Assembly (NCBI GenBank): GCA_015066625.1
Contig: SVOC01000004.1
Span: 1 to 64,000 of the forward strand
Direction: 5' to 3'
Origin: Oscillospiraceae bacterium
Lineage (GTDB): Bacteria > Bacillota > Clostridia > Oscillospirales > Acutalibacteraceae
DNA: 64,000 bases
Each line of letters begins with the position of its first letter. Positions within the stretch are counted from its first letter, which is position 1. This document shows positions 1 to 64,000 of the stretch, one piece after another. The notes under the pieces were generated by a model. It was not told the DNA's origin. It saw only the letters and a program-made list of their open reading frames with translations, and did no database searches. The translations under genes and the position numbers were made by a program.

Positions 1-47
1 GATAAATAAGAATTTGACGGTCAATTTATACCATACAGGAGGTCTTT

Positions 48-2075
48 ATGAATAATCGATATAAACTGTTATCCTTTTTTATTGTTATCGCTATTATAAT
101 AATTTCTCTGCCTTTGGCTTCTTCTGCAGCGGAAACAACCGAGTCAGACGACGTTTTTCTTTTCGGTTCTTATCCGCAAAGCGAGGTTAAAAACACTCAA
201 TTGCTGTCATCACTTAACAGTATTGAGCTTCAATGGAAAAGCTATGATTATTACTGCGGCACAGGCAAGTGGAATGACGGAAAAATGCACACTGCTGACT
301 ATATGCAGTATGCTGATGTAAACTTTGACGGCAACAAGTACAGGGCGGTAAAGTTTGACTCGTACAGACCGTATTTTACAGGCTTTGAATCAACAACCGA
401 CGGTGACACATATCAGGACAACAACGGCTACGAATGCGGCAAAATATACTGGTTCAGCTACGAACCGCTTAAATGGCGCATTGTTGACGAGAATTCGGGT
501 TATGCAATCTGCGAATCTATTATTGATTCACAGCCGTTTCAGAATATGATTTTTTATGACGGTTGGCAATATTTCGCTGATTATCAGTATTATGATTGGT
601 CAAATTATTATGTTGTCAGCAGTATAAGAAATATGCTGAATAACGAATTCCTTAACTGTGCGTTTACGGCAGAGGAAAAAGCAAATCTTGAATATAACTA
701 TATTGACGATTTATGGGCTGCTTTTGAAGACAGGGTTTTTCTTCCGTCAGTGAACGAGGTAAAAAACAGTCAGAATAAGGAAAGAATCGCAGTCGGCACG
801 GATTATGCAAAATGTCAGGGACTCTTTGTTGATGGCGGCAATTCTTATTGGTATCTCCGCACACCGGGTGACAACTCATATACAGCGGTCTGCGTTTCGG
901 CAGACGGAAGCTTATACGGTCACGACTTTTACTGTAACCGCTATCCTTTCTTTACATATTTCACCGGCACCGGTATACGCCCTGCAATTAAAATAAAGAA
1001 TCTGAATGCGGACAGCGTAACATTTACTCAAAACACATCTGCCCTTCCTGAGGTGCCTGAATGGGTTGATCTTTCAGTTCCTTCCTTAATCAAGAATTTT
1101 TTCAAAAACATATTCAGTATTATAGAGTATTTCATTACACCTGCCTGCGATGAGAATACAGACATAGATTTTAACGTCAATCGCGGAATCAATATGCCTT
1201 GTATGGAATCAGGCTTTGCCCGTGATTACATAATGGAAAAAGAAACCTTTGAAAATGTGCGGAACAAAGGCTTTGATTTCATACGACTTCCCGTGAATTT
1301 CGGCTGGATGCTTGATTATGACGGCAGATTGAATGAAAGTGCAATGAGAAATCTTGATACTGTTCTCAAGCTCGCACTTGATTCAGATTTGACTGTATTG
1401 CTCGATTTGCATGGCTGGTCAGATTTCACTAAAAATCCTGATGCACAGAACACCCAAAGACTGATTTCCATCTGGGAACAAGTAGCAGAGAGATATGCCG
1501 ATTACAGCAAAAAGCTTTGGTTTGAGATATACAATGAGCCAAACAATGACAGCGGTAAAATTAGCGATGCAAAGTGGAATTACATTCAGCTTTCCGCAGT
1601 TGCCGCCATAAGAAAAATTGATGAGGACAGAGTGATTTGTCTTTCACCGATGAACTTCAACAGTGCACATAAGCTTTCTTCAATGCTCGTCAAGCGTTCA
1701 GATAAGCATATTGTTGCAGACGTACATAATTATGCACCTATGAGGTTTACACATCAGGGTGCTGAATGGATGGATGATTCTTACAAGGAAAAAATCCCGT
1801 TTTCAAAAGATATGCTGAACGACTTTGAACAGGCGTTGATAGTTGCAGAAGAATATCAGAAGGAAACAGGAATCAAGGTTATCATCGGGGAATTCGGCGT
1901 ATACGAGAAACAGGTTTCAGAAGAAGATGTTTCACAATTCCTCAGCGGAGCGGTTGTTCTTATGAAAAAGCACAATCTTGCCTGGAGTTATTGGGAATAC
2001 AACGCAGGCTTCGGTGCTTATGACTATTCAAAAAAAGAATGGAAACCGTTCGTTACAGATGCCTTGTTGCAATAA
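48..2075 (+). CDS. Secreted DUF6273-like / GH5 cellulase fusion
   Basis: Probable secreted beta-1,4-glucanase acting outside the cell. Residues 1-27 form a signal peptide ending near SSA. Residues about 33-320 resemble the DUF6273 module (FGSYPQ at the start, LKWRIVDE, a WYLRTPG segment, GIRPAIKI at the end). Residues about 378-675 are a GH5 catalytic domain: NRGINMP entry, the proposed acid/base Glu in IYNEPN (about residue 496) and the nucleophile Glu in IIGEFG (about 614). The AGGAGG about 8 bases before the ATG supports this start. DUF6273 modules are usually seen alone or in surface proteins, so the fusion to GH5 is unusual. It is followed by its own terminator, so it appears monocistronic. 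The GH5 assignment is firm; the substrate (cellulose, mannan or other beta-glucan) cannot be read from the sequence. Confidence 0.88.
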   Translation: MNNRYKLLSFFIVIAIIIISLPLASSAAETTESDDVFLFGSYPQSEVKNTQLLSSLNSIELQWKSYDYYCGTGKWNDGKMHTADYMQYADVNFDGNKYRAVKFDSYRPYFTGFESTTDGDTYQDNNGYECGKIYWFSYEPLKWRIVDENSGYAICESIIDSQPFQNMIFYDGWQYFADYQYYDWSNYYVVSSIRNMLNNEFLNCAFTAEEKANLEYNYIDDLWAAFEDRVFLPSVNEVKNSQNKERIAVGTDYAKCQGLFVDGGNSYWYLRTPGDNSYTAVCVSADGSLYGHDFYCNRYPFFTYFTGTGIRPAIKIKNLNADSVTFTQNTSALPEVPEWVDLSVPSLIKNFFKNIFSIIEYFITPACDENTDIDFNVNRGINMPCMESGFARDYIMEKETFENVRNKGFDFIRLPVNFGWMLDYDGRLNESAMRNLDTVLKLALDSDLTVLLDLHGWSDFTKNPDAQNTQRLISIWEQVAERYADYSKKLWFEIYNEPNNDSGKISDAKWNYIQLSAVAAIRKIDEDRVICLSPMNFNSAHKLSSMLVKRSDKHIVADVHNYAPMRFTHQGAEWMDDSYKEKIPFSKDMLNDFEQALIVAEEYQKETGIKVIIGEFGVYEKQVSEEDVSQFLSGAVVLMKKHNLAWSYWEYNAGFGAYDYSKKEWKPFVTDALLQ

Positions 2076-2132
2076 GTTCTTAAAAAATGTGAAATCACTA
2101 TAGATTTATAATGACAAATTCCAATTTGTTGG

Positions 2133-2162
2133 ACTCCTTCGATTTTATCGAGGGAGTTTTTC
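2133..2162 (+). terminator. Intrinsic terminator after GH5 fusion
   Basis: ACTCC-TCGA pairs with TCGA-GGAGT around a short loop and is followed by TTTTT. Confidence 0.8.
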
Positions 2163-2231
2163 GTTGGATTCATTAATTTGTTAGTTGACTATACTTTAGC
2201 AGCATGTTAAAATTTGGGAGGAGGGGTTTTT

Positions 2232-3773
2232 ATGAAAATGCTCAAAAATCTTTTATGTATCGTGCTTTGCTTGTGCATGATAGCTTCGACAACGGTCTTT
2301 GCCTCGGCGTACACGGGTACGGTTTACTATGTCGATTCAATAGCCGGAAATGACTCCAACAGCGGCCTGTCGCCCGACAAGGCTTTTAAGACAGTCGAAA
2401 AAGCTGCTTCGATTTTATATTACGGTGGGGACAGCGTTCTTTTCAAGGCAGGCGGTGTTTATATAGGTAATTTTGGTGTTATGGGAACTTCCGACGCCTC
2501 AAATCCGATAACTATCGGTTCTTACGGTGAGGGTGCGAAGCCCCTGCTTACCTCGTCAAAAGAAAATGATCCCGTTATCGCTCTTTATGATGCTTCGGGT
2601 TGGATTATTGAAAACATTGAAATAACTGCTCCGAAAGGTACGGGTATTCTCGTTTATTACAGAAATTCGTGCGTAAAAGACGTAGTTATACGGAATGTTA
2701 CTCTTCACGATATACAGAATTATCCTTCAGACAATTACTTGAGCAGCAGCAGAGCTGCAATCCGTCTGATGGGCTCGCCCGTAACTCCGGGTGCTCACCT
2801 TGAGAATATAACTGTTGACGGCTGTGAAATATATGACTGCGGTTACGGTATTTTCACGGGAAGCAACTACCCAAATACTCCCGAAACGCCGTACAATAAA
2901 AATATAATTGTTGAAAACTGCAGTATTCATGATTTGTGGGATGATGCGTTTATAATGTCGGATACGGATACAATTATCCTGCGCAATTCTTCAATTATCA
3001 ACACTTGTCAGAGCTCCGGTATTTATTATACTGCTCCCGTGTGGATGTGGGGTGTTACCAACGGTCTTGTTGAAAATTGTGAGATTGCCGGTGCAAAAAA
3101 CGTGCTTGACGGAATGGCAGTCGATTTTGATGACCATACCGACCACAGCACATTCCAATACATTTACTCTCACGACAATATAAGATTTATGTGGAACTGC
3201 CCTGTTCACGATGACCATTACGGCAACACTGTCCGTTACTGTCTTTCTGTAAACGATAATATAACATCAAACGGAGCCGGAAACGGGAACGACACAACCG
3301 AGCACGATTTCAAGTTTTATAACAATACCATTGTCAACGGCAGCACGTATAACTTCTATATGTATGATGATGCCGTGATAAAAAACAACATATTCATCCT
3401 CGAACCCGGTTACCTTATAAAGTTTAACCGAAAATACGATTATGATATGTCAAACAACTGCTATTGGGGTGTTACAAAGCCCATAAATGACAAAAACTCC
3501 TTCATCGCCTTGCCACAGTTTGCAGGTAAGGATTTAACAGATAAGAACAGCTTTATACTCAAAACCTGCTCACCGTGCATCGGTGCCGGTGTTCAGGTTG
3601 AAGAAAATATGGGTGAGCATGACTTCTTCGGTAATCCTCTTGACAGTACGCATAATATCGGCTGTTACGAGGGTGACGGTGTTGAGGGTGAAAAGGAGTA
3701 CCCGACAATCCACGATATCCTCGTCAGTATGTTCACTGCAATATCTCGCCTGATTTCCGATTTGTTTGAATGA
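2232..3773 (+). CDS. Secreted right-handed beta-helix protein
   Basis: Secreted protein with a signal peptide (residues 1-25, cleavage near VFASA) followed by YYVDSIAGNDSNSG, the usual opening of bacterial parallel beta-helix proteins of the polysaccharide lyase/pectate-lyase-like group. The body (about 50-440) has repeated N/D-rich coils such as IENIEIT and NIIVENCSI typical of the fold. I see no decisive catalytic triad, so lyase, hydrolase or binding function is open. The ATG at 2232 is chosen over an in-frame TTG at 2214 because GGGAGGAGG lies between them at ideal spacing. The C-terminal 35 residues resemble the hydrophobic helix (LVSMFTAISRLISDLF) seen at the ends of other secreted proteins here. 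The neighbouring GH5 suggests plant-fibre breakdown. Confidence 0.85.
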   Translation: MKMLKNLLCIVLCLCMIASTTVFASAYTGTVYYVDSIAGNDSNSGLSPDKAFKTVEKAASILYYGGDSVLFKAGGVYIGNFGVMGTSDASNPITIGSYGEGAKPLLTSSKENDPVIALYDASGWIIENIEITAPKGTGILVYYRNSCVKDVVIRNVTLHDIQNYPSDNYLSSSRAAIRLMGSPVTPGAHLENITVDGCEIYDCGYGIFTGSNYPNTPETPYNKNIIVENCSIHDLWDDAFIMSDTDTIILRNSSIINTCQSSGIYYTAPVWMWGVTNGLVENCEIAGAKNVLDGMAVDFDDHTDHSTFQYIYSHDNIRFMWNCPVHDDHYGNTVRYCLSVNDNITSNGAGNGNDTTEHDFKFYNNTIVNGSTYNFYMYDDAVIKNNIFILEPGYLIKFNRKYDYDMSNNCYWGVTKPINDKNSFIALPQFAGKDLTDKNSFILKTCSPCIGAGVQVEENMGEHDFFGNPLDSTHNIGCYEGDGVEGEKEYPTIHDILVSMFTAISRLISDLFE

Positions 3774-3783
3774 TAAAAAGTAA

Positions 3784-3815
3784 TAAAAGCTTGCATTTTT
3801 ACGATGCAAGCTTTT
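3784..3815. terminator. Bidirectional terminator
   Basis: AAAAGCTTGCAT pairs with ATGCAAGCTTTT around a five-base loop. It lies between two convergent genes and has U-runs for both strands. Confidence 0.85.
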
Positions 3816-3818
3816 GTT

Positions 3819-4454
3819 TTATTTCTGAACGTCTGCCTCTTTGCAGAGCTTTTCAATCATATCATCATATTTCTTTGAAATTGCCGTTTTGCGTGCGGCG
3901 GTATAATTTTCCTCTCGTGTGCCGAAATTTTCAAGACATACATTGATTTCTTCTTGTGTCGGTGCAAGCTCCTTTTCACCGAGAATGTTTTTAAGTTCCA
4001 TAACTCCCGTATCAATATAGTAAGTGTAAAAGGTATCCATTTCAATTGTTTTTAAACCAATTGCTCCGCTTTTATCCTGACTGTTAAATTTTTCTGCCCT
4101 TTGGCGTAAACCAACAAATGAAATGTCATCATAAATTCCGTTTTCTCTGCAAAGAACAAGCTGAATTTTAGCTTTTACACACTCACTGATGGCTCTGTCT
4201 TCAAGATCTTTTTCCGGTGTTATTCCGTTAAAATCCTTCTGCCAGAAATCCTCGTCAACCTTGGCGTTGAATTCAGAAATATAATAATTTATAATATTTG
4301 CCCTTTGGCGAGCTTTAAAATAGTCAAACTCCTCCTGTGTTATCGTTTCACCGTTTACAACAGCTACCGTTGCGACTGCTTCGTCCTCGGCACACGAACA
4401 CAAGAGAAATAAAAAAACTGAAATTAAAATCAAAATGGTGCGGACAGTTTTCAT
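3819..4454 (-). CDS. SurA/PrsA-N-like lipoprotein
   Basis: Predicted lipoprotein of 211 residues. A hydrophobic leader ends in LLCSC, with the lipidated Cys at position 21. VNGETITQEEFDYFKAR follows at about 30-46, the typical opening of SurA/PrsA-type chaperone N-terminal domains, and the rest is helical and acidic/lysine-rich. No parvulin PPIase core is evident, so it may be a chaperone-like domain without isomerase activity. The start is the ATG at 4454, preceded by AGGGGGT; a GTG two codons upstream lacks a better site. It is convergent with the beta-helix gene. Function is inferred only from the N-terminal motif. Confidence 0.75.
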   Translation of the reverse strand: MKTVRTILILISVFLFLLCSCAEDEAVATVAVVNGETITQEEFDYFKARQRANIINYYISEFNAKVDEDFWQKDFNGITPEKDLEDRAISECVKAKIQLVLCRENGIYDDISFVGLRQRAEKFNSQDKSGAIGLKTIEMDTFYTYYIDTGVMELKNILGEKELAPTQEEINVCLENFGTREENYTAARKTAISKKYDDMIEKLCKEADVQK

Positions 4455-4606
4455 AGGCACACCCCCTGCCGAAATTATATATCACCGCTCCAACAATTGT
4501 CAACAACGACGAATAAAGAAACAATCTCATTTTTTTAAAAGTAGGTAACCGTTCCTTGCTTAATAGATTATGTAGTTAAAGTTTTATGAATATTTTACGT
4601 TTGTAA

Positions 4607-4723
4607 ACATATACTAATAATTTAACCATATCGATCCATGAAATTGACCCGTTACAGACAACATTGACACAGTCAGAAAACTACATTTCCGCAATGCTCG
4701 ATTTAGAGAAACGGTTGGAGTAA
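4607..4723 (+). pseudogene. Possible 3' remnant of a lost gene
   Basis: An open frame of 38 codons with no start codon ends TLTQSENYISAMLDLEKRLE then TAA. Its amphipathic, coding-like composition and lack of a start suggest the C-terminal scrap of a deleted gene, perhaps from a mobile element. A terminator lies about 45 bases downstream. I do not recognise the family. The rest of 4461-5222 shows only the repeats and terminators listed here. Confidence 0.3.
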
Positions 4724-4766
4724 ATCCATTACATATCAACGGGTTCAGGCGTTTGATATAGAAACA

Positions 4767-4803
4767 AAAAAGACTGCATAGGTATTCCCTGTGCAGTCTT
4801 TTG
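4767..4803 (+). terminator. Strong intrinsic terminator
   Basis: AAAAGACTGCATAGG pairs with CCTGTGCAGTCTTTT (one G-U) around TATTC. It sits downstream of the remnant open frame and no intact gene precedes it. Confidence 0.8.
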
Positions 4804-4814
4804 ATTAACCCATT

Positions 4815-4906
4815 CGGTCAGATTATGCAAGTCCAATAGGTCAGATTTTTAAATTTCAATCGGTCAGATTTCGGATTTTGAATCGGTCTAATTTTTGATT
4901 TCTAAC
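4815..4906 (+). repeat. 23-bp tandem repeat, four units
   Basis: Four consecutive units begin at 4815, 4838, 4861 and 4884, exactly 23 bases apart. Each starts with (C/A)GGTC-AGATT or a one- or two-base variant, and the first three end in AAT. A weaker fifth version (TCGTCAGATTTTT) is embedded in the terminator at 4917-4948. There are no unique spacers, so this is not a CRISPR array. Confidence 0.7.
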
Positions 4907-4916
4907 CAAATATATA

Positions 4917-4948
4917 GCACTCGTCAGATTTTTGACGGGTGCTTTTTT
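4917..4948 (+). terminator. Intrinsic terminator
   Basis: GCACTCGTCA pairs with TGACGGGTGC and is followed by TTTTTT. No intact gene ends immediately upstream. Confidence 0.75.
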
Positions 4949-5222
4949 ATGCCCAAAACCCTTTTGTGCGCACAAAAGGCGAACAAAAAGTGAATTTTAG
5001 CGGTAATTTGATGAGTGTAAAGAAACATTTATTTACACTATACGATGCAAGTTTACAAGGCTAAATATCAAGAAAAACTTGCGTTTAGTTTTACAATTAA
5101 CGAGGGGGCAAATCATGTTAAAGTCCGTTTTTTGGGACATTAAAAATTATATCATATAGACATAGGATGCGTTAATTGCCAAAGTGAAGTTCGGATTTTT
5201 TAAAAAAGAGAGGAAAAAGGTT

Positions 5223-5609
5223 ATGGAAAATGTTTTTATCACGATAACAGGAGTCAAGAATTATTTCGGTATGAAACCGTTCAAGGTCGGCAAGATTTTC
5301 AGAATCGTCAAAGAAGATGATAACGATTATGACGAAGAAGCAATCAGTGCAGAACTTCCCGCCATCGACACAATCGGCTATGTTGCCAACAGCACAAGCA
5401 CCGTTTATGCGGGTACGGTCAGCGCAGGCAGACTCTATGACAAAATTGACGATTATGCCTATGCACAGACAATGTTCATCACTCATTCAAGTGTTATCGC
5501 ACTTGTACTTTCACCCGAAGAAGTTGAAGGCGACAAAGATACTCCGCCCGTCAAAGAAAAAGAATCGGGAAACAACAAACCGAAAACAAAAGCAAAAATC
5601 GGATTTTAA
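5223..5609 (+). CDS. HIRAN-domain protein
   Basis: Small cytosolic protein of 128 residues. Residues about 5-95 look like a HIRAN domain: an opening FITITGVKNYFG, an acidic loop (KEDDNDYDEEA), then IGYVANSTSTVYAGT leading to a strand-rich end. HIRAN domains bind DNA 3' ends or damaged DNA and are found alone in bacteria or fused to helicases and nucleases. The tail (about 100-128) is a charged lysine-rich extension (NNKPKTKAKIGF). The ATG at 5223 has GAGAGG upstream; a GTG at 5184 would place that site inside the gene. It sits at the left edge of the accessory region that holds the KAP/nuclease genes. Confidence 0.72.
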   Translation: MENVFITITGVKNYFGMKPFKVGKIFRIVKEDDNDYDEEAISAELPAIDTIGYVANSTSTVYAGTVSAGRLYDKIDDYAYAQTMFITHSSVIALVLSPEEVEGDKDTPPVKEKESGNNKPKTKAKIGF

Positions 5610-5621
5610 GAGGTGTTGAAT

Positions 5622-5790
5622 ATGTGGGTACTTGCTTTAATCGCTTTATCAATCAGTGTGTTCTGGAAAGAAATTTCTAAAAATTGTTAAAGTCGCCGTT
5701 GTTAGGTTTTCCGACAACGGTAAATCCGATAACGAAAAAACCGATACCGTTAATCACGATATCGGAAAAGCTGACACTACTAAATACTAA
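5622..5790 (+). pseudogene. Small gene, apparently frameshifted
   Basis: After AAGAGGTG an ATG opens a 22-residue hydrophobic peptide (MWVLALIALSISVFW...) that stops at about 5690. The +1 frame then continues without a stop as KKFLKIVKVAVVRFSDNGKS and ends at 5790. Joined by a one-base correction near 5662, it would be a single-pass membrane peptide of about 55 residues with a charged tail. It follows the HIRAN gene by 12 bases, so it may have been its operon partner. A genuine 22-residue peptide is the alternative. Confidence 0.35.
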
Positions 5791-5941
5791 TATACAAAAT
5801 ACTAAATAACAAAGTTACTTATATAACAAAATACCAACCAACCGTAAGTGTTCAAGGTTTATAATTCTTCATTCGCTTGATTTTCAATCTGCTTTTTGAT
5901 AAGATATATCTTGTAAACAAACTATACGGAGAGATATTATT

Positions 5942-7024
5942 ATGAAGTCGGTTGTTGCATTTATTACCGCCATCGTTACTTTTTTCAGCGGTTGTTTTTC
6001 GAATATTATCGACACTATATTTTTCCCCGAATCACCGCAGACAGAATCCGTTGAGTTTGCAAAAAACTTAGGCAACGGCTGGAATCTCGGAAACACACTT
6101 GAAGCCTGCGAAATGGGTTCAGCCGAAAAAATGGGTCCCGAAAGCGAAATCTACTGGGGCAACCCATATACAACCAAAGAAATGATAGAAGCCGTAAAAG
6201 AGGCGGGCTTCGGCACCGTCAGAATTCCGATAACCTGGACGCAACACCTTGATGAGAATTATGTAATTGACGAAGAGTGGCTTGCCCGTGTAAAGCAGAT
6301 TGTTGACTGGGTGCTCGAGTGTGAAATGTACGCCATAATAAATATCCATCACGATGACACCTTCTGGCTTATCACCGATAAAGCACACGAAGAAAACGCA
6401 ACAGCGGTTATCACCGCCATCTGGTCGCAGGTGAGCGAGTATTTCAAAGACTATGACGAACGCCTCATCTTCGAAACGATGAACGAGCCGAGAGTAGTTG
6501 GATGCGATACCGAATGGAGCGGTATTCCCGAGCATTATGAGGTAGTCAATAATCTCAACTTTGCGGCACTCAGAGCCATACGCCAAAGCGGAGGCAAAAA
6601 CGAAAGCCGTTTTGTTTCAATCACAACCTATGCGGCACGCTGTGAAACCGAACCCGTTTCCGCACTCAGACTGCCCGATGATCCCCACGTTCTTGTTTCC
6701 ATTCATTGCTACTACGGAACGGCGCACAGAAGCGAATTCCTTGACTGCGAAAACAGACTCACATTGCGTGAAAAATATGAAATGTATAAAATCCTCAGGA
6801 ATATTTACAGGATTATAATCAAAAAAGGTTATGGTGTTGTGCTTGGCGAATTCGGCTGGACAGACAGAGTCAACCTCGAAAATCTTGCCGAAAGAGCAGA
6901 ATATTTCATCACCACAGCAAACAAATTCGGTATTCCTTGCCTTGTGTGGGATAACGGTCTGGATTTCAGACTTTTCGACAGAACAACACACGCCCTCGAA
7001 TTCCCCGACTACATAAAACCGTAA
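5942..7024 (+). CDS. GH5 endoglucanase, exported
   Basis: Endo-beta-1,4-glucanase-type GH5 of 360 residues. An N-terminal hydrophobic segment (1-21, ending FFSGC) is a signal or lipoprotein-like anchor. From about residue 40 the GH5 core is classical: GNGWNLGNTLEA, VRIPITW, INIHHDD, MNEP with acid/base Glu at 182, IHCYYG, and LGEFGW with nucleophile Glu at 303. It has no carbohydrate-binding module or dockerin. GGAG lies about 10 bases before the ATG. It is shorter and differently built from the GH5 at the left edge of the window, so it is not a recent duplicate. It is flanked by accessory genes rather than by other glycosidases. Confidence 0.9.
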   Translation: MKSVVAFITAIVTFFSGCFSNIIDTIFFPESPQTESVEFAKNLGNGWNLGNTLEACEMGSAEKMGPESEIYWGNPYTTKEMIEAVKEAGFGTVRIPITWTQHLDENYVIDEEWLARVKQIVDWVLECEMYAIINIHHDDTFWLITDKAHEENATAVITAIWSQVSEYFKDYDERLIFETMNEPRVVGCDTEWSGIPEHYEVVNNLNFAALRAIRQSGGKNESRFVSITTYAARCETEPVSALRLPDDPHVLVSIHCYYGTAHRSEFLDCENRLTLREKYEMYKILRNIYRIIIKKGYGVVLGEFGWTDRVNLENLAERAEYFITTANKFGIPCLVWDNGLDFRLFDRTTHALEFPDYIKP

Positions 7025-7081
7025 AAGCTGAAAGCCGTCTGATATTTTCAGAAGATCGATATTATATGAAGGTGAATTAAT

Positions 7082-7582
7082 ATGGCAGATACAATATATA
7101 AAGAAACACGAAAAAAGCATGACCTGACAAGAGACGATGTTTGTGACAAGGCATCGCTTATGGATAATCCCATTCAACCCGAGCGTCTGGAAAGAATTGA
7201 AAACGGAAAATTCCCGATAACTCCCGATGAAGTAATGCTTCTTGCCGAAATTTACGGCGAGCCGACTCTCTGCAACCATTACTGTTCAAAGGAATGTCCC
7301 ATCGGTGAGAAATATGTGCCCGAAGTCAAGGTCAAAGACCTCGCACAGATTGTTCTCGAAATGCTTTCATCTCTCAACTCGATGAAAAAGAGCCAGGAAA
7401 GACTTATCGAAATCACCGCCGACGGCATGATTGACGACGAAGAAATCAAGGATTTTGTGTTCATACAGAAAGAACTTGAACGAATTTCAATTACCGTTGA
7501 AACTCTGCAGTTATGGGTTGAGCAGATGCTTGCAGACAAGAAAATCAATATAGAAAAATACAATCAAATCAAAGGCGAATAA
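7082..7582 (+). CDS. XRE-type HTH regulator
   Basis: A 166-residue protein whose first 65 residues fit an XRE/Cro helix-turn-helix (YKETRKKHDLTRDDVCDKAS, then RLERIENGKFPITPDEVMLLAEIY). A Cys-rich stretch, CNHYCSKECPIGEKY (about 69-83), follows and could bind a metal. The C-terminal half (90-160) is a long amphipathic helix pair suitable for dimerisation. It lies 57 bases after the GH5 gene and ends at a strong terminator, so it may be co-transcribed with it. The Cys cluster could make it a metal- or redox-responsive regulator; this is inference. Confidence 0.75.
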   Translation: MADTIYKETRKKHDLTRDDVCDKASLMDNPIQPERLERIENGKFPITPDEVMLLAEIYGEPTLCNHYCSKECPIGEKYVPEVKVKDLAQIVLEMLSSLNSMKKSQERLIEITADGMIDDEEIKDFVFIQKELERISITVETLQLWVEQMLADKKINIEKYNQIKGE

Positions 7583-7588
7583 GAAATT

Positions 7589-7621
7589 ACGGTGTCCGGA
7601 ATTAAACCGGGCACCGTTTTT
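7589..7621 (+). terminator. Intrinsic terminator
   Basis: ACGGTG-CCGG pairs with CCGG-CACCGT around AATTAAA and is followed by TTTTT. Confidence 0.85.
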
Positions 7622-7727
7622 GCATTTATTGTGAAAAACAGGGTATGTTTTCCGCACAAAGTGTAATTCAGTTCTGCGATTTGTTGAGCTATCATATAGT
7701 CAAGGAAAACACAAAGGAGTGTTGCAT

Positions 7728-7886
7728 ATGAGTCCGAGGCAGAAAATATTAGCTATCAGGCTGACAGAAAAACTTGCAAAGAATCCCGAATATGCACGAA
7801 CTATCGGGGTAGAGATATCAAACAAAAAAGACGGCAAGGATAATTCAGACGGCAATATAATAATATCAAGGAGTGATTTATATTGA
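7728..7886 (+). CDS. Small basic protein, unknown
   Basis: A 52-residue frame from an ATG preceded by AAAGGAG, encoding MSPRQKILAIRLTEKLAKNP and a hydrophilic tail. Its stop overlaps the start of the next gene by 4 bases, which supports real translation and coupling. The opening resembles small Firmicutes proteins of unknown role that precede membrane proteins. No function is assigned. Confidence 0.55.
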   Translation: MSPRQKILAIRLTEKLAKNPEYARTIGVEISNKKDGKDNSDGNIIISRSDLY

Positions 7887-8107
7887 TTGAAATAATATTT
7901 TCGATTCTTGCAATCTGGCTTTTCTTCAAAGCCATAGGATTGGCATTCAAGTTAACTTGGGGTGCTGCGAAAATCGGCGCAACGATCCTGCTTGCAATTG
8001 CAGTGCCCGCATTTATTCTTCTCGCAATTTTCGTCGGCGGATTTGTTCTGCTCTTACCCGTTGCACTTATCGCCGGTGCTGTGGGACTACTTAAGGCGTG
8101 CGGTTAA
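7883..8107 (+). CDS. Small two-to-three-helix membrane protein
   Basis: A 74-residue, almost wholly hydrophobic protein beginning at a TTG that overlaps the preceding stop (TTGA). AAGGAG lies 9 bases upstream. Segments at about 2-20, 30-48 and 50-70 could span the membrane. It is the middle gene of a compact three-gene set (52 aa, 74 aa, 88 aa). Its role is unknown. Confidence 0.6.
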   Translation: MIEIIFSILAIWLFFKAIGLAFKLTWGAAKIGATILLAIAVPAFILLAIFVGGFVLLLPVALIAGAVGLLKACG

Positions 8108-8130
8108 TAAAATTTATAAGGAGAATTTAT

Positions 8131-8397
8131 ATGGGATTTTTCAGTAACCTTTTAAAAAGTTCATTCGAAACATGGCTTGAAAATGCTTCTGATGAAGAAC
8201 TTTCCGATGGATATGAAGAAAGAAGACAAAAGTGGGCGGCTTCCGGTTATGGTGGAAATGGAGAAAAGACAAGTGAAATGAAGCGAATTGATTCAGAAAT
8301 GAGCAGACGTTCTGCAGAAAAGTGGGAAAACAATCCTAACCGAAATAAAGATCCAAACTATCGTTGGACTGATGCCAATAGATGGGATAAAGATTAA
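8131..8397 (+). CDS. Small hydrophilic protein, unknown
   Basis: An 88-residue protein. The ATG at 8131 follows AAGGAG at good spacing; a GTG upstream at 8098 lacks a site. The first 15 residues are mildly amphipathic (MGFFSNLLKSSF) and the rest is charged and rich in W, R, K, E and N, including SDEELSDGYEERRQKW and a C-terminal DPNYRWTDANRWDKD. The pattern recalls small Firmicutes proteins of unknown function. It is followed by a terminator and shares a transcript with the two preceding small genes. Confidence 0.6.
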   Translation: MGFFSNLLKSSFETWLENASDEELSDGYEERRQKWAASGYGGNGEKTSEMKRIDSEMSRRSAEKWENNPNRNKDPNYRWTDANRWDKD

Positions 8398-8423
8398 CCC
8401 TAATTCAATCCAACGACTTTATT

Positions 8424-8456
8424 ACAAGAGTGGGTTTCGATCTACTCTTGTTTTTA
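8424..8456 (+). terminator. Intrinsic terminator
   Basis: ACAAGAGT pairs with ACTCTTGT across a 12-base loop, followed by TTTTT. It closes the small-protein operon. The following 8457-8596 is AT-rich and probably holds the KAP-operon promoter. Confidence 0.75.
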
Positions 8457-8596
8457 TAAGGATCCGGCAGATATCATCTTGCATAAAACAAAACAGCCAT
8501 TTTTGGATTATGTGTCAATGGATTTTACAATATTCCGAATATATAATTAATTTGTATTATAATTAATTTGTATATGGAAAAAAGGAGATTTGAGCT

Positions 8597-10219
8597 ATGG
8601 CTAAAACCCAAACCGGAATGACGGACAAACCCGCACTGGAAGATAAATTTAATATCCAAAAATACATAAACGGTCTTGCATCATTTATCAAAGACTGCGA
8701 AGTGCCTATGACAATTGCCGTTCAGGGTGACTGGGGCACAGGCAAAACAAGCATTATGGAAATGGTGAGAAAGGAACTCACGGGAGTTAAATGCGTGTGG
8801 TTCAATACATGGCAGTATTCTCAGTTCAATATGGGCGACCAGTTGCCGTTGATTCTCCTTTCATCGCTTCTTGAAAAGATTACCGAAGAATCAGGTCATA
8901 CTGATGCGAAAGAAACTGCAAAAAAAGCTCTTAAAACCATCTTCAAAATGGGTATGACAGTAGTCAGCAACGTCACAAACGGCGCAACAGAAGGTGTTGA
9001 AAATTGTTTGTTCAGTGATGGCGAGGAAGCAAGTCTTCCTGAATCCATCGGAAAATTGAAAGACAGTTTTCAGAATGCAATCAATGAGATTTGCAAAAAC
9101 AAAAATTTAGACCGAATTGTTGTGTTTGTTGATGACCTTGACCGTCTTAATCCGGGCAAAGCCGTTGAACTTCTCGAAGTGCTGAAGCTTTTCCTCGACT
9201 GTGACCGATGCGTGTTTGTTCTTGCAATTGACTACGGTGTTGTCAGCAGAGGTGTTTCGGAAAAATACGGTGACCTTATCGGCGAAGAAAAAGGCAAGAG
9301 CTTTTTTGACAAGATTATTCAGGTGCCGTTCAAAATGCCCGTTGCAAACTATGAAATCAAAAACTACATCAAAAACTGTCTTGAAAGCAGCAAAATGGAA
9401 GTGTCTGCTGATAAACTTGAAACTTACAGAGATCTTATCGGTCTTTCCGTGGGTTATAACCCCAGAGGAATGAAGCGACTTTTCAACGCATTCTCTCTTC
9501 TTCAGAAAATTTCGGGCGATGAAATAGCCGATGATGAACATAAAAAAGCTATTCTTTTTGCAATTCTTTGTCTGCAGCAGACCTGCGAAGAACTTTATAA
9601 TCATATCGTTTATAACAAAAACGAACTTGATGAAGCATTTCTGGAAACTCTGAAAAAAGAGGATGAATATCCCGAAATTTATGCAAGTATAAATATCCCA
9701 GAAGAAAAACATGAGTCTGTTGCGAATCTTATGGGCGCAGTTTATACAACAATCTGCAACAACGATGATATGCTTGATGCTTCAGATATCGAAAAACTCA
9801 AGTCGGTGCTTGAATCGTCAACCATAACATCAACAAGCGCCGCACCCGTCAGAAGAGGTGCCGTTGAATGCGATGTTGACGCCTTTGTTGAAGAACTTGA
9901 TTTGCCGTCAAAACCCTTGCTTAAAAAGGTTGTTGACTATTATAAAACCAAAGTTGCCGAAAGTCCCGATTACAAAATCACAGCGAGAAAAGGTAACGCT
10001 TCTCACGTTTCACTCAAATATCAGGGCCACCTTGTTTTTGATGCATACATCAATAAAACCAGCCTGAATATTGATATGTACGTTAAGGATGAACTCGTTG
10101 ATGATGATATCCGTTCAGGCAAATACGGTAACTTCCGTGGCAGACATTTCTGTTATTCCTTAAAACAGGACAAGATTGATGAGTTTAATTATCTGATTGA
10201 AAAATATATGAAGGAGTAA
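8597..10219 (+). CDS. KAP-family P-loop NTPase
   Basis: KAP NTPase of 540 residues. Walker A is GDWGTGKT at 44-51, the Walker B region is VFVDDLDRLNP at about 175-185, and FVLAIDY follows as sensor-like sequence. The KAP core spans about 15-330. Unlike classical KAP proteins it has no obvious pair of transmembrane helices inside the domain; the C-terminal 200 residues are soluble and of unknown fold. KAP NTPases are STAND-like ATPases often found in conflict systems. AAAGGAG precedes the ATG. The stop is one base before the next start, so the NTPase and the nuclease are almost certainly co-translated and probably form one complex. Family firm, defence role inferred. Confidence 0.85.
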   Translation: MAKTQTGMTDKPALEDKFNIQKYINGLASFIKDCEVPMTIAVQGDWGTGKTSIMEMVRKELTGVKCVWFNTWQYSQFNMGDQLPLILLSSLLEKITEESGHTDAKETAKKALKTIFKMGMTVVSNVTNGATEGVENCLFSDGEEASLPESIGKLKDSFQNAINEICKNKNLDRIVVFVDDLDRLNPGKAVELLEVLKLFLDCDRCVFVLAIDYGVVSRGVSEKYGDLIGEEKGKSFFDKIIQVPFKMPVANYEIKNYIKNCLESSKMEVSADKLETYRDLIGLSVGYNPRGMKRLFNAFSLLQKISGDEIADDEHKKAILFAILCLQQTCEELYNHIVYNKNELDEAFLETLKKEDEYPEIYASINIPEEKHESVANLMGAVYTTICNNDDMLDASDIEKLKSVLESSTITSTSAAPVRRGAVECDVDAFVEELDLPSKPLLKKVVDYYKTKVAESPDYKITARKGNASHVSLKYQGHLVFDAYINKTSLNIDMYVKDELVDDDIRSGKYGNFRGRHFCYSLKQDKIDEFNYLIEKYMKE

Positions 10220-10220
10220 A

Positions 10221-11120
10221 ATGGAACTCAACAAAATTTTAGACTATGCCATTATGGCAGACGAAACAGCAAAAAATCCCGTTATAAAATCAGGATATGT
10301 TACCAACGAAAAAACCTATAACAACTATCTTTACAACGATTCATTTGAGAAGTTTGTTGAAGATATGAAAACCAATCATCCCGTTGCCTATGAAATGTAC
10401 GGAAAGGGCGGCGGCAAAGAACTTGAAGAACGAAAAGTCGGCAAGAATATATATCCCCCGAAAATGGCTTCTTTCGGTTCGTCAAGCAGAATGATTTATA
10501 ACCTGATGAAGGATGTTGATGGCTTTCTTTTTGAAAAGAAACTGCCCACAACCGTCGGCGGTATCGCAAATCTTGATGGCTTTACGGAAACTGCAGATAA
10601 ATGCGTTTTCGTTGAAGCAAAATGCAGAGAGCCTTACACTTCCAAAGACGGCATCATCGAAAGAAAATATGAGGACTTATATAAAGTAATTACCGCTTCT
10701 GATAAAACTGACGTTGCTTGCAATATAAAAGTAATCGACGATCGAAAAATGAAAGTTATGTTTATGTCGGGCGATACAGAAATTCATTCGTTTGATATGA
10801 AACAGATGATAAGCCATCTGCTCGGAGTTGCAACAGCTTTTCTGAAAGACGAATTTGAACCCAAGAAAATTGATTTTATCTATCTGCTTTTCAACCCCAA
10901 GCTTATTGAAATCAAAGAAGGAAAATCAGAAATCCATCGCATTTACGAGCAGACCTGCAACGAATGCAATTCCGTAGATTTCAAAGCACTTTTTGAGGTT
11001 ATTGTTGATTATCTGCAATCAGTCAAGAGGCTCGGAAAAGACAAAAACAAGTCTGATATCACAAACAATTTCAGCTTCAGACTCTGTGACCAAAGCAATA
11101 TAAGAGGCCGTTTTGATTAA
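10221..11120 (+). CDS. PD-(D/E)XK-like nuclease partner of KAP
   Basis: A 299-residue protein with a candidate PD-(D/E)XK nuclease core: Glu105, Asp119 in NLDGF, then FVEAK with Glu132 and Lys134 on the next strand, spacing usual for the fold. Strands and helices continue to about 260. The N-terminal 90 residues are soluble and may contact the partner NTPase. Its ATG is one base from the KAP stop, a gene pair resembling ATPase-nuclease effector modules. The substrate (DNA or RNA, foreign or self) is unknown. The nuclease assignment rests on motif spacing alone and would need a profile search. Confidence 0.65.
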   Translation: MELNKILDYAIMADETAKNPVIKSGYVTNEKTYNNYLYNDSFEKFVEDMKTNHPVAYEMYGKGGGKELEERKVGKNIYPPKMASFGSSSRMIYNLMKDVDGFLFEKKLPTTVGGIANLDGFTETADKCVFVEAKCREPYTSKDGIIERKYEDLYKVITASDKTDVACNIKVIDDRKMKVMFMSGDTEIHSFDMKQMISHLLGVATAFLKDEFEPKKIDFIYLLFNPKLIEIKEGKSEIHRIYEQTCNECNSVDFKALFEVIVDYLQSVKRLGKDKNKSDITNNFSFRLCDQSNIRGRFD

Positions 11121-11133
11121 GTGAGGTGCTACT

Positions 11134-12189
11134 ATGCCACTGCAAATCATAAGACAAGATATAACCAAAATGAAGGTTGATGCGATTGTCAACACCACCA
11201 ACGAAGAAATGGTGGGTTACAGCGGAGTCGATCTTGCCGTGCATACCGCTGCAGGTCCGATGCTTGATGAGGAATGCCGTAAAATCAGACCGCTCGGTCT
11301 CGGCACTGCAAAGATTACGGGCGCATACAGCCTCGATGCGAAGTATGTTATTCATACGTCGGGTCCCGTATGGCACGGCGGACTTGTAGGCGAGAGTATC
11401 ATTCTCAAATCGTGCTACATAGAATCCCTGAAACTTGCAGTTGCAAACGGTTGCGAATCTGTTGCGTTTCCGCTTATTTCTGCAGGCGCTTACGGTTATC
11501 CGAAAGACCGGGTGCTCAAATTCGCAATTCAAGTTATCACAGAATTCCTTTTTGAACACGAACTTAATGTTTACCTCTGTGTTTATGACCGCAAATCCTA
11601 CGAATTCAGCAGAGTTATTTTCAATGAAATCAGCGAATTTATAGACGATGATTATGTTGAGGATTCAAAAGCTGATTTCAATGCGGATATTGAATTATTT
11701 GAATCAAGAGTTCTTCCTAACAGAATCAGACGGAGAGATAAACTCAAAGCCTCCGAGCCAAAGCTGTGCGCTTCAATGCCTGCACCGCAAACAGAAGAAT
11801 ATGGCAGTGCAAAGAATAAAACACTTCAGGAATATATGAAAGCAATGGATAAATCATTTGCATACAAGCTTTTTGACTTGATTGATTCAAAAGGAATGAC
11901 CGACGTTGAGTGCTACAAAAAAGCCAATGTTGACAAGAAAACGTTCTCCAAAATCAAGTGCAATCCCGATACATACAAGCCGTCAAAACAGACCGCAATT
12001 GCATTTGCAATCGCACTTGAACTGACCCTTGACGAAACCCAGGATTTACTTGCTTCCGCAGGACTGACGCTCTCCAGAAGTTTCACATTTGATAAGATAA
12101 TCAGATATTTCCTGCAAAAAGGTGTCTACGATATTTTTGAAATAAACGAAGCTCTGTTTGAATTTGACCAGGCGCTGTTGGGTTGCTGA
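11134..12189 (+). CDS. Macro domain fused to HTH-like C-terminal domain
   Basis: A 351-residue two-domain protein. Residues 1-175 are a macro domain (ADP-ribose binding): DAIVNTTNEE at 16-25, GYSGVDLAVH at 28-37, a GTAKIT strand, and FPLISAGAYGYP for the distal phosphate loop. The usual glycine-rich GGGGV loop is GYSGV, so binding or catalysis may differ. Residues about 225-351 form a helical module (YKLFDLIDSKGMTDVECY, then KTFSKIK and ALELTLDETQDLLASAG) resembling an XRE-like DNA-binding fold. It follows the nuclease by 13 bases with GAGGTG before the ATG. It likely senses or removes ADP-ribose or its derivatives and may couple that to transcription. An ADP-ribosylglycohydrolase lies two genes on. 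Confidence 0.8.
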   Translation: MPLQIIRQDITKMKVDAIVNTTNEEMVGYSGVDLAVHTAAGPMLDEECRKIRPLGLGTAKITGAYSLDAKYVIHTSGPVWHGGLVGESIILKSCYIESLKLAVANGCESVAFPLISAGAYGYPKDRVLKFAIQVITEFLFEHELNVYLCVYDRKSYEFSRVIFNEISEFIDDDYVEDSKADFNADIELFESRVLPNRIRRRDKLKASEPKLCASMPAPQTEEYGSAKNKTLQEYMKAMDKSFAYKLFDLIDSKGMTDVECYKKANVDKKTFSKIKCNPDTYKPSKQTAIAFAIALELTLDETQDLLASAGLTLSRSFTFDKIIRYFLQKGVYDIFEINEALFEFDQALLGC

Positions 12190-12215
12190 AAAACTGAAGT
12201 TGTAGAGGTGGTTAT

Positions 12216-12653
12216 ATGCCTTTGAATTTTAATATTGATGGAATAAATGTTTACTTGAAAATTAATAACTACAGACATTCAAATAAGGAAAACTGGGATT
12301 CACTCTGGTGCAACTGTGATTTTATGTTTAATTCCGGAGATTGGCTTAATTATCATAGAGAAAACGATGAAATATTTCTTTGCAGTGAAATTGAAGAATT
12401 AGAATCTGTTTTTACCATGTTGCTTAATGGTGAAATAAGCGAAGATAAAGAACTTTCATTCATTGAACCTGATTTTGTGTTCAATATTTATCCGATAAAA
12501 GATATTCAAAACTCGGTTTCTGATATTTTGATTGAGTGGAGAGTTTATTTTTGGCACGAGGGTTTAACTGATAATTATCTTTCCATAACTCTTGATCGAG
12601 ACGAGATAATAAAATTGAGAGATTATCTTTCGAGTATAATTAGAAAACGTTAA
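12216..12653 (+). CDS. WapI-like immunity protein (orphan)
   Basis: A 145-residue acidic protein. Its layout (WDSLWCNCDFMF early, SEIEELESVFTMLLNGE, FIEPDFVFNIYP, then a strand-rich end) resembles the WapI family of immunity proteins that neutralise polymorphic toxins. AGAGGTGG lies before the ATG, 26 bases after the macro gene. It is more AT-rich than its neighbours, consistent with recent acquisition. No toxin gene is present, so it would be an orphan immunity gene protecting against competitors. The family call is from overall pattern, not a database match. Confidence 0.55.
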   Translation: MPLNFNIDGINVYLKINNYRHSNKENWDSLWCNCDFMFNSGDWLNYHRENDEIFLCSEIEELESVFTMLLNGEISEDKELSFIEPDFVFNIYPIKDIQNSVSDILIEWRVYFWHEGLTDNYLSITLDRDEIIKLRDYLSSIIRKR

Positions 12654-12716
12654 ATCAATCAAGCAGATTAAAAGTCTCCCGTCGGGCGACCAATTGAATA
12701 ACTGAAATCGCTATAA

Positions 12717-12761
12717 TGTGGTTGTAAGGTTGAGAAACCAAGCAACCACATTTTTATTTTT
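12717..12761 (+). terminator. Terminator / leader hairpin before ARH gene
   Basis: TGTGGTTG pairs with CAACCACA, with an inner GGTT/AACC pairing, followed by a T-rich tract. The tract abuts the TGGAGGA ribosome site of the next gene, so the hairpin ends upstream transcription and may also regulate what follows. Confidence 0.75.
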
Positions 12762-12774
12762 GGAGGACAAAACA

Positions 12775-13566
12775 ATGACAGGTGCAATTATCGGTGACGT
12801 TGTCGGCTCAAGATTTGAGTTCGACAATTACAAATCAAAGGATTTTGAAATGTTCCATACGGAATGCGATTTTACCGACGATTCGGTTATGACTCTCGCA
12901 ATCGCAAAGGCTCTCACTCAGCACGAATCAATAACAGATTACGAAGCATTTAAAATCGAGCTTGTTGAAATTATGCACGAAGTCGGCAGAAGATATCCTC
13001 AATGCGGTTACGGCGGAAGATTTCTTCTTTGGATGATGGAAAATCTGACGTATCCCTATAACAGCTACGGTAACGGCTCTGCGATGAGAGTTTCGCCCGT
13101 TGGCTGGTTTGCAAATTCGCTTTCAGAATGTGAAAAACTCGCAAAGGCAACTGCCGAAGTTACTCACAATCATCCCGAAGGAATCAAGGGTGCGGTATCA
13201 GTTGCAGGTGCGATTTATCTTGCAAGAACGGGTCACACAATGGATGAAATCAAAGAATATGTCAGCAAATTCTATACGATTGATTTCACTCTCGATGAAA
13301 TTCGTGACGACTACGATTTCTATGAGATTTGCCAGAAATCCGTGCCTCAGGCATTCGAAGCATTCTTTGAGTCAACAAGCTTTGAGGATGCAATCAGAAA
13401 TGCAATTTCCATCGGCGGTGACAGCGACACAATTGCCGCAATCGCAGGTTCAATTGCCGAAGCATATTACGGCGTAAACGAGGATATGAAAGAAACGGCA
13501 CTCTCATATCTCGATGAATATCTTCTTGAAATTGCCGAAAACTTTATTGAAAAATTTATGAAATAA
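12775..13566 (+). CDS. ADP-ribosylglycohydrolase
   Basis: ARH/DraG-family hydrolase of 263 residues that removes ADP-ribose from modified proteins, nucleic acids or small molecules. Diagnostic features: GAIIGDVVGSRFE at 3-15, the metal-binding Thr34-Asp35-Asp36 in FTDDSV, and the second metal site GGDSDT at 214-219. Length and order of motifs are typical. The ATG at 12775 follows TGGAGGA. It is 12 bases from the vWA gene and downstream of the macro-domain gene, giving two ADP-ribose-handling proteins in the same cluster. No ADP-ribosyltransferase is visible nearby, so the modified target is unknown. Confidence 0.9.
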   Translation: MTGAIIGDVVGSRFEFDNYKSKDFEMFHTECDFTDDSVMTLAIAKALTQHESITDYEAFKIELVEIMHEVGRRYPQCGYGGRFLLWMMENLTYPYNSYGNGSAMRVSPVGWFANSLSECEKLAKATAEVTHNHPEGIKGAVSVAGAIYLARTGHTMDEIKEYVSKFYTIDFTLDEIRDDYDFYEICQKSVPQAFEAFFESTSFEDAIRNAISIGGDSDTIAAIAGSIAEAYYGVNEDMKETALSYLDEYLLEIAENFIEKFMK

Positions 13567-13578
13567 GGAGACAGAACA

Positions 13579-14232
13579 ATGAAAAACAACATCACAGAAC
13601 TCGTATTTATCCTTGACAGAAGCGGCTCGATGGCAGGACTTGAGAGCGACACAATCGGCGGATTCAACGCTATGATTGAAAAACAGAAAAAGCAGGACGG
13701 CGAATGCTATGTTTCAACTGTTCTTTTCGATAATGAATCCGAAGTGCTTCATGACAGAGTGAAGCTTTCTGAAATTAAGCCCATGACAGACAGAGATTAC
13801 ACAGTCAGAGGATGCACTGCACTCATCGATGCCATCGGCGGTGCGATTCACCACATCGGAAACGTTCATAAGTATACCCGGCCCGAAGACGTGCCCGAGC
13901 ACACAATGTTCATCATCACAACAGACGGCATGGAAAATGCAAGCCGCCGTTATTCGAGCGATAAGGTAAAGGCGATGATTGAAAGACAGAAAGAAAAATA
14001 CGGCTGGGAATTCCTTTTCATCGGTGCGAATATTGATGCAGTTGAAACCGCCGCAAGATACGGTATCGGCGCAGACAGAGCCGTAAACTACAATGCCGAT
14101 AAAGAAGGCACAAGCATCGTTTATGAATCTGTTGCAAAAGCCGTCTGCAACGTGCGCGCAAGTGCTCCTCTCTCTGCAGACTGGAGCGATGAAATCAACG
14201 CAGACTACAAACGTAGGGGCAAAAAACAGTAA
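13579..14232 (+). CDS. vWA-domain protein (TerY-like)
   Basis: A 217-residue cytosolic von Willebrand factor A domain. The MIDAS motif DRSGSM (13-18) is intact; the Thr of RGCTALIDA (about 80) and the Asp of TTDGMEN (about 115) complete it. It has no signal peptide or membrane segment. It resembles small TerY-like vWA proteins found with ADP-ribose-processing genes in stress systems. It is 12 bases from the ARH gene with AAGGAGAC before the ATG, so they are one transcript ending at the following terminator. Likely a scaffold for a metal-dependent complex; the partner is unknown. Confidence 0.82.
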   Translation: MKNNITELVFILDRSGSMAGLESDTIGGFNAMIEKQKKQDGECYVSTVLFDNESEVLHDRVKLSEIKPMTDRDYTVRGCTALIDAIGGAIHHIGNVHKYTRPEDVPEHTMFIITTDGMENASRRYSSDKVKAMIERQKEKYGWEFLFIGANIDAVETAARYGIGADRAVNYNADKEGTSIVYESVAKAVCNVRASAPLSADWSDEINADYKRRGKKQ

Positions 14233-14241
14233 AACGAAGTT

Positions 14242-14268
14242 AAAGCCTCCGTATTATACGGGGGCTTC
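14242..14268 (+). terminator. Intrinsic terminator after vWA gene
   Basis: AGCC-CCGTA pairs with TACGG-GGCT around TTA, with a short T-run. The following 14269-14477 is AT-rich with no gene and probably contains the spoVT promoter; I could not assign its sigma type. Confidence 0.65.
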
Positions 14269-14477
14269 GATGTTTATGATTCGTTTTATTGGACGGCTAG
14301 TGTGATAAACTATAACCATATTGCCGATTTCTTTAAAAATTTGTTTTATATTTTTTTTAACTTTTTGCATACCTGTGTCCATTTTTGCTTTTTGTATTTT
14401 TCTGAATTTCAGTATAAACCGCAAATTCTGACAAACAATAACAGGGCAACTAAAATAAACAAGGAGAAAGATATTAT

Positions 14478-15017
14478 ATGAAAGCCACAGGTATTGTCAG
14501 AAGAATTGATGATTTGGGAAGGGTCGTTATCCCCAAGGAAATCCGCCGCACCATGCGTATCCGCGAAGGCGACCCGTTGGAGATTTATACGGATGCGGAC
14601 GGGGAGGTTATTTTCAAAAAATATTCGCCTATCGGTGAGCTGTCGTCCATTACGGGTCAGTATGCGGATGTGCTTGCCCGCGGCACGGGTCTTGCGGTTA
14701 TCATTACCGACAGAGACAGTGTTATTTCCTGTGCGGGCATATCCAAAAAGGAAATTCTTGACCGCAGGGTAAGCCGCAGCCTTGAAAGTCTTATGGAGCG
14801 CAGAGAAAATTATGTTTGTTGTGTTGACAACGAGCGAATCAAGCCTGTTGAAGGTGTAGATAAAGAAGCTGCCGTTGCATTTCCCATTGTGGGCGGCGGC
14901 GATGTATCAGGAGCACTTGTCATGCTTCTCAATGAAAACGGTTCATGCCCTACTCAGACCGAAACCAAGCTTGCTCAGATTGCGGCAAACTTTTTGGGAA
15001 AACAGATGGAAGAATAA
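14478..15017 (+). CDS. spoVT: Stage V sporulation protein T
   Basis: AbrB-family regulator of forespore genes, 179 residues. Residues 1-50 are the swapped-hairpin DNA-binding domain (MKATGIVRRIDDLGRVVIPK, then IREGDPLEIY). Residues about 56-178 are the GAF-like ligand domain typical of SpoVT and absent from plain AbrB. AAGGAG sits before the ATG. In Bacillus SpoVT tunes SigG-dependent genes and spore maturation. Its presence indicates a spore-forming lineage. It is transcribed alone and ends at a terminator. Confidence 0.93.
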   Translation: MKATGIVRRIDDLGRVVIPKEIRRTMRIREGDPLEIYTDADGEVIFKKYSPIGELSSITGQYADVLARGTGLAVIITDRDSVISCAGISKKEILDRRVSRSLESLMERRENYVCCVDNERIKPVEGVDKEAAVAFPIVGGGDVSGALVMLLNENGSCPTQTETKLAQIAANFLGKQMEE

Positions 15018-15020
15018 AAA

Positions 15021-15060
15021 AAGCCTTGTTGTTTTGCATAAAAACAGCAGGGCCTTTTTG
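15021..15060 (+). terminator. spoVT terminator
   Basis: AAGGCC-type stem (GCCTTGTTGTTTT with AAAACAGCAGGGC) followed by TTTTT. Confidence 0.85.
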
Positions 15061-15087
15061 TTAATGTATACAAAGTTGAAATATTTT

Positions 15088-15118
15088 GCGTGATAAATCA
15101 AAAAATCCGACATATATA
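15088..15118 (+). promoter_or_regulatory. ECF-like promoter, copy A
   Basis: GCGTGA, exactly 17 bases, then CATATATA, with CCGA before the second box. Two further copies with identical spacing lie at 18677 and 36042. A start point about 15125 would give a short transcript running into the hairpin at 15184. No SigA-type boxes overlap. Confidence 0.55.
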
Positions 15119-15132
15119 ATAAAAGGGGAAAA

Positions 15133-15177
15133 ATGACCTTTTTAAATCAGACCACTTCTTATTTTTGTATACCTTAA
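15133..15177 (+). other. 14-codon micro-ORF on short transcript
   Basis: ATG to TAA encoding MTFLNQTTSYFCIP, preceded by AAGGGG four bases upstream. It sits just downstream of promoter copy A and upstream of a perfect hairpin. It may be a small peptide, or the segment may be a non-coding RNA. Support is weak. Confidence 0.2.
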
Positions 15178-15183
15178 AGCGGG

Positions 15184-15215
15184 GAAGGCAGGAGCGAAAT
15201 TTCGTTCCTGCCTTC
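15184..15215. terminator. Long loopless hairpin, likely bidirectional terminator
   Basis: Sixteen-base arms (GAAGGCAGGAGCGAAA and its complement, one G-U) with no spacer. It lies between the short + transcript and the 3' end of the antiporter gene. The U-run is weak on both strands. Confidence 0.6.
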
Positions 15216-15236
15216 TCTGTTATATATAATTCAGTT

Positions 15237-16520
15237 TTATATTTTTGCGGGTGCGGTGCGGTGTTTTCTGTTTTTGTGGTGGGGCTTGGGCTCGATATTG
15301 CCTGCTCTTGTGAGTGCCGATTTTGTCATAACGGGTCCGAAAAGTTCATAGATAAGAACGGAGAAAAGAACGATGTTTCTTATCATTTCGCCAACCTCGC
15401 CAAGCTCCATTGCGGTAACGGACATACCCAGTGCAACACCTGCCTGAGGAAGAAGGGTGATGCCCAGGTACTTTGTTGTTTTCCTATCGCATTTCATAAG
15501 CTTTGCGCTGCCGTATGCACCCAAATATTTGCCCAGTGAACGTGAGAAAATATATGCAACGCCGATTCCCACAATGGCAAGGTCGGTGAATACGCTCAGT
15601 TCAAGCTCAGCACCGCTGAGGACAAAGAAAAGTGCAAAGAGGGGCACTGTCCATTTGTCTGTCTTTTCCATAATTTCCGCAGAGAAATCGCATACGTTGC
15701 AGAAAATTGTACCTAACATCATGCAGACGAGAAGTGCGGAGAAGCCTACGTGAACGCCGCCAACTTCAAACTTTATCATTGAAAGGGCAACGGTGAAGAT
15801 AACGCAGGTTACGGAAAGGCACAGACGCTTGCTGTTTGAGCTGAAGAATCTTTCGAATACTGAGAAAAGGATACCCATAACGGCACCAAGTGCAAGGGAG
15901 CAGACGATTTCAATAACGGGTTCAAGGATGATCGCTTTCATGCTGAATTCGCCGTGTTCAACCGCCTTTGCGATGCCGAAAGAAATTGCAAAGATAATCA
16001 GACCTACGGCGTCGTCGATTGCAACGATGGGCAGAAGCAAATCAGTAAGCTTACCCTTTGCCTTATACTGACGGACAACCATCAGTGTTGCGGCAGGTGC
16101 GGTAGCTGCGGCAACTGCGCCGAGAGTGATTGCCATTGAAAGGGGAAGCTTTTCTTCGCCTACAATAAAGTGCAGACCGATAAGCGCCGCATCAACAAGC
16201 AATGTTGCAATAAGTGCCTGAAAAATACCGATGAATGTTGCCGTGCCGCCGACTTTTTTAAGCTGAGAGAGGCGGAATTCGTTGCCGATTGCAAAAGCAA
16301 TGAAGCCGAGAGCAACATTTGAAATTATTTCAAATTCCTTTACGTTTTCGTGGGAGATAAATCCCATGCCTTCAATGCCGAAGCTGCCCAGACAGTAGGG
16401 ACCGATGAGGATGCCTGCAATAAGATATGCCGTAACCGAGGGCAGACCCAGAGGCTTTGCAAATCGCGACATAATCAGACCTGCACCAAGGGCAACAGAG
16501 ATACTGAAAAGAGTTTCCAT
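15237..16520 (-). CDS. Cation:proton antiporter, CPA2 family
   Basis: Integral membrane Na+ or K+/H+ exchanger of 427 residues, KefB/GerN-like. About 12 transmembrane segments cover residues 5-395. The central unwound helix carries the IDDAVG motif (paired aspartates, about 168-173) typical of the electrogenic CPA2 transport site. There is no C-terminal TrkA-N domain; the tail after 400 is short and basic. The start at 16520 has a plausible upstream site. It is a single gene on the minus strand, divergent from the M28 peptidase. The ion preference cannot be read. Confidence 0.88.
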   Translation of the reverse strand: METLFSISVALGAGLIMSRFAKPLGLPSVTAYLIAGILIGPYCLGSFGIEGMGFISHENVKEFEIISNVALGFIAFAIGNEFRLSQLKKVGGTATFIGIFQALIATLLVDAALIGLHFIVGEEKLPLSMAITLGAVAAATAPAATLMVVRQYKAKGKLTDLLLPIVAIDDAVGLIIFAISFGIAKAVEHGEFSMKAIILEPVIEIVCSLALGAVMGILFSVFERFFSSNSKRLCLSVTCVIFTVALSMIKFEVGGVHVGFSALLVCMMLGTIFCNVCDFSAEIMEKTDKWTVPLFALFFVLSGAELELSVFTDLAIVGIGVAYIFSRSLGKYLGAYGSAKLMKCDRKTTKYLGITLLPQAGVALGMSVTAMELGEVGEMIRNIVLFSVLIYELFGPVMTKSALTRAGNIEPKPHHKNRKHRTAPAKI

Positions 16521-16665
16521 TGATAATACGCCTTCTTCTTATAATATAGATTCTGTAACATAAATAATATCCTCAATAGGTATAGCACAACGGAAAAGCA
16601 AAGTCAAGGATTGTTTTTAATGCCGAACAAAAATTGTAACAGTGTTACTAAACAAAGATATTCTA

Positions 16666-16695
16666 TTGACTTTTTTATAACTAAAATGCTAATAT
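16666..16695 (+). promoter_or_regulatory. SigA-type promoter of M28 peptidase gene
   Basis: TTGACT, 18-base spacer, TAATAT, about 38 bases before the ATG at 16734. Confidence 0.65.
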
Positions 16696-16733
16696 AAAAG
16701 TGCATAAAAGTTATGTAAAAGGAGGAAAATCAA

Positions 16734-17972
16734 ATGGATTTAAAGAAAATTATTGACTGCAAGGAATCCGCCGCAAAATACATAATCGATGAGATTACTC
16801 ATGTTATCAAAACCTGCGGTAAAAGAGATCCCGGTTCCGAGGGCGAAAAGAAAGCCTGCGAGTATATGGCAAAGGTGCTGGAGGACTGCGGCTGTGAGGA
16901 TGTAAAGGTTGAACCCTGTGAGGTTGCACCCAAGGCATTCTACGGCTGGATTTATTTCACAATTACCTTTGTTCTTATTTCAATCGCGCTGTTTTTCTTC
17001 TTTCCCGTTGCAGGAATTCCTCTTATTGCTGCCGGATTTGCCATTGTTCTTCTTCAGTTCGGTGTTTATAAAAAGCTTCTTGACCCTCTGTTCAAGAAGA
17101 AAACAAGCCATAACGTAACCGCAATCAAGAAGTGCACAGGCGAAATCAAAAGAAGAATTATCTTCAACGGTCATCCCGATGCAACATGGGAATGGCCCGT
17201 TAACTATGCATTCGGCGGCGTAGGCTTTGAGGCACACGCAATTATCGTTGTTGTCGGTGCACTTTATTACCTGGTTCTTTCAATAATGTATGTTGCACAG
17301 AACGGTGTTGCCTTTGCAATGCCCGACCTTGAAAATCCTCTTATCAAAGCAGGTCTGTGGGGTCTTCTTTTTGTTCCCTTCACAATCGGACTTTACTTTA
17401 TGGAAAACTATAAGCTTGTTGTTGACGGTGCAAACGATAACCTTACAGGCTGCTATATGGGTATTGCAGTGCTCAAATACCTTAAGGATGCAGGCATTGA
17501 GCTTGAAAATACGGAAGTGGGCGTTATTCTTACAGGTTCAGAGGAAATCGGCCTCAGAGGCGCAAAGGCTTGGGTTGATGCACACAAGAACGATTTCAAG
17601 GATGTACCCACATTCATTTATTCATTCGATACAATCAACGAGCCCAAGTATCTTATGGCAAACTACCGTGACCTTAACGGCACGGTTAAATCCGATGCAG
17701 AGGTTGCAGACCTTTTCTTTGAAGCGGCTCAGGCAGTAGGTGTGCCCTGCAAGAAGGGCTGGATTCCTCCTCTCGGCGGTGCGGTTGATGCGGCGGCATT
17801 TACTCAGGGCGGATTCAGAGCAGCAGGCGTTACAGGCCTTAACCACAAGCTTGAAAGATATTATCACACAAGACTTGATAATGTTGAAAGCCTTAACAAG
17901 GACGGCATTGCAAACTGCTTTGCCGCAACTGTAAAGACCCTTGAAATGTTTGACGCAGGCGCAAAACAGTAA
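16734..17972 (+). CDS. Membrane-anchored M28 aminopeptidase-like protein
   Basis: M28-family metallopeptidase of 412 residues with membrane segments inserted inside the catalytic fold. Metal ligands are visible in order: GHPDA (about 144-148), DGANDN (Asp in the bridging site), GSEEIGLRG with paired Glu, and the terminal His in YYHTRLDN. Two hydrophobic helices at about 60-105 and two to three at 160-225 interrupt the domain, an arrangement seen in some Firmicutes M28 proteins. AAAGGAGG precedes the ATG. It is transcribed alone. It likely trims peptides at the membrane; side of the membrane and substrate are unknown. Confidence 0.85.
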   Translation: MDLKKIIDCKESAAKYIIDEITHVIKTCGKRDPGSEGEKKACEYMAKVLEDCGCEDVKVEPCEVAPKAFYGWIYFTITFVLISIALFFFFPVAGIPLIAAGFAIVLLQFGVYKKLLDPLFKKKTSHNVTAIKKCTGEIKRRIIFNGHPDATWEWPVNYAFGGVGFEAHAIIVVVGALYYLVLSIMYVAQNGVAFAMPDLENPLIKAGLWGLLFVPFTIGLYFMENYKLVVDGANDNLTGCYMGIAVLKYLKDAGIELENTEVGVILTGSEEIGLRGAKAWVDAHKNDFKDVPTFIYSFDTINEPKYLMANYRDLNGTVKSDAEVADLFFEAAQAVGVPCKKGWIPPLGGAVDAAAFTQGGFRAAGVTGLNHKLERYYHTRLDNVESLNKDGIANCFAATVKTLEMFDAGAKQ

Positions 17973-17986
17973 AAAACAATATGTTG

Positions 17987-18014
17987 AAAGCGGATTGCAT
18001 GGCAATCCGCTTTT
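17987..18014 (+). terminator. Intrinsic terminator
   Basis: AAAGCGGATTGC pairs with GCAATCCGCTTT, then TTGTTT. Confidence 0.88.
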
Positions 18015-18034
18015 GTTTATGCGAAAAATCTTTT

Positions 18035-18063
18035 TTGACATAATATTACTTAAATGGTATAAT
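18035..18063 (+). promoter_or_regulatory. Consensus SigA promoter of sigma-factor gene
   Basis: TTGACA, 17-base spacer, TATAAT: a perfect housekeeping promoter 36 bases before the TTG start at 18099. The sigma gene therefore appears constitutively transcribed, with control likely at protein level. Confidence 0.85.
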
Positions 18064-18098
18064 TAATCGAATCTGCAAACAGAAAGAGGTGATATGCG

Positions 18099-18647
18099 TT
18101 GATAAGTGCGGAAAGGGCAAAAGAGATTGCCGATTTATATTATGGCGACGTATATCATCTTTGCCTTTCAAGGCTCATAAGCGAAGATGATGCTGATGAG
18201 GTTACTCAGGAAGTGTTTCTTTTCTTTCAGGAGAATTGTGACGGACTTGATGATAAATATATCAAGGCGTGGCTTTATGCTGTTGCCAACAATAAAATAA
18301 AAGAGCAGTTCAGAATTATTGCAAAACGGGAAAAGGAGCTTATTTTCGGGCAGGTGTCCGGTGCGGATACAAGTGCAGAGATTCTTTATGAAATTGAAGA
18401 AGAGAATAAAATATCTGCGGAAGAAATTGAACAAAAGAAAAAAGATATACTTTCTTCGTTGAGTGAAGCAGAGCTGAAACTTTTTGAAATGGTTTATGTA
18501 AAACATATGGAATACAAAGAGCTTGCGGCGGCTTTTAATATTTCAGAGCACGCGGTAGCGGCAAGAGTTTTCAGGCTCAGAATGAAAATAAAAGAAAGAG
18601 TATCCTTTGTTTTTATGGCGGTTTTGCTTCTTTTTATGAGATTTTAA
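18099..18647 (+). CDS. Sigma-70-family (ECF-like) sigma factor with hydrophobic tail
   Basis: Alternative sigma factor of 182 residues. Region 2 spans about 10-75 (YHLCLSRLISEDDADEVTQE, then IKAWLYAVANNKIKEQF). Region 4 spans about 115-168 (ILSSLSEAELKLFEMVYVKHM, then YKELAAAFNISEHAVAARVFRLR). The last 17 residues, ERVSFVFMAVLLLFMRF, are strongly hydrophobic and could tether the protein to the membrane or bind a membrane anti-sigma. Start is TTG at 18099 with AAAGAGGTGAT upstream; the nearby ATG leads to an immediate stop. The next gene encodes a membrane protein placed where an anti-sigma would be. Candidate target promoters are the GCGTGA-N17-CATATATA sites. Confidence 0.85.
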   Translation: MISAERAKEIADLYYGDVYHLCLSRLISEDDADEVTQEVFLFFQENCDGLDDKYIKAWLYAVANNKIKEQFRIIAKREKELIFGQVSGADTSAEILYEIEEENKISAEEIEQKKKDILSSLSEAELKLFEMVYVKHMEYKELAAAFNISEHAVAARVFRLRMKIKERVSFVFMAVLLLFMRF

Positions 18648-18676
18648 AAAATTTTTTAAAAAAATTAAAAATTTTT

Positions 18677-18707
18677 GCGTGATAAAATGCAAAAACCTTC
18701 ATATATA
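18677..18707 (+). promoter_or_regulatory. ECF-like promoter, copy B
   Basis: GCGTGA, 17 bases, CATATATA, located between the sigma-factor gene and the membrane-protein gene 55 bases downstream. This is the position expected for autoregulation of a sigma/anti-sigma pair. Same pattern as 15088 and 36042. Confidence 0.65.
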
Positions 18708-18761
18708 TATGGAGGAGGTTTTGCATTTTATAAAACATAAAATTCAGGAGGTGAAAAATCC

Positions 18762-19565
18762 ATGGGAAACGAATATGATATGACCGCTGAAAGGCAATCC
18801 TTAAAGGACAAGCTTACGGCAATAATTCTGCTTGAAACTTCAAAAGACTATAAGGAAATGGACAGCGACCTTGTAACCGAGTGCGTTGATTTTCTCATGG
18901 AGCTTGAAGAAAAACAAAAACTCACACAAGAAGAAATCAAACAAAGAGTAAATACCATACCGTTCATCGGCAAAGTGACAGCCATAGGCTCAAACGCTAA
19001 AAAGAAAATAAGAGCCAAGCGGCTTATCATAATTGCCGCAGTGCTTGCGCTTCTCCTTGCATTATTCGGTCTGTTTGCTTCAAGCGGCGACGAAGCCTTG
19101 CAGGCATATATGGAGCTGGGCGATGCCCTTTTTGATATGCCTCCCGGCGAAACTGTGGAATTTAACGGAATAACCATAGTGGGCAAGCCCTATAAAAGCA
19201 GATATTACGATTCGGCTGAAGACTTGGCGGCAGAAGAAGGTATTAAAATTCTTTGCCCCACCTGGTTGCCCCGCGGCGAAAAGATTGTTTCCGCCTACCA
19301 TGAACTTAACATATATGAAGAATGTTATGTGTTGATATGCAGTGATGCCACTTACAGCGTAGAAATCAGGTTCGATTCAAAATTAGATGATGCTGCAAAA
19401 CAGAATTCTGTTGAAGCAGAAGCAGGCGGCTTTAAATTTTATTACTTTGTGAGAGATGATCATGCACAGGCTGAATTGGAGTATAACGGTCTGGTGTATT
19501 CAATCGGATCATATACAGAAGAAGAACTGTTTAAAATTATTGAAAGTTTAAGGGAGATTGGTTGA
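18762..19565 (+). CDS. Single-pass membrane protein, candidate anti-sigma
   Basis: A 267-residue protein with a cytosolic helical N-terminus (1-85), one transmembrane segment (about 87-106, RLIIIAAVLALLLALFGLF) and an extracytoplasmic domain (115-267) resembling DUF4367 (ILCPTWLPRGEKIV, then a compact beta fold ending EELFKIIESLREIG). DUF4367 domains are common on membrane partners of Firmicutes sigma factors. It has a strong AGGAGGTG site. It is preceded by promoter copy B and the sigma gene, and followed two bases later by a secreted protein. The anti-sigma role is inferred from context and topology. Confidence 0.7.
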   Translation: MGNEYDMTAERQSLKDKLTAIILLETSKDYKEMDSDLVTECVDFLMELEEKQKLTQEEIKQRVNTIPFIGKVTAIGSNAKKKIRAKRLIIIAAVLALLLALFGLFASSGDEALQAYMELGDALFDMPPGETVEFNGITIVGKPYKSRYYDSAEDLAAEEGIKILCPTWLPRGEKIVSAYHELNIYEECYVLICSDATYSVEIRFDSKLDDAAKQNSVEAEAGGFKFYYFVRDDHAQAELEYNGLVYSIGSYTEEELFKIIESLREIG

Positions 19566-19566
19566 T

Positions 19567-19935
19567 ATGAAAAAATTATTTGCATTTATTTTATCGATAT
19601 CTTTTATTTTCGGTGCAATGACCGTTACCGCAAATGCGGCAGACAGCCTTGATGCACCCCACATAGATTTTATTTTTGAAGAAGGCACACTTGTTGAAAT
19701 TCAGGAGAGAATCATTGCCGACCTTACAGGCGAGGATGACGGCGTTGAAACCTGTAATATCCTCTGCGACCTTCTGGGCCACAAGCTTGAAACAGGTGTA
19801 ACTACATCAATCACACACAACGCAAGTTCAACAAACCCCAGATGTCTGGAAAAAAAACATCAATACGAAATCTGTTCAAGATGTGATTACAGTAAGTATA
19901 CACTTATATCCAGCAAATATATCAGCTGCTGCTGA
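19567..19935 (+). CDS. Small secreted Cys-rich protein
   Basis: A 122-residue secreted protein with signal peptide cleaved near ANAA. The C-terminal half holds paired cysteines (CNILCDLLGH, then CLEKKHQYEICSRCDYSKYT, and a terminal CC), resembling the Cys/His modules repeated in secreted Ruminococcaceae proteins. The ATG at 19567 lies two bases after the previous stop, so it is in the sigma operon. Probably an envelope protein made under the same signal. No function assigned. Confidence 0.65.
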   Translation: MKKLFAFILSISFIFGAMTVTANAADSLDAPHIDFIFEEGTLVEIQERIIADLTGEDDGVETCNILCDLLGHKLETGVTTSITHNASSTNPRCLEKKHQYEICSRCDYSKYTLISSKYISCC

Positions 19936-19957
19936 GTAAAAATCTGATAAATCTTTT

Positions 19958-19987
19958 GCCGGTGTGCTCTCCGCACACCGGCTTTTT
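19958..19987 (+). terminator. Terminator of the sigma operon
   Basis: GCCGGTGTG pairs with CACACCGGC, then TTTTT. Confidence 0.9.
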
Positions 19988-20025
19988 GGGTCAGTGTGCA
20001 GAGTTAATTTGATTTTGTCAAGCAG

Positions 20026-20052
20026 AAAAAGCACCTCAGAAGAGGTGCTTTT
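20026..20052. terminator. Bidirectional terminator
   Basis: AAAAAGCACCTC pairs with GAGGTGCTTTT around a four-base loop, just beyond the 3' end of the minus-strand membrane protein. Confidence 0.85.
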
Positions 20053-20066
20053 GGTCAAATCTAATA

Positions 20067-20978
20067 TCATACTTGGGAAGGCGATGTTTCTTTAACAGCA
20101 TTGTCTTTTTTATCCAGAAGCGATGTGAAATTGATTATGAACAATAAAGCATAGGCAACCCACATGGGCAGATTTTCAATGAATGCACTTTTGCCCACTG
20201 TTACCAGCAGAATAAGCATAAGAACGAGCACGGCAACGAAAAATACGGTTGCGAATATGTATTTCTTCTCTTTCTGTTTTGACTTGTGGAAGAGGAATAT
20301 AATCACGCCTGCCGCTCCCAAAAATGCAAAGATAAGAGCAGTTGCCCAGTGTGATAAGCAACGGGCTGTCATAACAAGGTCAAGACCTGCTGACGGCACA
20401 TTGATTGTTACAAAAATAGAAGCACAGCCTATGGATGTAACAATAACACCGGCTTTACCTTTGTAATTGTTTTTGCGGTACATATAAAGCGTGTTTGTGA
20501 AAATTGAGAGCGATGCAAGAATGCCCCAGATTCTGAAATACCAGGGATAACGCAGACCCAGCATACTTGCCGTAACGTCAGTCAGGATATTTCCGAATTG
20601 TTCGGGAAAACTTAAAAATCCGTACCAGGTGATAAACGCAAAGCCTGCAATAAGATTTGCCATACAAAAAGCCGTGGTGCCTTTGCTGATTTTCTCGGCA
20701 AACAGTATCTTTTTAATAAAGAATGCATAAGAAAACAGAAGTACGGTTGAAAAAATCACCCATATCCAATAGATTGCCGCGTTGGCATACAAGGGTTCAT
20801 GGAGCATACCGTCAAATTTTGCAACAAAATCTGCAGACGGTAAAAGCAAATCTTCTTCGGTGGGAATAATATAAGGGAATTGATCCCATCGCATAAATAC
20901 AGACATCCATAAGCCGTAAATAAGTGCAACCGCACTGCATAAGCCCATATAGATTTTCATTATTTTTTTATCACTCAT
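20067..20978 (-). CDS. Multi-pass membrane protein, unknown
   Basis: A 303-residue protein with about eight transmembrane helices (residues 10-30, 70-92, 105-125, 148-165, 180-200, 215-235, 245-265, 272-290) and a short charged tail. I do not recognise a transporter or enzyme signature. The ATG at 20978 follows AAGGAG by eight bases; a GTG three codons upstream is less likely. It is a single gene. The region 20979-21366 beyond holds a hairpin, the tRNA fragment and the recombinase-arm-like repeats. Confidence 0.65.
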   Translation of the reverse strand: MSDKKIMKIYMGLCSAVALIYGLWMSVFMRWDQFPYIIPTEEDLLLPSADFVAKFDGMLHEPLYANAAIYWIWVIFSTVLLFSYAFFIKKILFAEKISKGTTAFCMANLIAGFAFITWYGFLSFPEQFGNILTDVTASMLGLRYPWYFRIWGILASLSIFTNTLYMYRKNNYKGKAGVIVTSIGCASIFVTINVPSAGLDLVMTARCLSHWATALIFAFLGAAGVIIFLFHKSKQKEKKYIFATVFFVAVLVLMLILLVTVGKSAFIENLPMWVAYALLFIINFTSLLDKKDNAVKETSPSQV

Positions 20979-21137
20979 AAATATCACTCCTTAATTTGAT
21001 TTTATCACGAAAACAAGGAGAAATCAAGGAAAAACAGATTGCAATGAAGGTTCTGTTTCATTTTACTGCAATTGTAAGAGTCTGAGCATCTTTGCCGATA
21101 GGAAATTCAATGCACTTGAATTTTCAAAAAAATAAAA

Positions 21138-21162
21138 CCGAAAGATTGTTAAAATCCTTCGG
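21138..21162 (-). terminator. Hairpin next to tRNA fragment
   Basis: CCGAA-GATT pairs with AATC-TTCGG around GTTAA. It follows the tRNA 3' fragment on the minus strand, as a terminator would in the ancestral tRNA gene. Confidence 0.5.
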
Positions 21163-21169
21163 CTTGTGA

Positions 21170-21212
21170 TGGTCGGAGTGCAGAGTTTCGAACTCTGGGC
21201 CTCGAGGTCCCC
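21170..21212 (-). pseudogene. 3' fragment of tRNA-Pro (candidate att site)
   Basis: Read on the minus strand this is the 3' half of a proline tRNA: end of the anticodon loop (GGGA), 3' anticodon stem, variable loop, full T arm (CAGAG-TTCGAAA-CTCTG), acceptor strand CACTCCG and ACCA. Forty-one of 42 aligned bases match the intact tRNA-Pro at 30751. The 5' half is missing. Such 3' duplicates are left when an element integrates into a tRNA gene. The one mismatch and a different loop base suggest origin from another Pro isoacceptor, which is the alternative explanation. Confidence 0.75.
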
Positions 21213-21310
21213 AATTTTAGTGGCGGATGTTTTTCGCCGTTTTTTATTGCAAAAATCAAGGTATATCAACGGTTTTCATTCCGATAGTGTCCACCGTTTT
21301 CCATAGACGT

Positions 21311-21329
21311 TTAGTCACTTATTAGTCAC
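21311..21329 (+). repeat. Direct TTAGTCAC repeats near att-like site
   Basis: TTAGTCAC at 21311 and 21322 (11-base spacing), about 100 bases inside the tRNA fragment. Short direct repeats beside an att core are typical arm sites for tyrosine recombinases. No recombinase gene is present. Confidence 0.4.
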
Positions 21330-21366
21330 TAAACCCAAAATAACATCAGCAACATTTGGTGTTTAA

Positions 21367-22332
21367 TTATCGGCTGTATTCCTTTGCTTTTTCAAAAAGC
21401 TCCGCTCTGTTTGCAGTTTCGAGCTTGCGGTATATTGCCGCTGTATGTTTTTTGATTGTGCTTTCGGTTACGAAAAGTGTTTCTGCAATAACCTTGCGTT
21501 TTTTGTTTTCGAGCAGGAAGCGCAATACCTCTTTTTCTCTCTGAGAAAGAGTATCTACCGCACTCCAGTTTTTCATAATGCTTTCAATCTGTTCACTGCT
21601 GAAAGCTTTGATTGCTTCAGCCGTTTCGGCGTGTTGTTCCGTTACCGTAACAGCTTCCTTCGGCGTGTCGGTTATTCCGTAATCCTGCAAAATCGAATAG
21701 AGGAAAAGAATCATTCCTTCTGTTACGATATATGAAATCGAAAGGAATTCAAAGCTTGAATGAATCATATTTTCAACAAGCCATATTGCGATATTGCCGA
21801 TAACAACAAACGCAAGAAACACGGTGTGTTTGCTTGAAACAACGGTTTTCTTGACTGCTGTATGAACAATTACAGCGACCATTGCGGCGAAGTAAGCAAA
21901 AAGAAACACCTTGTAAACCGCATGAAGCGGGCCGTATTCCTTGATGAGAACGGGCTGTCCGTTGACAAAATCAAGTGAAACATTTTTGTAATATATCGGG
22001 AGCCACCCTCCGCTTGCGGCGATTAACAGCATAACCGTATTTACTGCGACAAGAACTTTCGGTAACCATTTAGGATAAGTAAATCGTGACAGAGTCATTA
22101 TCATCATCAGAAGCGAAAACGGAAGAAAGACATTGCCGAGATATGCAATTCTGTTTGACCAGAGTGCTGCATCGAGCGTTTTTGAAAGGGATAACAAGAA
22201 ATAGCCAAAGTCACAAACTGCAACGGAAACAAACAACAAAAGCAGCCACTTGTCGTGTTTACGGTCAACGTAATAATAAACGCCGATCATAAGAAGCGAA
22301 ACCGCCATTGCTAAACCGTAAACAGTTGACAT
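21367..22332 (-). CDS. 7TM-anchored LuxR-type regulator
   Basis: A 321-residue protein joining seven transmembrane helices (about residues 3-220), of the type found at the N-terminus of some Firmicutes histidine kinases, to a C-terminal LuxR helix-turn-helix (about 255-320: LSQREKEVLRFLLENKKRK, then VTESTIKKHTAAIYRKL). It contains no kinase or receiver domain, so a membrane-sensed signal would act directly on DNA binding. It is divergent from the SPFH operon and is the only regulator inside the putative island, so that operon is its likely target. Membrane one-component regulators of this build are uncommon. Confidence 0.8.
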   Translation of the reverse strand: MSTVYGLAMAVSLLMIGVYYYVDRKHDKWLLLLFVSVAVCDFGYFLLSLSKTLDAALWSNRIAYLGNVFLPFSLLMMIMTLSRFTYPKWLPKVLVAVNTVMLLIAASGGWLPIYYKNVSLDFVNGQPVLIKEYGPLHAVYKVFLFAYFAAMVAVIVHTAVKKTVVSSKHTVFLAFVVIGNIAIWLVENMIHSSFEFLSISYIVTEGMILFLYSILQDYGITDTPKEAVTVTEQHAETAEAIKAFSSEQIESIMKNWSAVDTLSQREKEVLRFLLENKKRKVIAETLFVTESTIKKHTAAIYRKLETANRAELFEKAKEYSR

Positions 22333-22454
22333 ATTATCCCTCCTTTATTCTGAATATGTATTATTCTATCATAATTTGTCCGTAGTGTCAAACAACGAAA
22401 TGCAACGGTGTTTTTTGTAAATTTGCACAAATTAAAAATGCTGTTTTTGACACG

Positions 22455-22503
22455 GTAGCCCTAAAGGTAGCCTTTTTTTAAAGGAAGTAGCCTTTGGGGC
22501 TAC
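22455..22503 (+). promoter_or_regulatory. Inverted repeat upstream of SPFH operon
   Basis: GTAGCCCTAAAGG (22455-22467) pairs with CCTTTGGGGCTAC (22491-22503, one G-U). The loop contains a second GGTAGCC/AAAGG pairing. It lies between the divergent regulator and the operon, followed by a T-rich tract. It could be a leader terminator or a regulator binding site. Confidence 0.5.
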
Positions 22504-22576
22504 TTATTTTTAAATATAAAAGAAAATACAATAAAATTACACAGTATAAATTTAAATCCGAAAGGAGAAATATGAT

Positions 22577-23899
22577 ATGGGACTTATTAAAGCAGGAATC
22601 GGCGCACTCGGCGGTGTGCTCGCAGACCAGTGGAAGGAATTTTTCTACTGTGATTCACTTGAAAATGACGTGCTTATGGTGAAAGGACAGAAGCGTGTAG
22701 GCGGACGGTCTTCCAACACCAAAGGCAGCGACAATATCATTTCCAATGGCTCGGGTATTGCGGTTGCAGACGGTCAGTGCATGATTATCGTAGAGCAGGG
22801 CAAGGTTGTTGAGGTTTGCGCAGAGCCCGGTGAATTCACATATGATTCATCGACAGAACCCAGCATTTTCTCGGGTAAACTCGGTGACAGCATCAAAGAA
22901 ACATTCAAACTCATTGGCAAAAGATTTACATACGGCGGCGATACAGGCAAGGATCAGAGAGTTTATTATTTCAACACAAAAGAAATTCTTGACAACAAAT
23001 TCGGTACACCCAACCCCTTTATGTTTGAGGTTGTCAACAAAAGAATAGGTATGGCAAGAACCGTTCAGGTAAGATGCAACGGTGTTTATTCCTACAAAAT
23101 CACAGACCCGCTTCTTTTCTATACAAAAATTGCAGGCAATGTTGACGACGAGTACAGAAGAGAAGAAATAGATATGCAGCTCAAGACAGAGTTTATCTCT
23201 GCGCTTCAGCCTGCATTTGCAAGACTTACCGAGCTTGAGCTTCGCCCTGCACAGATTCCTGCACACACTGCCGAGCTTAAGGACGCAATGAATGCGGCAC
23301 TTAAATCCGAATGGACAGACCGCAGAGGTATTTCTGTTGAATCCATTGCGCTCAATCCCATTACCCTCACAGACGAGGATATGAAGAAGATTACGCAGAT
23401 GGAAGATGCCGCAACAATGGGCTCTAACCCGTTTATGATGGCAGGCAGAATGACCGACGCACAGGCAAGCGCAATGGAAGCAGCCGCAAACAACCCCAAC
23501 GGCGCAATGAACGGCTTTATGGGCTTCAATATGGCTATGGGTGCCAACGGCGGCTTCAATGCGGCACAGATGTATCAGGCAGGCGTACAGCAGCAACAGC
23601 AGCAGGCAACTCCCGCACCGACACCTTCTGCTGACGGTTGGAAATGTGCCTGCGGTGCAACCGTCAGCGGTAAATTCTGCACAGAATGCGGAGCAAAGAA
23701 GCCCGAAGCAGAAGGCTGGACTTGTTCTTGCGGTGCTGTGAACAAAGGCAAGTTCTGCCCCAACTGCGGACAGAAAAAGCCCGAGGGTGCACCGCTTTAT
23801 CAGTGTGACAAATGCGGTTGGAAACCCGAAGACCCCCACAATCCGCCGAAGTTCTGCCCCGAATGCGGCGACACATTTGATTCAAGCGATATTCAATAA
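22577..23899 (+). CDS. SPFH-domain protein with three zinc ribbons
   Basis: A 440-residue protein related to the YdjI/virion-core-like SPFH group. Residues about 20-290 form the SPFH-type domain (early FYCDSLENDVLMVKG, then VRCNGVYSYKITDPLLFY, and RGISVESIALNPITLTDED). A Gly/Ala/Met/Gln-rich linker follows (about 290-350, with seven consecutive Gln). Three treble-clef zinc ribbons end the protein: CACGATVSGKFCTECG, CSCGAVNKGKFCPNCG, and CDKCGW...FCPECG. AAAGGAG lies upstream of the ATG. It is the first gene of a compact operon with other zinc-ribbon and membrane proteins. SPFH proteins scaffold membrane microdomains; here it likely organises the products that follow. Confidence 0.82.
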   Translation: MGLIKAGIGALGGVLADQWKEFFYCDSLENDVLMVKGQKRVGGRSSNTKGSDNIISNGSGIAVADGQCMIIVEQGKVVEVCAEPGEFTYDSSTEPSIFSGKLGDSIKETFKLIGKRFTYGGDTGKDQRVYYFNTKEILDNKFGTPNPFMFEVVNKRIGMARTVQVRCNGVYSYKITDPLLFYTKIAGNVDDEYRREEIDMQLKTEFISALQPAFARLTELELRPAQIPAHTAELKDAMNAALKSEWTDRRGISVESIALNPITLTDEDMKKITQMEDAATMGSNPFMMAGRMTDAQASAMEAAANNPNGAMNGFMGFNMAMGANGGFNAAQMYQAGVQQQQQQATPAPTPSADGWKCACGATVSGKFCTECGAKKPEAEGWTCSCGAVNKGKFCPNCGQKKPEGAPLYQCDKCGWKPEDPHNPPKFCPECGDTFDSSDIQ

Positions 23900-23921
23900 A
23901 CATTATAAAGGAGATTTAATT

Positions 23922-24848
23922 ATGGGACTTTTTGACAAGAAATATTGTGACATTTGCGGCGACAAAATCGGACTTTTAGGCAACAGAAAGCTTGAAGACG
24001 GCAATATGTGCAAGGATTGCGCAAAGAAGCTTTCACCGTTTTTCAGTGACAGAAGAGGCTCAACTGTTGATGAAATCAAGCAGCAGCTTGCTTACAGAGA
24101 GCAGAACAAGCAGATTCTTGCCGGCTTTTCACCAATGTTTACATTTGGTGAGGACGATAAAATCTACATCGACCCGATGAAGCAGAGCTTTGTTGTTTCA
24201 CGCCGTAATCCCGGAAGCTGGAGCGATGAAAACCCCGATGTTATTCCGCTTTCAAGTGTTACGGGCTGTAACCTTAGGGTAGATGAAGACCGTGAAGAAA
24301 TTTACACTCAGGGCAAGGACGGCGAGGAGGTAAGCTACAATCCTCCGAGATACAAATTTACATACGATTTCTATATTGACATCAAGGTAAACAATCCCTA
24401 TTTTGATGAAATTACCGCAAGACTCAACGACAGCGATGTTGAGGGTATGGGCACAATGGAATATAACCGCTATCAGCAGATGGTACAGCAGGTTATCAAC
24501 AACCTCACACAGAACGGCAATGCAGGTATGCCGATGAACAACGGATTTAACCAGCCTATGAATCAGGGCTATGCTCCTGCAGGTGCTTACGGTCAGCCCA
24601 ATCCCTATGCTCAGCAGAATCCCTACGGACAGCCTCAGGCAAATCCCTATGTTCAGCAGAATCCTTATGCTCAGCAGCAGGCTAACCCCTACGCACAGCA
24701 GAATCAGTATAATCAACCGATGAACAATGGCTACAATCAGCCTCCCGTACAGCAACCCATATCCCAAAACTGGGTATGTCCTTCTTGTCAGGCGAACAAT
24801 GACGGCGGCAGGTTCTGCGCATTCTGCGGCACACCGAGAAACGGCTGA
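23922..24848 (+). CDS. DUF4428-like protein with prion-like repeat linker and zinc ribbon
   Basis: A 308-residue protein. Residues 8-40 are an N-terminal zinc finger of DUF4428 type (CDICGDKIGLLGNRKLEDG, then CKDCAKKL). Residues 60-200 form a folded beta-rich domain. Residues about 205-285 are low complexity with repeated NPYAQQ/NPYGQP units rich in N, Q, P and Y, prion-like in composition. The end is a zinc ribbon (CPSCQANNDGGRFCAFCG). The ATG at 23922 has AAAGGAG; a longer upstream frame only reflects overlap with the SPFH gene. It is 22 bases after that gene. Likely a partner assembling with the SPFH scaffold; mechanism unknown. Confidence 0.75.
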   Translation: MGLFDKKYCDICGDKIGLLGNRKLEDGNMCKDCAKKLSPFFSDRRGSTVDEIKQQLAYREQNKQILAGFSPMFTFGEDDKIYIDPMKQSFVVSRRNPGSWSDENPDVIPLSSVTGCNLRVDEDREEIYTQGKDGEEVSYNPPRYKFTYDFYIDIKVNNPYFDEITARLNDSDVEGMGTMEYNRYQQMVQQVINNLTQNGNAGMPMNNGFNQPMNQGYAPAGAYGQPNPYAQQNPYGQPQANPYVQQNPYAQQQANPYAQQNQYNQPMNNGYNQPPVQQPISQNWVCPSCQANNDGGRFCAFCGTPRNG

Positions 24849-24853
24849 TTCAT

Positions 24854-25012
24854 ATGAACAAAATGAAAATTGCAATAACAGCTGTAATCATTGCCGTTCT
24901 TGTCGCCTTAACGGCAGGCGTGATATATTACGTCAGAAACAAAATGACTGTTTATGATAAAGACGGTATGGTTTATTCTCAGACAGATGCAAATAAGCAA
25001 GGAGATGATTAA
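24854..25012 (+). CDS. Small single-pass membrane protein
   Basis: A 52-residue peptide, MNKMKIAITAVIIAVLVALT and onward, with one transmembrane helix (about 5-27) and a hydrophilic tail ending KQGDD. It starts 5 bases after the preceding stop and ends 2 bases before the next start, so it fills the operon exactly. Ribosome site is weak; translation is probably coupled. Confidence 0.55.
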   Translation: MNKMKIAITAVIIAVLVALTAGVIYYVRNKMTVYDKDGMVYSQTDANKQGDD

Positions 25013-25014
25013 CC

Positions 25015-26085
25015 TTGTCAACTATACTTGAACAGAAATGCCCGAATTGCGGCGGTGCGGTGGAATTTGATGTTGGCGCACAAAGGCTGAAATGTCCATT
25101 CTGTGATACCGAGTTTGATATTACCGCTATGCCTGAAGATACAGCAAATCAGGTTGAGCAAATCAACTGGAATTCGCAGGGCGCACAGTGGGGCGCAGGC
25201 GAAACAGACGGTATGAGCGTTTATGCCTGCAATTCCTGCGGCGGAGAAATTGTTGCCGATACCACAACGGGTGCAACAACCTGCCCTTACTGCGGCAATC
25301 AGGTTGTTATGAAGGGACAGTTTTCGGGCGCATTGAAGCCTGACCTTGTAATTCCTTTCAAGCTTGATAAAAAAGCGGCAAAGGAAGCACTCAAAAAGCA
25401 TATTTCAACCAAAAAATTCGTGCCGAAATCATTCCTTGCCGATAACCGCCTTGAAGAAATCAAAGGCGTTTACGTGCCGCATTGGCTTTTTACCTGTGAT
25501 GCAATCGGCAACGCAAACTACAAGGCAACGAAGGTCAGAAAATGGTCTGACGAAAACTACAACTACACCGAAACCTCATATTTTGAGGTTTACAGAAGCG
25601 GCAACATAGGCTTCGACAACATTCCCGTTGACGGCTCAACCAAAATGCCCGACGACCTTATGGAATCCGTTGAGCCCTTTGATTTGTCGCAGGCGGTGGA
25701 TTTCAACACGGCGTATCTTGCAGGCTATCTTGCGGATAAATACGATGTCACGGCAGAAGAAAGTATGCCCAGAGCCAATGAAAGAATCAGACAAAGCATA
25801 ATCGATTCGTTCAGGGAAACCGTAAAGGGATATGACGAGGTTGAAAATCAAGGCGCAAATATGAACGTTGCAAACGGTATTTATAAATATGCACTCTATC
25901 CCGTATGGCTTCTCAACACAAAGTGGAACGGTGAGAATTTTACCTTTGCAATGAACGGACAGACGGGCAAATTCGTGGGTAACATTCCCACGGATAAAAA
26001 AGCCGTCACAAAAGCGTCACTTCTTCTCGGTGCAGGCATAGGTGCCGTTATCTACGGTCTTATGTGGCTGATTGAGCTGCTTTAA
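25015..26085 (+). CDS. TFIIB-type zinc-ribbon membrane protein
   Basis: A 356-residue protein. Two zinc ribbons open it: CPNCGG...CPFCD (about 9-30) and CNSCGG...CPYCG (about 75-96). A soluble beta-rich domain follows (105-325: LVIPFKLDKKAAKEALKKH, then VYVPHWLFTCD and YALYPVWLLNT), and a transmembrane helix ends it (about 333-354). This arrangement is common in Firmicutes proteins annotated only as zinc-ribbon membrane proteins. Start is TTG at 25015 with AAGGAGATGA upstream. It is the fourth gene of the SPFH operon. Confidence 0.75.
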   Translation: MSTILEQKCPNCGGAVEFDVGAQRLKCPFCDTEFDITAMPEDTANQVEQINWNSQGAQWGAGETDGMSVYACNSCGGEIVADTTTGATTCPYCGNQVVMKGQFSGALKPDLVIPFKLDKKAAKEALKKHISTKKFVPKSFLADNRLEEIKGVYVPHWLFTCDAIGNANYKATKVRKWSDENYNYTETSYFEVYRSGNIGFDNIPVDGSTKMPDDLMESVEPFDLSQAVDFNTAYLAGYLADKYDVTAEESMPRANERIRQSIIDSFRETVKGYDEVENQGANMNVANGIYKYALYPVWLLNTKWNGENFTFAMNGQTGKFVGNIPTDKKAVTKASLLLGAGIGAVIYGLMWLIELL

Positions 26086-26097
26086 GGAGGTGCGGAT

Positions 26098-26859
26098 ATG
26101 ACTAAAAAGATTTTTGCGGCTTTGATTGCGCTTATAATTTGTCTTTCGGCGGTGATTTCCGCATCTGCTTATACTCAGGAGTACGTTATCGACTATGCGG
26201 ATAAATTATCTTCAGGCGAACTCGAAGAACTTAATTTGTTTGCCGAAAAGCTTGAAACAGCTTACGGAGTTGCCGTGCTTTTCTGCATAACCGAAGGTAC
26301 GGGCGACGTAACTGCCGATGAATTTGCGTCGGAAACTTACAGTGATTATACCGATAATGAAAACGGAATAATAATCGTTCACGATGATTGGAACAACGCG
26401 TATTGTGTGTTTACTTCGGGCAATGCGGAAGAAACATTTACCAATGCCGCCGTTGACAGCATGAATGACGCCTATGACTTGAACGAGAGCTATTACGGCG
26501 GAATTTATGCCTGCTATAACCTTGCGATGGAATATCTTGAAAACGGCTATTCGGGCGGATACGTTTATGAAAGCGAAGAGTTTGTTTATGCAGGCGAATC
26601 AGACGAGCCGAAAACAGAAAATGAAAAAGACGGTGTTTCAATTATTTGGCTGCCCGTTTCGCTTCTTATCGGTCTGCTTGTCGGCTTTATTATCATCAAT
26701 TCCGTTGCATCAAAAAATAAATCCGTTAAAATGCAGGAGAATGCAACCGTTTATACCAGACCCGGCAGTATGGTTATAACGGGAAGTGCGGATAATTTCC
26801 TTTATAAAAACCTTGACCGTACCGAAAAACCAAAGCAGACAGAAAATCAGAATAAATAG
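26098..26859 (+). CDS. TPM-domain exported membrane protein
   Basis: A 253-residue protein: signal peptide (1-24, SASA), TPM domain (about 28-150: YVIDYADKLSSGELEELNLF, then VAVLFCITEG and GIIIVHDDWNNAYCVFTSG), a Ser/Glu-rich spacer, a transmembrane helix (about 182-203) and a cytosolic tail. TPM domains have been linked to phosphatase activity and photosystem repair but are of uncertain role in Firmicutes, where they often lie beside zinc-ribbon and SPFH genes. AAGGAGGTG precedes the ATG. Confidence 0.8.
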   Translation: MTKKIFAALIALIICLSAVISASAYTQEYVIDYADKLSSGELEELNLFAEKLETAYGVAVLFCITEGTGDVTADEFASETYSDYTDNENGIIIVHDDWNNAYCVFTSGNAEETFTNAAVDSMNDAYDLNESYYGGIYACYNLAMEYLENGYSGGYVYESEEFVYAGESDEPKTENEKDGVSIIWLPVSLLIGLLVGFIIINSVASKNKSVKMQENATVYTRPGSMVITGSADNFLYKNLDRTEKPKQTENQNK

Positions 26860-26874
26860 AGCGGAGGATAAAAT

Positions 26875-27330
26875 ATGGATTTTATCGGCAAATGGAATTT
26901 TCATTCAATAGGTACATATACGGATGACGACCAGCTGGTTTATCTGACAGCAGAAGACTATCTTGATTCGCCTATGCTTTATATAGACGAAACAGATAAA
27001 GATGCCGTTGACGAAGAAATGAAGGAACGCAAAAAGATTATCGGTATGCAGATTAAAATATGCGATGACGGCAAAATGTATATGCTTATGCCTCTGCCCG
27101 AGGGCGTGTCGCAGGCTGAGGTGGATAAAGCGGTTGCGGCAGGATATTTCACTCTCGTTGACGGTATGATTGCCGATTCACCAATGAAGTGGGAACTGCG
27201 TGACGGTGAACTTTGGTACGACACAGGAATCAATGGCGAGGTTTTTGACGAAGAAGCAGAAACATGGGTAAAGGCGCTTGATGAAAGCGGATATTTTACC
27301 TTTATGAATTACAGATTTATCAAAGAATAG
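26875..27330 (+). CDS. Lipocalin-like cytosolic protein, unknown
   Basis: A 151-residue soluble protein opening DFIGKWNFHSI and closing YFTFMNYRFIKE, with alternating short strands (MQIKICDDGKMYMLMPLP, then MKWELRDGELWYD). This recalls small lipocalin/calycin-type proteins that begin with a GKW motif. It is acidic and has no signal peptide. It lies within the SPFH operon between the TPM and DUF6935-like genes, each with its own GGAGG site. Confidence 0.5.
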   Translation: MDFIGKWNFHSIGTYTDDDQLVYLTAEDYLDSPMLYIDETDKDAVDEEMKERKKIIGMQIKICDDGKMYMLMPLPEGVSQAEVDKAVAAGYFTLVDGMIADSPMKWELRDGELWYDTGINGEVFDEEAETWVKALDESGYFTFMNYRFIKE

Positions 27331-27342
27331 GAGGCAATACCA

Positions 27343-27954
27343 ATGGGATTTTTTGATTCACTCAAAAGACAGGCAGAATCCGCACTTAAAAGAGAGGTTT
27401 CGCAGGGCATTAACAAAGCGGTAAACAACGCTACACAGGCTGTGGGCAAAGGAAGAAACCACACCGAAACCTTTACCTTTGCGTCACTTCCCACAAATGT
27501 TGCAGAGCTTCAGGCTCTGCCCGAAGCAAGCCTTGATTCCGCCTTCAAGACAACTGCACTCACTCTTGCGGCTTTGTGCAATTATGAGAACAATCCCGAC
27601 GCAACAATTGAAATGCTCAACTTCTTAAAAGGTCCTGCAGAGGTCAGCGGCTTTGAAAAGCAGTTTATCAAAGAGCATCTCGGCTCCGACCCTTATAAAG
27701 CTCGTTCGTATTTTGAGGGTGCAACTCCGCAGAACAGCTATAAGCCTGATGTACCCTACAAAATTACCGTTATCGAAAACCCTTATTCCTTCGATAATGC
27801 AGATTGGGCAACGCTCTATGTCAGAAGCGGCGGTGCAGATAACCCCAGACCTATGAAGCTTCGCAGAAAGCCCTCAACAGGTCAATGGTTCCTGGTTGAA
27901 ATCCAATGCCTTTCGGATATCCGTGTGCCCGTAGAGGAAGACCCCTGGGCATAA
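27343..27954 (+). CDS. DUF6935-like protein
   Basis: A 203-residue soluble protein. It begins with an amphipathic helix (MGFFDSLKRQAESALKREVS) suited to peripheral membrane contact, followed by a helical block (55-125) and a strand-rich C-terminus (ADNPRPMKLRRKPSTGQWFL) that matches my recollection of the DUF6935 family. The start has AGGAGG. It follows the previous gene by 12 bases. Function unknown; membership in the SPFH operon suggests a membrane-surface role. Confidence 0.55.
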   Translation: MGFFDSLKRQAESALKREVSQGINKAVNNATQAVGKGRNHTETFTFASLPTNVAELQALPEASLDSAFKTTALTLAALCNYENNPDATIEMLNFLKGPAEVSGFEKQFIKEHLGSDPYKARSYFEGATPQNSYKPDVPYKITVIENPYSFDNADWATLYVRSGGADNPRPMKLRRKPSTGQWFLVEIQCLSDIRVPVEEDPWA

Positions 27955-27974
27955 ATATTAAAGGAGATGTAGAT

Positions 27975-29405
27975 ATGAAAAAAATATTCGCATTACTTCT
28001 TGCACTTTTAATGGTATTTTCGCTTGCCGCTTGCGGCGACGATACTCCCGATAAGCCCGACAACACAAAACAGCCGTCTGCCAATTCCGATGCAAACATT
28101 GAAGCATCGCTCTTTACCGTTGCTTACGGCGGCGACTGGATAAACATTGAAGACGACTTCAAAAATGAAGAAGGATACTCCAAGGCTGTTCTTCAGATTC
28201 TCGACCCCGAGGACAACGAATATTACTTGGTTGAGGCAACAATCAGCGTTGAAATTGACGAGCCCTACGATTTCCGTGAGGACCTTGTATATTACGGCTT
28301 TAATCAGTATGAATACAAGGAAAACAATGCTTATGAAACCGTAAAAGTCGGCGGCGTTGACCTTCTTAAGTATGACGACGGCGATGACACACTCGTTTAT
28401 TTCAACCGTGTTGAGGGTGCAAACGCATCGGTTTATGTTGAGTTTGATGCAACCGACACCGGCGACAGCCGCATTCAGGCACTTCTTGACGGCATAACCT
28501 TCAAGCTTGAGGATATCGGAAACGAAGACGGTCCCTGGGAGTGGGAGGGCGAAAGATTCTCGGCAGATGCCGCAAGCGTAAATGCAGGTGCATTTACCGT
28601 TACTTCAACATTCGTTCCCTTTGAAGCACCCGTTACAACCTTTGAAATCTTTGACCATTCCGTTGCCGTAATCGGCGACAGAGTATATGTTCTTGTTGAC
28701 GGCGAACTCAGCGAATGCCACTATGACGGTACAACTCTTGCCTTTGTTAACAAAATCGAGCTTCCCGAAGACGATTACGACAGAATTGAAGCAACTGCAG
28801 ACGGCACACTCTGGGTAAGCGGTTCAATGAATGATATTCTCTGCATAAAGGACGGCAAAACAGTTGCAACATACGAAGATATCGACAATCTCGCAATTCA
28901 TCCGTCAGGTGCCTGGGGTGTTAACTTCTTCACTTCCAACGAATGTGCGATCGTTACCTTCAGCGGAAATACATACACCTCAACTCCCGTAACCTTCAAA
29001 GAAGCGGGTACAATAATGAATCTGTGCGTTGATGAGAACAATATTTATGTCTGTGCAAATGCGGCTGACGACAGCGGTCACAAGATTTTCATTTACAACA
29101 AAGACGGTGTTCTTCAGAAAACTCTCTGCGATGCAGAAGGCGAAGGTCTCGGCAGCGTTACTTTTGTTACACAGACATCAAACGGCTACATTGCTTTTGA
29201 CGGCAACATGAGAGACGTTCTTCTTTGGGATAACAACGGCAATTTCATTGCAGAGATTTCTGACGGAGATATTTTCTCCACAAATTACCCGTGGTTCTGC
29301 GATTCCGCAGTTCTTGATGACGGAAGCATTATTACAATTATGACAGATGAGCGTGAAGACCGTTCGGCAACAGAGCTTGTAGCGTTCATCGTCAAAGGAT
29401 TTTGA
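27975..29405 (+). CDS. Lipoprotein with beta-propeller-like C-terminal half
   Basis: A 476-residue lipoprotein; lipobox SLAAC with Cys at about 20. Residues 30-190 form one domain (DWINIEDDFKNEEG, then DTLVYFNRVEGANASVYVEF). Residues about 210-476 have repeated strand quartets (IGDRVYVLVDGELSECHYDG, ADGTLWVSGSMND, DENNIYVCANAADDSGHK) like a beta-propeller sensor or binding domain. The ATG at 27975 follows AAGGAG; the longer upstream frame overlaps the preceding gene. Its stop overlaps the next start. Confidence 0.7.
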   Translation: MKKIFALLLALLMVFSLAACGDDTPDKPDNTKQPSANSDANIEASLFTVAYGGDWINIEDDFKNEEGYSKAVLQILDPEDNEYYLVEATISVEIDEPYDFREDLVYYGFNQYEYKENNAYETVKVGGVDLLKYDDGDDTLVYFNRVEGANASVYVEFDATDTGDSRIQALLDGITFKLEDIGNEDGPWEWEGERFSADAASVNAGAFTVTSTFVPFEAPVTTFEIFDHSVAVIGDRVYVLVDGELSECHYDGTTLAFVNKIELPEDDYDRIEATADGTLWVSGSMNDILCIKDGKTVATYEDIDNLAIHPSGAWGVNFFTSNECAIVTFSGNTYTSTPVTFKEAGTIMNLCVDENNIYVCANAADDSGHKIFIYNKDGVLQKTLCDAEGEGLGSVTFVTQTSNGYIAFDGNMRDVLLWDNNGNFIAEISDGDIFSTNYPWFCDSAVLDDGSIITIMTDEREDRSATELVAFIVKGF

Positions 29406-30691
29406 TGATAATGGATAAGCTGAAAAGAATTATCGGCATATTACTGGTTTTGTGTTTCATAGTTGCTTTCACCTCTTGCGGAGAAGGTTCTCCGCAGGAG
29501 GTTACTCCGAATGAAACAACACAGATTGCCGAAAATGAAGCAAGTGAAGAAATAACCGTTCTTTCACTCAACAAAGAATATATCTCTCATTACGAATGGT
29601 ACGAAGATCATCCCGAAATGCTTGTAAGAAGCGAATATACGGATATTACCCTTGATAAATCAATGGAGAAAAAATATCCTCTTCTTGCCCAAACTCTCAC
29701 GGAAACTTCCGTTATGAGAAAAAGAGCAATGGAAGAAGAAAAGGATAATTTCATCGTTACCGCTACCGAAGAATTTTTGAACGACAGTGAAGCTTTTTCA
29801 ACCTATGTTTCTACTCTTGATGTTCAGGTACGACGTGCCGACAGTGTTGCAGTCAGTATTCTTGAAGATTACAATTCGGAAACTGACAGAGCTTTCAACT
29901 GCCTTAATTACGACACGAAAAGCGGAAAACTGCTTGCTCTTTCCGATGTTGTAACGGATATTGTAAAGCTTCCGTCAATTGTTGAAAAGGTTATTATGAG
30001 CCGTATAGGTGAAGAAGAGCCATTCGGTGAAACTGCCATTCCCGATTATTTCAAAAACACTCCGGAAGAAGATATCACGTGGATACTTGAATATAACGGC
30101 ATAACCTTTTATTTCGAGTCGGGTGCCGTTGCTCCAACGAATTTCGGCATACAAACAGCAACGGTGACCTTTGCAGAGCATCCCGATTTGTTCTATAAAA
30201 AATATACCGCCGTGCCCGATGCCTATGTTGTAAGACTGCCCTTATCGTCACCGTTCTTTACCGATTTGACAGGTGACGTCAGAAGTGAGGAGCTTATCGT
30301 TTCGGGTAACTATGACCATGACGGCAGATATTATTACACGCTTGCTATTTCTTCCGAAAGCTCAAGCTATGAGGTAGACTGGTTTTCCTATGACCTGAAT
30401 CCGTATTATGTCAAAACCGCAGACGGCGACAGCTTCCTCTATGTATTCAGCGAGGAAAGCGAAGCGGAAGACCGACAGATGATTCTGTGCGTATTCAGCC
30501 TTAAAAACGGTGAAATCAAACAGGTCAGCGAAACGGACACAAGTTTGCTTTACAGAGGCAATAATGTTTTTGCCTTGCCGACAGACCCCGAAAATCTTCT
30601 GCTTTACAACTACGGAAAAGATACTTCTGATTCTCTTTTCAGAGTTGGCAAAAGCGGAATGCCCGAACAAAAAAAGTTAAAGGCAAATTGA
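29405..30691 (+). CDS. DUF3298-type lipoprotein
   Basis: A 428-residue lipoprotein; lipobox AFTSC. The middle (about 60-275) resembles the DUF3298/RsiV-like fold: long helices with DITLDKSMEKKYPLLAQTL, then FNCLNYDTKSGKLLALSDVV and ITWILEYNGITFYFESG. The C-terminal 130 residues form a second beta-rich domain. The ATG at 29405 overlaps the previous stop (TGATG) and AAAGGA lies 5 bases upstream; ATG 29411 is an alternative. It is the last gene of the SPFH operon, followed by a terminator. It probably faces the outside, like its neighbour. Confidence 0.72.
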   Translation: MIMDKLKRIIGILLVLCFIVAFTSCGEGSPQEVTPNETTQIAENEASEEITVLSLNKEYISHYEWYEDHPEMLVRSEYTDITLDKSMEKKYPLLAQTLTETSVMRKRAMEEEKDNFIVTATEEFLNDSEAFSTYVSTLDVQVRRADSVAVSILEDYNSETDRAFNCLNYDTKSGKLLALSDVVTDIVKLPSIVEKVIMSRIGEEEPFGETAIPDYFKNTPEEDITWILEYNGITFYFESGAVAPTNFGIQTATVTFAEHPDLFYKKYTAVPDAYVVRLPLSSPFFTDLTGDVRSEELIVSGNYDHDGRYYYTLAISSESSSYEVDWFSYDLNPYYVKTADGDSFLYVFSEESEAEDRQMILCVFSLKNGEIKQVSETDTSLLYRGNNVFALPTDPENLLLYNYGKDTSDSLFRVGKSGMPEQKKLKAN

Positions 30692-30705
30692 ATATTAAAT
30701 ATTAA

Positions 30706-30743
30706 AAAATCCGAACCCTGTCTTGAGACAAGGTTCGGATTTT
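30706..30743 (+). terminator. Terminator of SPFH operon
   Basis: AAAATCCGAACC pairs with GGTTCGGATTTT across a 14-base loop. It ends 7 bases before the tRNA-Pro 3' end and can also serve the tRNA on the other strand. Confidence 0.88.
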
Positions 30744-30750
30744 CATCTTT

Positions 30751-30826
30751 TGGTCGGAGTGCAGAGTTTCGAACTCTGGGCCTCGTGGTCCCAAACCACG
30801 CGCGCTACCAGCTGCGCCACACCCCG
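30751..30826 (-). tRNA. tRNA-Pro (TGG)
   Basis: A full cloverleaf on the minus strand: acceptor CGGGGTG/CACTCCG (one G-U), D arm GCGC-AGCTGGTA-GCGC, anticodon arm CGTGG-TTTGGGA-CCACG with anticodon TGG, T arm CAGAG-TTCGAAA-CTCTG, and an encoded CCA. Its 3' 42 bases recur at 21170-21212. Confidence 0.93.
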
Positions 30827-31028
30827 ATTGATATTAAATTGTAAGTTGTATTCCTGCACAAAGCAAGCTGAAAAAATCCGCTTTGCGCTACCGCTATCGG
30901 TCAGAAACATTGTCGCACTGCTCGCTTGGAGCGCTTCGCATTGCTCTGTGTTTCTTCCTGCTCCGTCATCGCCTTCATCCGCCACAGGCGGCGGCAATGC
31001 CCGAGCCACCACACCCCGATTGTTATTA
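30818..31028. repeat. 190-bp segment flanked by copies of the tRNA-Pro 5' end
   Basis: CACACCCCGATTG(A)TATTA at 30818-30836 (the tRNA 5' end plus flank) recurs at 31010-31028 with one mismatch. The enclosed 170 bases are GC-richer, contain short inverted repeats (CCGCC/GGCGG) and no recognisable gene. It looks like an insertion or slippage duplication immediately upstream of the tRNA gene. Any frame read across it is probably spurious. Confidence 0.5.
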
Positions 31029-31065
31029 CATTTTATGATATTTGCGGCAGAATGTCAACTGAAAA

Positions 31066-31623
31066 TCACATTAATTTGCTGATTTCTTTCATTACTCTTG
31101 CCACGGGCAGACCTACAATATTGAAGTAATCGCCTTCGATTTTCTCAACGAGCACACAGCCCTTGCCCTGAATACCGTATGCACCCGCCTTATCCATAGG
31201 CTCGCCTGTTTCAACATAAGCGTTGATTTCATCGGCTGTCAGGTCATAGAATTTCACCTTACTTACCTGAGCGAAGGTGGTTTTTTTATCTCCGCAGGCA
31301 AGGCAAACACCGGTTATAACCTTATGCTCAACACCCGAAAGCATTGAAAGCATACGGCAGGCATCGGCTTTATCGGCAGGCTTGCCGAGAATTTTCCCCT
31401 CTGCAACAACAATGGTATCCGCACCGATAACAATGCTGTCCTTATGATTTTCCGCAACTGCAGCAGCTTTTCTCTCAGCAGTCATAACCGCCGCATTCTC
31501 GGGCTTTGTACCTTCGGGAACGGTTTCATCAACAGCCGCAACAACAATTTCAAACTCCGCACCTGCGGTTTCAAGCAGTTCCTTGCGGCGGGGAGATGCG
31601 GATGCAAGAATTATTTTATTCAT
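31066..31623 (-). CDS. maf: Maf-like nucleotide pyrophosphatase
   Basis: House-cleaning pyrophosphatase of 185 residues that hydrolyses non-canonical or specific NTPs to NMPs. Maf hallmarks: ILASASPRRKELL at the N-terminus, the VDE motif in AAVDETV, IVIGADTIV with the catalytic Asp, and GAYGIQGKG near the C-terminus. The ATG at 31623 overlaps the nudF stop by 8 bases; a GTG at 31632 is possible. Overlap with nudF makes a two-gene nucleotide-sanitation operon. Maf proteins have also been linked to septum formation. Confidence 0.92.
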   Translation of the reverse strand: MNKIILASASPRRKELLETAGAEFEIVVAAVDETVPEGTKPENAAVMTAERKAAAVAENHKDSIVIGADTIVVAEGKILGKPADKADACRMLSMLSGVEHKVITGVCLACGDKKTTFAQVSKVKFYDLTADEINAYVETGEPMDKAGAYGIQGKGCVLVEKIEGDYFNIVGLPVARVMKEISKLM

Positions 31624-32179
31624 TGCTGCCACCGCCTATAAGTCCCCTGCGCTGCATTTCCGCAACACGCATAATAAGTGTCTGTGTTTTGCCGTCGGGA
31701 ATTTCGCCGTTTATAACCATATCAACAGCCTTATTAAGAGGGATTTTTTCAACTTCAAGATATTCATCCTCGTCAAGGTGAATACCCACATTTTTAAGCT
31801 GCCAGCCTGCATAAAGATGGATGATTTCGTTAACGTACCCCGGGGTAGGATAGAATTTGCCCAGATCCGCATATTTTTCGGCAGCAAAGCCCGTTTCTTC
31901 CGCAAGCTCACGCTTGCCTGCTTCAAAGGGGTCTTCGCCCTTTTCAAGCTTGCCTGCGGGAAGCTCAAGCACGACTTCCATATAGGGATATCTGAACTGA
32001 CGGACAAACAGAAGCTCATTCTTATCCGTCAATGCGGCAACGCAAACGCCGCCGTTATGCTCAACAACCTCACGGATACAGGGTTTACCTGTAGGGAGAG
32101 CCGCTTTGTCACGGCGTACATTTATAATTTTACCTTCAAAAACATAAATTTTTTCTGTTGTTTTTTCAAAAAGGTCCAT
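31616..32179 (-). CDS. nudF: NUDIX ADP-ribose pyrophosphatase
   Basis: NUDIX hydrolase of 187 residues that splits ADP-ribose to AMP and ribose-5-phosphate. The Nudix box is clear: G followed by EAGKRELAEETGF (about 80-98). The preceding strands (VRQFRYPYMEVVLELPAGKLE) and the downstream TPGYVNEIIHLY match the ADPRase subgroup. The start has GGAGGGATATT upstream. It is translationally coupled to maf. It could also dispose of ADP-ribose released by the macro/ARH proteins encoded 20 kb away; that link is speculative. Confidence 0.92.
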   Translation of the reverse strand: MDLFEKTTEKIYVFEGKIINVRRDKAALPTGKPCIREVVEHNGGVCVAALTDKNELLFVRQFRYPYMEVVLELPAGKLEKGEDPFEAGKRELAEETGFAAEKYADLGKFYPTPGYVNEIIHLYAGWQLKNVGIHLDEDEYLEVEKIPLNKAVDMVINGEIPDGKTQTLIMRVAEMQRRGLIGGGSNE

Positions 32180-32241
32180 AATATCCCTCCGGCAAATCTA
32201 TACAATAATTATATCACGTATTTTTAATAAATACAAAAAAT

Positions 32242-32261
32242 AGCCGCCCTTTTGGACGGCT
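32242..32261 (-). terminator. Terminator of the 5S rRNA gene
   Basis: AGCCGCCC pairs with GGACGGCT (one mismatch) around TTTT, 10 bases beyond the 5S 3' end on the minus strand. Confidence 0.75.
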
Positions 32262-32270
32262 AAATTAAAA

Positions 32271-32388
<118 letters not shown>

Positions 32389-32390
32389 TA

Positions 32391-32412
32391 AAAAAACGCA
32401 ACGGCGTTTTTT
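32391..32412 (-). terminator. Hairpin between thiT and 5S gene
   Basis: AAAAAACGC pairs with GCGTTTTTT around AACG. It can end thiT transcription; it also falls in the few leader bases of the 5S transcript, where it may act in processing. Confidence 0.65.
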
Positions 32413-32424
32413 GAATGCTTGATG

Positions 32425-32453
32425 ATTATATACTAATTGTCGATGTTTGTCAA
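32425..32453 (-). promoter_or_regulatory. Consensus SigA promoter of 5S rRNA gene
   Basis: On the minus strand TTGACA, 17-base spacer, TATAAT: a perfect match, 36 bases before the 5S 5' end. Confidence 0.85.
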
Positions 32454-32483
32454 GGGCTTTTTCAAAAATTTTTTAAATTATTT

Positions 32484-33071
32484 TTAAATAATATTTTTCT
32501 TTTTAAGATTGAATATTTTGCCTACCGCAACAAGACCCACAACGGTCAGAATCAATTCTATTGCCATATATGAACCGTTGTAGACAAAGGAATAAACACC
32601 CACAGCCATATCCTCGGGGCAGTAGCCCGACCAGATTGTGACACCGCTTACAAAATGACATAAAAACCTGATTACGCAAACAACCGCACCGCCGAGAGCA
32701 AGCTCTGCCGTCTGATTGCCGCCGATTTTATCTCTGAACATTCCGCCCAGACCAAGGCAGCCGAAAGCAACAAGATAATCGGCGAATGCAACGATAAGAT
32801 ACGCCGCAATTCCCGAAACATAGGTAAAGTTTTTGTAGCCCATAATCATTTCAAATATTGCCAGAGCAAGTGCCGCAGGCAAGCCGTTTTTAACACCGTG
32901 ACGGTAAGAAACAAGTATAATCGGAACCTGACCGAACATACTGAATCCGCCGCCGTAGGCATAGGGCCAGGGAATAAAATCCGACACAATGAAAACGGCA
33001 ATCGAAAGGGCGACCATCATTGCACTTTCCGCAAGAATGTGGTTTTTGTTGGTTTTCTGAGCTTTTGACAT
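32484..33071 (-). CDS. thiT: ThiT thiamine transporter S-component
   Basis: Substrate-binding membrane subunit of an ECF transporter for thiamine, 195 residues, six transmembrane helices (about 13-190). Characteristic features are the aromatic-rich first half (DFIPWPYAYGGGFSMFGQVPI) and the conserved YRHGVKNG motif. The TPP riboswitch directly upstream confirms the substrate. The energising EcfA/A'/T genes are not here and would be shared from elsewhere. It ends at the hairpin 32391-32412. Confidence 0.92.
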   Translation of the reverse strand: MSKAQKTNKNHILAESAMMVALSIAVFIVSDFIPWPYAYGGGFSMFGQVPIILVSYRHGVKNGLPAALALAIFEMIMGYKNFTYVSGIAAYLIVAFADYLVAFGCLGLGGMFRDKIGGNQTAELALGGAVVCVIRFLCHFVSGVTIWSGYCPEDMAVGVYSFVYNGSYMAIELILTVVGLVAVGKIFNLKKKNII

Positions 33072-33105
33072 AAGTTTTCTCCTTTCTTCTGAAAGGGTGT
33101 GAATA

Positions 33106-33132
33106 AGAAAAACCCGACGGATTTCCGTCGGG
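33106..33132 (-). terminator. Riboswitch expression-platform terminator
   Basis: CCCGACGG pairs with CCGTCGGG around AAAT, then TTTTTCTT on the minus strand, between the TPP aptamer and thiT. Confidence 0.85.
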
Positions 33133-33156
33133 CGTAAAATGCACTGAGGCTGTTTT

Positions 33157-33383
33157 CCTACGCCCGCATTACCGGGATCAGGTACGGTAACCGCAAATTA
33201 AATTATAACACACACCTTAACGGATTATTTTTCGCCGGTTCACTCAAAAATCCTCGTTAATACATAAAGTATTGCCTGCGTTTTTTGAGCAAACCGACGA
33301 GAAAGCTTCTCGTCAATTTGTACATCCTAGTTTAATTTGTGGTCACACAGGGTATAATCTCAGCCGCCCTTGGGCAGCACCCC
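33157..33383 (-). promoter_or_regulatory. TPP riboswitch with large internal insertion
   Basis: On the minus strand, GGGGTGC, a GCCC-AA-GGGC hairpin, CTGAGATTATACCC, then ACCTGATCCCGGTAATGCGGG-CGTAGG: both halves of a TPP aptamer. A normal aptamer has only a few bases between ACCC and ACCTGAT; here about 165 bases intervene. The insert is closed by CCACAAATTAAA/TTTAATTTGCGG and holds at least three more hairpins. The aptamer is followed by a terminator and then thiT. Confidence 0.85.
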
Positions 33384-33395
33384 TTTGTCGTTTGA

Positions 33396-33424
33396 ATTAT
33401 ATACTGTTTTAACAGGGCCGTCAA
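33396..33424 (-). promoter_or_regulatory. SigA promoter of thiT riboswitch transcript
   Basis: On the minus strand TTGACG, 17-base spacer, TATAAT, about 13 bases before the GGGGTGC of the aptamer. It overlaps no coding sequence but abuts the stop of the radical SAM gene. Confidence 0.8.
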
Positions 33425-33427
33425 GCC

Positions 33428-34849
33428 TTATTTCTTTTCCGCTTTGCCTTCGGGAGTGTCACGGTAATACTGGGTTTTTGGGTTGGGATGCTTGGTTGAT
33501 GCCCAGAGTTCTTCCGCAACAGGCTTCCATGCCGCCGCAAATCTGTCACACTTTGAGCAAAGCTGCTCGGCAGATTCGGGCTCAATCAGATCCGTTGATT
33601 TTGCGCCCGTCTGTGCCACCATTTTGCGAAGACAATCGGGATTTTCAAGCAGGGGGCAGGGTCTTAAATGGTTATCGTTGAAGGGCTGATTGTGATAATA
33701 AGCCTTGAAAAGAGGGCTTTGAAGTCCCTCAAGAATGGTTTTTTCTCTGATGTTGGAATCCGAATAGTGAATGAATACACAGGGCTCCATATCGCCTTCG
33801 GAGTTGATGTGGAAATAGTTTCTGCCGCCTGCAATACAGCCGCCTACATACTCGGCATCGTTCTGGAAATCCATAACAAACATGGGTTTTCCGATTTTGC
33901 TGTTTCTTACTTTGCGGAGCCATTTATACATATGCACACGCTGTTCAGGTGTGGGAATAAGCTCGGGAACGGCATCCTTTCCCACAGGCATATAGTTGAA
34001 ATAAAGCCCGAAACGAACACCCTTTTCCACCATAAGGTCAAGGAATTCATCGCTTGTAACGGCAGGGATATTCGCGCTTGTATAGCAAACGGAAATACCG
34101 AAAAGCAAGCCGTTTTCACGGAGCAAATCCATTGCCTCAATTGTTGTTTTGTATGCACCGCCGCCGCGTCTTGCATCGTTGCTTTCTTCCGTACCCTCAA
34201 TGCTCAGTGCAAGGGCAAGATTGCCTACGCTCCTTATTTCGTCACAAAGCTCCTGATCGATGAGGGTTGCGTTTGTGTAAGCAAGGAATGCACAGTCGGG
34301 ATTTTCGCGGCAGAGGGTGATTATATCCTTTTTACGGATAAGGGGCTCGCCGCCTGTAAGCATATAGAAATGAGTTCCCAGCTCGGTGCACTGATTTATG
34401 ATTGAACGCATCTCGTCAAGAGTCAGGTTTGACTTATGGCCGTATTCCGCAGACCAGCAGCCCTTGCATTTAAGGTTGCAGGCACTTGTGGGGTCAAAAA
34501 GTACCTGAAATGGAATGTTGCACTTATATTTTTCTCTGTTTGCACGCACAGCCTTTGTGCCGTTTACGCCTGCACCCAGACCAAGAGCAAGAAGCATATT
34601 CTTGACAACGTTTTTGTCGCAGCCGTTGATGATATTCAGCGCAAAGGTACGCCACACATTATCTTTATCCTGCACGGCAGAACGGAAAGCATCAAAATTT
34701 TTTTCGGGGAAGGCACCGCCCATAAGCTTCTGTGCCAGGTCAACAAGCTTTATAAGATTTTCTTCGGGATTTTTCTTGATGTACTTATAGATACCGTCAA
34801 AAGCAACGGAAGCGGAAGCACGTTCAATTTTTTCCTTCATTGTCATCAT
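33428..34849 (-). CDS. Radical SAM protein with C-terminal Cys-rich domain
   Basis: Radical SAM enzyme of 473 residues. The 4Fe-4S/SAM motif is in SACNLKCKGC (CxxxCxxC, about 125-132), followed by the GGEP motif (MLTGGEPLIRKKD). The C-terminal third has spaced cysteines (GGCIAGGRNYFHI, EPCVF, RPCPLLENPDCL and CSKCDRF) consistent with a SPASM-like auxiliary cluster. The N-terminal 110 residues are helical. The start at 34849 (ATGATG) lies 9 bases after AGGAGGGG; the first in-frame ATG upstream puts that site inside the gene. It is a single gene divergent from the VTT gene. Substrate unknown; peptide or heme-like modification are possible for this class. Confidence 0.82.
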   Translation of the reverse strand: MMTMKEKIERASASVAFDGIYKYIKKNPEENLIKLVDLAQKLMGGAFPEKNFDAFRSAVQDKDNVWRTFALNIINGCDKNVVKNMLLALGLGAGVNGTKAVRANREKYKCNIPFQVLFDPTSACNLKCKGCWSAEYGHKSNLTLDEMRSIINQCTELGTHFYMLTGGEPLIRKKDIITLCRENPDCAFLAYTNATLIDQELCDEIRSVGNLALALSIEGTEESNDARRGGGAYKTTIEAMDLLRENGLLFGISVCYTSANIPAVTSDEFLDLMVEKGVRFGLYFNYMPVGKDAVPELIPTPEQRVHMYKWLRKVRNSKIGKPMFVMDFQNDAEYVGGCIAGGRNYFHINSEGDMEPCVFIHYSDSNIREKTILEGLQSPLFKAYYHNQPFNDNHLRPCPLLENPDCLRKMVAQTGAKSTDLIEPESAEQLCSKCDRFAAAWKPVAEELWASTKHPNPKTQYYRDTPEGKAEKK

Positions 34850-35005
34850 TGGCAGTTCCCCTCCTTTTAAAGAATTTGGCATACACTTAAATATACCACA
34901 GGTTTAACTTAATGTCTACTATAAATTTAATTTTAAATGTTAATTTTCTTGCATTACCGCAGATTTTGGAGTATCATACCATATATAAAGCATTCGGAGG
35001 ACTGT

Positions 35006-35770
35006 ATGAAAGAAAAATTTCAGAGAGGGTCCCATGCAATGGGGCTTGCGGCAAGAATAATAGTTTCGGTTTTTATTATTGCCCTGATTATATGGAAATA
35101 TGAGGATTTCAAGACCATTGACGTGAGAGGGCTTGTTGAGGCAAGCTCAAGCGTTATAGCGGCGGTTCTGGCAATATGGGGAATTTATCTGCTGAAATCA
35201 ATGGTTTTTGTTATCCCCGCATCGCTGATTTACATTGCCGTGGGTATGGCATTCCCCGCACACTGGGCAATTCTCATCAATGCGGCAGGAATTATGATTG
35301 AGGTTGCGGTTTCTTACCTTTTCGGACGGATTATGGGCGGAAATTACGTTATCAACAAGCTGAAAAAGGTTAAATACGGCGATAAAATCATTGAGCTTCA
35401 AGGTAAGGGTAAGCTTTCGGCTATATTTGCCATAAGATTCATTCCCGCTTTCCCAATTGACCTTGTAAGCCTTTTCCTCGGTGCGGTGAAAATGAAATTT
35501 CTTCCCTATTTTCTCATTTCACTGGGCGGAATTCTGCCGAGGGTAATACTTTTCACCATTCTGGGTGACGGACTTTACGACTATGTGCCTATGGATAAAA
35601 TAGCACTTGTTGCGGCAATCCTGCTGCCTGTTGCACTGGTTGCGTGGGTTATAAAATACGCAGTGAAAAGCAAAAAAGCTGAGGATATCGCAGAAGAAGA
35701 AGCAAGGCTGAAAAAAGAAGAAAAAGCAGCAAAAAAAGCGGAGAAAAAGAACAAGGCTTTGCCGGAATAA
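35006..35770 (+). CDS. VTT/TVP38-family membrane protein
   Basis: A 254-residue inner-membrane protein of the VTT (DedA-like, TVP38/TMEM64) family. Five to six transmembrane helices lie between 12 and 222, with the family motif region AIRFIPAFPIDLVSLFLGA (about 147-165) and the preceding GRIMGGNYVI. It ends in a highly charged Lys/Glu/Ala coiled tail (228-254). Members help move phospholipids or maintain envelope. The ATG at 35006 follows GGAGG; a TTGCAT-N17-TATCAT promoter lies upstream at 34949-34977. Confidence 0.85.
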   Translation: MKEKFQRGSHAMGLAARIIVSVFIIALIIWKYEDFKTIDVRGLVEASSSVIAAVLAIWGIYLLKSMVFVIPASLIYIAVGMAFPAHWAILINAAGIMIEVAVSYLFGRIMGGNYVINKLKKVKYGDKIIELQGKGKLSAIFAIRFIPAFPIDLVSLFLGAVKMKFLPYFLISLGGILPRVILFTILGDGLYDYVPMDKIALVAAILLPVALVAWVIKYAVKSKKAEDIAEEEARLKKEEKAAKKAEKKNKALPE

Positions 35771-35808
35771 AATATAAAACTGCTGTGCGGAAGGTTTGCC
35801 ACAAAATC

Positions 35809-35856
35809 ATTCTCTCCCTCAGTCACTCCGTGACAGCTCCCTCGTCAGAGGGAGCC
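35809..35856 (+). repeat. Dispersed-type intergenic hairpin repeat
   Basis: Contains CTCCCTCAGTCAC-CCGTGACAGCTCCC and GCTCCCTC-GAGGGAGC inverted repeats. I recognise this as similar to a widespread Ruminococcaceae intergenic repeat; only one copy is in this window. Confidence 0.55.
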
Positions 35857-35928
35857 TGAACAGCGGTCATACAGCGCTTGATGTGCGAAACGTAAAATGA
35901 AGGGCTGTCCATACGAAAAAATATTAAA

Positions 35929-35967
35929 CGGATTGCAAAGGTTTATACCAGAGCAGTCCGTTTTTTT
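35929..35967 (+). terminator. Intrinsic terminator
   Basis: CGGATTGC pairs with GCAGTCCG (G-U included) across a 16-base loop, then TTTTTTT. It closes the VTT transcript. Confidence 0.75.
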
Positions 35968-36041
35968 GTTGCCTTAATGAACAAAAACAGGCAAGAGAAT
36001 TTGTGTGAAAGAGAGAAAGCTTAAGAATTTCAAAATTTTTC

Positions 36042-36072
36042 GCGTGACAATTCGCCAAAACCGTCATATATA
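36042..36072 (+). promoter_or_regulatory. ECF-like promoter, copy C
   Basis: GCGTGA, 17 bases, CATATATA, with CCGT immediately before the second box, the classic ECF -10 CGTC. It lies 148 bases before a secreted-protein gene. Same spacing as 15088 and 18677. Confidence 0.6.
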
Positions 36073-36137
36073 CATGAAAGCACTTGTAAAACAAAAACGG
36101 AAGAAGGCGAATCCGATGGGCTGAACAAAACCATAAA

Positions 36138-36166
36138 TTGACAACAAAAGCCAAAAGTGTTAAAAT
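36138..36166 (+). promoter_or_regulatory. SigA promoter of secreted-protein gene
   Basis: TTGACA, 17-base spacer, TAAAAT, 54 bases before the ATG at 36220, giving that gene a second promoter. Confidence 0.7.
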
Positions 36167-36219
36167 CAAGTGGGGTTCAAAAGAAACATATTGTAACCGC
36201 ATAAAAAGGAGCGAACAAA

Positions 36220-37401
36220 ATGAAAATCAAAAAATTTATTTCAGTTATTTTATCCGTAATAATACTTTTTTGCTCTGTTGTAACCGTTTCCGCAGCCGGA
36301 AATACGGTTGACGACAAATATATTTATTACGGCGATTTGTCGGAAGGAGTCACCACCGTGTGGACGGGAGATGAGGTTTATGATCTTTTTGTATACTATA
36401 CCTTCACTATGTCTGAGGACGGATATTTCTATCTGCACTACGGAACACCGCACATAACTATGGATACGAAAATTGTAAATGAAGATAATTGCATTGAAAA
36501 TAATTATTATGAGACTTTTTTTTGGGAATTTGAACATAAAGAAAGAATTTATAAGCTGAACAAAGGCGAGTATAAACTGCTTATTGATGTTTTTGATTCA
36601 TTTATGGAGGTTGATGTATATGCAGGTTGTCTTGAAGGAGCGATAACGGATATTTCATTTGGTTATGATATGATTGAAGATACGGATATCCTTTGTTGGT
36701 CTGATGAGTTTGAATCTTATGCCGATGCTGTATTTACTTTTTCATCAGGCAAAACATACAACTTTACGGACGGCACATTGTACGGTACATTTGACAACGA
36801 ATTCAAATACGGCAAAAACGATATAACCATTGATTTTTTAGGGTCTGAAATAAAATCAACGGCAACGGTTTATCCCATTTCTCATTACATTTCCGATGTG
36901 GAAGTAAATAGTATTGAAGATTACTACGATAAAACGATAGAATACTTTGATCACGCAGATTTTTGCTATCCCGAAAACGAGCTTATTTATATCACTTTCA
37001 CTGACGGAAGCACCAGAACAATAGTAGGTTCTGAATCTGTCAAGCTTCCAAACGGCAATTCGTATGATGTTACTTTTGATTCCTTTTACGACATGTATTT
37101 CGCTAATTTCGGAGAAGGAAACTGTGCATTAGAAATTGAAATAGGTTACCAAACAGTAAAAACATATTATTTCAACGGCACAAAAGCATCTCTTGCAGAA
37201 AACGTAAATCTTCTTACCGATGAAATCAAAAAACAAAACTACTGGATAGCAGAAAATTTACAGGATGCTTTTAAAAATGCAAGCGATTCTGAAACAGCAA
37301 AAAAATATATTGACTTTGCTTTTTGGAATTGGCTCGAGAAGCTTTTTACAGTATTTAATTTTTGCTTTTATTACTCAACGTTCTCATTTATTCGGATATA
37401 G
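36220..37401 (+). CDS. Secreted protein, unknown
   Basis: A 393-residue exported protein with signal peptide (1-26, VSAAG). The mature part is acidic, Tyr- and Asp-rich and beta-stranded: an early domain (GNTVDDKYIYYGDLSEG, then VYDLFVYYTFTMSEDGYFYL), then Ig-like segments with FTFSSGKTYNFTDGT. A hydrophobic helix at the end (KLFTVFNFCFYYSTFSF) may anchor it. It is AT-rich relative to the chromosome. It has both a SigA promoter and ECF-like copy C, so it may be made in the response controlled by the 18-kb sigma factor. No family recognised. Confidence 0.65.
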   Translation: MKIKKFISVILSVIILFCSVVTVSAAGNTVDDKYIYYGDLSEGVTTVWTGDEVYDLFVYYTFTMSEDGYFYLHYGTPHITMDTKIVNEDNCIENNYYETFFWEFEHKERIYKLNKGEYKLLIDVFDSFMEVDVYAGCLEGAITDISFGYDMIEDTDILCWSDEFESYADAVFTFSSGKTYNFTDGTLYGTFDNEFKYGKNDITIDFLGSEIKSTATVYPISHYISDVEVNSIEDYYDKTIEYFDHADFCYPENELIYITFTDGSTRTIVGSESVKLPNGNSYDVTFDSFYDMYFANFGEGNCALEIEIGYQTVKTYYFNGTKASLAENVNLLTDEIKKQNYWIAENLQDAFKNASDSETAKKYIDFAFWNWLEKLFTVFNFCFYYSTFSFIRI

Positions 37402-37446
37402 TGCATAAATCTGTTTAAATAAATACAAAAGAAAGGAAATACTGTT

Positions 37447-37953
37447 ATGAAAAAAACATTCAAAAAAATATTATCATTAATTCTTGCTTTTGCTATGACT
37501 CTGGGCGTATACACCTTTGCTTTTGCGGAGAATGATTGCGACGACGGGGATATTATGCTTCCGCCGACAGAAGATATCGAGGTTTCGGTTATTTATGCCC
37601 CCGTCACAAGCAGAATAGTTTACAATCAGAAGGGTCCGTTTTATGACGGTGTAATCTTAAAAATCACATATTATGACGGAACTTCTGAGATTCTGAAAGT
37701 TAAAAGAACAGAAAACGGATATTACAAAGCAGGCGATTTTAATGTTGACGGTTTTCTGTTTTTCCTTGAGGCGGCAGGACAAATTTCAAATTACGGCATA
37801 AAGACTCCCGGACTCCATGTTTCTAAACACGAAAACGGTATGCTTTACGAGGGAAGCACCGGTTTTGCCGTAATATCAATTCCTAACATATTTGAATTTT
37901 TCAACTGTATCAGAACATTGATAAAAATTTATTCAGCCTCTAACAATCCATAA
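37447..37953 (+). CDS. Secreted protein, unknown
   Basis: A 168-residue protein with signal peptide (1-26, AFAE). The mature part is beta-rich (VIYAPVTSRIVYNQKGPFYD, then LKITYYDGTSEILKVKRTENG), resembling the Ig-like segments of its upstream neighbour, and ends in a hydrophobic helix (FEFFNCIRTLIKIY). It lies 45 bases after that gene with AAAGGAAA before the ATG, so they are probably one transcript. A terminator follows. Function unknown. Confidence 0.65.
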   Translation: MKKTFKKILSLILAFAMTLGVYTFAFAENDCDDGDIMLPPTEDIEVSVIYAPVTSRIVYNQKGPFYDGVILKITYYDGTSEILKVKRTENGYYKAGDFNVDGFLFFLEAAGQISNYGIKTPGLHVSKHENGMLYEGSTGFAVISIPNIFEFFNCIRTLIKIYSASNNP

Positions 37954-37962
37954 ATAAAAACC

Positions 37963-37988
37963 AAGGAGCAACCGTGAGGTTGCTCCTT
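37963..37988. terminator. Bidirectional terminator
   Basis: AAGGAGCAACC pairs with GGTTGCTCCTT around GTGA, between convergent genes. Confidence 0.88.
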
Positions 37989-37993
37989 AAATT

Positions 37994-40375
37994 TTAATCA
38001 AGTGCGAAAATTTCTTTAATTGGTCCTGCGAATTCTTTTGAAATGCCTGCGGGAATTTTGCCCGTTTTCAGCATTTTGTTGAACTTATTCTTCGTATCGT
38101 TAAGAGTCTGGAACTTGGCAACGGTGTGGATAAGCGCCTGCCTTCTGTCCGTATTTTTAAGATATACGCAGTTTTCAACGGTGATTTCCGTTGTGTCTTC
38201 CGCACCTGCGGTAACTGTTACGGAAAGAGTACCGTTTACGGTTTTGGCTTCAACCTTTTCGCCGTTGACGGTAACATCGCCGCTGACAATATCCTTGAAG
38301 CTTATGGTGTAAGTTCTTGTCTGAGGCACAACGGATGCGGTACCCTCCGCCTTTTCAATCTTAAAGCTGACTGTGTTACCTTTTTCCGCAACGGTAAATG
38401 CAGTTTTGAGATATTCTCCGTCTTTGTATGAAAGGGTTTCGCCGTCGTCTTCATAGAGAGTAAAGGTGTTGTTGCCTCTGTAAACAAGCAATTCAAGGCT
38501 ATCGGGGTTTGTGCAGTCGTTTGTTCTGTCATTTACTGCAAGGGGAAGGATTGTGCCTTCCTTTGCAAGCACGGGAATAGTTTCAAGGTCACGGTACATC
38601 TCAACAAACTTGTTGCCGCTGTAAATTCTGCCCGTGAAAACATCCGTATATTTGCCTTCGGGAAGCCATACATTCACCGATGCCATACGGGTTTTGGGTG
38701 AGGTGGGTCGGGTTATGGGTGCAACAATGAGTTCTGTGCCGAAGAAAAATTCGTTTTTGCAGTTATACGCATTCTCATCCTCGGGGTATGCATAATACAT
38801 GGGCTCGCAGATTGCCCTGCACTCGGTATGAGTGCGGTAATTCATTGTGTAGATATAGGGCAGAAGCCTGTGTCTGAAACGGAGAGCTTCCGTAGCAATT
38901 TTGCCGACAGAACCGCTGTAATTCCAGGGCTCCTTGCCCATAAACTCGTTGTTTGTGGAATGCAGACGCATTACGGGGCTGTAAACGCCAAGCTGTACCC
39001 AGCGCAGATAAAGTTCATCATCCTTAATGCCCATACAGTGGCCGCCTATATCGTGGCTCCACCAGGGGTAGGCAACGTTTGACGCCGTTGCGGTAAAGCC
39101 GGGCTGGTAGTCAAGGCTTTTCCATGTCTGTGTAGTGTCGCCGCTGAAGCCGAGGGGATATCTCTGGCTGCCTGCACCGCAGAAGCGTGAAAGAATGAGG
39201 GGTCTGTGGTTATCCCTTGCATTATCAAGGAAATGATAGTGATTCAGTGCCCACAGAGGGTCAAGACCCTTGACGGCTGTGTTTTTACCCTGCTGCCAGT
39301 CAATCCACCAGAAGTCAACACCCTTTTCTTCAAACGGACGATGAAGAATATCAAAATATTTTTCGGTGAATTTTTTATCGGTAATGTCGAATTTAACGGG
39401 CTCTTTTGTTTTGGGGTCCTGACCCATTGCCTCGCACATTTCCTCGTATTGGTCCTCAAACCAACGCACACCCATCGAGGGATGAATATTGAAGGTGATT
39501 TTATAGTTATCCTCTTTAAGCTTTTTCAGAAAACCGTCGGGGTCGGGGAAAAGCTCGGTGTTGAAGCTGTAACCCGTCCAGCCTGTTGACCATACGTCAT
39601 AAACGTATTCCATAAAATTAAGGTGCTTTGAAACCTTATGGCTGTCCTTGCCGAATTTTTCCCTGATTTTTACCCAGTGCCAGTCCATATCAACCGTTGC
39701 AACGGTAACGGGGATTTCCTCAGCCTTGAATCTGTCCATAAGGCTCAGATATTCTTCCTGAGAATAATCCTTGTATCTGCTCCACCAGTTTGAAAGGGCG
39801 TAACGGGGAATAAGAGGCACTTTGCCTGTAAGGTTATACAAATCTGTTGTTGCGCCGATATAATCGTTACCGTAAGCAAAATAATAGATATCCTTTTCCG
39901 CATTGTCACGGGGAAGAATGGTGCCGTCAGGCTTCATTGCAAGTGTTTTGCTGTCATCAAGAATTGCAACACCGTTTCTGGAGCAAACGCCGTTGCCTAC
40001 TCTGTCGATGGCGGTGACATCAAGAGTACGGCTTGTTCCTTTAAGGTTACCTGCCTTGAAATTCCTGACATTTCTGCCGTCGGCAAGGCTGATGTTCAGC
40101 ATTTTATTTGCTTTGAGAGAATAAACAAAGGTTGCCTTATCGGTTCTGATTTCTATATTACCCTTTGCTTCGCTGACCTGAAAATCACATTCGCAGAAAT
40201 CTCTGAACCACACACTCTGGGTAGGCTCATCGCAGAATTTGCCCTCTTTCTGCACTTCAACACGCAGAAGGCAGGGGGTTATAACCGTAAAACGAATATT
40301 TTTGCGGATGATTACATTCTTTTCAGGTGCAACGGGAGAACATTCGATTTTAAATCTTCGGGCAAAATTGTCCAT
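37994..40375 (-). CDS. GH31 alpha-glycosidase
   Basis: Family 31 glycoside hydrolase of 793 residues, probably an intracellular alpha-glucosidase or alpha-xylosidase (no signal peptide). Landmarks: N-terminal beta-sandwich (1-230), barrel with TVDMDWHW, the nucleophile Asp in FWWIDWQQG (about 357) and the acid/base Asp in GFSGDTTQTW (about 410), then WWSHDIGGH and MRLHS, and C-terminal beta domains. The start at 40375 is chosen because GTGAGG lies 8 bases before it; two in-frame ATGs lie slightly upstream. It is 10 bases after the GH3 stop, so both enzymes are made together and probably finish the digestion of imported oligosaccharides. Confidence 0.88.
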   Translation of the reverse strand: MDNFARRFKIECSPVAPEKNVIIRKNIRFTVITPCLLRVEVQKEGKFCDEPTQSVWFRDFCECDFQVSEAKGNIEIRTDKATFVYSLKANKMLNISLADGRNVRNFKAGNLKGTSRTLDVTAIDRVGNGVCSRNGVAILDDSKTLAMKPDGTILPRDNAEKDIYYFAYGNDYIGATTDLYNLTGKVPLIPRYALSNWWSRYKDYSQEEYLSLMDRFKAEEIPVTVATVDMDWHWVKIREKFGKDSHKVSKHLNFMEYVYDVWSTGWTGYSFNTELFPDPDGFLKKLKEDNYKITFNIHPSMGVRWFEDQYEEMCEAMGQDPKTKEPVKFDITDKKFTEKYFDILHRPFEEKGVDFWWIDWQQGKNTAVKGLDPLWALNHYHFLDNARDNHRPLILSRFCGAGSQRYPLGFSGDTTQTWKSLDYQPGFTATASNVAYPWWSHDIGGHCMGIKDDELYLRWVQLGVYSPVMRLHSTNNEFMGKEPWNYSGSVGKIATEALRFRHRLLPYIYTMNYRTHTECRAICEPMYYAYPEDENAYNCKNEFFFGTELIVAPITRPTSPKTRMASVNVWLPEGKYTDVFTGRIYSGNKFVEMYRDLETIPVLAKEGTILPLAVNDRTNDCTNPDSLELLVYRGNNTFTLYEDDGETLSYKDGEYLKTAFTVAEKGNTVSFKIEKAEGTASVVPQTRTYTISFKDIVSGDVTVNGEKVEAKTVNGTLSVTVTAGAEDTTEITVENCVYLKNTDRRQALIHTVAKFQTLNDTKNKFNKMLKTGKIPAGISKEFAGPIKEIFALD

Positions 40376-40385
40376 AATCATATCC

Positions 40386-42470
40386 TCACTGAACATCAAT
40401 TTTAAGGCATTCGTTGCCGAGAAGTGCGTTGCTTACGCCGTCGGGCTGATGACCGCCAACATAAAGGCTGATTTTGCCGTCGGGGTCAACCCTGCTTCCG
40501 TCATCGGTAACGGCTTTAATCCAGTAATTATCAATATCAAAGCTGACGGTTGCCTTTTCGCCGCAATTAAGCTCAACTGCCTTGATACCGCAAAGCTGGA
40601 AGTGGGGAGTAACGGTGCGGCTGTCGGTGAATGAAGCATAAACCTGAGCCTTTTCAATGCCCTTCATCTTGCCTGTGTTTGTGATTTCAACGGTAAGGGT
40701 CTTGCCGTCAAAGGATGCATTTTCGTAAGCAAAGCTTGTGTATGAAAGACCGTAGCCGAAGGGATAGAGTGCCTCGCCTTCAATGTACCTGTAGGTTTTG
40801 CCGAGCATTGAATAATCAAGGAATGAGGGCAGGTCGTGGTCGCCTTTGTAAATTGTAACGGGGAGTCTGCCGCAGGGCGAAACCTTACCTGCAAGCACGT
40901 TTGCAACAGCAAGACCGCCCATTGCGCCGGGATACCAGGCGTGAATGATTGCCTTTGCGTGGTTTCTTACCTTGTCGCCAAGGTCGATTGAGCTGCCGCA
41001 CATAAGCACAACAACAACGTTATCGCAAACATCACAGACCCTTTCGGCAAGCTTCTGCTGAGTTTTGGGCAGATAAAGTGACTTTTTATCACCGCAAGCG
41101 GTATAATCGTTGTCAAAGCCGGTGTCTTCACCTTCGATTGAGCAGTCGAGACCAAGTGCAAGCACTGTAATATCGGCTTCGGATGCGGCGGCAACACCGT
41201 CGCTTATCATATTCTGGAAGCCTGACCAGTGATTTGTGAATTCATCGCAGTAGTTTGAGCCTTTTTCAACCATAATGTGTGACTCGGTGAACACTCTGCG
41301 GATACCGTCGGCAACGGTGAGATTTTCGGATGCATAGCCGTTGTAGTTGCCTTCAAGTGCGGTAACCGAAAGTGCGTTGGGGCCTACAACTGCAATCTTG
41401 CCTGAATAATCCTTACCAAGAGGCAGGAAGCCCTCGTTTTTAAGCATAACAAGGCACTGCTCAGACGCTTTAAGGTTAAGCTCCTTGTGCTCCTTGCAGT
41501 CGAGCTTGTCAAAGCCGATATCCGAATAGGGTCTTACATCCTCAAATTCGCCGAGAAGGGCACGGATTGTGTAGATTCTTTCTGCGGCAACGGTAATTTC
41601 TTCTTCGGTGATAAGGTCCTGCTCATAGGCGTCGATAAGTGCGGAATAGGTTTCGCCGCAGTTGAGGTCGCAGGAGTTTTTAAGGGCAACAGCAGCCGCC
41701 TCTGCCTTTGTTTCAACAAAGTGGTGATCTGAATAAATATCCTTGATTGCACCGCAGTCTGAAACAACATAGCCGTCAAACTCCCACTGCTTGCGGAGAA
41801 TTTCGCCAAGGAGATATGAATGAGCGCAGCAGGGCTCGCCGTTGGTGCGGTTATATGCACCCATAACTCCGGTAACGCCTGCTTTTACGGTCTTTTCAAA
41901 GGCGGGCAGATAGGTTTCAAAAAGGTCGTGGGGATTTGCAATTGCATCAAAGCCGTGACGGTCTGCTTCGGGGCCCGAATGCACTGCATAATGCTTTGAG
42001 CAGGCAGATGCTTTAAGAAATTCGCCGTCGCCCTGAATACCTTTGATAAATGATGTGCCGAGGGTAGCTGTCAGGTAGGGACACTCGCCGAAGGTTTCCT
42101 GACCTCTGCCCCAACGGGGGTCACGGAAGATGTTGATATTGGGTGCCCAGAAGGTGAGGCCTTTGAAAATATCGTAGTCGCCGAATTTGACGTGCTTGTT
42201 GTATTTTGCTCTGCCTTCCGTTGAAATAACGTCGGCAATTTTATTGACAAGCTCGGGGTCAAAGGTTGCCGCCATAGCGATCGTGTGGGGGAAAACGGTT
42301 GCGGTGCCGGCACGGGCAACACCGTGAGCACCCTCATTCCACCAGTTATATTCCTGAATTCCCAGTCTTTCGATTGCGGGTGAATTGTAAAGAAGCTGGG
42401 ACATCTTTTCTTCTGCCGTCATCTGAGCAACAAGGGCTTTCGCCTTTGCTCTTGCCTGTTCTTTGGTCAT
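40386..42470 (-). CDS. GH3 beta-glycosidase
   Basis: Family 3 glycoside hydrolase of 694 residues, cytosolic, of the beta-glucosidase/beta-xylosidase type. The barrel domain (1-300) contains EYNWWNEGAHGVARAG, NINIFRDPRWGRG, a KHYAVHSGPE motif and the nucleophile Asp in YVVSDCGAI (about 240). The second alpha/beta domain (330-560) and a C-terminal fibronectin-III-like domain complete it. The WWNEGAHGVAR pattern is usual in xylosidase-like members. GGAGGAG precedes the ATG. It is the first gene of the GH3-GH31 operon. Confidence 0.9.
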   Translation of the reverse strand: MTKEQARAKAKALVAQMTAEEKMSQLLYNSPAIERLGIQEYNWWNEGAHGVARAGTATVFPHTIAMAATFDPELVNKIADVISTEGRAKYNKHVKFGDYDIFKGLTFWAPNINIFRDPRWGRGQETFGECPYLTATLGTSFIKGIQGDGEFLKASACSKHYAVHSGPEADRHGFDAIANPHDLFETYLPAFEKTVKAGVTGVMGAYNRTNGEPCCAHSYLLGEILRKQWEFDGYVVSDCGAIKDIYSDHHFVETKAEAAAVALKNSCDLNCGETYSALIDAYEQDLITEEEITVAAERIYTIRALLGEFEDVRPYSDIGFDKLDCKEHKELNLKASEQCLVMLKNEGFLPLGKDYSGKIAVVGPNALSVTALEGNYNGYASENLTVADGIRRVFTESHIMVEKGSNYCDEFTNHWSGFQNMISDGVAAASEADITVLALGLDCSIEGEDTGFDNDYTACGDKKSLYLPKTQQKLAERVCDVCDNVVVVLMCGSSIDLGDKVRNHAKAIIHAWYPGAMGGLAVANVLAGKVSPCGRLPVTIYKGDHDLPSFLDYSMLGKTYRYIEGEALYPFGYGLSYTSFAYENASFDGKTLTVEITNTGKMKGIEKAQVYASFTDSRTVTPHFQLCGIKAVELNCGEKATVSFDIDNYWIKAVTDDGSRVDPDGKISLYVGGHQPDGVSNALLGNECLKIDVQ

Positions 42471-42539
42471 TATATCTCCTCCTTATATAATAAGGTATAC
42501 TTTAAAAGGAGCGCCCCTCAGGACGCCCCTTTCAGGTTT

Positions 42540-45500
42540 TTATTTGTAGTATTCAACTGCGGATTCAAAGAGTTTGAGGTCAAACTCACCGGGAACATTC
42601 TTATAAAGACCTGTTGCGGTTCTTTCAGAGTGACCCATCTTACCCAGAACTCTGCCGTCGGGTGATACGATACCTTCAATGGCGAAATCGGAGTTGTTGG
42701 GATTGAAGGCAATGTCATTTGTTGCGTTGCCGTTAAAGTCAACATACTGGGTGATAATCTGACCGTTTGCAGCAAGCTTTCTGATGAGAGCTTCGTCTGC
42801 AATGAAGCGGCCTTCACCGTGTGAAATGGGCACGGTGTAAATCTCGCCCTGCTTTGCCTTTGAAAGCCAGGGTGAATTATTGGAAACAAGCTTTGTGCGC
42901 ACAAGCTTTGACTGGTGTCTGCCGATGGTGTTGTATGTGAGAGTGGGGCAGGTTTCATCAGTGTCAATAATCTTGCCGTAGGGCACAAGACCAAGCTTGA
43001 TAAGTGCCTGGAAGCCGTTGCAGATACCCAGCATAAGACCGTCACGCTTTTCAAGAAGCTCTGTTACAGCCTGCTTGATTTCGGCATTGCGGAAGAATGC
43101 GGTAATGAATTTGCCTGAGCCGTCGGGCTCGTCGCCGCCTGAGAAGCCGCCGGGAACAAAGATAATCTGGCTTTCGCCAACCTTTTTTGCGAAATCCTCA
43201 ACTGACTTTGCAATGCTTGAAGCGGAAAGGTTGTTGATAACGAAAATCTCTGTTTCTGCGCCTGCTCTTTCTGCGTGCTTTGCAGAATCGTATTCGCAGT
43301 TTGTGCCGGGGAATACGGGAATGAGAACCTTGGGCTTTGCGGTTCTGATTGCGGGCTTTGCAAAGGTAGTTGCCTTGTAATCAAAGGTTTCAATCTTCTT
43401 TTCGGGCATTGCGATATTGCAGGAATAAATATCCTCAAGCTTATCCTCATAAACGGGAAGAAGCTTTGTAAAGTCAATGCTTTCTGCACCGAGAGTAATT
43501 GCTGCCTTATCTGTTGTGTAGCCGAGGAGTGTACCGCAATCGGTATCGTCGTTAAGCTCGATTACAAATGAACCGTATGAATAGCCGAAAATATCTGCAA
43601 GTGAAACATCCGCAAAATCAAAGCCGATGCCGTTACCCATTGCCATTTTAAGCACTGCTTCAGCAACACCGCCCATTGTGGGAGTGTAAATTGCGGCTGC
43701 CTTGCCTGCTGTTACGAGAGAATAAACCTCGTCGTAAACTTTGAGGAGCGATGCCGTATCGGGAAGATTATCGGCAGTATATTCGGGCTTGAGAATAACA
43801 ACTTTGTGGCCTGCTGCCTTGAATTCGGGTGATACGATGTTCTTGATATTTTCGGTTGTAACCGCAAATGAAACCAGGGTGGGAGGTACGTCAATATCCT
43901 CAAACGAACCGCTCATGGAGTCCTTGCCGCCGATGGCCGCAATCTTGAGATCCATCTGAGCCTTGAATGCACCGAGAAGTGCTGCAAGGGGCTTGCCCCA
44001 GCGCTTGCCGTCCTTCATGGGCTTCTCAAAGTATTCCTGGAAGGTGAGATAAACTTCCTTGAAGTCTGCACCTGCGGCAATAAGCTTTGAAACGGATTCA
44101 ATAACTGCAAGATATGCGCCGTGATAGGGGCTCTTTTCGGTGATGAAGGGATTGTAGCCCCATGACATCAGTGAGCAGGTTTCGGTATCCTGCTTTTCAA
44201 CGGCAATCTTGTGTACCATTGCCTGAATGGGAGTAAGCTGATTTTTGCCGCCGAAGGGCATAAGAACGGTGTTTGCACCGATTGTTGAGTCGAAACGTTC
44301 TGAAAGACCTCTCTTTGAGCAGATGTTAAGGTCGCCTGCAAGTGAGGTATACATATCGGTAAATGAACCGCTGATTTCTTTATCGTAGCCTTCAAGCTTT
44401 GCGGGTGCGATGTCAATATGCTTTTCGGCACCGTTTGAGTTAAGGAATTCACGGCTGATGTTACAGATTGCCTTGCCGTTCCAGTTCATAACAAGATAGG
44501 GCTTTTCCTTAACCTCGGCAACGATTGTTGCTTCAAGGTTTTCGCCTGTTGCAAGCTCAATGAATCTTGCGGCATCCTTTGCTTCAACAACAACAGCCAT
44601 TCTTTCCTGTGACTCTGAAATTGCAAGCTCTGTTCCGTCAAGACCTTCGTACTTCTTGGGAACAGCATTGAGGTTAATTTCAAGACCGTCTGCAAGCTCG
44701 CCGATAGCAACGGAAACACCGCCGGCACCGAAGTCGTTGCAGCGCTTGATAAGGCGTGATGCCTCTTTATTTCTGAACAGACGCTGAAGCTTTCTTTCTT
44801 CGGGTGCATTACCCTTCTGAACTTCTGCGCCGCAGTTTTCGAGTGATTTAAGGTTGTGTGATTTTGATGAACCGGTTGCACCGCCGCAGCCGTCACGACC
44901 TGTTCTTCCGCCGAGAAGGATAACAAGATCTCCGTCTTCAGGGCGTTCACGGCGTACATTTTCTTCGGGTGCAGCTGCGATAACAGCGCCGATTTCCATT
45001 CTCTTTGCAACGTATCCGGGGTGATAAAGCTCGTCAACAATACCTGTTGCAAGACCTATCTGGTTGCCGTATGAGCTGTAGCCTGCAGCAGCGGTTGTAA
45101 CGATTTTTCTCTGAGGAAGCTTGCCCTCAATTGTTTCGCTAACGGGCACGGTGGGGTCACCTGCACCTGTTACACGCATAGCTGCGTAAACATAGCTTCT
45201 GCCTGAGAGGGGGTCACGGATTGCACCGCCGATACAGGTTGCGGCACCGCCGAAGGGCTCGATTTCTGTGGGATGGTTGTGGGTTTCATTCTTGAAGAGA
45301 AGAAGCCATTTCTGATTTTCGCCGCCGATTTCAACGTCAATCTTAACGGTACAAGCGTTGATTTCTTCGCTTTCGTCAAGCTTGGGAAGAAGACCCTGAG
45401 CTTTGAGATATCTTGCGGCAATTGTGCCGATATCCATAAGGTTAACGGGCTTTGTTCTGTTGCAAGCCTTTCTTGCGGCAATGTATTCGTCATATGCCTT

Positions 45501-46226
45501 CTGAAGAAGCTCGTCCTCAAATTTAACGGAGTCAATGTTTGTGAGGAAGGTTGTGTGGCGGCAGTGGTCTGACCAGTATGTATCAATCATTCTGATTTCG
45601 GTGATTGTGGGGTCTCTCTGCTCGCTGAGGAAATATTTCTGGCAGAATTTAATATCGTCAAGGTCCATTGCAAGGCCGTAATCCGCAACAAACTGTGCAA
45701 GACCTGCCTCGTCAAGACCGATGAAACCATCAAGAGTTGCAACGGTTTCGGGAATTACATATTCGGTAACAAGGGTTTCGTATGCTTCAAGAGAAGCCTC
45801 TCTTGCTTCAACGGGGTTGATTACATACTTCTTAATCTGCTCGAATTCGTCATCGCTGATATTTCCGTAAAGGCAGTAAACCTTTGCGCTCCTTACGAGG
45901 GGTCTTTCACCCTTTGATATAATCTGAATGCACTCTGCGCAGGAATTTGCTCTCTGGTCAAACTGACCGGGAAGAAATTCAACGGCAAAAAGCCTGTCAC
46001 ATTCAAGATTGGGAGTCTCGGTGATATCATCAAGCTGAGGCTCTGAAAGAACGGTGCCCTTTGAATACTCAAAAAGCTCCTTTTCGATGTTTTCAATGTC
46101 ATAGCGGTTGAGGACTCTTATTTTTTCAAGCCCTGCAATGCCGAGAAGTGAAACAAGCTCGTTTTTCAATGAGCGTGCCTCGTTATCAAGACCTGCTTTC
46201 TTTTCAACGTATGCTCTGTATACCAT
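42540..46226 (-). CDS. purL: Phosphoribosylformylglycinamidine synthase, single chain
   Basis: Fourth step of purine synthesis: FGAR + Gln + ATP to FGAM. At 1,228 residues it is the large single-chain form, common in Clostridia, with N-terminal linker, synthetase halves (AIRS-like repeats, e.g. FKNETHNHPTEIEPFGGAAT and the GGTGRDGCGGAT loop) and a C-terminal glutaminase domain whose nucleophile Cys is intact in LGICNGFQAL. The ATG at 46226 follows GGAGG lying inside the end of purD; a TTG three codons upstream is less suitable. It is the last gene of the purine operon. Confidence 0.96.
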   Translation of the reverse strand: MVYRAYVEKKAGLDNEARSLKNELVSLLGIAGLEKIRVLNRYDIENIEKELFEYSKGTVLSEPQLDDITETPNLECDRLFAVEFLPGQFDQRANSCAECIQIISKGERPLVRSAKVYCLYGNISDDEFEQIKKYVINPVEAREASLEAYETLVTEYVIPETVATLDGFIGLDEAGLAQFVADYGLAMDLDDIKFCQKYFLSEQRDPTITEIRMIDTYWSDHCRHTTFLTNIDSVKFEDELLQKAYDEYIAARKACNRTKPVNLMDIGTIAARYLKAQGLLPKLDESEEINACTVKIDVEIGGENQKWLLLFKNETHNHPTEIEPFGGAATCIGGAIRDPLSGRSYVYAAMRVTGAGDPTVPVSETIEGKLPQRKIVTTAAAGYSSYGNQIGLATGIVDELYHPGYVAKRMEIGAVIAAAPEENVRRERPEDGDLVILLGGRTGRDGCGGATGSSKSHNLKSLENCGAEVQKGNAPEERKLQRLFRNKEASRLIKRCNDFGAGGVSVAIGELADGLEINLNAVPKKYEGLDGTELAISESQERMAVVVEAKDAARFIELATGENLEATIVAEVKEKPYLVMNWNGKAICNISREFLNSNGAEKHIDIAPAKLEGYDKEISGSFTDMYTSLAGDLNICSKRGLSERFDSTIGANTVLMPFGGKNQLTPIQAMVHKIAVEKQDTETCSLMSWGYNPFITEKSPYHGAYLAVIESVSKLIAAGADFKEVYLTFQEYFEKPMKDGKRWGKPLAALLGAFKAQMDLKIAAIGGKDSMSGSFEDIDVPPTLVSFAVTTENIKNIVSPEFKAAGHKVVILKPEYTADNLPDTASLLKVYDEVYSLVTAGKAAAIYTPTMGGVAEAVLKMAMGNGIGFDFADVSLADIFGYSYGSFVIELNDDTDCGTLLGYTTDKAAITLGAESIDFTKLLPVYEDKLEDIYSCNIAMPEKKIETFDYKATTFAKPAIRTAKPKVLIPVFPGTNCEYDSAKHAERAGAETEIFVINNLSASSIAKSVEDFAKKVGESQIIFVPGGFSGGDEPDGSGKFITAFFRNAEIKQAVTELLEKRDGLMLGICNGFQALIKLGLVPYGKIIDTDETCPTLTYNTIGRHQSKLVRTKLVSNNSPWLSKAKQGEIYTVPISHGEGRFIADEALIRKLAANGQIITQYVDFNGNATNDIAFNPNNSDFAIEGIVSPDGRVLGKMGHSERTATGLYKNVPGEFDLKLFESAVEYYK

Positions 46227-46231
46227 ATAAA

Positions 46232-47485
46232 TCAAACCTCCAAGGCTTTTTTGCCGATATCGTGTCTGTAATAAGCGTTTTCAAAGCTGACTGTTTTAAC
46301 GGTTTCGTATGCTTTGGCAACTGCTGCTTCAAGGGTATCTGCGGTTTCGGTAACGCCCAGCACTCTGCCGCCTGCGGTGAGGAGCTTGCCGCCGTCAAGC
46401 TTTGCGCCTGCAATGTAAATGTTTTTGTCTGCGGGCATTGTGATTTCGAAGCCCGATGCATATTTGAGAGGATAACCGTCGGATGCCATAACAACACAGC
46501 AGGCGTGCTTATCGCTGAATTTAACCTGCTCTGCCGTAAGTGTGCCTGCGGCAACGCTCTTCATTATTTCAAAAAGGTCACTTTCAAGGAGAGGAAGAAC
46601 AACCTGAGTTTCGGGGTCGCCGAAACGGCAGTTATACTCAATAACCTTAGGACCGTTTTTGGTTATCATAAGTCCGAAGTACAGGCAGCCCTTGAAGGTT
46701 CTGCCTTCGGTATTCATTGCGTTGATTGTGGGAAGGAAGATTTCATTCATACATCTTTCTGCCACATCGGGGGTGTAGTAAGGGTTGGGAGCAACGGTAC
46801 CCATACCGCCGGTGTTAAGACCCTCATCGTTATCCTTTGCACGCTTGTGGTCCATTGATGAAATCATGGGAACAACGGTTTTGCCGTCTGTGAATGAAAG
46901 AACGGAAACCTCGGGGCCTTCAAGGAATTCTTCAATAACAATCTGATTGCCGCTTTCACCGAACTGCTTGTCCTGCATAATGGAAACAACCGCATCCTTT
47001 GCTTCATCACGGGTCATTGCGATGATAACGCCCTTGCCCAGTGCAAGACCGTCAGCCTTGATAACCGTGGGAATGGGAGCAGTTTCGATGTAAGCCAATG
47101 CTTTTTCCGCATCGTCAAACACTTCGTAAGCCGCTGTGGGGATGTTGTATTTTTTCATAAGGTTTTTTGAGAAAACCTTGCTGCCTTCGATTATTGCCGC
47201 CTTCTTTTCGGGGCCGAAGCAGGGAATGCCGAGCTTTGAAAGCTCGTCAACCGCACCGAGAACAAGAGGGTCGTCGGGAGCAACAACCGCAAAGCCGATG
47301 TCGTTATTCTTTGCAAAATCAACGATTGCGGGAATATCCTTTGCACCGATGGCAACACATTCGGCGTCAGCCGCAATGCCGCCGTTACCGGGCAGTGCAT
47401 AAATCTTTTCGATTTCTTTGCTTTCTTTAAGCTTTTTAATGATGGCGTGCTCTCTTCCGCCGCCGCCAACAACAAGAACCTTCAT
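46232..47485 (-). CDS. purD: Phosphoribosylamine-glycine ligase
   Basis: GAR synthetase of 417 residues, second step of purine synthesis. ATP-grasp fold: KVLVVGGGGREHAI at the N-terminus, the ATP-binding VIKADGLALGKGVI (about 138-151), NTGGMGTVAPNP, and VIEYNCRFGDPE for metal binding. Length is standard. The stop is 5 bases before the purL start and contains its ribosome site. A repeat lies between purN and purD. Confidence 0.96.
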   Translation of the reverse strand: MKVLVVGGGGREHAIIKKLKESKEIEKIYALPGNGGIAADAECVAIGAKDIPAIVDFAKNNDIGFAVVAPDDPLVLGAVDELSKLGIPCFGPEKKAAIIEGSKVFSKNLMKKYNIPTAAYEVFDDAEKALAYIETAPIPTVIKADGLALGKGVIIAMTRDEAKDAVVSIMQDKQFGESGNQIVIEEFLEGPEVSVLSFTDGKTVVPMISSMDHKRAKDNDEGLNTGGMGTVAPNPYYTPDVAERCMNEIFLPTINAMNTEGRTFKGCLYFGLMITKNGPKVIEYNCRFGDPETQVVLPLLESDLFEIMKSVAAGTLTAEQVKFSDKHACCVVMASDGYPLKYASGFEITMPADKNIYIAGAKLDGGKLLTAGGRVLGVTETADTLEAAVAKAYETVKTVSFENAYYRHDIGKKALEV

Positions 47486-47502
47486 ATTATCCTCCGTTTA
47501 AT

Positions 47503-47619
47503 AATTCGTAATTATGAATGCGCAATGCGTAATTAAAGGATAGGCTCCGCCTGTGACCGATTATATAACGGGTACGGGTGAAACCCGTCCTTAATTACGC
47601 ATTACGAATTACGAATTAG
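47503..47619 (-). repeat. MITE-like inverted repeat, copy 1
   Basis: About 117 bases with 30-base imperfect inverted ends (AATTCGTAAT..GCGTAATTAA and its complement) and a centre containing ATAACGGGTACGGGTGAAAC. No coding capacity. The right end overlaps the 3' end of purN and supplies its stop. Copy 2 at 48235 carries the same core in the opposite orientation. Confidence 0.7.
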
Positions 47620-48208
47620 AAATTATTTCCTTACATATTTTTTCCGCAGAAAGGGGAAGAATTTTCCATTCAGCCTGCTCCATAACTCTTTTCTGCAGAG
47701 TTTCGGGGGTATCGTCAGGCTCTATGTCAACGGCTTTCTGCATAATGATGCGTCCGCCGTCGGGAATTTCATTAACAAAGTGAACCGTTGCACCCGTCAC
47801 CTTGACACCGTAGCCCAGTGCCGCCTCGTGAACGCGCAGACCGTAGAAGCCTTCGCCGCAGAACGAGGGGATAAGTGACGGATGAACGTTGATTATTCTG
47901 TCTTTATAGTGGTTTGTGAATCTTTCGGAGAGAATGCTCATAAAGCCTGCAAGAACAATAAGGTCAATGCCGTCACCGTCAAGCAGCTCAATGAGCCGGC
48001 CCTCAAAATCGGGGGTTTCCTTTTTGAGAACGGTTTCGGTTTTTATGCCTGCCTTTGCGGCTCTTTCAAGGGCATATGCTCCTGCCTTGTTGGAAATAAC
48101 AAGGGTGATTTCGCCGCTGCTGATAATCCCTGATGCCTGAGCATCAATCAGTGCCTGCAGATTTGTTCCGCCGCCCGAAACGAGAACGGCAATACGGGCT
48201 TTATTCAT
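47609..48208 (-). CDS. purN: Phosphoribosylglycinamide formyltransferase
   Basis: Folate-dependent GAR transformylase of 199 residues, third step of purine synthesis. Signature regions: IAVLVSGGGTNLQALID at the N-terminus, the catalytic NVHPSLIPSF (Asn-x-His; about 105-114), and GYGVKVTGATVHFVNE with the second His and downstream DGG. The ATG at 48208 follows GGAG; the open frame continuing upstream lies in repeat copy 2. The final residues and stop are inside repeat copy 1, so the original C-terminus has been altered by a residue or two. Confidence 0.95.
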   Translation of the reverse strand: MNKARIAVLVSGGGTNLQALIDAQASGIISSGEITLVISNKAGAYALERAAKAGIKTETVLKKETPDFEGRLIELLDGDGIDLIVLAGFMSILSERFTNHYKDRIINVHPSLIPSFCGEGFYGLRVHEAALGYGVKVTGATVHFVNEIPDGGRIIMQKAVDIEPDDTPETLQKRVMEQAEWKILPLSAEKICKEIISNS

Positions 48209-48234
48209 AGTTTTCACTCCGTTCAAACTTTCTG

Positions 48235-48355
48235 ATGCGTAATTATGAATGCATAATTCGCAATTAAGGACAGGTTTCACCCGTACCCGTTATAATTGGG
48301 TGTGGGCAACGCCCACCCTACATTACGCATTACGAATTACTAATTGCGAATTGTT
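48235..48355 (+). repeat. MITE-like inverted repeat, copy 2
   Basis: About 120 bases with TAATTCGCAATTA-type inverted ends and the core GTTTCACCCGTACCCGTTAT, the reverse complement of the copy 1 core. It lies between purM and purN, so the two copies flank purN head to head. Confidence 0.7.
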
Positions 48356-48362
48356 ATTTGCC

Positions 48363-49403
48363 TCAGCAAATAACAACCTTATCTTCTGACTTGATGATTT
48401 CGCCGATGATGTAAGCATCCTCACCGTTTGCTTTGAGGACTTCGATTGCCTTTTCAGCATCTTCCTTGGCAACAACAATGCTCATACCTACGCCCATATT
48501 GAAGGTGTTGAACATATCTCTTTCGGGAATGTTGCCTGTCTTTGCAATAAGGTCGAAGATGGGAAGGATTCTGAGGGCTGATTTATCAATCTTTGCACCG
48601 AAGCCGTCGGGAATGCTTCTGGGAATATTCTCATAGAAGCCGCCGCCTGTGATGTGTGAAACAGCCTTTACGGTTACTTCCTCAAAGAGAGCAAGCATGG
48701 GCTTAACGTAAATCTTTGTGGGAGTAAGAAGAGTTTCACCTACGGATTTGCCGCCGAGCTCTGCAACGGGAATTTTGATATCCGCATTGTCAACATCAAA
48801 CACCTTGCGTACAAGCGAGAAGCCGTTTGAGTGAACGCCGCTTGAAGGAAGAGCGATAACAACGTCGCCTTCCGTCATCTTTGTGTTGTCAAGAACCTTA
48901 TCCTTATCAACAACGCCTACGCAGAAGCCTGCAAGGTCGTATTCGTCAACGGGATAGAAGCCGGGCATTTCTGCGGTTTCACCGCCGATAAGAGCAGCAT
49001 TTGACTGAACACAGCCTTCTGCAATACCGGATACGATTTCCGCAATTCTTTCGGGAACGTTCTTGCCACAGGCAATATAGTCAAGGAAAAGCAGGGGCTT
49101 TGCGCCGCAGCAGATAATGTCGTTTGCACACATTGCAACGCAGTCAATGCCTACTGTATCGTGCTTGTCCATGATGAAGGCAAGCTTTAATTTTGTACCG
49201 ACGCCGTCAGTACCGCTGACGAGAACGGGTTTTGAGATGCCTGTAAGGTCAAGCTCAAAAAGACCGCCGAAGCCGCCTATATCGCTCATTGCGCCTGCGG
49301 TGAGGGTTCTTTTGATGTGGGTTTTCATAAGTTCAACTGCTTTGTAGCCCGCGGTAATATCAACGCCGGCTGCTGCATAACTTTCGCTGAAGCTTTTTTC
49401 CAT
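48363..49403 (-). CDS. purM: Phosphoribosylformylglycinamidine cyclo-ligase
   Basis: AIR synthetase of 346 residues, fifth step of purine synthesis. Conserved segments: [14 protein letters not shown] (ATP binding), [33 protein letters not shown], and [13 protein letters not shown]. Length is standard. A GGAGGAA site precedes the ATG. It sits third in the purE-purF-purM-purN-purD-purL operon. Confidence 0.96.
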
Positions 49404-49464
49404 GATTTATTCCTCCTGTGAAATTCACATATTTTATAAAATCGTGTACGGGTCAGCCCCGTTA

Positions 49465-50889
49465 TTATCCTTTTCCGTTCCAGCAATAGGTGCACACGCA
49501 GTCTGCGGGCAGACCGATTGCTTCAATAAGACCTTCAATGCTCTGATAAGCAAGGGTTGTGAGCTTAAGCTCCTTGCAGATGATTTCACGAAGCTTCTTG
49601 CCTCTTTCGGTTGAAGCGTCGCAGTATTCATCAATATATTTATCGCCCTCTTTGCCTTCAAGGTCGTGAATAACGCGGCGTGCAATAAGGTCATCGTCGG
49701 AAGTGTTGCGTGAGAAATTAAGGTATTTGCAGCCGTACATAATGGGCGGGCAGGCGGAGCGCATATGCACTTCCTTTGCACCGTGGCTGTAAAGGAAATC
49801 AACCGTTTCCCTGAGCTGTGTGCCTCTTACGATGCTGTCGTCAACAAACAGCAGGCTCTTGCCCTGAATAAGGTCGTGTACGGGCACCATCTTCATCTTG
49901 GCAACCCTGTTTCTCTCACTCTGACTTGTGGGCATAAAGCTTCTGGGCCAGGTGGGAGTATATTTGATGAAGGGTCTTGCAAAGGGAATTCCGCTGGCGT
50001 TTGCATATCCGATTGCATGGGGTGTGCCTGAATCGGGCACACCGCTGACGGAATCGATTCCGTCGCAAAGTCCGTTTTCTTTATCGTATCTTGCCATAAC
50101 CGCACCGTTGCGGTTTCTCATAACCTCAACGCTGATTCCTTCGTAGCAGGCGGTGGGATAACCGTAATAGCTCCAGAGGAATGCACAGATTTTCATTTTT
50201 TTCTGAGGCTCGGCAAGTGTGTGCACTCTGTCGTGGTATATTCTTACGATTTCCGCAGGACCAAGCTCCTTGACGAATTCGTAATCCAGCTTTTCAAAAG
50301 CGAACGATTCGAAAGAAACGCAGTATCCGCAATCGTCCTTACCGATAAGAATGGGCAGCCTGCCTACCTTATCTCTTGCGGCGATAATGCTTCCGTCTTC
50401 AAGCAGAATAAGCAGTGAAAGTGAGCCGTCAATCTTTTCCTGAGCAAAGCGAATGCCGTCAACAAAATTATCCTTCTGGTTGATAAGTGCGGCAACAAGC
50501 TCGGTTGCGTTGATTTTGCCCGAAGTCATTGTTGTGAAATGTCCGCCGCCCACAGAAAGGAATTCATCAATAAGCTCATCGGCATTGTTGATGCAGCCGA
50601 TAGTGGTTATTGCATAAACCCCCAGATTTGAGCGGATAAGAATGGGCTGAGGATCGCTGTCGCTTATGCAACCGATGCAGGCGTTACCGTGCATTTCGTC
50701 GCCGATACCTGCAAACTTTGTGCGGAAAGGTGAATTTTCGATATTGTGAATATCTCTCTGAAATCCCTTTTCTTTATCGACTGCTGCCATACCGCCTCTG
50801 CGAGTGCCGAGGTGTGAATGATAGTCAACACCGAAAAAAACGTCCAGAACAACATCTCTTGACGATGTTGCACCGAAAAATCCTCCCAT
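49465..50889 (-). CDS. purF: PurF-like amidophosphoribosyltransferase lacking the N-terminal Cys
   Basis: Homologue of glutamine PRPP amidotransferase, 474 residues. The Ntn-type glutaminase domain (1-230) starts MGGFFGATSSRD where active enzymes have Cys-Gly-(I/V)-Phe-Gly after processing, so the catalytic Cys is Gly. Other parts are kept: LGTRRGGMA, IGCINNADEL, SVGGGHFTTM. The phosphoribosyltransferase domain has the PRPP loop LLFVDDSIVRGTQL (about 345-358). The C-terminus is Cys-rich (CVCTYCWNGKG), possibly Fe-S ligands. GGAGG lies before the ATG and no upstream in-frame Cys start exists. It may use free ammonia or an ammonia donor subunit. I recall similar GGFFG homologues in other anaerobes, so this may be a subfamily. 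Confidence 0.85.
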   Translation of the reverse strand: MGGFFGATSSRDVVLDVFFGVDYHSHLGTRRGGMAAVDKEKGFQRDIHNIENSPFRTKFAGIGDEMHGNACIGCISDSDPQPILIRSNLGVYAITTIGCINNADELIDEFLSVGGGHFTTMTSGKINATELVAALINQKDNFVDGIRFAQEKIDGSLSLLILLEDGSIIAARDKVGRLPILIGKDDCGYCVSFESFAFEKLDYEFVKELGPAEIVRIYHDRVHTLAEPQKKMKICAFLWSYYGYPTACYEGISVEVMRNRNGAVMARYDKENGLCDGIDSVSGVPDSGTPHAIGYANASGIPFARPFIKYTPTWPRSFMPTSQSERNRVAKMKMVPVHDLIQGKSLLFVDDSIVRGTQLRETVDFLYSHGAKEVHMRSACPPIMYGCKYLNFSRNTSDDDLIARRVIHDLEGKEGDKYIDEYCDASTERGKKLREIICKELKLTTLAYQSIEGLIEAIGLPADCVCTYCWNGKG

Positions 50890-50905
50890 AGAAAACCTCC
50901 GTGTT

Positions 50906-50942
50906 TTAAGTGCAAAGTTTAAAGTTCAAAGTGCAAAGTGAA
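50906..50942. repeat. Short AAAGTNNAAAGT tandem repeat
   Basis: AAGTGCAAAGTTTAAAG and TTCAAAGTGCAAAGTG: units of 7-8 bases repeated between purE and purF. No gene. The operon runs through it. Confidence 0.55.
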
Positions 50943-50959
50943 GGGTCGCCTCGCATCTT

Positions 50960-51454
50960 TTACTTATTGTATTTTTCTTCGATTTTTCTGTTTGCAGCAA
51001 GCACCTTTTCGGTTGCTGCTGCTCTTGCGGCTGAAAGTTTTTCAGCAAGGCTGTCGTCTGAAACCGCAAGAATCTGTATGCATAACAAAGCGGCATTAAC
51101 CGCGCCGTCGATTGCAACCGTAGCAACAGGAATGCCTGCGGGCATCTGCACGGTTGAAAGAAGGGCGTCCATGCCGTCAAGAGTTGATGATTTTACGGGT
51201 ATACCGATAACGGGGAGAGTTGTGTTGGCTGCGATTGCACCTGCAAGATGAGCTGCCTTGCCTGCAGCGGCAATGATTGCACCGAAGCCGTTTGCCTTTG
51301 CATTCTGTGCAAAGCTCTTTGACTGCTCGGGTGTTCTGTGTGCAGAAAAAACGTGAACCTCACAGGGTACACCGTATTCGTCAAGAGTATTGATTGCTTT
51401 TTCAACAACAGGCAGGTCGCTGTCACTGCCCATAATAATTCCAACCTTTTTCAT
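50960..51454 (-). CDS. purE: N5-CAIR mutase / AIR carboxylase
   Basis: PurE of 164 residues, sixth step of purine synthesis. Motifs: [13 protein letters not shown] (1-20 region), SAHRTPE with the catalytic His, [15 protein letters not shown], and [18 protein letters not shown]. No purK follows, so it may act as a class II enzyme or use purK elsewhere. The ATG at 51454 follows AAAGGAGG. It is the promoter-proximal gene of the purine operon; purC, purB, purH and purK are not in this window. Confidence 0.95.
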
Positions 51455-51484
51455 TATGGATTCCTCCTTTTCGTAGCTTTCATA

Positions 51485-51514
51485 ATTATACAATATAATA
51501 CATATATAATGCAA
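51485..51514 (-). promoter_or_regulatory. SigA promoter of purine operon
   Basis: On the minus strand TTGCAT, 18-base spacer, TATAAT, about 30 bases before the purE ATG. The leader is too short for a purine riboswitch and I see no PurR box. Confidence 0.7.
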
Positions 51515-51596
51515 GAGGGCGGAACATAAAAAATGATGAAAATTTACACCTTTTTTTGTATGTTGCACCAAAAGAAAAAACTATTGGTAATTAGTG

Positions 51597-51626
51597 TTGA
51601 CAAACTTTGTTTTGCCGTGGTAAAAT
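51597..51626 (+). promoter_or_regulatory. SigA promoter of mntP
   Basis: TTGACA, 18-base spacer, TAAAAT, 56 bases before the mntP ATG; divergent from the purine operon. Confidence 0.75.
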
Positions 51627-51637
51627 GGTCAAAACCC

Positions 51638-51664
51638 CGGATACGCACAGTATCCGCTTTTTTT
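51638..51664 (+). terminator. Terminator-like hairpin in mntP leader
   Basis: CGGATAC-GCACA-GTATCCG followed by CTTTTTTTT, beginning about 5 bases after the predicted transcription start and ending before AAAGGAGC. The leader is too short for the Mn-sensing yybP-ykoY aptamer, so its role is unclear. Confidence 0.6.
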
Positions 51665-51682
51665 ATGTGAAAGGAGCAAAAA

Positions 51683-52264
51683 ATGTCCCTATTAACATTG
51701 TTTATCACAGCTGTCGGACTTTCCATGGATGCATTTGCCGTTGCGGTCTGCAAGGGTCTTGCCGTCAGGAAAGCCGGTATGAAACAGATGGCACTTGCCG
51801 GTCTGTGGTTCGGCGGATTTCAGGCGCTCATGCCTGCACTGGGCTATCTTTTCGGCTCAACCCTCAAGGTTTATGTTGAAAAATATGACCACTGGATTGC
51901 CTTTATCCTGCTTGGAATCATAGGTGCCAATATGATTAAGGAAGCTCTTTCGAAAGAAGATTGCGAAGACTGTTCAAGCGCATCAATGGGTATGAAAGAA
52001 ATGTTTACTCTTGCGGTTGCAACAAGCATCGACGCACTTATCGTGGGTGTAGGCTACGCGTTCCTGCCTGATGTGAACATTGTTGCCGCTGTGGGATTTA
52101 TCGGTATAATTACCTTTGTTCTCTCGGGCGTCGGTATCAAAATCGGTAACATATTCGGTCTTAAATTCAAGAAAAAAGCCGAGCTTGCAGGCGGTATAAT
52201 ACTCATTCTTATGGGTGTTAAAATTCTGCTCGAACACCTGGGTGTTCTCAACATTGGGTTTTAA
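51683..52264 (+). CDS. mntP: Manganese efflux pump
   Basis: MntP-family exporter of 193 residues with six transmembrane helices. Two family repeats are visible: GLSMDAFAVAVCKGL with Asp16 and, symmetrically, ATSIDALIVGVGYA with a second Asp. A Cys/Asp/Glu-rich cytosolic loop (SKEDCEDCSS) lies between. Exports excess Mn2+. AAAGGAG precedes the ATG. It is 12 bases upstream of a TetR gene, which may be co-transcribed. Confidence 0.92.
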   Translation: MSLLTLFITAVGLSMDAFAVAVCKGLAVRKAGMKQMALAGLWFGGFQALMPALGYLFGSTLKVYVEKYDHWIAFILLGIIGANMIKEALSKEDCEDCSSASMGMKEMFTLAVATSIDALIVGVGYAFLPDVNIVAAVGFIGIITFVLSGVGIKIGNIFGLKFKKKAELAGGIILILMGVKILLEHLGVLNIGF

Positions 52265-52276
52265 GGGGGAAGCCAA

Positions 52277-52867
52277 ATGCCCAGAAAAGATTCACGCAAC
52301 ACAAAAATGAAAATAGTCAATGCCGCCTGGGAGCTTTTCTACAAAAACGGTTTTGAAAATACCACCGTTGAGGATATTGTTTTTGAATCGGGCACATCAA
52401 GAGGCTCATTTTACCATTATTTTGACGGCAAAGAGGAACTGTTAAGCTCCCTTTCAAGCCTTTTTGACAGCAAATATGAAGAGCTTGAAGAAAAGCTGAC
52501 GGATGAAATGTCCTGCTTTGACAAGCTGATGTTTCTTAACAAAAAGCTTTTCATTACGGTTGAAAACAGTATTCCCATTGACCTGCTTGCGAGGCTCTAT
52601 TCCTCACAGCTTACGATGAAGGGTGACCGTAACCTGCTGGACCACAACAGAACGTATTATAAACTTCTTCGCAAAATTGTTGTTGAGGGTCAGGAAAAGG
52701 GTGAGCTGAGAGACGATGTTTCGGTTAACGAAATCGTGAAAGCCTATGCGCTTTGTGAAAGAGCAATTATAAGCGACTGGTGCCTTTGCAACGGCGAATA
52801 CTCCCTTGCAAGGTATTCCGAAACCCTTTTGCCCTTGCTTTTCGGCGGATTTGCGAAAAAAATTTAA
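52277..52867 (+). CDS. TetR-family transcriptional regulator
   Basis: TetR regulator of 196 residues. The DNA-binding domain (1-60) is canonical: IVNAAWELFYKNGFENTTVE, then SGTSRGSFYHYFDGKEELLS. The C-terminal ligand domain is helical with a final FGGFAKKI. The start has AAGGGGG. It may regulate the preceding mntP or the following putP gene; no clear operator is seen. Ligand unknown. Confidence 0.88.
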   Translation: MPRKDSRNTKMKIVNAAWELFYKNGFENTTVEDIVFESGTSRGSFYHYFDGKEELLSSLSSLFDSKYEELEEKLTDEMSCFDKLMFLNKKLFITVENSIPIDLLARLYSSQLTMKGDRNLLDHNRTYYKLLRKIVVEGQEKGELRDDVSVNEIVKAYALCERAIISDWCLCNGEYSLARYSETLLPLLFGGFAKKI

Positions 52868-52953
52868 TTTTGCTCAAAAACGGTTTTTCTTGAATTCTTG
52901 TTTTTGTACAGGCTGAAAATCTAATAATATCAACATAAAGCATAAAAAACATA

Positions 52954-52985
52954 AACGGAGTGCAGAAAATATTCTGTACTCCGTT
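52954..52985 (+). terminator. Intrinsic terminator before putP
   Basis: AACGGAGTGCAGAA pairs with TTCTGTACTCCGTT (one mismatch) around AATA, 87 bases after the TetR gene. Confidence 0.75.
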
Positions 52986-53057
52986 CTGTATTTCATTCTT
53001 GTTTTGTTTGTGTTATACTGCCAATACTTTAAAATAATTTCTGAAAGGAAAATAACT

Positions 53058-54554
53058 ATGATTACACCTCAGATTGCGGCATTTATCGTTTATTTTGCAG
53101 CAGTTCTCGGCATCGGTCTTGTGTTCTTCTTCAAATCAAAGGGCACAGGCGAGAAAGACTACTTCCTCGGCGGACGTTCAATGGGTCCCTGGGTAACGGC
53201 ACTCAGCGCTCAGGCTTCCGATATGAGCGGCTGGCTCCTCATGGGCTTCCCCGGCAGCATCCTCGCTTTCGGTATGGGTCAGGTATGGATCGGTATCGGC
53301 CTTGCTCTCGGCACTGCTGCTAACTGGATTTTCGTTGCCAGAAGACTCCGTAAGTTTTCACAGGCAGCCAACGACTCAATTACTGTTCCTCAGTATCTTT
53401 CAAACCGTTTTCTGACAAAGAACCCTGCTTTGCAGATTATCTGTGCAGTGGTTTTCCTTGTTTTCTTCACAATCTATGTTGCATCAAGCTTTGTTGCAGG
53501 TCAGAAGGTTTTCATTCAGGTTGTTCCCCAGCTTGAAAGCAACCCCAACCTTGCACTGCTTATCTTTGCGGCAATTATCATTGTTTACACCTTCCTCGGC
53601 GGCTTCAAGGCTGTTTGCTGGACAGACTTTTTCCAGGGTCTTATGATGCTTGCTGCACTTCTTGCAGTTCCCATCGTTCTCGTTATTGCAAAGGATCTCG
53701 ACTACAGCGTATTCCAGGCTGTTGACGGCGGTGTAAGCCCCATGAATCCCTTCTCCGCAAGCTGGAAGGATATTGCCTCGGGTCTTGCATGGGGTCTCGG
53801 TTATTTCGGTATGCCCCACATCATCGTAAGATTTATGTCAACAAAGAACTCAAAGGTTCTCAAAAAGTCAGCAACAATCGGTATCATCTGGGTTGTTCTT
53901 TCACTTGGCGCAGCAATTGCAATGGCACTCCTCGGCAGAGGTTACGCTCCCACACAGGCACTTGTTGACGGCGGTCAGCAGGAGCTTGTATTCGTTACAC
54001 TTGTTCAGGATATTTTCAGCGGTCCCTGGGCATTTGTTGCAGGTCTCCTTCTTTCTGCAATTGTTGCTGCTGCAATGAGCACTGCGGACTCACAGCTTCT
54101 TGTTGCATCATCATCATTCACCAGCGATATCTACAAGCCCATTTTCAGAAAGAATGCTTCCGATAAGGAAACCCTTTGGGTAGGCAGAATAGTTGTTCTC
54201 ATCATTGCCGTTATTGCTTATTTCATTGCAAGCAGCAAGAGCGAAGGCGCGGCAACCATTATGACCCTTGTTGATAACGCCTGGGGCGGCTTCGGTTCAG
54301 CCTTCGGTCCTGTAATTATCCTTTCACTTTTCTGGAAGAGATTTACATATAAGGGCGCAATTGCAGGCGTTGTCGGCGGTGCAGTTGTTGATGTGCTTTG
54401 GATGAATCTTCTTGCAGACACAGGCATTTATGAGCTTCTTCCCGGCTTCATTGCAGGTTTTGTATGTGCAGTGGTTGTTTCACTTATCGATAAGAAGCCT
54501 TCAAAGGAAATTGAGGAGCTTTATGAAAAGGCAATCAGTGCCGAAATCGAATAA
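53058..54554 (+). CDS. putP: Sodium/proline symporter
   Basis: SSS-family transporter of 498 residues with about 13 transmembrane helices. PutP features: FFKSKGTGEKDYFLGGRSMGP, the helix SAQASDMSGWLLMGFPG, and MSTADSQLLVASSSFTSD in TM8. Imports proline with Na+. The ATG at 53058 has AAAGGAAA upstream. It is monocistronic and closed by a strong terminator. Its codon use is more biased to GC-ending codons than neighbours, suggesting high expression. Confidence 0.92.
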   Translation: MITPQIAAFIVYFAAVLGIGLVFFFKSKGTGEKDYFLGGRSMGPWVTALSAQASDMSGWLLMGFPGSILAFGMGQVWIGIGLALGTAANWIFVARRLRKFSQAANDSITVPQYLSNRFLTKNPALQIICAVVFLVFFTIYVASSFVAGQKVFIQVVPQLESNPNLALLIFAAIIIVYTFLGGFKAVCWTDFFQGLMMLAALLAVPIVLVIAKDLDYSVFQAVDGGVSPMNPFSASWKDIASGLAWGLGYFGMPHIIVRFMSTKNSKVLKKSATIGIIWVVLSLGAAIAMALLGRGYAPTQALVDGGQQELVFVTLVQDIFSGPWAFVAGLLLSAIVAAAMSTADSQLLVASSSFTSDIYKPIFRKNASDKETLWVGRIVVLIIAVIAYFIASSKSEGAATIMTLVDNAWGGFGSAFGPVIILSLFWKRFTYKGAIAGVVGGAVVDVLWMNLLADTGIYELLPGFIAGFVCAVVVSLIDKKPSKEIEELYEKAISAEIE

Positions 54555-54570
54555 TCATTATAAAAATTTG

Positions 54571-54603
54571 AGCCCCTGTCCGTTATTTCGGACAGGGGCT
54601 TTG
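54571..54603. terminator. Bidirectional terminator
   Basis: AGCCCCTGTCCG pairs with CGGACAGGGGCT, between convergent putP and the WYL regulator gene. Confidence 0.88.
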
Positions 54604-54609
54604 TTATAC

Positions 54610-55596
54610 TTAATACTGTTCAAGGCATTCACGGGCAAGATTTTTAAAATCCTCAATAACACTCTGCGGTGAAATTATTTTTATATCGGCACCGAAATTC
54701 ATAAGCCAGGTAAGAAAAACGGGGCTTACCGCAACCTTTACGGTGATATCAAAATGCTCGCAGTCGGCAACGGACATTATTGTTTCCGCACCGAAACGGT
54801 CAACGATGATGTTGGCAAGCTTATTTTTGCATCTGAGCTTAACGGTTTCTTCTCTGCCGCCGAACATTCCGAAGGTTTTCTTTGAATAGATTGCCATATC
54901 AAAATCTTCAAAGTATTCCCTGCCTTCTCTTTCGTCTTCCGCAACAGAGATTTTCAGCATTTTGTCAACACGGTAATGCTTGATTTTGCCTGCCGCCGAA
55001 TCGTAGGCAATAAGGTAATAATTTTCATCATCCCAGGTCAGCGCCCAGGGGCTTACGCAGTAAAGAGCACCGCCGTGACGGAGAATTTTTTCTTTTTTGG
55101 GACTCCACTCAAAATACTGAAAGGTGATTTTGCGGTTAAGTGTAATGGCGGTGTGGATTTTATCAACGGTCAGGTAAATGCTTTCGTTCATTGTCTTTAT
55201 TCTGTTTGCAACAAAAACCTGACGGTGAAGACCGTGTGCCTCGTGAATGCTTGCAAAGCCTTCAATTTTCTTGATAAGCTCGTCGCTCTTTTTTCTTGTT
55301 ATGAACTTTGAGGACTGAACGGCATCAACAAGAAGCTTAAGCTCAGGCATTTCAAAATCACGGCTTACAACTCTGTAATCCGTATTTCTGCCGTTGCGGG
55401 TCTGAATGATATCAAGCCCGTAGAAACGCAGAGCTTCAATATCATCATAAATGCTTTTGCGCTCCGCACCCACATCGTAAGCGTTGAGGTTTTCGATAAT
55501 CTGTGCGGTTGTCAGACCGTGCTCCTCATCGGTTTTTTCAAGCATGATTTTCATGAGGTAGAGAAGCTTCAGTTTCTGATTTGACGACTTTGCCAT
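54610..55596 (-). CDS. WYL-domain transcriptional regulator
   Basis: YafY/DeoR-like regulator of 328 residues. The N-terminal HTH_11 spans about 8-70 (LKLLYLMKIMLEKTDEEHGL, then ERKSIYDDIEALRFYGLDI). The WYL domain (about 145-225) contains VSPWALTWDDENYYLIAYD, where WAL replaces WYL. A WCX-like C-terminal part runs to 328. WYL proteins often control DNA-damage or phage-related genes. It lies next to the phage-derived cassette but is on its own transcript. Confidence 0.88.
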   Translation of the reverse strand: MAKSSNQKLKLLYLMKIMLEKTDEEHGLTTAQIIENLNAYDVGAERKSIYDDIEALRFYGLDIIQTRNGRNTDYRVVSRDFEMPELKLLVDAVQSSKFITRKKSDELIKKIEGFASIHEAHGLHRQVFVANRIKTMNESIYLTVDKIHTAITLNRKITFQYFEWSPKKEKILRHGGALYCVSPWALTWDDENYYLIAYDSAAGKIKHYRVDKMLKISVAEDEREGREYFEDFDMAIYSKKTFGMFGGREETVKLRCKNKLANIIVDRFGAETIMSVADCEHFDITVKVAVSPVFLTWLMNFGADIKIISPQSVIEDFKNLARECLEQY

Positions 55597-55665
55597 TGTT
55601 CACCCTCCAATCAGTCTATGAAGTAATTTTACAATGTATCGTCACAAAAATCAATAAGTATATTT

Positions 55666-56361
55666 TCAGGCACAGGCTTCGGGTCTGAAAAGCGTACCCT
55701 TTTTGAGAAGTGCAAGCATGGCAATATTCTGCTTTGCGGTGCCGATATATTCTTCTATTCCGTTGGCGGCGGCAATTCTTTTGCGGTATGCAAAGCCGCT
55801 GTTTTCTCCCAGGGATTTCAGGGCATCCACAATGGATGTTTCGTTTTTTCCGCATTTGGCAAAACAGCGCAGGCTTTCGGGATATTTTATCCAGGGACAC
55901 TTGCCCCAGTTTTCCCAGGGTCTTTCTTCAAGCCTTGTTTCCACAACACCGTAGTGAAAGCCCCTTGCTTCAATAACCTTGCCGTCACCGCAGTAAATAC
56001 CCACGTGACCGGGCATAAAAACAAGAATTCCGGGGATTTCCGGCATAGTATACATTCTGCCTCTTTGCTTGCATTTTTTCAGCATTGAGTTTGCGGAAAC
56101 ATCCTGAGAAGCATTATACACGGGTACGGAATTCACGCTGTCGCTCCACAGAAAGCCTTTGATAAGACCCACGCAGTCGTGAACTCTGAAACCAAGCTGT
56201 TCATTATATCTTTCCATTCTTTCGCGCTGATAATGCTGAGGATACTGCTGAGTTTTTCTTTCAAGCAAATCCTTTGTTGCCTTATTTCCGAAGGTGCCGT
56301 ACCAATAAGGCTTGCCAAGCTGTGCTTTTGCGTATTCAACAAGCTCCGTGTTTGTTTTCAA
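55666..56361 (-). CDS. Phage-type endolysin (NlpC/P60-like) with cell-wall-binding tail
   Basis: A 231-residue cell-wall hydrolase without signal peptide. The catalytic domain (1-160) has Cys in VHDCVGLIKGFLW (about 58) and His in MPGHVGIYCGDGKVIEARG (about 118), a Cys-His NlpC/P60 or CHAP-like amidase/peptidase. The tail (about 172-231: IVDALKSLGENSGFAYRKRIAAANG) resembles the C-terminal wall-binding repeat of clostridial phage lysins. The start overlaps the holin stop by 4 bases. It is last in a five-gene cassette. Confidence 0.85.
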   Translation of the reverse strand: MKTNTELVEYAKAQLGKPYWYGTFGNKATKDLLERKTQQYPQHYQRERMERYNEQLGFRVHDCVGLIKGFLWSDSVNSVPVYNASQDVSANSMLKKCKQRGRMYTMPEIPGILVFMPGHVGIYCGDGKVIEARGFHYGVVETRLEERPWENWGKCPWIKYPESLRCFAKCGKNETSIVDALKSLGENSGFAYRKRIAAANGIEEYIGTAKQNIAMLALLKKGTLFRPEACA

Positions 56362-56585
56362 GCGGCGGCACCCCCCGACGTGATGTTTGTCACTTCAAGC
56401 ATTGTATTCCACACCGCACTTATACCTGCGGCGGTGCCTGCAATGAGCATTGAAATACCGATACGCTTGAAGGTATCAAAATCCGTTACACCCAGAAGTG
56501 TATCCACGGAAACCGCCGAAAGAAATGCCTGCACAAAGGTTTTCAGCGCTCTGATAACTATGTCTTTTATAATTGTTCTGTTCAT
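56358..56585 (-). CDS. Holin
   Basis: A 75-residue membrane protein with two hydrophobic stretches (about 13-30 and 42-62) typical of small class II holins: IVIRALKTFVQAFLSAVSVD, then ISMLIAGTAAGISAVWNTML. It would form pores to release the endolysin. A GGAGGA site lies upstream. It overlaps the lysin and is one base from the XhlA-like gene. Confidence 0.82.
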   Translation of the reverse strand: MNRTIIKDIVIRALKTFVQAFLSAVSVDTLLGVTDFDTFKRIGISMLIAGTAAGISAVWNTMLEVTNITSGGAAA

Positions 56586-56586
56586 C

Positions 56587-56853
56587 TCATCCTCCTGTAA
56601 AATATGTTGCTGCGGCGCTTACAGCCGCGCCCAGCAAAGCAAAAACAACCTTGTCCCACATGGCGGCAGGTCTTGTTTTAAGCCCTTCAACCGCCGCTTT
56701 AAGCTCACCCACAAGGGCAAGCAGATTGTTCAGCGTGGTTGTAACTGCAACAAGGTTTTTATCCACACCGTTGTATTTTGCGTAAAGCTCATTGATGTTT
56801 TCTTCCGCTTTGTCAAGACGGTGTTCAATTTCCGTAAGACTGATTTCAGGCAT
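56587..56853 (-). CDS. XhlA-like holin accessory protein
   Basis: An 88-residue protein: coiled-coil N-terminal half (LTEIEHRLDKAEENINELYA) and a C-terminal transmembrane helix (about 68-86, WDKVVFALLGAAVSAAATYF). This is the layout of XhlA/haemolysin accessory proteins that work with holins. It overlaps the baseplate-like gene by one base (ATG/TGA style). Confidence 0.8.
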   Translation of the reverse strand: MPEISLTEIEHRLDKAEENINELYAKYNGVDKNLVAVTTTLNNLLALVGELKAAVEGLKTRPAAMWDKVVFALLGAAVSAAATYFTGG

Positions 56854-57758
56854 TACTCTGCCTCCGTATTTTCAAAATACGTTATCCTTACGGAATACCA
56901 ATCCCAGTCGTCAACGATTTTTTTCCAGATTGAATCCCCGTATCCGAATATACAGAAGCCTGCAAAAAAACATATTCCGAAGGGAGACATATATGCTTCA
57001 TCCGTCATTTTCAGTACGGGTAAAAACGAATTTTCGGCATAAAGTGAATCAAAGCTTATGTATTCACCGTCTTCACTGAATTTTATTTCAATTTTATCAA
57101 TTTTTGTTCCCTCGGGAAGTTCTGATACGGGTTCAAGAAAATATCCGAATATCTGCATGCTGTTGTACTGATTTTCACCGCTTATAAAGGAATATCCGTA
57201 TTCGGAATAAAAGTTAATTATGTTTGTGCTGTTGAAAAATTCGGCAGTCCTGATATTTCTGCCGGTTTTGACGGGTTCGCCGCCATAGGTAAGTCTTCCG
57301 CCTGACTCACCCAGATTATCAAGCACAGAGGTGTTTTCGTGGCTGTGCCTTGAAAGTATGTTAAGATTTATCTGCGAAACAAGACCGCCGTTTTCACTGT
57401 CGTAATCCGTTTCATCTCCTCCTGCAGAAGGCAGAAGTCTGAGAAGGGCAACCGGACTTTTTACAACAAGAGAGCCTTTGCCGTCATAGGCTTCAAGCTG
57501 TACGCTGAGGGTGTGACCCTGAGTAAGCTGTGCACAGACGGGTACGGTTATCTCTTTTGCCTTGGGCTGAAAATCCGTGCGGATAATTCTGCCTTCGGTA
57601 ACAAAAGCCGCAACATAGCTTGTGATTTCATCACAGGATGCCATTTCCTCCGTGGGGGATATGGCAAGGTGAGTGGCGTTATGTTCACCCATTCTGCCGA
57701 TTAATTCACCGTCGGGCAGCATGTTTTCTGCATTAAAATCGATTTTGACTGTTCTCAT
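56853..57758 (-). CDS. Phage baseplate upper / receptor-binding-like protein
   Basis: A 301-residue protein resembling BppU-type tail proteins. Residues 1-125 form the conserved N-terminal beta domain (KIDFNAENMLPDGELIGRMG, then ITSYVAAFVTEGRIIRTD and TVPVCAQLTQGHTLSVQLEA). The middle has NLNILSRHSHENTSVLDNL and GGRLTYGGEPV, a trimerisation-like motif seen in tail fibres. A variable C-terminal domain follows. The ATG at 57758 follows AAGGAGGA. No other tail gene is present, so it may have been kept for binding to cells or wall. Confidence 0.75.
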   Translation of the reverse strand: MRTVKIDFNAENMLPDGELIGRMGEHNATHLAISPTEEMASCDEITSYVAAFVTEGRIIRTDFQPKAKEITVPVCAQLTQGHTLSVQLEAYDGKGSLVVKSPVALLRLLPSAGGDETDYDSENGGLVSQINLNILSRHSHENTSVLDNLGESGGRLTYGGEPVKTGRNIRTAEFFNSTNIINFYSEYGYSFISGENQYNSMQIFGYFLEPVSELPEGTKIDKIEIKFSEDGEYISFDSLYAENSFLPVLKMTDEAYMSPFGICFFAGFCIFGYGDSIWKKIVDDWDWYSVRITYFENTEAE

Positions 57759-58012
57759 TCTTCCTCCTTGAAATCTTCTGTTGCTTCGGGCGGCAGCATT
57801 GTGTCGCACCAGAGTTTTGCCTGAAAAAGAAAATCAAGCAACATGGAAAGTTTGGTTTTTACCGACTGATATTCGTTGAGAATTTCGGTAATACGGGGCG
57901 TGCGTGTTGCATAGACAGCGGAGATATCCGAGCCTATGATTCTTGCATATTCAAGCTGCTGGCTCAGCTCTGATAAGGGGATTCGCAGCCCCTCACAACA
58001 ATTTTTCGGCAT
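57755..58012 (-). CDS. Small phage-type protein, unknown
   Basis: An 85-residue soluble, mostly helical protein. N-terminal CCEGLRIPLSELSQQLEYAR and C-terminal KLSMLLDFLFQAKLWCDTML look like coiled segments; two close cysteines open it. It overlaps the baseplate gene by 4 bases. The ATG at 58012 follows AAAGGAGG. First gene of the cassette and nearest to the controlled promoter. Function unknown. Confidence 0.65.
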   Translation of the reverse strand: MPKNCCEGLRIPLSELSQQLEYARIIGSDISAVYATRTPRITEILNEYQSVKTKLSMLLDFLFQAKLWCDTMLPPEATEDFKEEE

Positions 58013-58035
58013 TGAATTGCCTCCTTTCAATAAAT

Positions 58036-58051
58036 GTTACGATATCGACAC
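58036..58051. promoter_or_regulatory. Operator-like site 1
   Basis: GTTACG-ATAT-CGACAC matches the palindrome GTGTCG-CTAT-CGACAC at 58153 in 13 of 16 bases. It lies within the transcribed leader of the cassette. Confidence 0.45.
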
Positions 58052-58152
58052 ATACGTATGTAAATAATAATGGCGATAAAATTTATCACCATTAAGATCG
58101 CGGGAAGTCAAAGGGGTTTTATACTTTGCTCATCGATTTTTATTGTCTACCC

Positions 58153-58168
58153 GTGTCGCTATCGACAC
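58153..58168. promoter_or_regulatory. Operator-like site 2, perfect palindrome
   Basis: GTGTCG-CTAT-CGACAC, six-base perfect arms. It covers the predicted transcription start of the cassette promoter (-10 at 58174). Confidence 0.6.
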
Positions 58169-58173
58169 TATCT

Positions 58174-58202
58174 ATATTAACGGCAAAATTTGTCGTTGTC
58201 AA
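58174..58202 (-). promoter_or_regulatory. SigA promoter of lysis cassette
   Basis: On the minus strand TTGACA, 17-base spacer, TAATAT. It is flanked and overlapped by operator-like sites 2 and 3, the layout of a repressed phage promoter. The 150-base leader contains a 21-bp inverted repeat at 58071-58091. Confidence 0.72.
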
Positions 58203-58205
58203 CAC
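58190..58205. promoter_or_regulatory. Operator-like site 3
   Basis: TTGTCG-TTGT-CAACAC matches site 2 in 12 of 16 bases and overlaps the -35 box (58197-58202) of the cassette promoter. Confidence 0.5.
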
Positions 58206-58231
58206 TTTTTTTAAAAATTTTCAGAAAAATG

Positions 58232-58260
58232 TTGCTTTTACGAAACATTTATGTTATTGT
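58232..58260 (+). promoter_or_regulatory. Promoter of XRE repressor gene
   Basis: TTGCTT, 17-base spacer, TATTGT, 46 bases before the ATG at 58306 and divergent from the cassette promoter. Confidence 0.55.
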
Positions 58261-58305
58261 ATCTTTGCGACTTTGCAAATCTTTTTAAGGTATACGGTGA
58301 TTGAA

Positions 58306-58659
58306 ATGACAGGAGAAAAAATAAGGGAATTAAGAAAAAAAGCAGGTCTGACCCAGACTCAGCTTTCGGAAAAACTCAATGCGGAATACGGACTCAACAC
58401 AGACAGAGTTATGGTAAGCAAATGGGAAACGGGCTTTCAGACTCCCGTTGTATCCACACTTTCCTGCATAGCCAAGCTTTTCGGCGTTTCGCTGGATTAT
58501 ATAAACGGCACGCAGACAGGTGAAAACGATAATATTAAAGCAGCCAAGGTTGCTCTTTTTTCGGGTGCAGGGGAAGTGACCGACGAAATGTGGCAGGAGG
58601 TTGTGAATTTTGCAAAATACATTCAGGCAAGGGAGGCGGCAAAAAACGAAAACAACTGA
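58306..58659 (+). CDS. XRE repressor of the lysis cassette
   Basis: A 117-residue phage-type repressor. HTH domain (1-68): GEKIRELRKKAGLTQTQLSE, then VSKWETGFQTPVVSTLSCIA and GVSLDYINGTQ. A short C-terminal helix (75-117) may dimerise it. The ATG at 58306 has GGTGAT six bases upstream; a GTG at 58297 with AAGG is an alternative. It overlaps the ImmA-like frame. Placed divergently to the cassette with operator-like palindromes between, it is the obvious regulator. Confidence 0.85.
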   Translation: MTGEKIRELRKKAGLTQTQLSEKLNAEYGLNTDRVMVSKWETGFQTPVVSTLSCIAKLFGVSLDYINGTQTGENDNIKAAKVALFSGAGEVTDEMWQEVVNFAKYIQAREAAKNENN

Positions 58660-59065
58660 GCTCTATGAAATAGCACAAAACAGCGGCACTGAAATCATCT
58701 GCTGCGATTTGCCGCAGACCCGTTCCGTTTCGGCAATGTCCTGCACGGGGGAATGTTATATAGGTATGGATCCTTTTCAGATTGAAACAACCGCAGAGGA
58801 AAGGGTGCATCTTGCACACGAGCTGGGGCACTGCGAAACGGGTTCGTTTTACAGTGCATATTCACCTCTGAATGTAAGAGGCAGGCAGGAGTGCCGTGCA
58901 GACAGATGGGCGGCGTCAAAGCTTGTGCCTCCCCTTGAACTGAAAAAGGCACTGAGCATGGGCATTACTTGTCTTTGGGAACTGGCGGAATACTTTGATG
59001 TTACTGAAGAATTTATAGAAAAGGTAATGCGTATTTACTGCGAAAAAAATATTTTGCATTTATAA
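58646..59065 (+). CDS. ImmA/IrrE-type metalloprotease
   Basis: M78-family zinc protease of about 139 residues; the active site HELGH (HLAHELGHCE) is intact, and ECRADRWA further on supplies the downstream Glu helix. Such proteins cleave a partner XRE repressor after DNA damage to release phage genes. The protein reads well from KTTELYEIAQNSG, but no ATG, GTG or TTG lies there: the best-placed codon is ACG at 58646, 9 bases after GGGAGG. The nearest standard alternative is TTG at 58610, inside the repressor gene, with no clear site. It may be weakly translated or a split of an ancestral repressor-protease fusion. Confidence 0.75.
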   Translation, partial: TKTTELYEIAQNSGTEIICCDLPQTRSVSAMSCTGECYIGMDPFQIETTAEERVHLAHELGHCETGSFYSAYSPLNVRGRQECRADRWAASKLVPPLELKKALSMGITCLWELAEYFDVTEEFIEKVMRIYCEKNILHL

Positions 59066-59113
59066 TAGTTGTATGTTATTATTTCTTTATAATCTATGAA
59101 AGGTCTGATTGAA

Positions 59114-61015
59114 ATGAAAAAAATCCTTTCGTTAATCCTTGCTCTTGCCGTGGTAATCGCTTCGTGCACAATGTTTGCATCGGCTTCGGGCGACCTTGAC
59201 CCTGACGATATTTCGGAATATCCCGTAATAATCGTGCCCGGCTATTCGGCTTCATCTCTCCGCCTTGAATCCGGCGAAGTGATATGGGGTCTTGACTGGG
59301 ATGAGGTTCTGGACCGTGTCCTTAACAGAATAATTGACCTGGGTATGGGTCTGGGTGCTCTTACCGTTGGCAACGCTGAAATTCTTGCCGCTACTCTGGG
59401 TGAAGAAATTTGCGAGCTTTTCGAGGAGATGCGATGCAATCCCGACGGCTCAAGCGTTTATCCCGTTGAAAGAGTTGTTTCAACCGCAGAAGAAACCTGC
59501 AGTGCAAACCTCAGGGTTACCTTCCCCAACGGCGATAACAGACACGAGCAGGATATGGCGGCTGAAATCGAAAAGTATGTCGATGACGATTACATTTTCA
59601 ACTTCACCTGTGATTTCAGAATGGGCTCCGAGTCTTGTGCAACCCAGCTTGACGAGCTTATTCAGGATGTCAAAAAATATACAGGCAAAGATAAGGTGAA
59701 TATCCTTGCCGTCAGCCACGGCGGTCAGGTAACCGCTACATATCTTGCCCTTTTCGGCTGGAAAAACGATGTTGACAATGTTGTAATGACCGTACCTGCC
59801 ATCGGCGGTGCGGGAATTGCTTATGACCTTATGTCACAGACCCTTGAATTTGACGAAGAATGTCTTATCAGATTCATTGAGCACGGTATGCGCTGGGAAG
59901 AAGATTATAACTGGCTTCTCAAAGCACAGCAGCTTGGATTCCTTGATGCGGTGCTCAATTCCCTTGTTCCCCATATTATGCCTGCTCTCGGCTATTGGGG
60001 CAGTCTGTGGGACTTTATTCCCGTTGAAAAATATGAAGCCACAAAAGCTCTTCTTCTTGACAGCACGGAAAGTGCGGCGCTTATTGCGAAGAGCGACCGT
60101 TTTCACTATGAAATCTTCCCCACAATGGGTGAAAAAATGGCGGAGTGCATTGCAAACGGTGCCAATATCTCCATTATTTCAGGTACGGGCAACAGAATTG
60201 TAACGGGTCTTAAAGAAACCTCGGATGCCATTATTACCACAACCGCATCAACCGGTGCAAAAACAGCACCCTACGGTCAGAGATTTGCCGACGGCTATGT
60301 GCAGGTCAATCCTTGCGGCGGCAAAAACAAGGTTTCTCCCGATATGACAATCGACGCTTCAACCGCATATATGCCCGACAACACCTGGTTTGTAAACGGA
60401 CTTTTCCACGGTATGACCTTCTGGGATTATTACAGCAGAGAGCTTATGATGACTCTGCTTCTTACCGATAACATTACCGATGTTTATTCGGACCCCGACT
60501 TCCCTCAGTTCAAGGATACAACAAACCCCTCTTCGGCGGTTTACGCAAGCTTTGAAGGCTGTGAAGCAGGCGAAATAAACGGCGATACAAAGCATCTTAT
60601 AATCACAAACTGCTGCTGGGAAAACGATGTAAGCCTTTCCGCAATTTACTGTGACGGTATTGACCTGAGCGTCAAAATCAACCCCTTCAAAAAGCTTGCT
60701 CCCGGTGAGAGCATTGCTCTTGATTTTAAAGGCGAAATTCCGGAGGTAAGCGGTGCGGCGGCAAGCATTACCGTTTACTACACCATGGCAACAATTACAC
60801 CCGTAGGTTACAGAACACAGTATTTTACCATCAACAACGGCGATCCTGTTTCTTCATCCGACGGACTTGTTGACCTGACCCCCCACTCACCTCTTGATTC
60901 AATCCCCGGCGGAGAAGTGATTATGAACCTTCTGGACACTCTGGGGCTGAGAGAGCTTGTAACAATGTTCTTCAACATAATCTTCTATTGGATTAACACA
61001 ATTTTTGCAATCTGA
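59114..61015 (+). CDS. Secreted lipase/LCAT-like alpha/beta hydrolase
   Basis: A 633-residue exported protein with signal peptide (1-25, FASAS). The alpha/beta hydrolase domain (about 35-420) begins with EYPVIIVPGYSAS, the oxyanion strand of LCAT-like lipases. The nucleophile Ser is in ILAVSHGGQV, a variant of GxSxG. A later RFADGYVQVNP and FVNGLFHGMTF region likely supplies His. The C-terminal 150 residues include an Ig-like beta domain and end in a hydrophobic helix. The ATG at 59114 has AAAGG upstream; ATG 59096 lacks a site. Substrate unknown. Confidence 0.75.
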   Translation: MKKILSLILALAVVIASCTMFASASGDLDPDDISEYPVIIVPGYSASSLRLESGEVIWGLDWDEVLDRVLNRIIDLGMGLGALTVGNAEILAATLGEEICELFEEMRCNPDGSSVYPVERVVSTAEETCSANLRVTFPNGDNRHEQDMAAEIEKYVDDDYIFNFTCDFRMGSESCATQLDELIQDVKKYTGKDKVNILAVSHGGQVTATYLALFGWKNDVDNVVMTVPAIGGAGIAYDLMSQTLEFDEECLIRFIEHGMRWEEDYNWLLKAQQLGFLDAVLNSLVPHIMPALGYWGSLWDFIPVEKYEATKALLLDSTESAALIAKSDRFHYEIFPTMGEKMAECIANGANISIISGTGNRIVTGLKETSDAIITTTASTGAKTAPYGQRFADGYVQVNPCGGKNKVSPDMTIDASTAYMPDNTWFVNGLFHGMTFWDYYSRELMMTLLLTDNITDVYSDPDFPQFKDTTNPSSAVYASFEGCEAGEINGDTKHLIITNCCWENDVSLSAIYCDGIDLSVKINPFKKLAPGESIALDFKGEIPEVSGAAASITVYYTMATITPVGYRTQYFTINNGDPVSSSDGLVDLTPHSPLDSIPGGEVIMNLLDTLGLRELVTMFFNIIFYWINTIFAI

Positions 61016-61027
61016 GGCATATAAAAA

Positions 61028-61876
61028 ATGAATTATCTGATGACACTCGTCGCGGATTTGCTTTTTTCTCTGCAATTCCTTTTCAATCAGCAATTCCGCA
61101 AACGCAACGGTGACGGAATCGATTCCACATTCACCTTTTCACTCTACACAAACGGCATAAGCTTTTTTATTCTGCTTGTGCTTAACGGCTTCAAGCTTCA
61201 TTTCACCTGGTTTTCTCTGCTGATTTCGGGAATATACGCCATAGTCATTCTGGGCTATGCATATTCGGGTCTGAAATCCTTTGCAACGGCAAACCTTTCG
61301 GTCTATTCCATTTTTGCAATGCTGGGCGGAATGATTCTGCCCTTTGCATACGGAGTAATCTTCTGCGACGAAGCCTTCACAACCGCAAAAGCATTTTGCA
61401 TTGTGCTTATCGGTGTTTCAACCGCACTGAGCTTTGAAAAAGGTAAAAGCAAGGGCAATAACCTTAAATATTACCTTGCGGTTTTCGTTCTCAACGGACT
61501 TGTTGGGGTGCTTTCAAAAATACACCAATCCAATGCGGAGCTATGCGTTGACAGCGGCAGCTTTATGGCAACGGTCAACCTCTGGGTTTTTGCAATCTGC
61601 CTTGTTTATCACCTTGTGAAAAACAAAAAATTTCCCGTGCTTCCTATTAAAGAAGTGGGGAATCTGGGCTGTTATGCGGCTTGCAGCGGCATAGGCAATC
61701 TGCTTTGCCTTATTGCTCTCAAAACCCTTGATGCTTCGGTGCAGTATCCCATCATTACCGGCGGCGTAATGGTTTTCTCAACAATAATCAGCATTATCCG
61801 CAAGGAAAAGCCATCGGTGAGAACGCTTATCTCAACCGCAATCGCTTTTATCTCGACCGTGCTTATAATGTTCTGA
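61028..61876 (+). CDS. DMT-superfamily (EamA-like) transporter
   Basis: A 282-residue membrane protein with ten predicted transmembrane helices, in two five-helix halves, as in drug/metabolite transporters. Family-like loops: LLFSLQFLFNQQFRKRNG, LSVYSIFAMLGGMILPFAYG and SVQYPIITGGVMVFSTIISI. It follows the lipase-like gene by 12 bases and precedes a glycosyltransferase by 18, so it may export a surface-polymer precursor. Substrate not known. Confidence 0.78.
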   Translation: MNYLMTLVADLLFSLQFLFNQQFRKRNGDGIDSTFTFSLYTNGISFFILLVLNGFKLHFTWFSLLISGIYAIVILGYAYSGLKSFATANLSVYSIFAMLGGMILPFAYGVIFCDEAFTTAKAFCIVLIGVSTALSFEKGKSKGNNLKYYLAVFVLNGLVGVLSKIHQSNAELCVDSGSFMATVNLWVFAICLVYHLVKNKKFPVLPIKEVGNLGCYAACSGIGNLLCLIALKTLDASVQYPIITGGVMVFSTIISIIRKEKPSVRTLISTAIAFISTVLIMF

Positions 61877-61894
61877 ATTAAGGAGATGTTTTAA

Positions 61895-62992
61895 ATGTGT
61901 GAATCAAAAATTCTCGACAGCATTCCGGTCACTGTTGTTATTCCGGTATATAAGGTCGAAGGTACTTTGGAGGCAACGGTAAAATCCGTTCAGTCGCAAA
62001 CACATCAAAATCTTGAAATTATTCTGGTTGATGACGGTTCTCCCGACAAAAGCGGAGAACTTTGTGAAAAGCTGGCTCTTGAAGATACCAGAATCAAGGT
62101 GATACACCAAAAAAACGCCGGCGTATCCGCTGCAAGAAATGCCGGTATTGCTGATGCGACATCTGACTACATATGTTTTGTAGACTCTGACGACGAAATT
62201 GCTTTTAACTTTATTGAAAAATCTCTCAAAGCAATTTGTGATTCCGGAGCAGAGCTCGCAGTTTGCGGTGTTACGTATTATCATACAAATGAAACCTGCT
62301 TTGAGAAAAAAGAATCCTGTAATTCTGATTTTTCTTCTTTATCATATGAACAGTGTATGGATTTGTTCAGCGACAGGATTATGCCTCTTTGTGTATCCAA
62401 AATCTTTTCTCTCGACATAATACGCAAGAATAATCTCCGTTTTCCCGAGGGGATCACCTGTGCAGAAGACGGCATATTTATGTATAACTACCTCCTTCAC
62501 TGTAAAACTGTTTCTTTTTTGGATATTCCTGCTTATCGGTACTATTTTTACAGGTCAAATTCAGGTAGCCGGACATATTCTTTTGAATCTCAGAAAATGC
62601 TTTTCTTTTCCAAAAAAACATTACTGGAAAAACACTGTTCAGAGGACGATGTAAAAAAATACTGTGCCCAAAAAGCGGTAGCCGGTATTCGCGCAAGACT
62701 TGAGTATATCGCAAAGAAAAACTCAAAAAATTATGATGAAGTAAATGCTGCGTTCGACCTCTTCCTTCCATATATTATTCCGTTGGCAGACAGCAACGAG
62801 ATTACCGTCGGTGCAAATCTGGATTGGTTTATAAAAAACAAAAAAGCTATTCTCAACAAAGAAGGAAAATTTTTGCTTGACGAAGCTTTCAAAAAGAGAA
62901 AAGCCGAAAAAAGAGCTGTTTATATCGAAGAATTCAAAAAGATGAATATGCGCCAAAAAGTCATATTTATCATAAAGAAACTTATACCGTAA
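61895..62992 (+). CDS. Glycosyltransferase family 2
   Basis: GT2 enzyme of 365 residues. The GT-A domain is clear: VTVVIPVYKVEGTLEATVKS, VQSQTHQNLEIILVDDGSPD, KNAGVSAARNAGI and FVDSDDEI with the metal-binding DxD, plus CAEDGIFMYNYLL as the acceptor-side ED motif. A helical C-terminal region with a basic tail (KRKAEKRAVYI) suggests membrane association. AAGGAGATG precedes the ATG. It likely transfers a sugar to cell-surface polysaccharide or teichoic acid, together with the following cytidylyltransferase. Confidence 0.9.
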   Translation: MCESKILDSIPVTVVIPVYKVEGTLEATVKSVQSQTHQNLEIILVDDGSPDKSGELCEKLALEDTRIKVIHQKNAGVSAARNAGIADATSDYICFVDSDDEIAFNFIEKSLKAICDSGAELAVCGVTYYHTNETCFEKKESCNSDFSSLSYEQCMDLFSDRIMPLCVSKIFSLDIIRKNNLRFPEGITCAEDGIFMYNYLLHCKTVSFLDIPAYRYYFYRSNSGSRTYSFESQKMLFFSKKTLLEKHCSEDDVKKYCAQKAVAGIRARLEYIAKKNSKNYDEVNAAFDLFLPYIIPLADSNEITVGANLDWFIKNKKAILNKEGKFLLDEAFKKRKAEKRAVYIEEFKKMNMRQKVIFIIKKLIP

Positions 62993-63008
62993 CGCAGAGG
63001 AGAAAAAA

Positions 63009-63437
63009 ATAAAAAAGTACCAAACAGGAATTACAACAGGTGTTTTCGACCTTTTTCATGTGGGACACCTGAATCTGCTTGAACGTTGTAAGGAGCAGTG
63101 TGAAACGTTGATTGTTGCGGTTTGTGACGACGATTACGTTCGCAATATAAAGAAAAAAGAACCTGTTTATCCTCTCGATGAAAGAGTAAGAATAATAAAC
63201 GCATTAAAGTGTGTTGACGAAACTGTTGTGGTTTCATTTGAAGAAGTGGATGATAAAATGCTGCTTCTGAATAAGCACAAATTCAATGTGCTCTTCTCAG
63301 GCGACGATTGGAAAGGCTCTGAAAGGTACATAAAAACCGAACAACAATTTGCGGAAGTGGGAGTATCGATAGAGTACCTTCCGTATACCCAAGGTGTATC
63401 AACTACTCAGATCAAAGAAAAAATGAGAAACCGGTGA
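63009..63437 (+). CDS. Glycerol-3-phosphate cytidylyltransferase-like (TagD family), ATA start
   Basis: A TagD-type nucleotidyltransferase of 142 residues. GITTGVFDLFHVGHLNLL carries the HxGH signature, and YTQGVSTTQIKEK is the C-terminal (I/V)STT motif. It probably makes CDP-glycerol or another CDP-alcohol for wall polymers. The full N-terminus, KKYQTGITTGVFDLFH, is in frame only from ATA at 63009, which sits 6 bases after AGAGGAG. The first standard start in frame is GTG at 63060, which would delete part of the active site. So ATA is the likely start, or the ATG has been mutated. Confidence 0.85.
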   Translation: MKKYQTGITTGVFDLFHVGHLNLLERCKEQCETLIVAVCDDDYVRNIKKKEPVYPLDERVRIINALKCVDETVVVSFEEVDDKMLLLNKHKFNVLFSGDDWKGSERYIKTEQQFAEVGVSIEYLPYTQGVSTTQIKEKMRNR

Positions 63438-63458
63438 TTATCCGAAGAAAGGAAACCT

Positions 63459-64000
63459 ATGGCGAACATGACGATAAAAAGAGAAGATGTTACACTGAAA
63501 TCCGATAACGGCAGGCTGGCTGTTTTTGATGTTGTAAAGGGCTTAGGTATGCTTCTGGTAATTTACGCACACGTAAACTATCAGCCGGAAGTGCTCACAA
63601 CCATATATTCATTTCATATGCCGCTGTTCTTTATTGTGTCCGGTATGCTTTTTGACCGAAAGCGTTTTCCTGATTTCAAATCTTTTATCACACGTAAAGC
63701 TGTAACCCTTATTTGTCCGTATGTTTTATTTTATCTGCTTTCAATTTTATATCTGATTGCTGTCAAACTGATTGCGGAAGGTTTCGGCGGTCTTGAGTGG
63801 CAAAGATATTTTACATATTTTCTTCAAATGTTTTTATCGCAAGGTTCCGCCAGGTCAGTGAATGCCCCGTTGTGGTTTGTTCCCTGTCTGTTTGCAACAG
63901 AAATAATTTACTTTTTTATTTCTGTGCTCAACAAAAAACTCATCCTTTTGATATGTGCTTTACTGAGTGCTTTGGGTTGGGTGCTTGAGTCTGGACTGCT
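63459..64000 (+). CDS. Acyltransferase family 3, partial
   Basis: The first 180 codons of a membrane acyltransferase; the frame runs past the window end. MANMTIKREDVTL is followed by the family start FDVVKGLGMLLVIYAHVN (catalytic His), then SFHMPLFFIVSGMLFDRKRF and at least four transmembrane helices. Such enzymes O-acetylate or otherwise acylate surface glycans. AAAGGAAA lies before the ATG. It continues the wall-polymer operon. Confidence 0.85.
   Translation, partial: MANMTIKREDVTLKSDNGRLAVFDVVKGLGMLLVIYAHVNYQPEVLTTIYSFHMPLFFIVSGMLFDRKRFPDFKSFITRKAVTLICPYVLFYLLSILYLIAVKLIAEGFGGLEWQRYFTYFLQMFLSQGSARSVNAPLWFVPCLFATEIIYFFISVLNKKLILLICALLSALGWVLESGL

Follow-up and report, generated by a model that had tools for sequence, protein, structure and literature searches.

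PBSX of Bacillus subtilis is SOS inducible, packages host DNA, and carries the lysis genes xhlA-xhlB-xlyA within one contiguous cluster that has a long contractile tail. RcGTA and CcGTA of the Alphaproteobacteria are vertically inherited, form siphovirus-like particles with CtrA as a regulator, and have some of their genes outside the main cluster. In ICEBs1, an XRE repressor, ImmR, adjoins an ImmA-type metalloprotease, ImmA, and the pair is divergent from the operon it controls. The closest described system is FpGTA of Faecalibacterium, part of a 2026 report of GTA-like packaging in gut Clostridia that, in its main text, is presented without a named regulator (PMC12946183). As described there, FpGTA consists of an unlinked head operon I (TerS, TerL, portal, scaffold, and capsid) and operon II (fibre, RBP, holin, and endolysin), and operon II structural proteins were detected with DNA-containing particles. 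That report places FpGTA I at 2536737-2546346 and FpGTA II at 2672270-2677176 of F. prausnitzii CP030777, and particle production has been published for F. prausnitzii ATCC 27766. Locus II, found in 5 of 12 strains, is patchier than locus I, and the main text contains none of the words "repressor," "LexA," "ImmA," and "promoter."

We analyzed a 64-kb stretch of DNA (the window) from the genome designated G000, in which the following features make up a compact cassette.

55666-56361, minus strand: endolysin with an NlpC/P60 catalytic domain (NlpC_P60, E 1.7e-4, slightly short of the Pfam cut-off) and a phage-lysin-type C-terminal domain (phrog_2307, residues 171-222)
56358-56585, minus strand: holin (Phage_r1t_holin, E 1.1e-4, below the Pfam cut-off; phrog_443 holin, E 2.4e-5)
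56587-56853, minus strand: XhlA-like (hemolysin-type) protein (phrog_937, E 4.9e-8; Pfam XhlA, E 0.079)
56853-57758, minus strand: fibre-like protein with an N-terminal beta domain and a fast-evolving C-terminal part (from AlphaFold and dN/dS)
57755-58012, minus strand: p85, an 85-aa protein found only in these cassettes; first gene of the operon
58035-58052: second operator-like site, near the operon start
58153-58168: perfect palindrome GTGTCG-N4-CGACAC directly downstream of the -10 element, the presumed XRE operator
58174-58202, minus strand: operon promoter TTGACA-N17-TAATAT
58227-58250: second inverted repeat AAATGTT-N10-AACATTT, on the xre side
58306-58659, plus strand: XRE-family repressor (HTH_3, E 3.6e-11)
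58610-59065, plus strand: ImmA/IrrE-type metalloprotease with HELGH (Peptidase_M78, E 4.4e-6; phrog_87 metallo-protease, E 1.3e-25)

Open reading frames and family searches confirmed the arrangement proposed in an earlier note on this DNA, namely, five minus-strand genes opposite an XRE repressor and an ImmA-type protease. The four-base gene overlaps that it described are present at two of the four junctions (57755-57758 and 56358-56361); at the other two, neighbouring genes overlap by 1 nt (56853) or are separated by 1 nt (56586). The cassette is flanked by ordinary chromosomal genes encoding a symporter, a WYL regulator, a lipase-like protein, a glycosyltransferase, an MntP-type pump, and a TetR regulator, along with an EamA-like transporter assigned by reading. 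Homologues of the endolysin occur in 21 of 60 relatives.

The assignment of the 56853-57758 product as a fibre is weak. AlphaFold modelled it with a mean pLDDT of 74, with blocks of 76 to 95 across residues 1 to 110, and its dN/dS against the homologue in genome G020 is 0.098 for residues 1 to 170 and 0.264 for residues 171 to 301. Pfam BppU matched neither this protein nor any of the 13 proteins in alignment A4, so Pfam does not confirm the description "BppU-like tail protein"; its support comes from weak PHROG matches, together with the fact that relatives have distant N-terminal-domain homologues inside what look like phage tail clusters (L072 and L073). No match to the fibre-like protein was found in known phages and none to p85 in 50,697 phage records, and of 27 candidate p85 stretches in IMG/VR, none was confirmed.

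The promoter form TTGACA-N17-TAnnAT is common to all 12 cassettes identified. At this promoter, each of the nine xre-immA cassettes has the TGTCG-N4-CGACA palindrome; the AAATGTT-N10-AACATTT core is also found in all nine but in none of the three others, and HExxH is retained in 9/9 ImmA-type homologues. An XRE gene next to an HExxH protease is the architecture of the ImmR-ImmA switch. The three cassettes that lack xre-immA instead have a promoter with a perfect SOS/LexA box, CGAAC-N4-GTTCG, as does locus L071. Because one promoter form carries either the XRE palindrome or the LexA box, a single module seems to be controlled by two DNA-damage-type switches that can stand in for each other. The predicted architecture thus bears out the suggestion that the cassette has its own repressor-protease switch and extends it, through the operator palindrome and through a LexA-box version that dispenses with xre-immA. 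Compared with ICEBs1, the XRE and ImmA-type pair and its divergent layout are the same, but here the switch faces lysis and fibre genes at a locus where no integrase was seen, whereas in ICEBs1 it faces excision and conjugation genes.

Perfect SOS boxes are present in two to three copies per genome in four of the five genomes tested, and in G023 the second box precedes a Y-family polymerase gene by 23 nt, whereas in G017 its distance to YolD/Y-family polymerase genes is 256 nt. In another genus, genome G425 has an isolated fibre/holin/M23 cassette whose first ORF is preceded, at 10 nt, by an identical SOS box; G425 has the head operon as well. The window's own cassette has no LexA box, and there are no perfect boxes anywhere in G000, the remaining genome of the five, so it is the ImmA family alone that suggests a link to DNA damage for this cassette. 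We considered whether XRE might also govern other G000 genes, but the TGTCG-N4-CGACA pattern recurs at only two other places, with different cores, and a reversed-pattern control was as frequent (3 versus 5). An apparently broken immA in G036 was likewise set aside, since the stop, at codon 5 of the anchored frame and 65 codons before HExxH, may precede the true start.

Elsewhere in the same genome, contig C16 of G000 carries a conserved head operon that has no tail; PHROGs and Pfam identify its TerS, TerL, portal, and capsid genes, and it also includes a gene for a protease-like protein. All nine genes of this operon were found by tblastn in 19 of the 20 regions fetched, the 20th being interrupted by a contig end, and the 19 include all 12 cassette carriers. 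TerL, portal, and capsid are free of internal stops in every carrier, and dN/dS across the operon is 0.029 to 0.135. The cassette can therefore be called capsid-less, as the earlier note had it, locally (nine head-operon references had no match anywhere in the window) but not genome-wide. Strong TerL matches occur in 34 of 45 genomes, and p85 is missing from 22 of these, making the head operon commoner than the cassette; this occurrence of the head operon in p85-free genomes counts against a two-part GTA. Among genomes searched for the lysin, TerL is present in 14/14 of the lysin group versus 15/23 of the others. Lysin and fibre distances correlate with those of capsid, TerL, and portal, and also with those of a host gene (r 0.68 and 0.78; Mantel 0/5000), as plain vertical inheritance predicts.

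Shared control of the two loci by SOS or XRE found no support: the 1 kb upstream of TerL holds neither an SOS box at ≤1 mismatch nor an XRE operator in any of the 20 regions, where five 2-mismatch SOS matches lie at scattered positions. The lack of switch sites there is a further point against the two-part arrangement. With respect to tails, two tail-like references had no match in the 12 cassette and 20 head regions. PhageMin_Tail, the one tape-measure or sheath family searched, occurs in 4 of 45 genomes, only one of them a carrier (1/12). Given its near absence from carriers, a tail-like particle encoded elsewhere in the genome was discarded, and the idea that the cassette is the relic of such a particle is disfavoured in its long-tailed version.

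On balance, we favour a two-part GTA-like system with short-tailed particles, in which the cassette serves as the fibre/lysis locus (locus II); it probably frees virus-like particles whose shell is encoded at another place in the same chromosome. From the genes and their control regions we infer SOS induction, repressor inactivation, joint working of the two loci, and DNA transfer, as follows. Locus I, the head operon on C16, would package host DNA. DNA damage would open the switch, through RecA-triggered LexA cleavage in some species and, in the species of the window, through ImmA-type proteolysis of the XRE repressor. The 85-aa protein, the fibre, the XhlA-like protein, the holin, and the endolysin would then be made from one strong promoter; the fibre would decorate the short-tailed particle, and the holin, XhlA, and lysin set would open the cell and free the particles.

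Within the genus, 12 of the 45 genomes carry p85, which occupies sites of four kinds, and the cassette has the same gene order in 12 species. Comparison of the window with G020 showed purifying selection on all seven genes (dN/dS 0.016 to 0.181), with a cassette dS similar to that of the flanks, and the lysins of all 12 carriers lack internal stops. Two further comparisons, symporter against L028 and immA against L029, yielded meaningless values, attributed to mismatched frames, and were left out. Both loci are under selection and have a long history of vertical inheritance, with the head operon in all 12 carriers, and, judged by these genomes, the cassette has been both passed down and relocated among a group of gut bacteria. 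That it is a decaying prophage remnant without present function is very improbable: although its parts belong to phage-type families, the shared gene order, the low dN/dS, the uninterrupted lysins, and the conserved promoter all speak for a domesticated rather than a decaying module, as the earlier note had supposed. The order recurs beside neighbours that, where scanned, belong to host families. Among 35 neighbour proteins, two have matches to a PHROG named "major tail protein" and one to a PHROG that contains an Ig domain, probably via common Ig-like domains. Head and tail references matched in none of the 12 cassette regions, so a phage relic beside the window was dismissed, and the complete prophage that might have lain just past this gene order in close relatives was not seen there. 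No replication or integration genes were seen by eye at the loci or among the families listed for the 35 nearest-neighbour proteins. Of the lysin matches in six faecal "phage" records, four appear, by reading, to belong to conjugative elements and the remaining two fall within other phages; an isolated cassette was seen in none. A link between MT835508 and similar records and the VLP study PMC8361208 was set aside, as the passages located there leave those accessions unnamed.

The main rival is a stand-alone SOS suicide or lysis system, in which damaged cells would burst to free DNA, vesicles, or public goods, the fibre being a leftover or surface-binding protein and the head operon unrelated. 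We consider this unlikely but serious. The damage-type switch belongs to the lysis cassette, and none was found for the head operon. In G024 and G025 a related lysin adjoins an ileS-like gene, unaccompanied by p85 or a fibre; G024 also has a holin-like ORF there. Explosive lysis of Pseudomonas aeruginosa is a reported precedent (PMC4834629). Such a system does not readily explain why p85 and a fibre-like protein are kept under purifying selection ahead of the lysis genes, or why TerL, portal, and capsid remain uninterrupted in the head operon that 12/12 carriers retain. An isolated fibre-amidase pair (L070) in G230, a genome outside the 71 with a capsid match, counts against the two-part GTA, as does the lack of a Pfam BppU match for the fibre. 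An improbable alternative is holin-dependent export, similar to type 10 secretion, in which the fibre-like protein would be secreted to act as an adhesin or as an effector that depends on contact. A cargo-like gene with a fast-evolving C-terminal half does precede the holin and lysin in one operon, and T10SS lysis cassettes have been reported (PMC10847048), but the N-terminal-domain homologues lie in apparent phage tail clusters, and the PHROG and Pfam matches listed include no toxin domain.

The favoured two-locus system resembles FpGTA in its layout and gene composition as described in that report's main text, rather than through comparison of protein sequences. Both come from gut Clostridia, both pair a TerS/TerL/portal/capsid head operon with a separate fibre/holin/endolysin operon in the same genome (known here from genes alone), and in both locus II is the patchier (5/12 strains for FpGTA; 12/45 genomes here). 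They differ in genus, the relatives here being of ruminant-gut origin in 9 of 10 records, and in that the fibre/lysis locus here has a switch of its own, XRE-ImmA or LexA-box, a difference drawn against the FpGTA main text. The order fibre, XhlA, holin, lysin resembles that of PBSX, but in the present case head and lysis genes occupy distinct loci, neither of which yielded tail genes. Vertical inheritance and genes outside a main cluster are shared with RcGTA and CcGTA, which differ in having other regulators (CtrA and, reportedly, GafA) and siphovirus-like particles.

Tentatively, and with somewhat less assurance than we attach to the two-part reading itself, these loci may represent a Gram-positive two-locus GTA with a head operon under apparently non-SOS control and a fibre/lysis locus that is damage gated, via an exchangeable LexA box or XRE-ImmA pair on one conserved promoter, such that cells with DNA damage would complete, direct, and release particles carrying DNA. 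If so, we would have in hand the control element of a GTA release step and a natural exchange between LexA and XRE-ImmA at one shared promoter, and the gene set would predict which relatives release particles upon DNA damage. The question of what turns on Gram-positive GTAs would become directly testable, and capsid-less lysis cassettes would need to be read alongside capsid operons elsewhere in the genome.

The five-gene minus-strand operon and the facing xre-immA pair that the earlier note had described are real and lie at the coordinates it gave, and the neighboring genes are ordinary chromosomal ones:

53004-54554, symporter, flank
54610-55596, WYL regulator, flank
55666-58012, minus strand, cassette operon: lysin, holin, XhlA-like protein, fibre-like protein and p85, an 85-aa protein encoded by the first gene
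58306-59065, plus strand, XRE regulator and ImmA-type protease
59096-61015, lipase-like protein, flank
EamA-like transporter (named by reading), flank

The lysin belongs to the NlpC/P60 family, the holin is r1t-like, and the third protein is XhlA-like by PHROGs. The fourth had been labeled BppU, a name that found Pfam support in 0 of 13 proteins, and is better called fibre-like. It has a conserved H-x-H-x-N stretch and a well-predicted N-terminal beta domain (residues 1-110, pLDDT 76-95 in blocks), distant homologues of which lie, in relatives, within what look like phage tail clusters (L072 and L073). Its C-terminal part is evolving 2-3 times faster than its N-terminal part, with dN/dS values of 0.264 versus 0.098 against genome G020 and 0.535 versus 0.234 against G061; against G036 the C-terminal value is saturated. 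Comparison of the window with G020 shows purifying selection on each of the seven genes (dN/dS 0.016-0.181), and because their dS (0.25-0.76) is like that of three flanking genes (0.47-0.54), this copy has been in place since the two species split. Elsewhere in the window, at 8597-14232, lies a cluster of KAP-type P-loop ATPase-like, macro-domain-like, ADP-ribosylglycohydrolase-like and VWA-like proteins (named by reading), possibly a defence or tellurite-type island.

Lysin homologues were found in 21 of 60 relatives and p85 in 12 of 45 genus genomes, with one weak second match in G027. The gene order, whose recurrence the earlier note had proposed to check, does recur, in 12 copies at four kinds of site:

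Site 1, between symporter/WYL and lipase: G000 (the window's genome), G020, G036, G061
Site 2, adjoining a phosphoesterase gene: G011, G002, G022, G062
Site 3, adjoining a GH4 gene, on different sides: G008, G023
Site 4, adjoining an Na/H-exchanger gene: G027, G017

Site 1 is empty in G008, where the symporter and lipase ORFs stand 524 nt apart. Head or tail references matched none of the 12 cassette regions, and 28 neighbor proteins belong to host families wherever a name could be given; pointing the other way, PHROG "major tail protein" was matched by 2 of 35 scanned neighbors and a PHROG with an Ig domain by 1, probably via Ig-like domains. Among the genus genomes, phage records, IMG/VR and GTDB scanned, p85 is known from these cassettes only: it was found in 0 of 50,697 phage records and confirmed in 0 of 27 candidate IMG/VR stretches, and the 10 GTDB contigs that carry it belong to 10 of the 12 carriers already counted. 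Nine of those contig titles ("Clostridia bacterium") point to gut samples of ruminants (buffalo, deer, goat, sheep); the other reads "Oscillospiraceae bacterium SIG586." Same-family lysins lacking p85 and fibre occur in other species of the genus (L039:9543-10518, L040:9597-10289, L037:9526-10233, L038:9700-10407). By reading, such lysins of G024 and G025 adjoin an ileS-like gene, with a holin-like ORF in G024, and those of G001 and G015 a polygalacturonase-like gene.

All 12 cassettes share the promoter form TTGACA-N17-TAnnAT. The nine cassettes that have xre-immA carry a perfect palindrome, TGTCG-N4-CGACA, downstream of the -10 element, an imperfect relative of it near the p85 start, and a second inverted repeat on the xre side. 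The three without xre-immA (G023, G027, G017) instead have a perfect SOS box, CGAAC-N4-GTTCG, in the promoter region. If two states were dealt randomly among 12 cassettes, this 9/3 split would have a probability of 1/220, a figure that is no test of association because the species are related. Counted over whole genomes, G000 has 0 perfect boxes, G017, G027 and G023 have 2 each, and G425 has 3, against 3 to 10 occurrences of a reversed control pattern. The second box of G023 precedes a Y-family polymerase gene by 23 nt; that of G017 stands before a 66-aa ORF, the box being 256 nt away from YolD/Y-family polymerase genes; and that of G027 falls inside an ORF. In G425, from another genus of the same family, the same perfect box stands 10 nt before the first ORF of an isolated cassette made up of a sigma-like gene, an 80-aa protein, a fibre, two further ORFs, an M23 peptidase, a phrog_1863 protein and a holin; of the other boxes in this genome, one precedes a DUF4417 gene by 23 nt and one falls within an ORF. 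All 9 of the 9 ImmA homologues contain HExxH. Bacillus is the model for LexA binding and for ImmA-driven inactivation of an XRE repressor; judged by protein family, LexA would bind at these boxes and ImmA would inactivate the XRE repressor after damage. The G008 cassette (L034:8475-8900) is of mixed type, with xre-immA and the operator, yet with XhlA and holin genes resembling those of LexA-type cassettes and, between -35 and -10, an SOS-like motif with two mismatches.

The window's genome also carries, on a different contig (L175:4007-10760), a conserved tail-less capsid and packaging set, the head operon. Of 45 genus genomes, a terminase search matched 42 at E <= 1e-3, and in 34 the match was strong (E < 1e-30). 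We fetched 20 head regions, 19 of which hold by tblastn the full set of TerS, TerL, portal, protease-like, 111-aa, capsid, 121-, 110- and 280-aa proteins; the 20th, L188, stops at a contig end without the last two genes. The same MgtE-type gene adjoins the operon in 16 of 20, two tail-like reference ORFs had no match in any of the 20, and dN/dS of TerL, portal and capsid is 0.029-0.135. Across the order, 71 of 394 sampled genomes encode the capsid protein (a single match in 69), which is also present in 285 IMG/VR stretches (80 kept) and 11 records of the GenBank phage collection, comprising five faecal scaffolds at 54-66% identity and others below 25%. Three human faecal scaffolds from Mexico entered in GenBank as "Bacteriophage sp." (L195, which is MT835508.1, L196 and L197) contain the head operon. 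In MT835508 it sits, by reading, inside a long piece of bacterial chromosome in which a ribosomal-protein cluster is also found. These scaffolds could be host DNA that was packaged, or chromosomal sequence under a wrong label. After the operon come host-like or unmatched ORFs in the window genus, G425 and G253. Elsewhere in the order, in several genera of which some belong to the same family, it often runs on into probable tail genes (L308-L323, L235, L247, L289), called by homology to ORFs judged tail-like by reading. L289 ends with XhlA-like, 378-aa and holin-like ORFs, so that lysis genes are sometimes still attached to the head operon.

Overall, the cassette probably serves a two-locus GTA-like element as its fibre-and-lysis locus, controlled by an exchangeable switch of the DNA-damage type; the main rival reading, an independent SOS lysis module, appears rather unlikely. 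The head operon is present in all 12 carriers, against a strong TerL match in 22 of 33 non-carriers (Fisher P = 0.019), and such a match is found in 14 of 14 genomes with the lysin versus 15 of 23 without among the 37 searched for it (P = 0.013); both tests ignore species kinship and count strong TerL matches, identity as this operon being established for the 20 fetched regions. Lysin and fibre pairwise distances correlate with the capsid, TerL and portal distances (r = 0.60-0.88; Mantel, at most 4 of 5000), which shows co-inheritance rather than interaction, because they correlate with the distances of a host gene too (r = 0.68 and 0.78). In favor of the rival, the 1 kb upstream of TerL holds neither an SOS box (<=1 mismatch) nor an XRE operator in any of the 20 regions, and two-mismatch SOS matches occur in 5 of 20 at scattered positions. 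G230, which is not among the genomes matching the capsid alignment, has an isolated pair of collagen-like fibre and amidase genes between chromosomal genes (L070:9713-12234).

The two-locus kind of GTA has been known since 2026. FpGTA of Faecalibacterium is described as having TerS, TerL, portal, scaffold and capsid in operon I and, unlinked, baseplate, fibre, putative RBP, holin and endolysin in operon II, which is present in 5 of 12 strains and whose structural proteins were detected with 40-nm particles containing about 9 kb of DNA (Borodovich et al., 2026; PMC12946183). The head operon and the window cassette divide roles as operons I and II do, a likeness of gene content. The words repressor, LexA, ImmA and promoter are all absent from the main text of PMC12946183, and among the titles and abstracts that our literature searches listed, none reports a switch of this kind at a GTA lysis locus standing apart from its head genes. 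New here are the genus of the host, the switch dedicated to this locus, and the exchange of LexA and XRE-ImmA control on one promoter.
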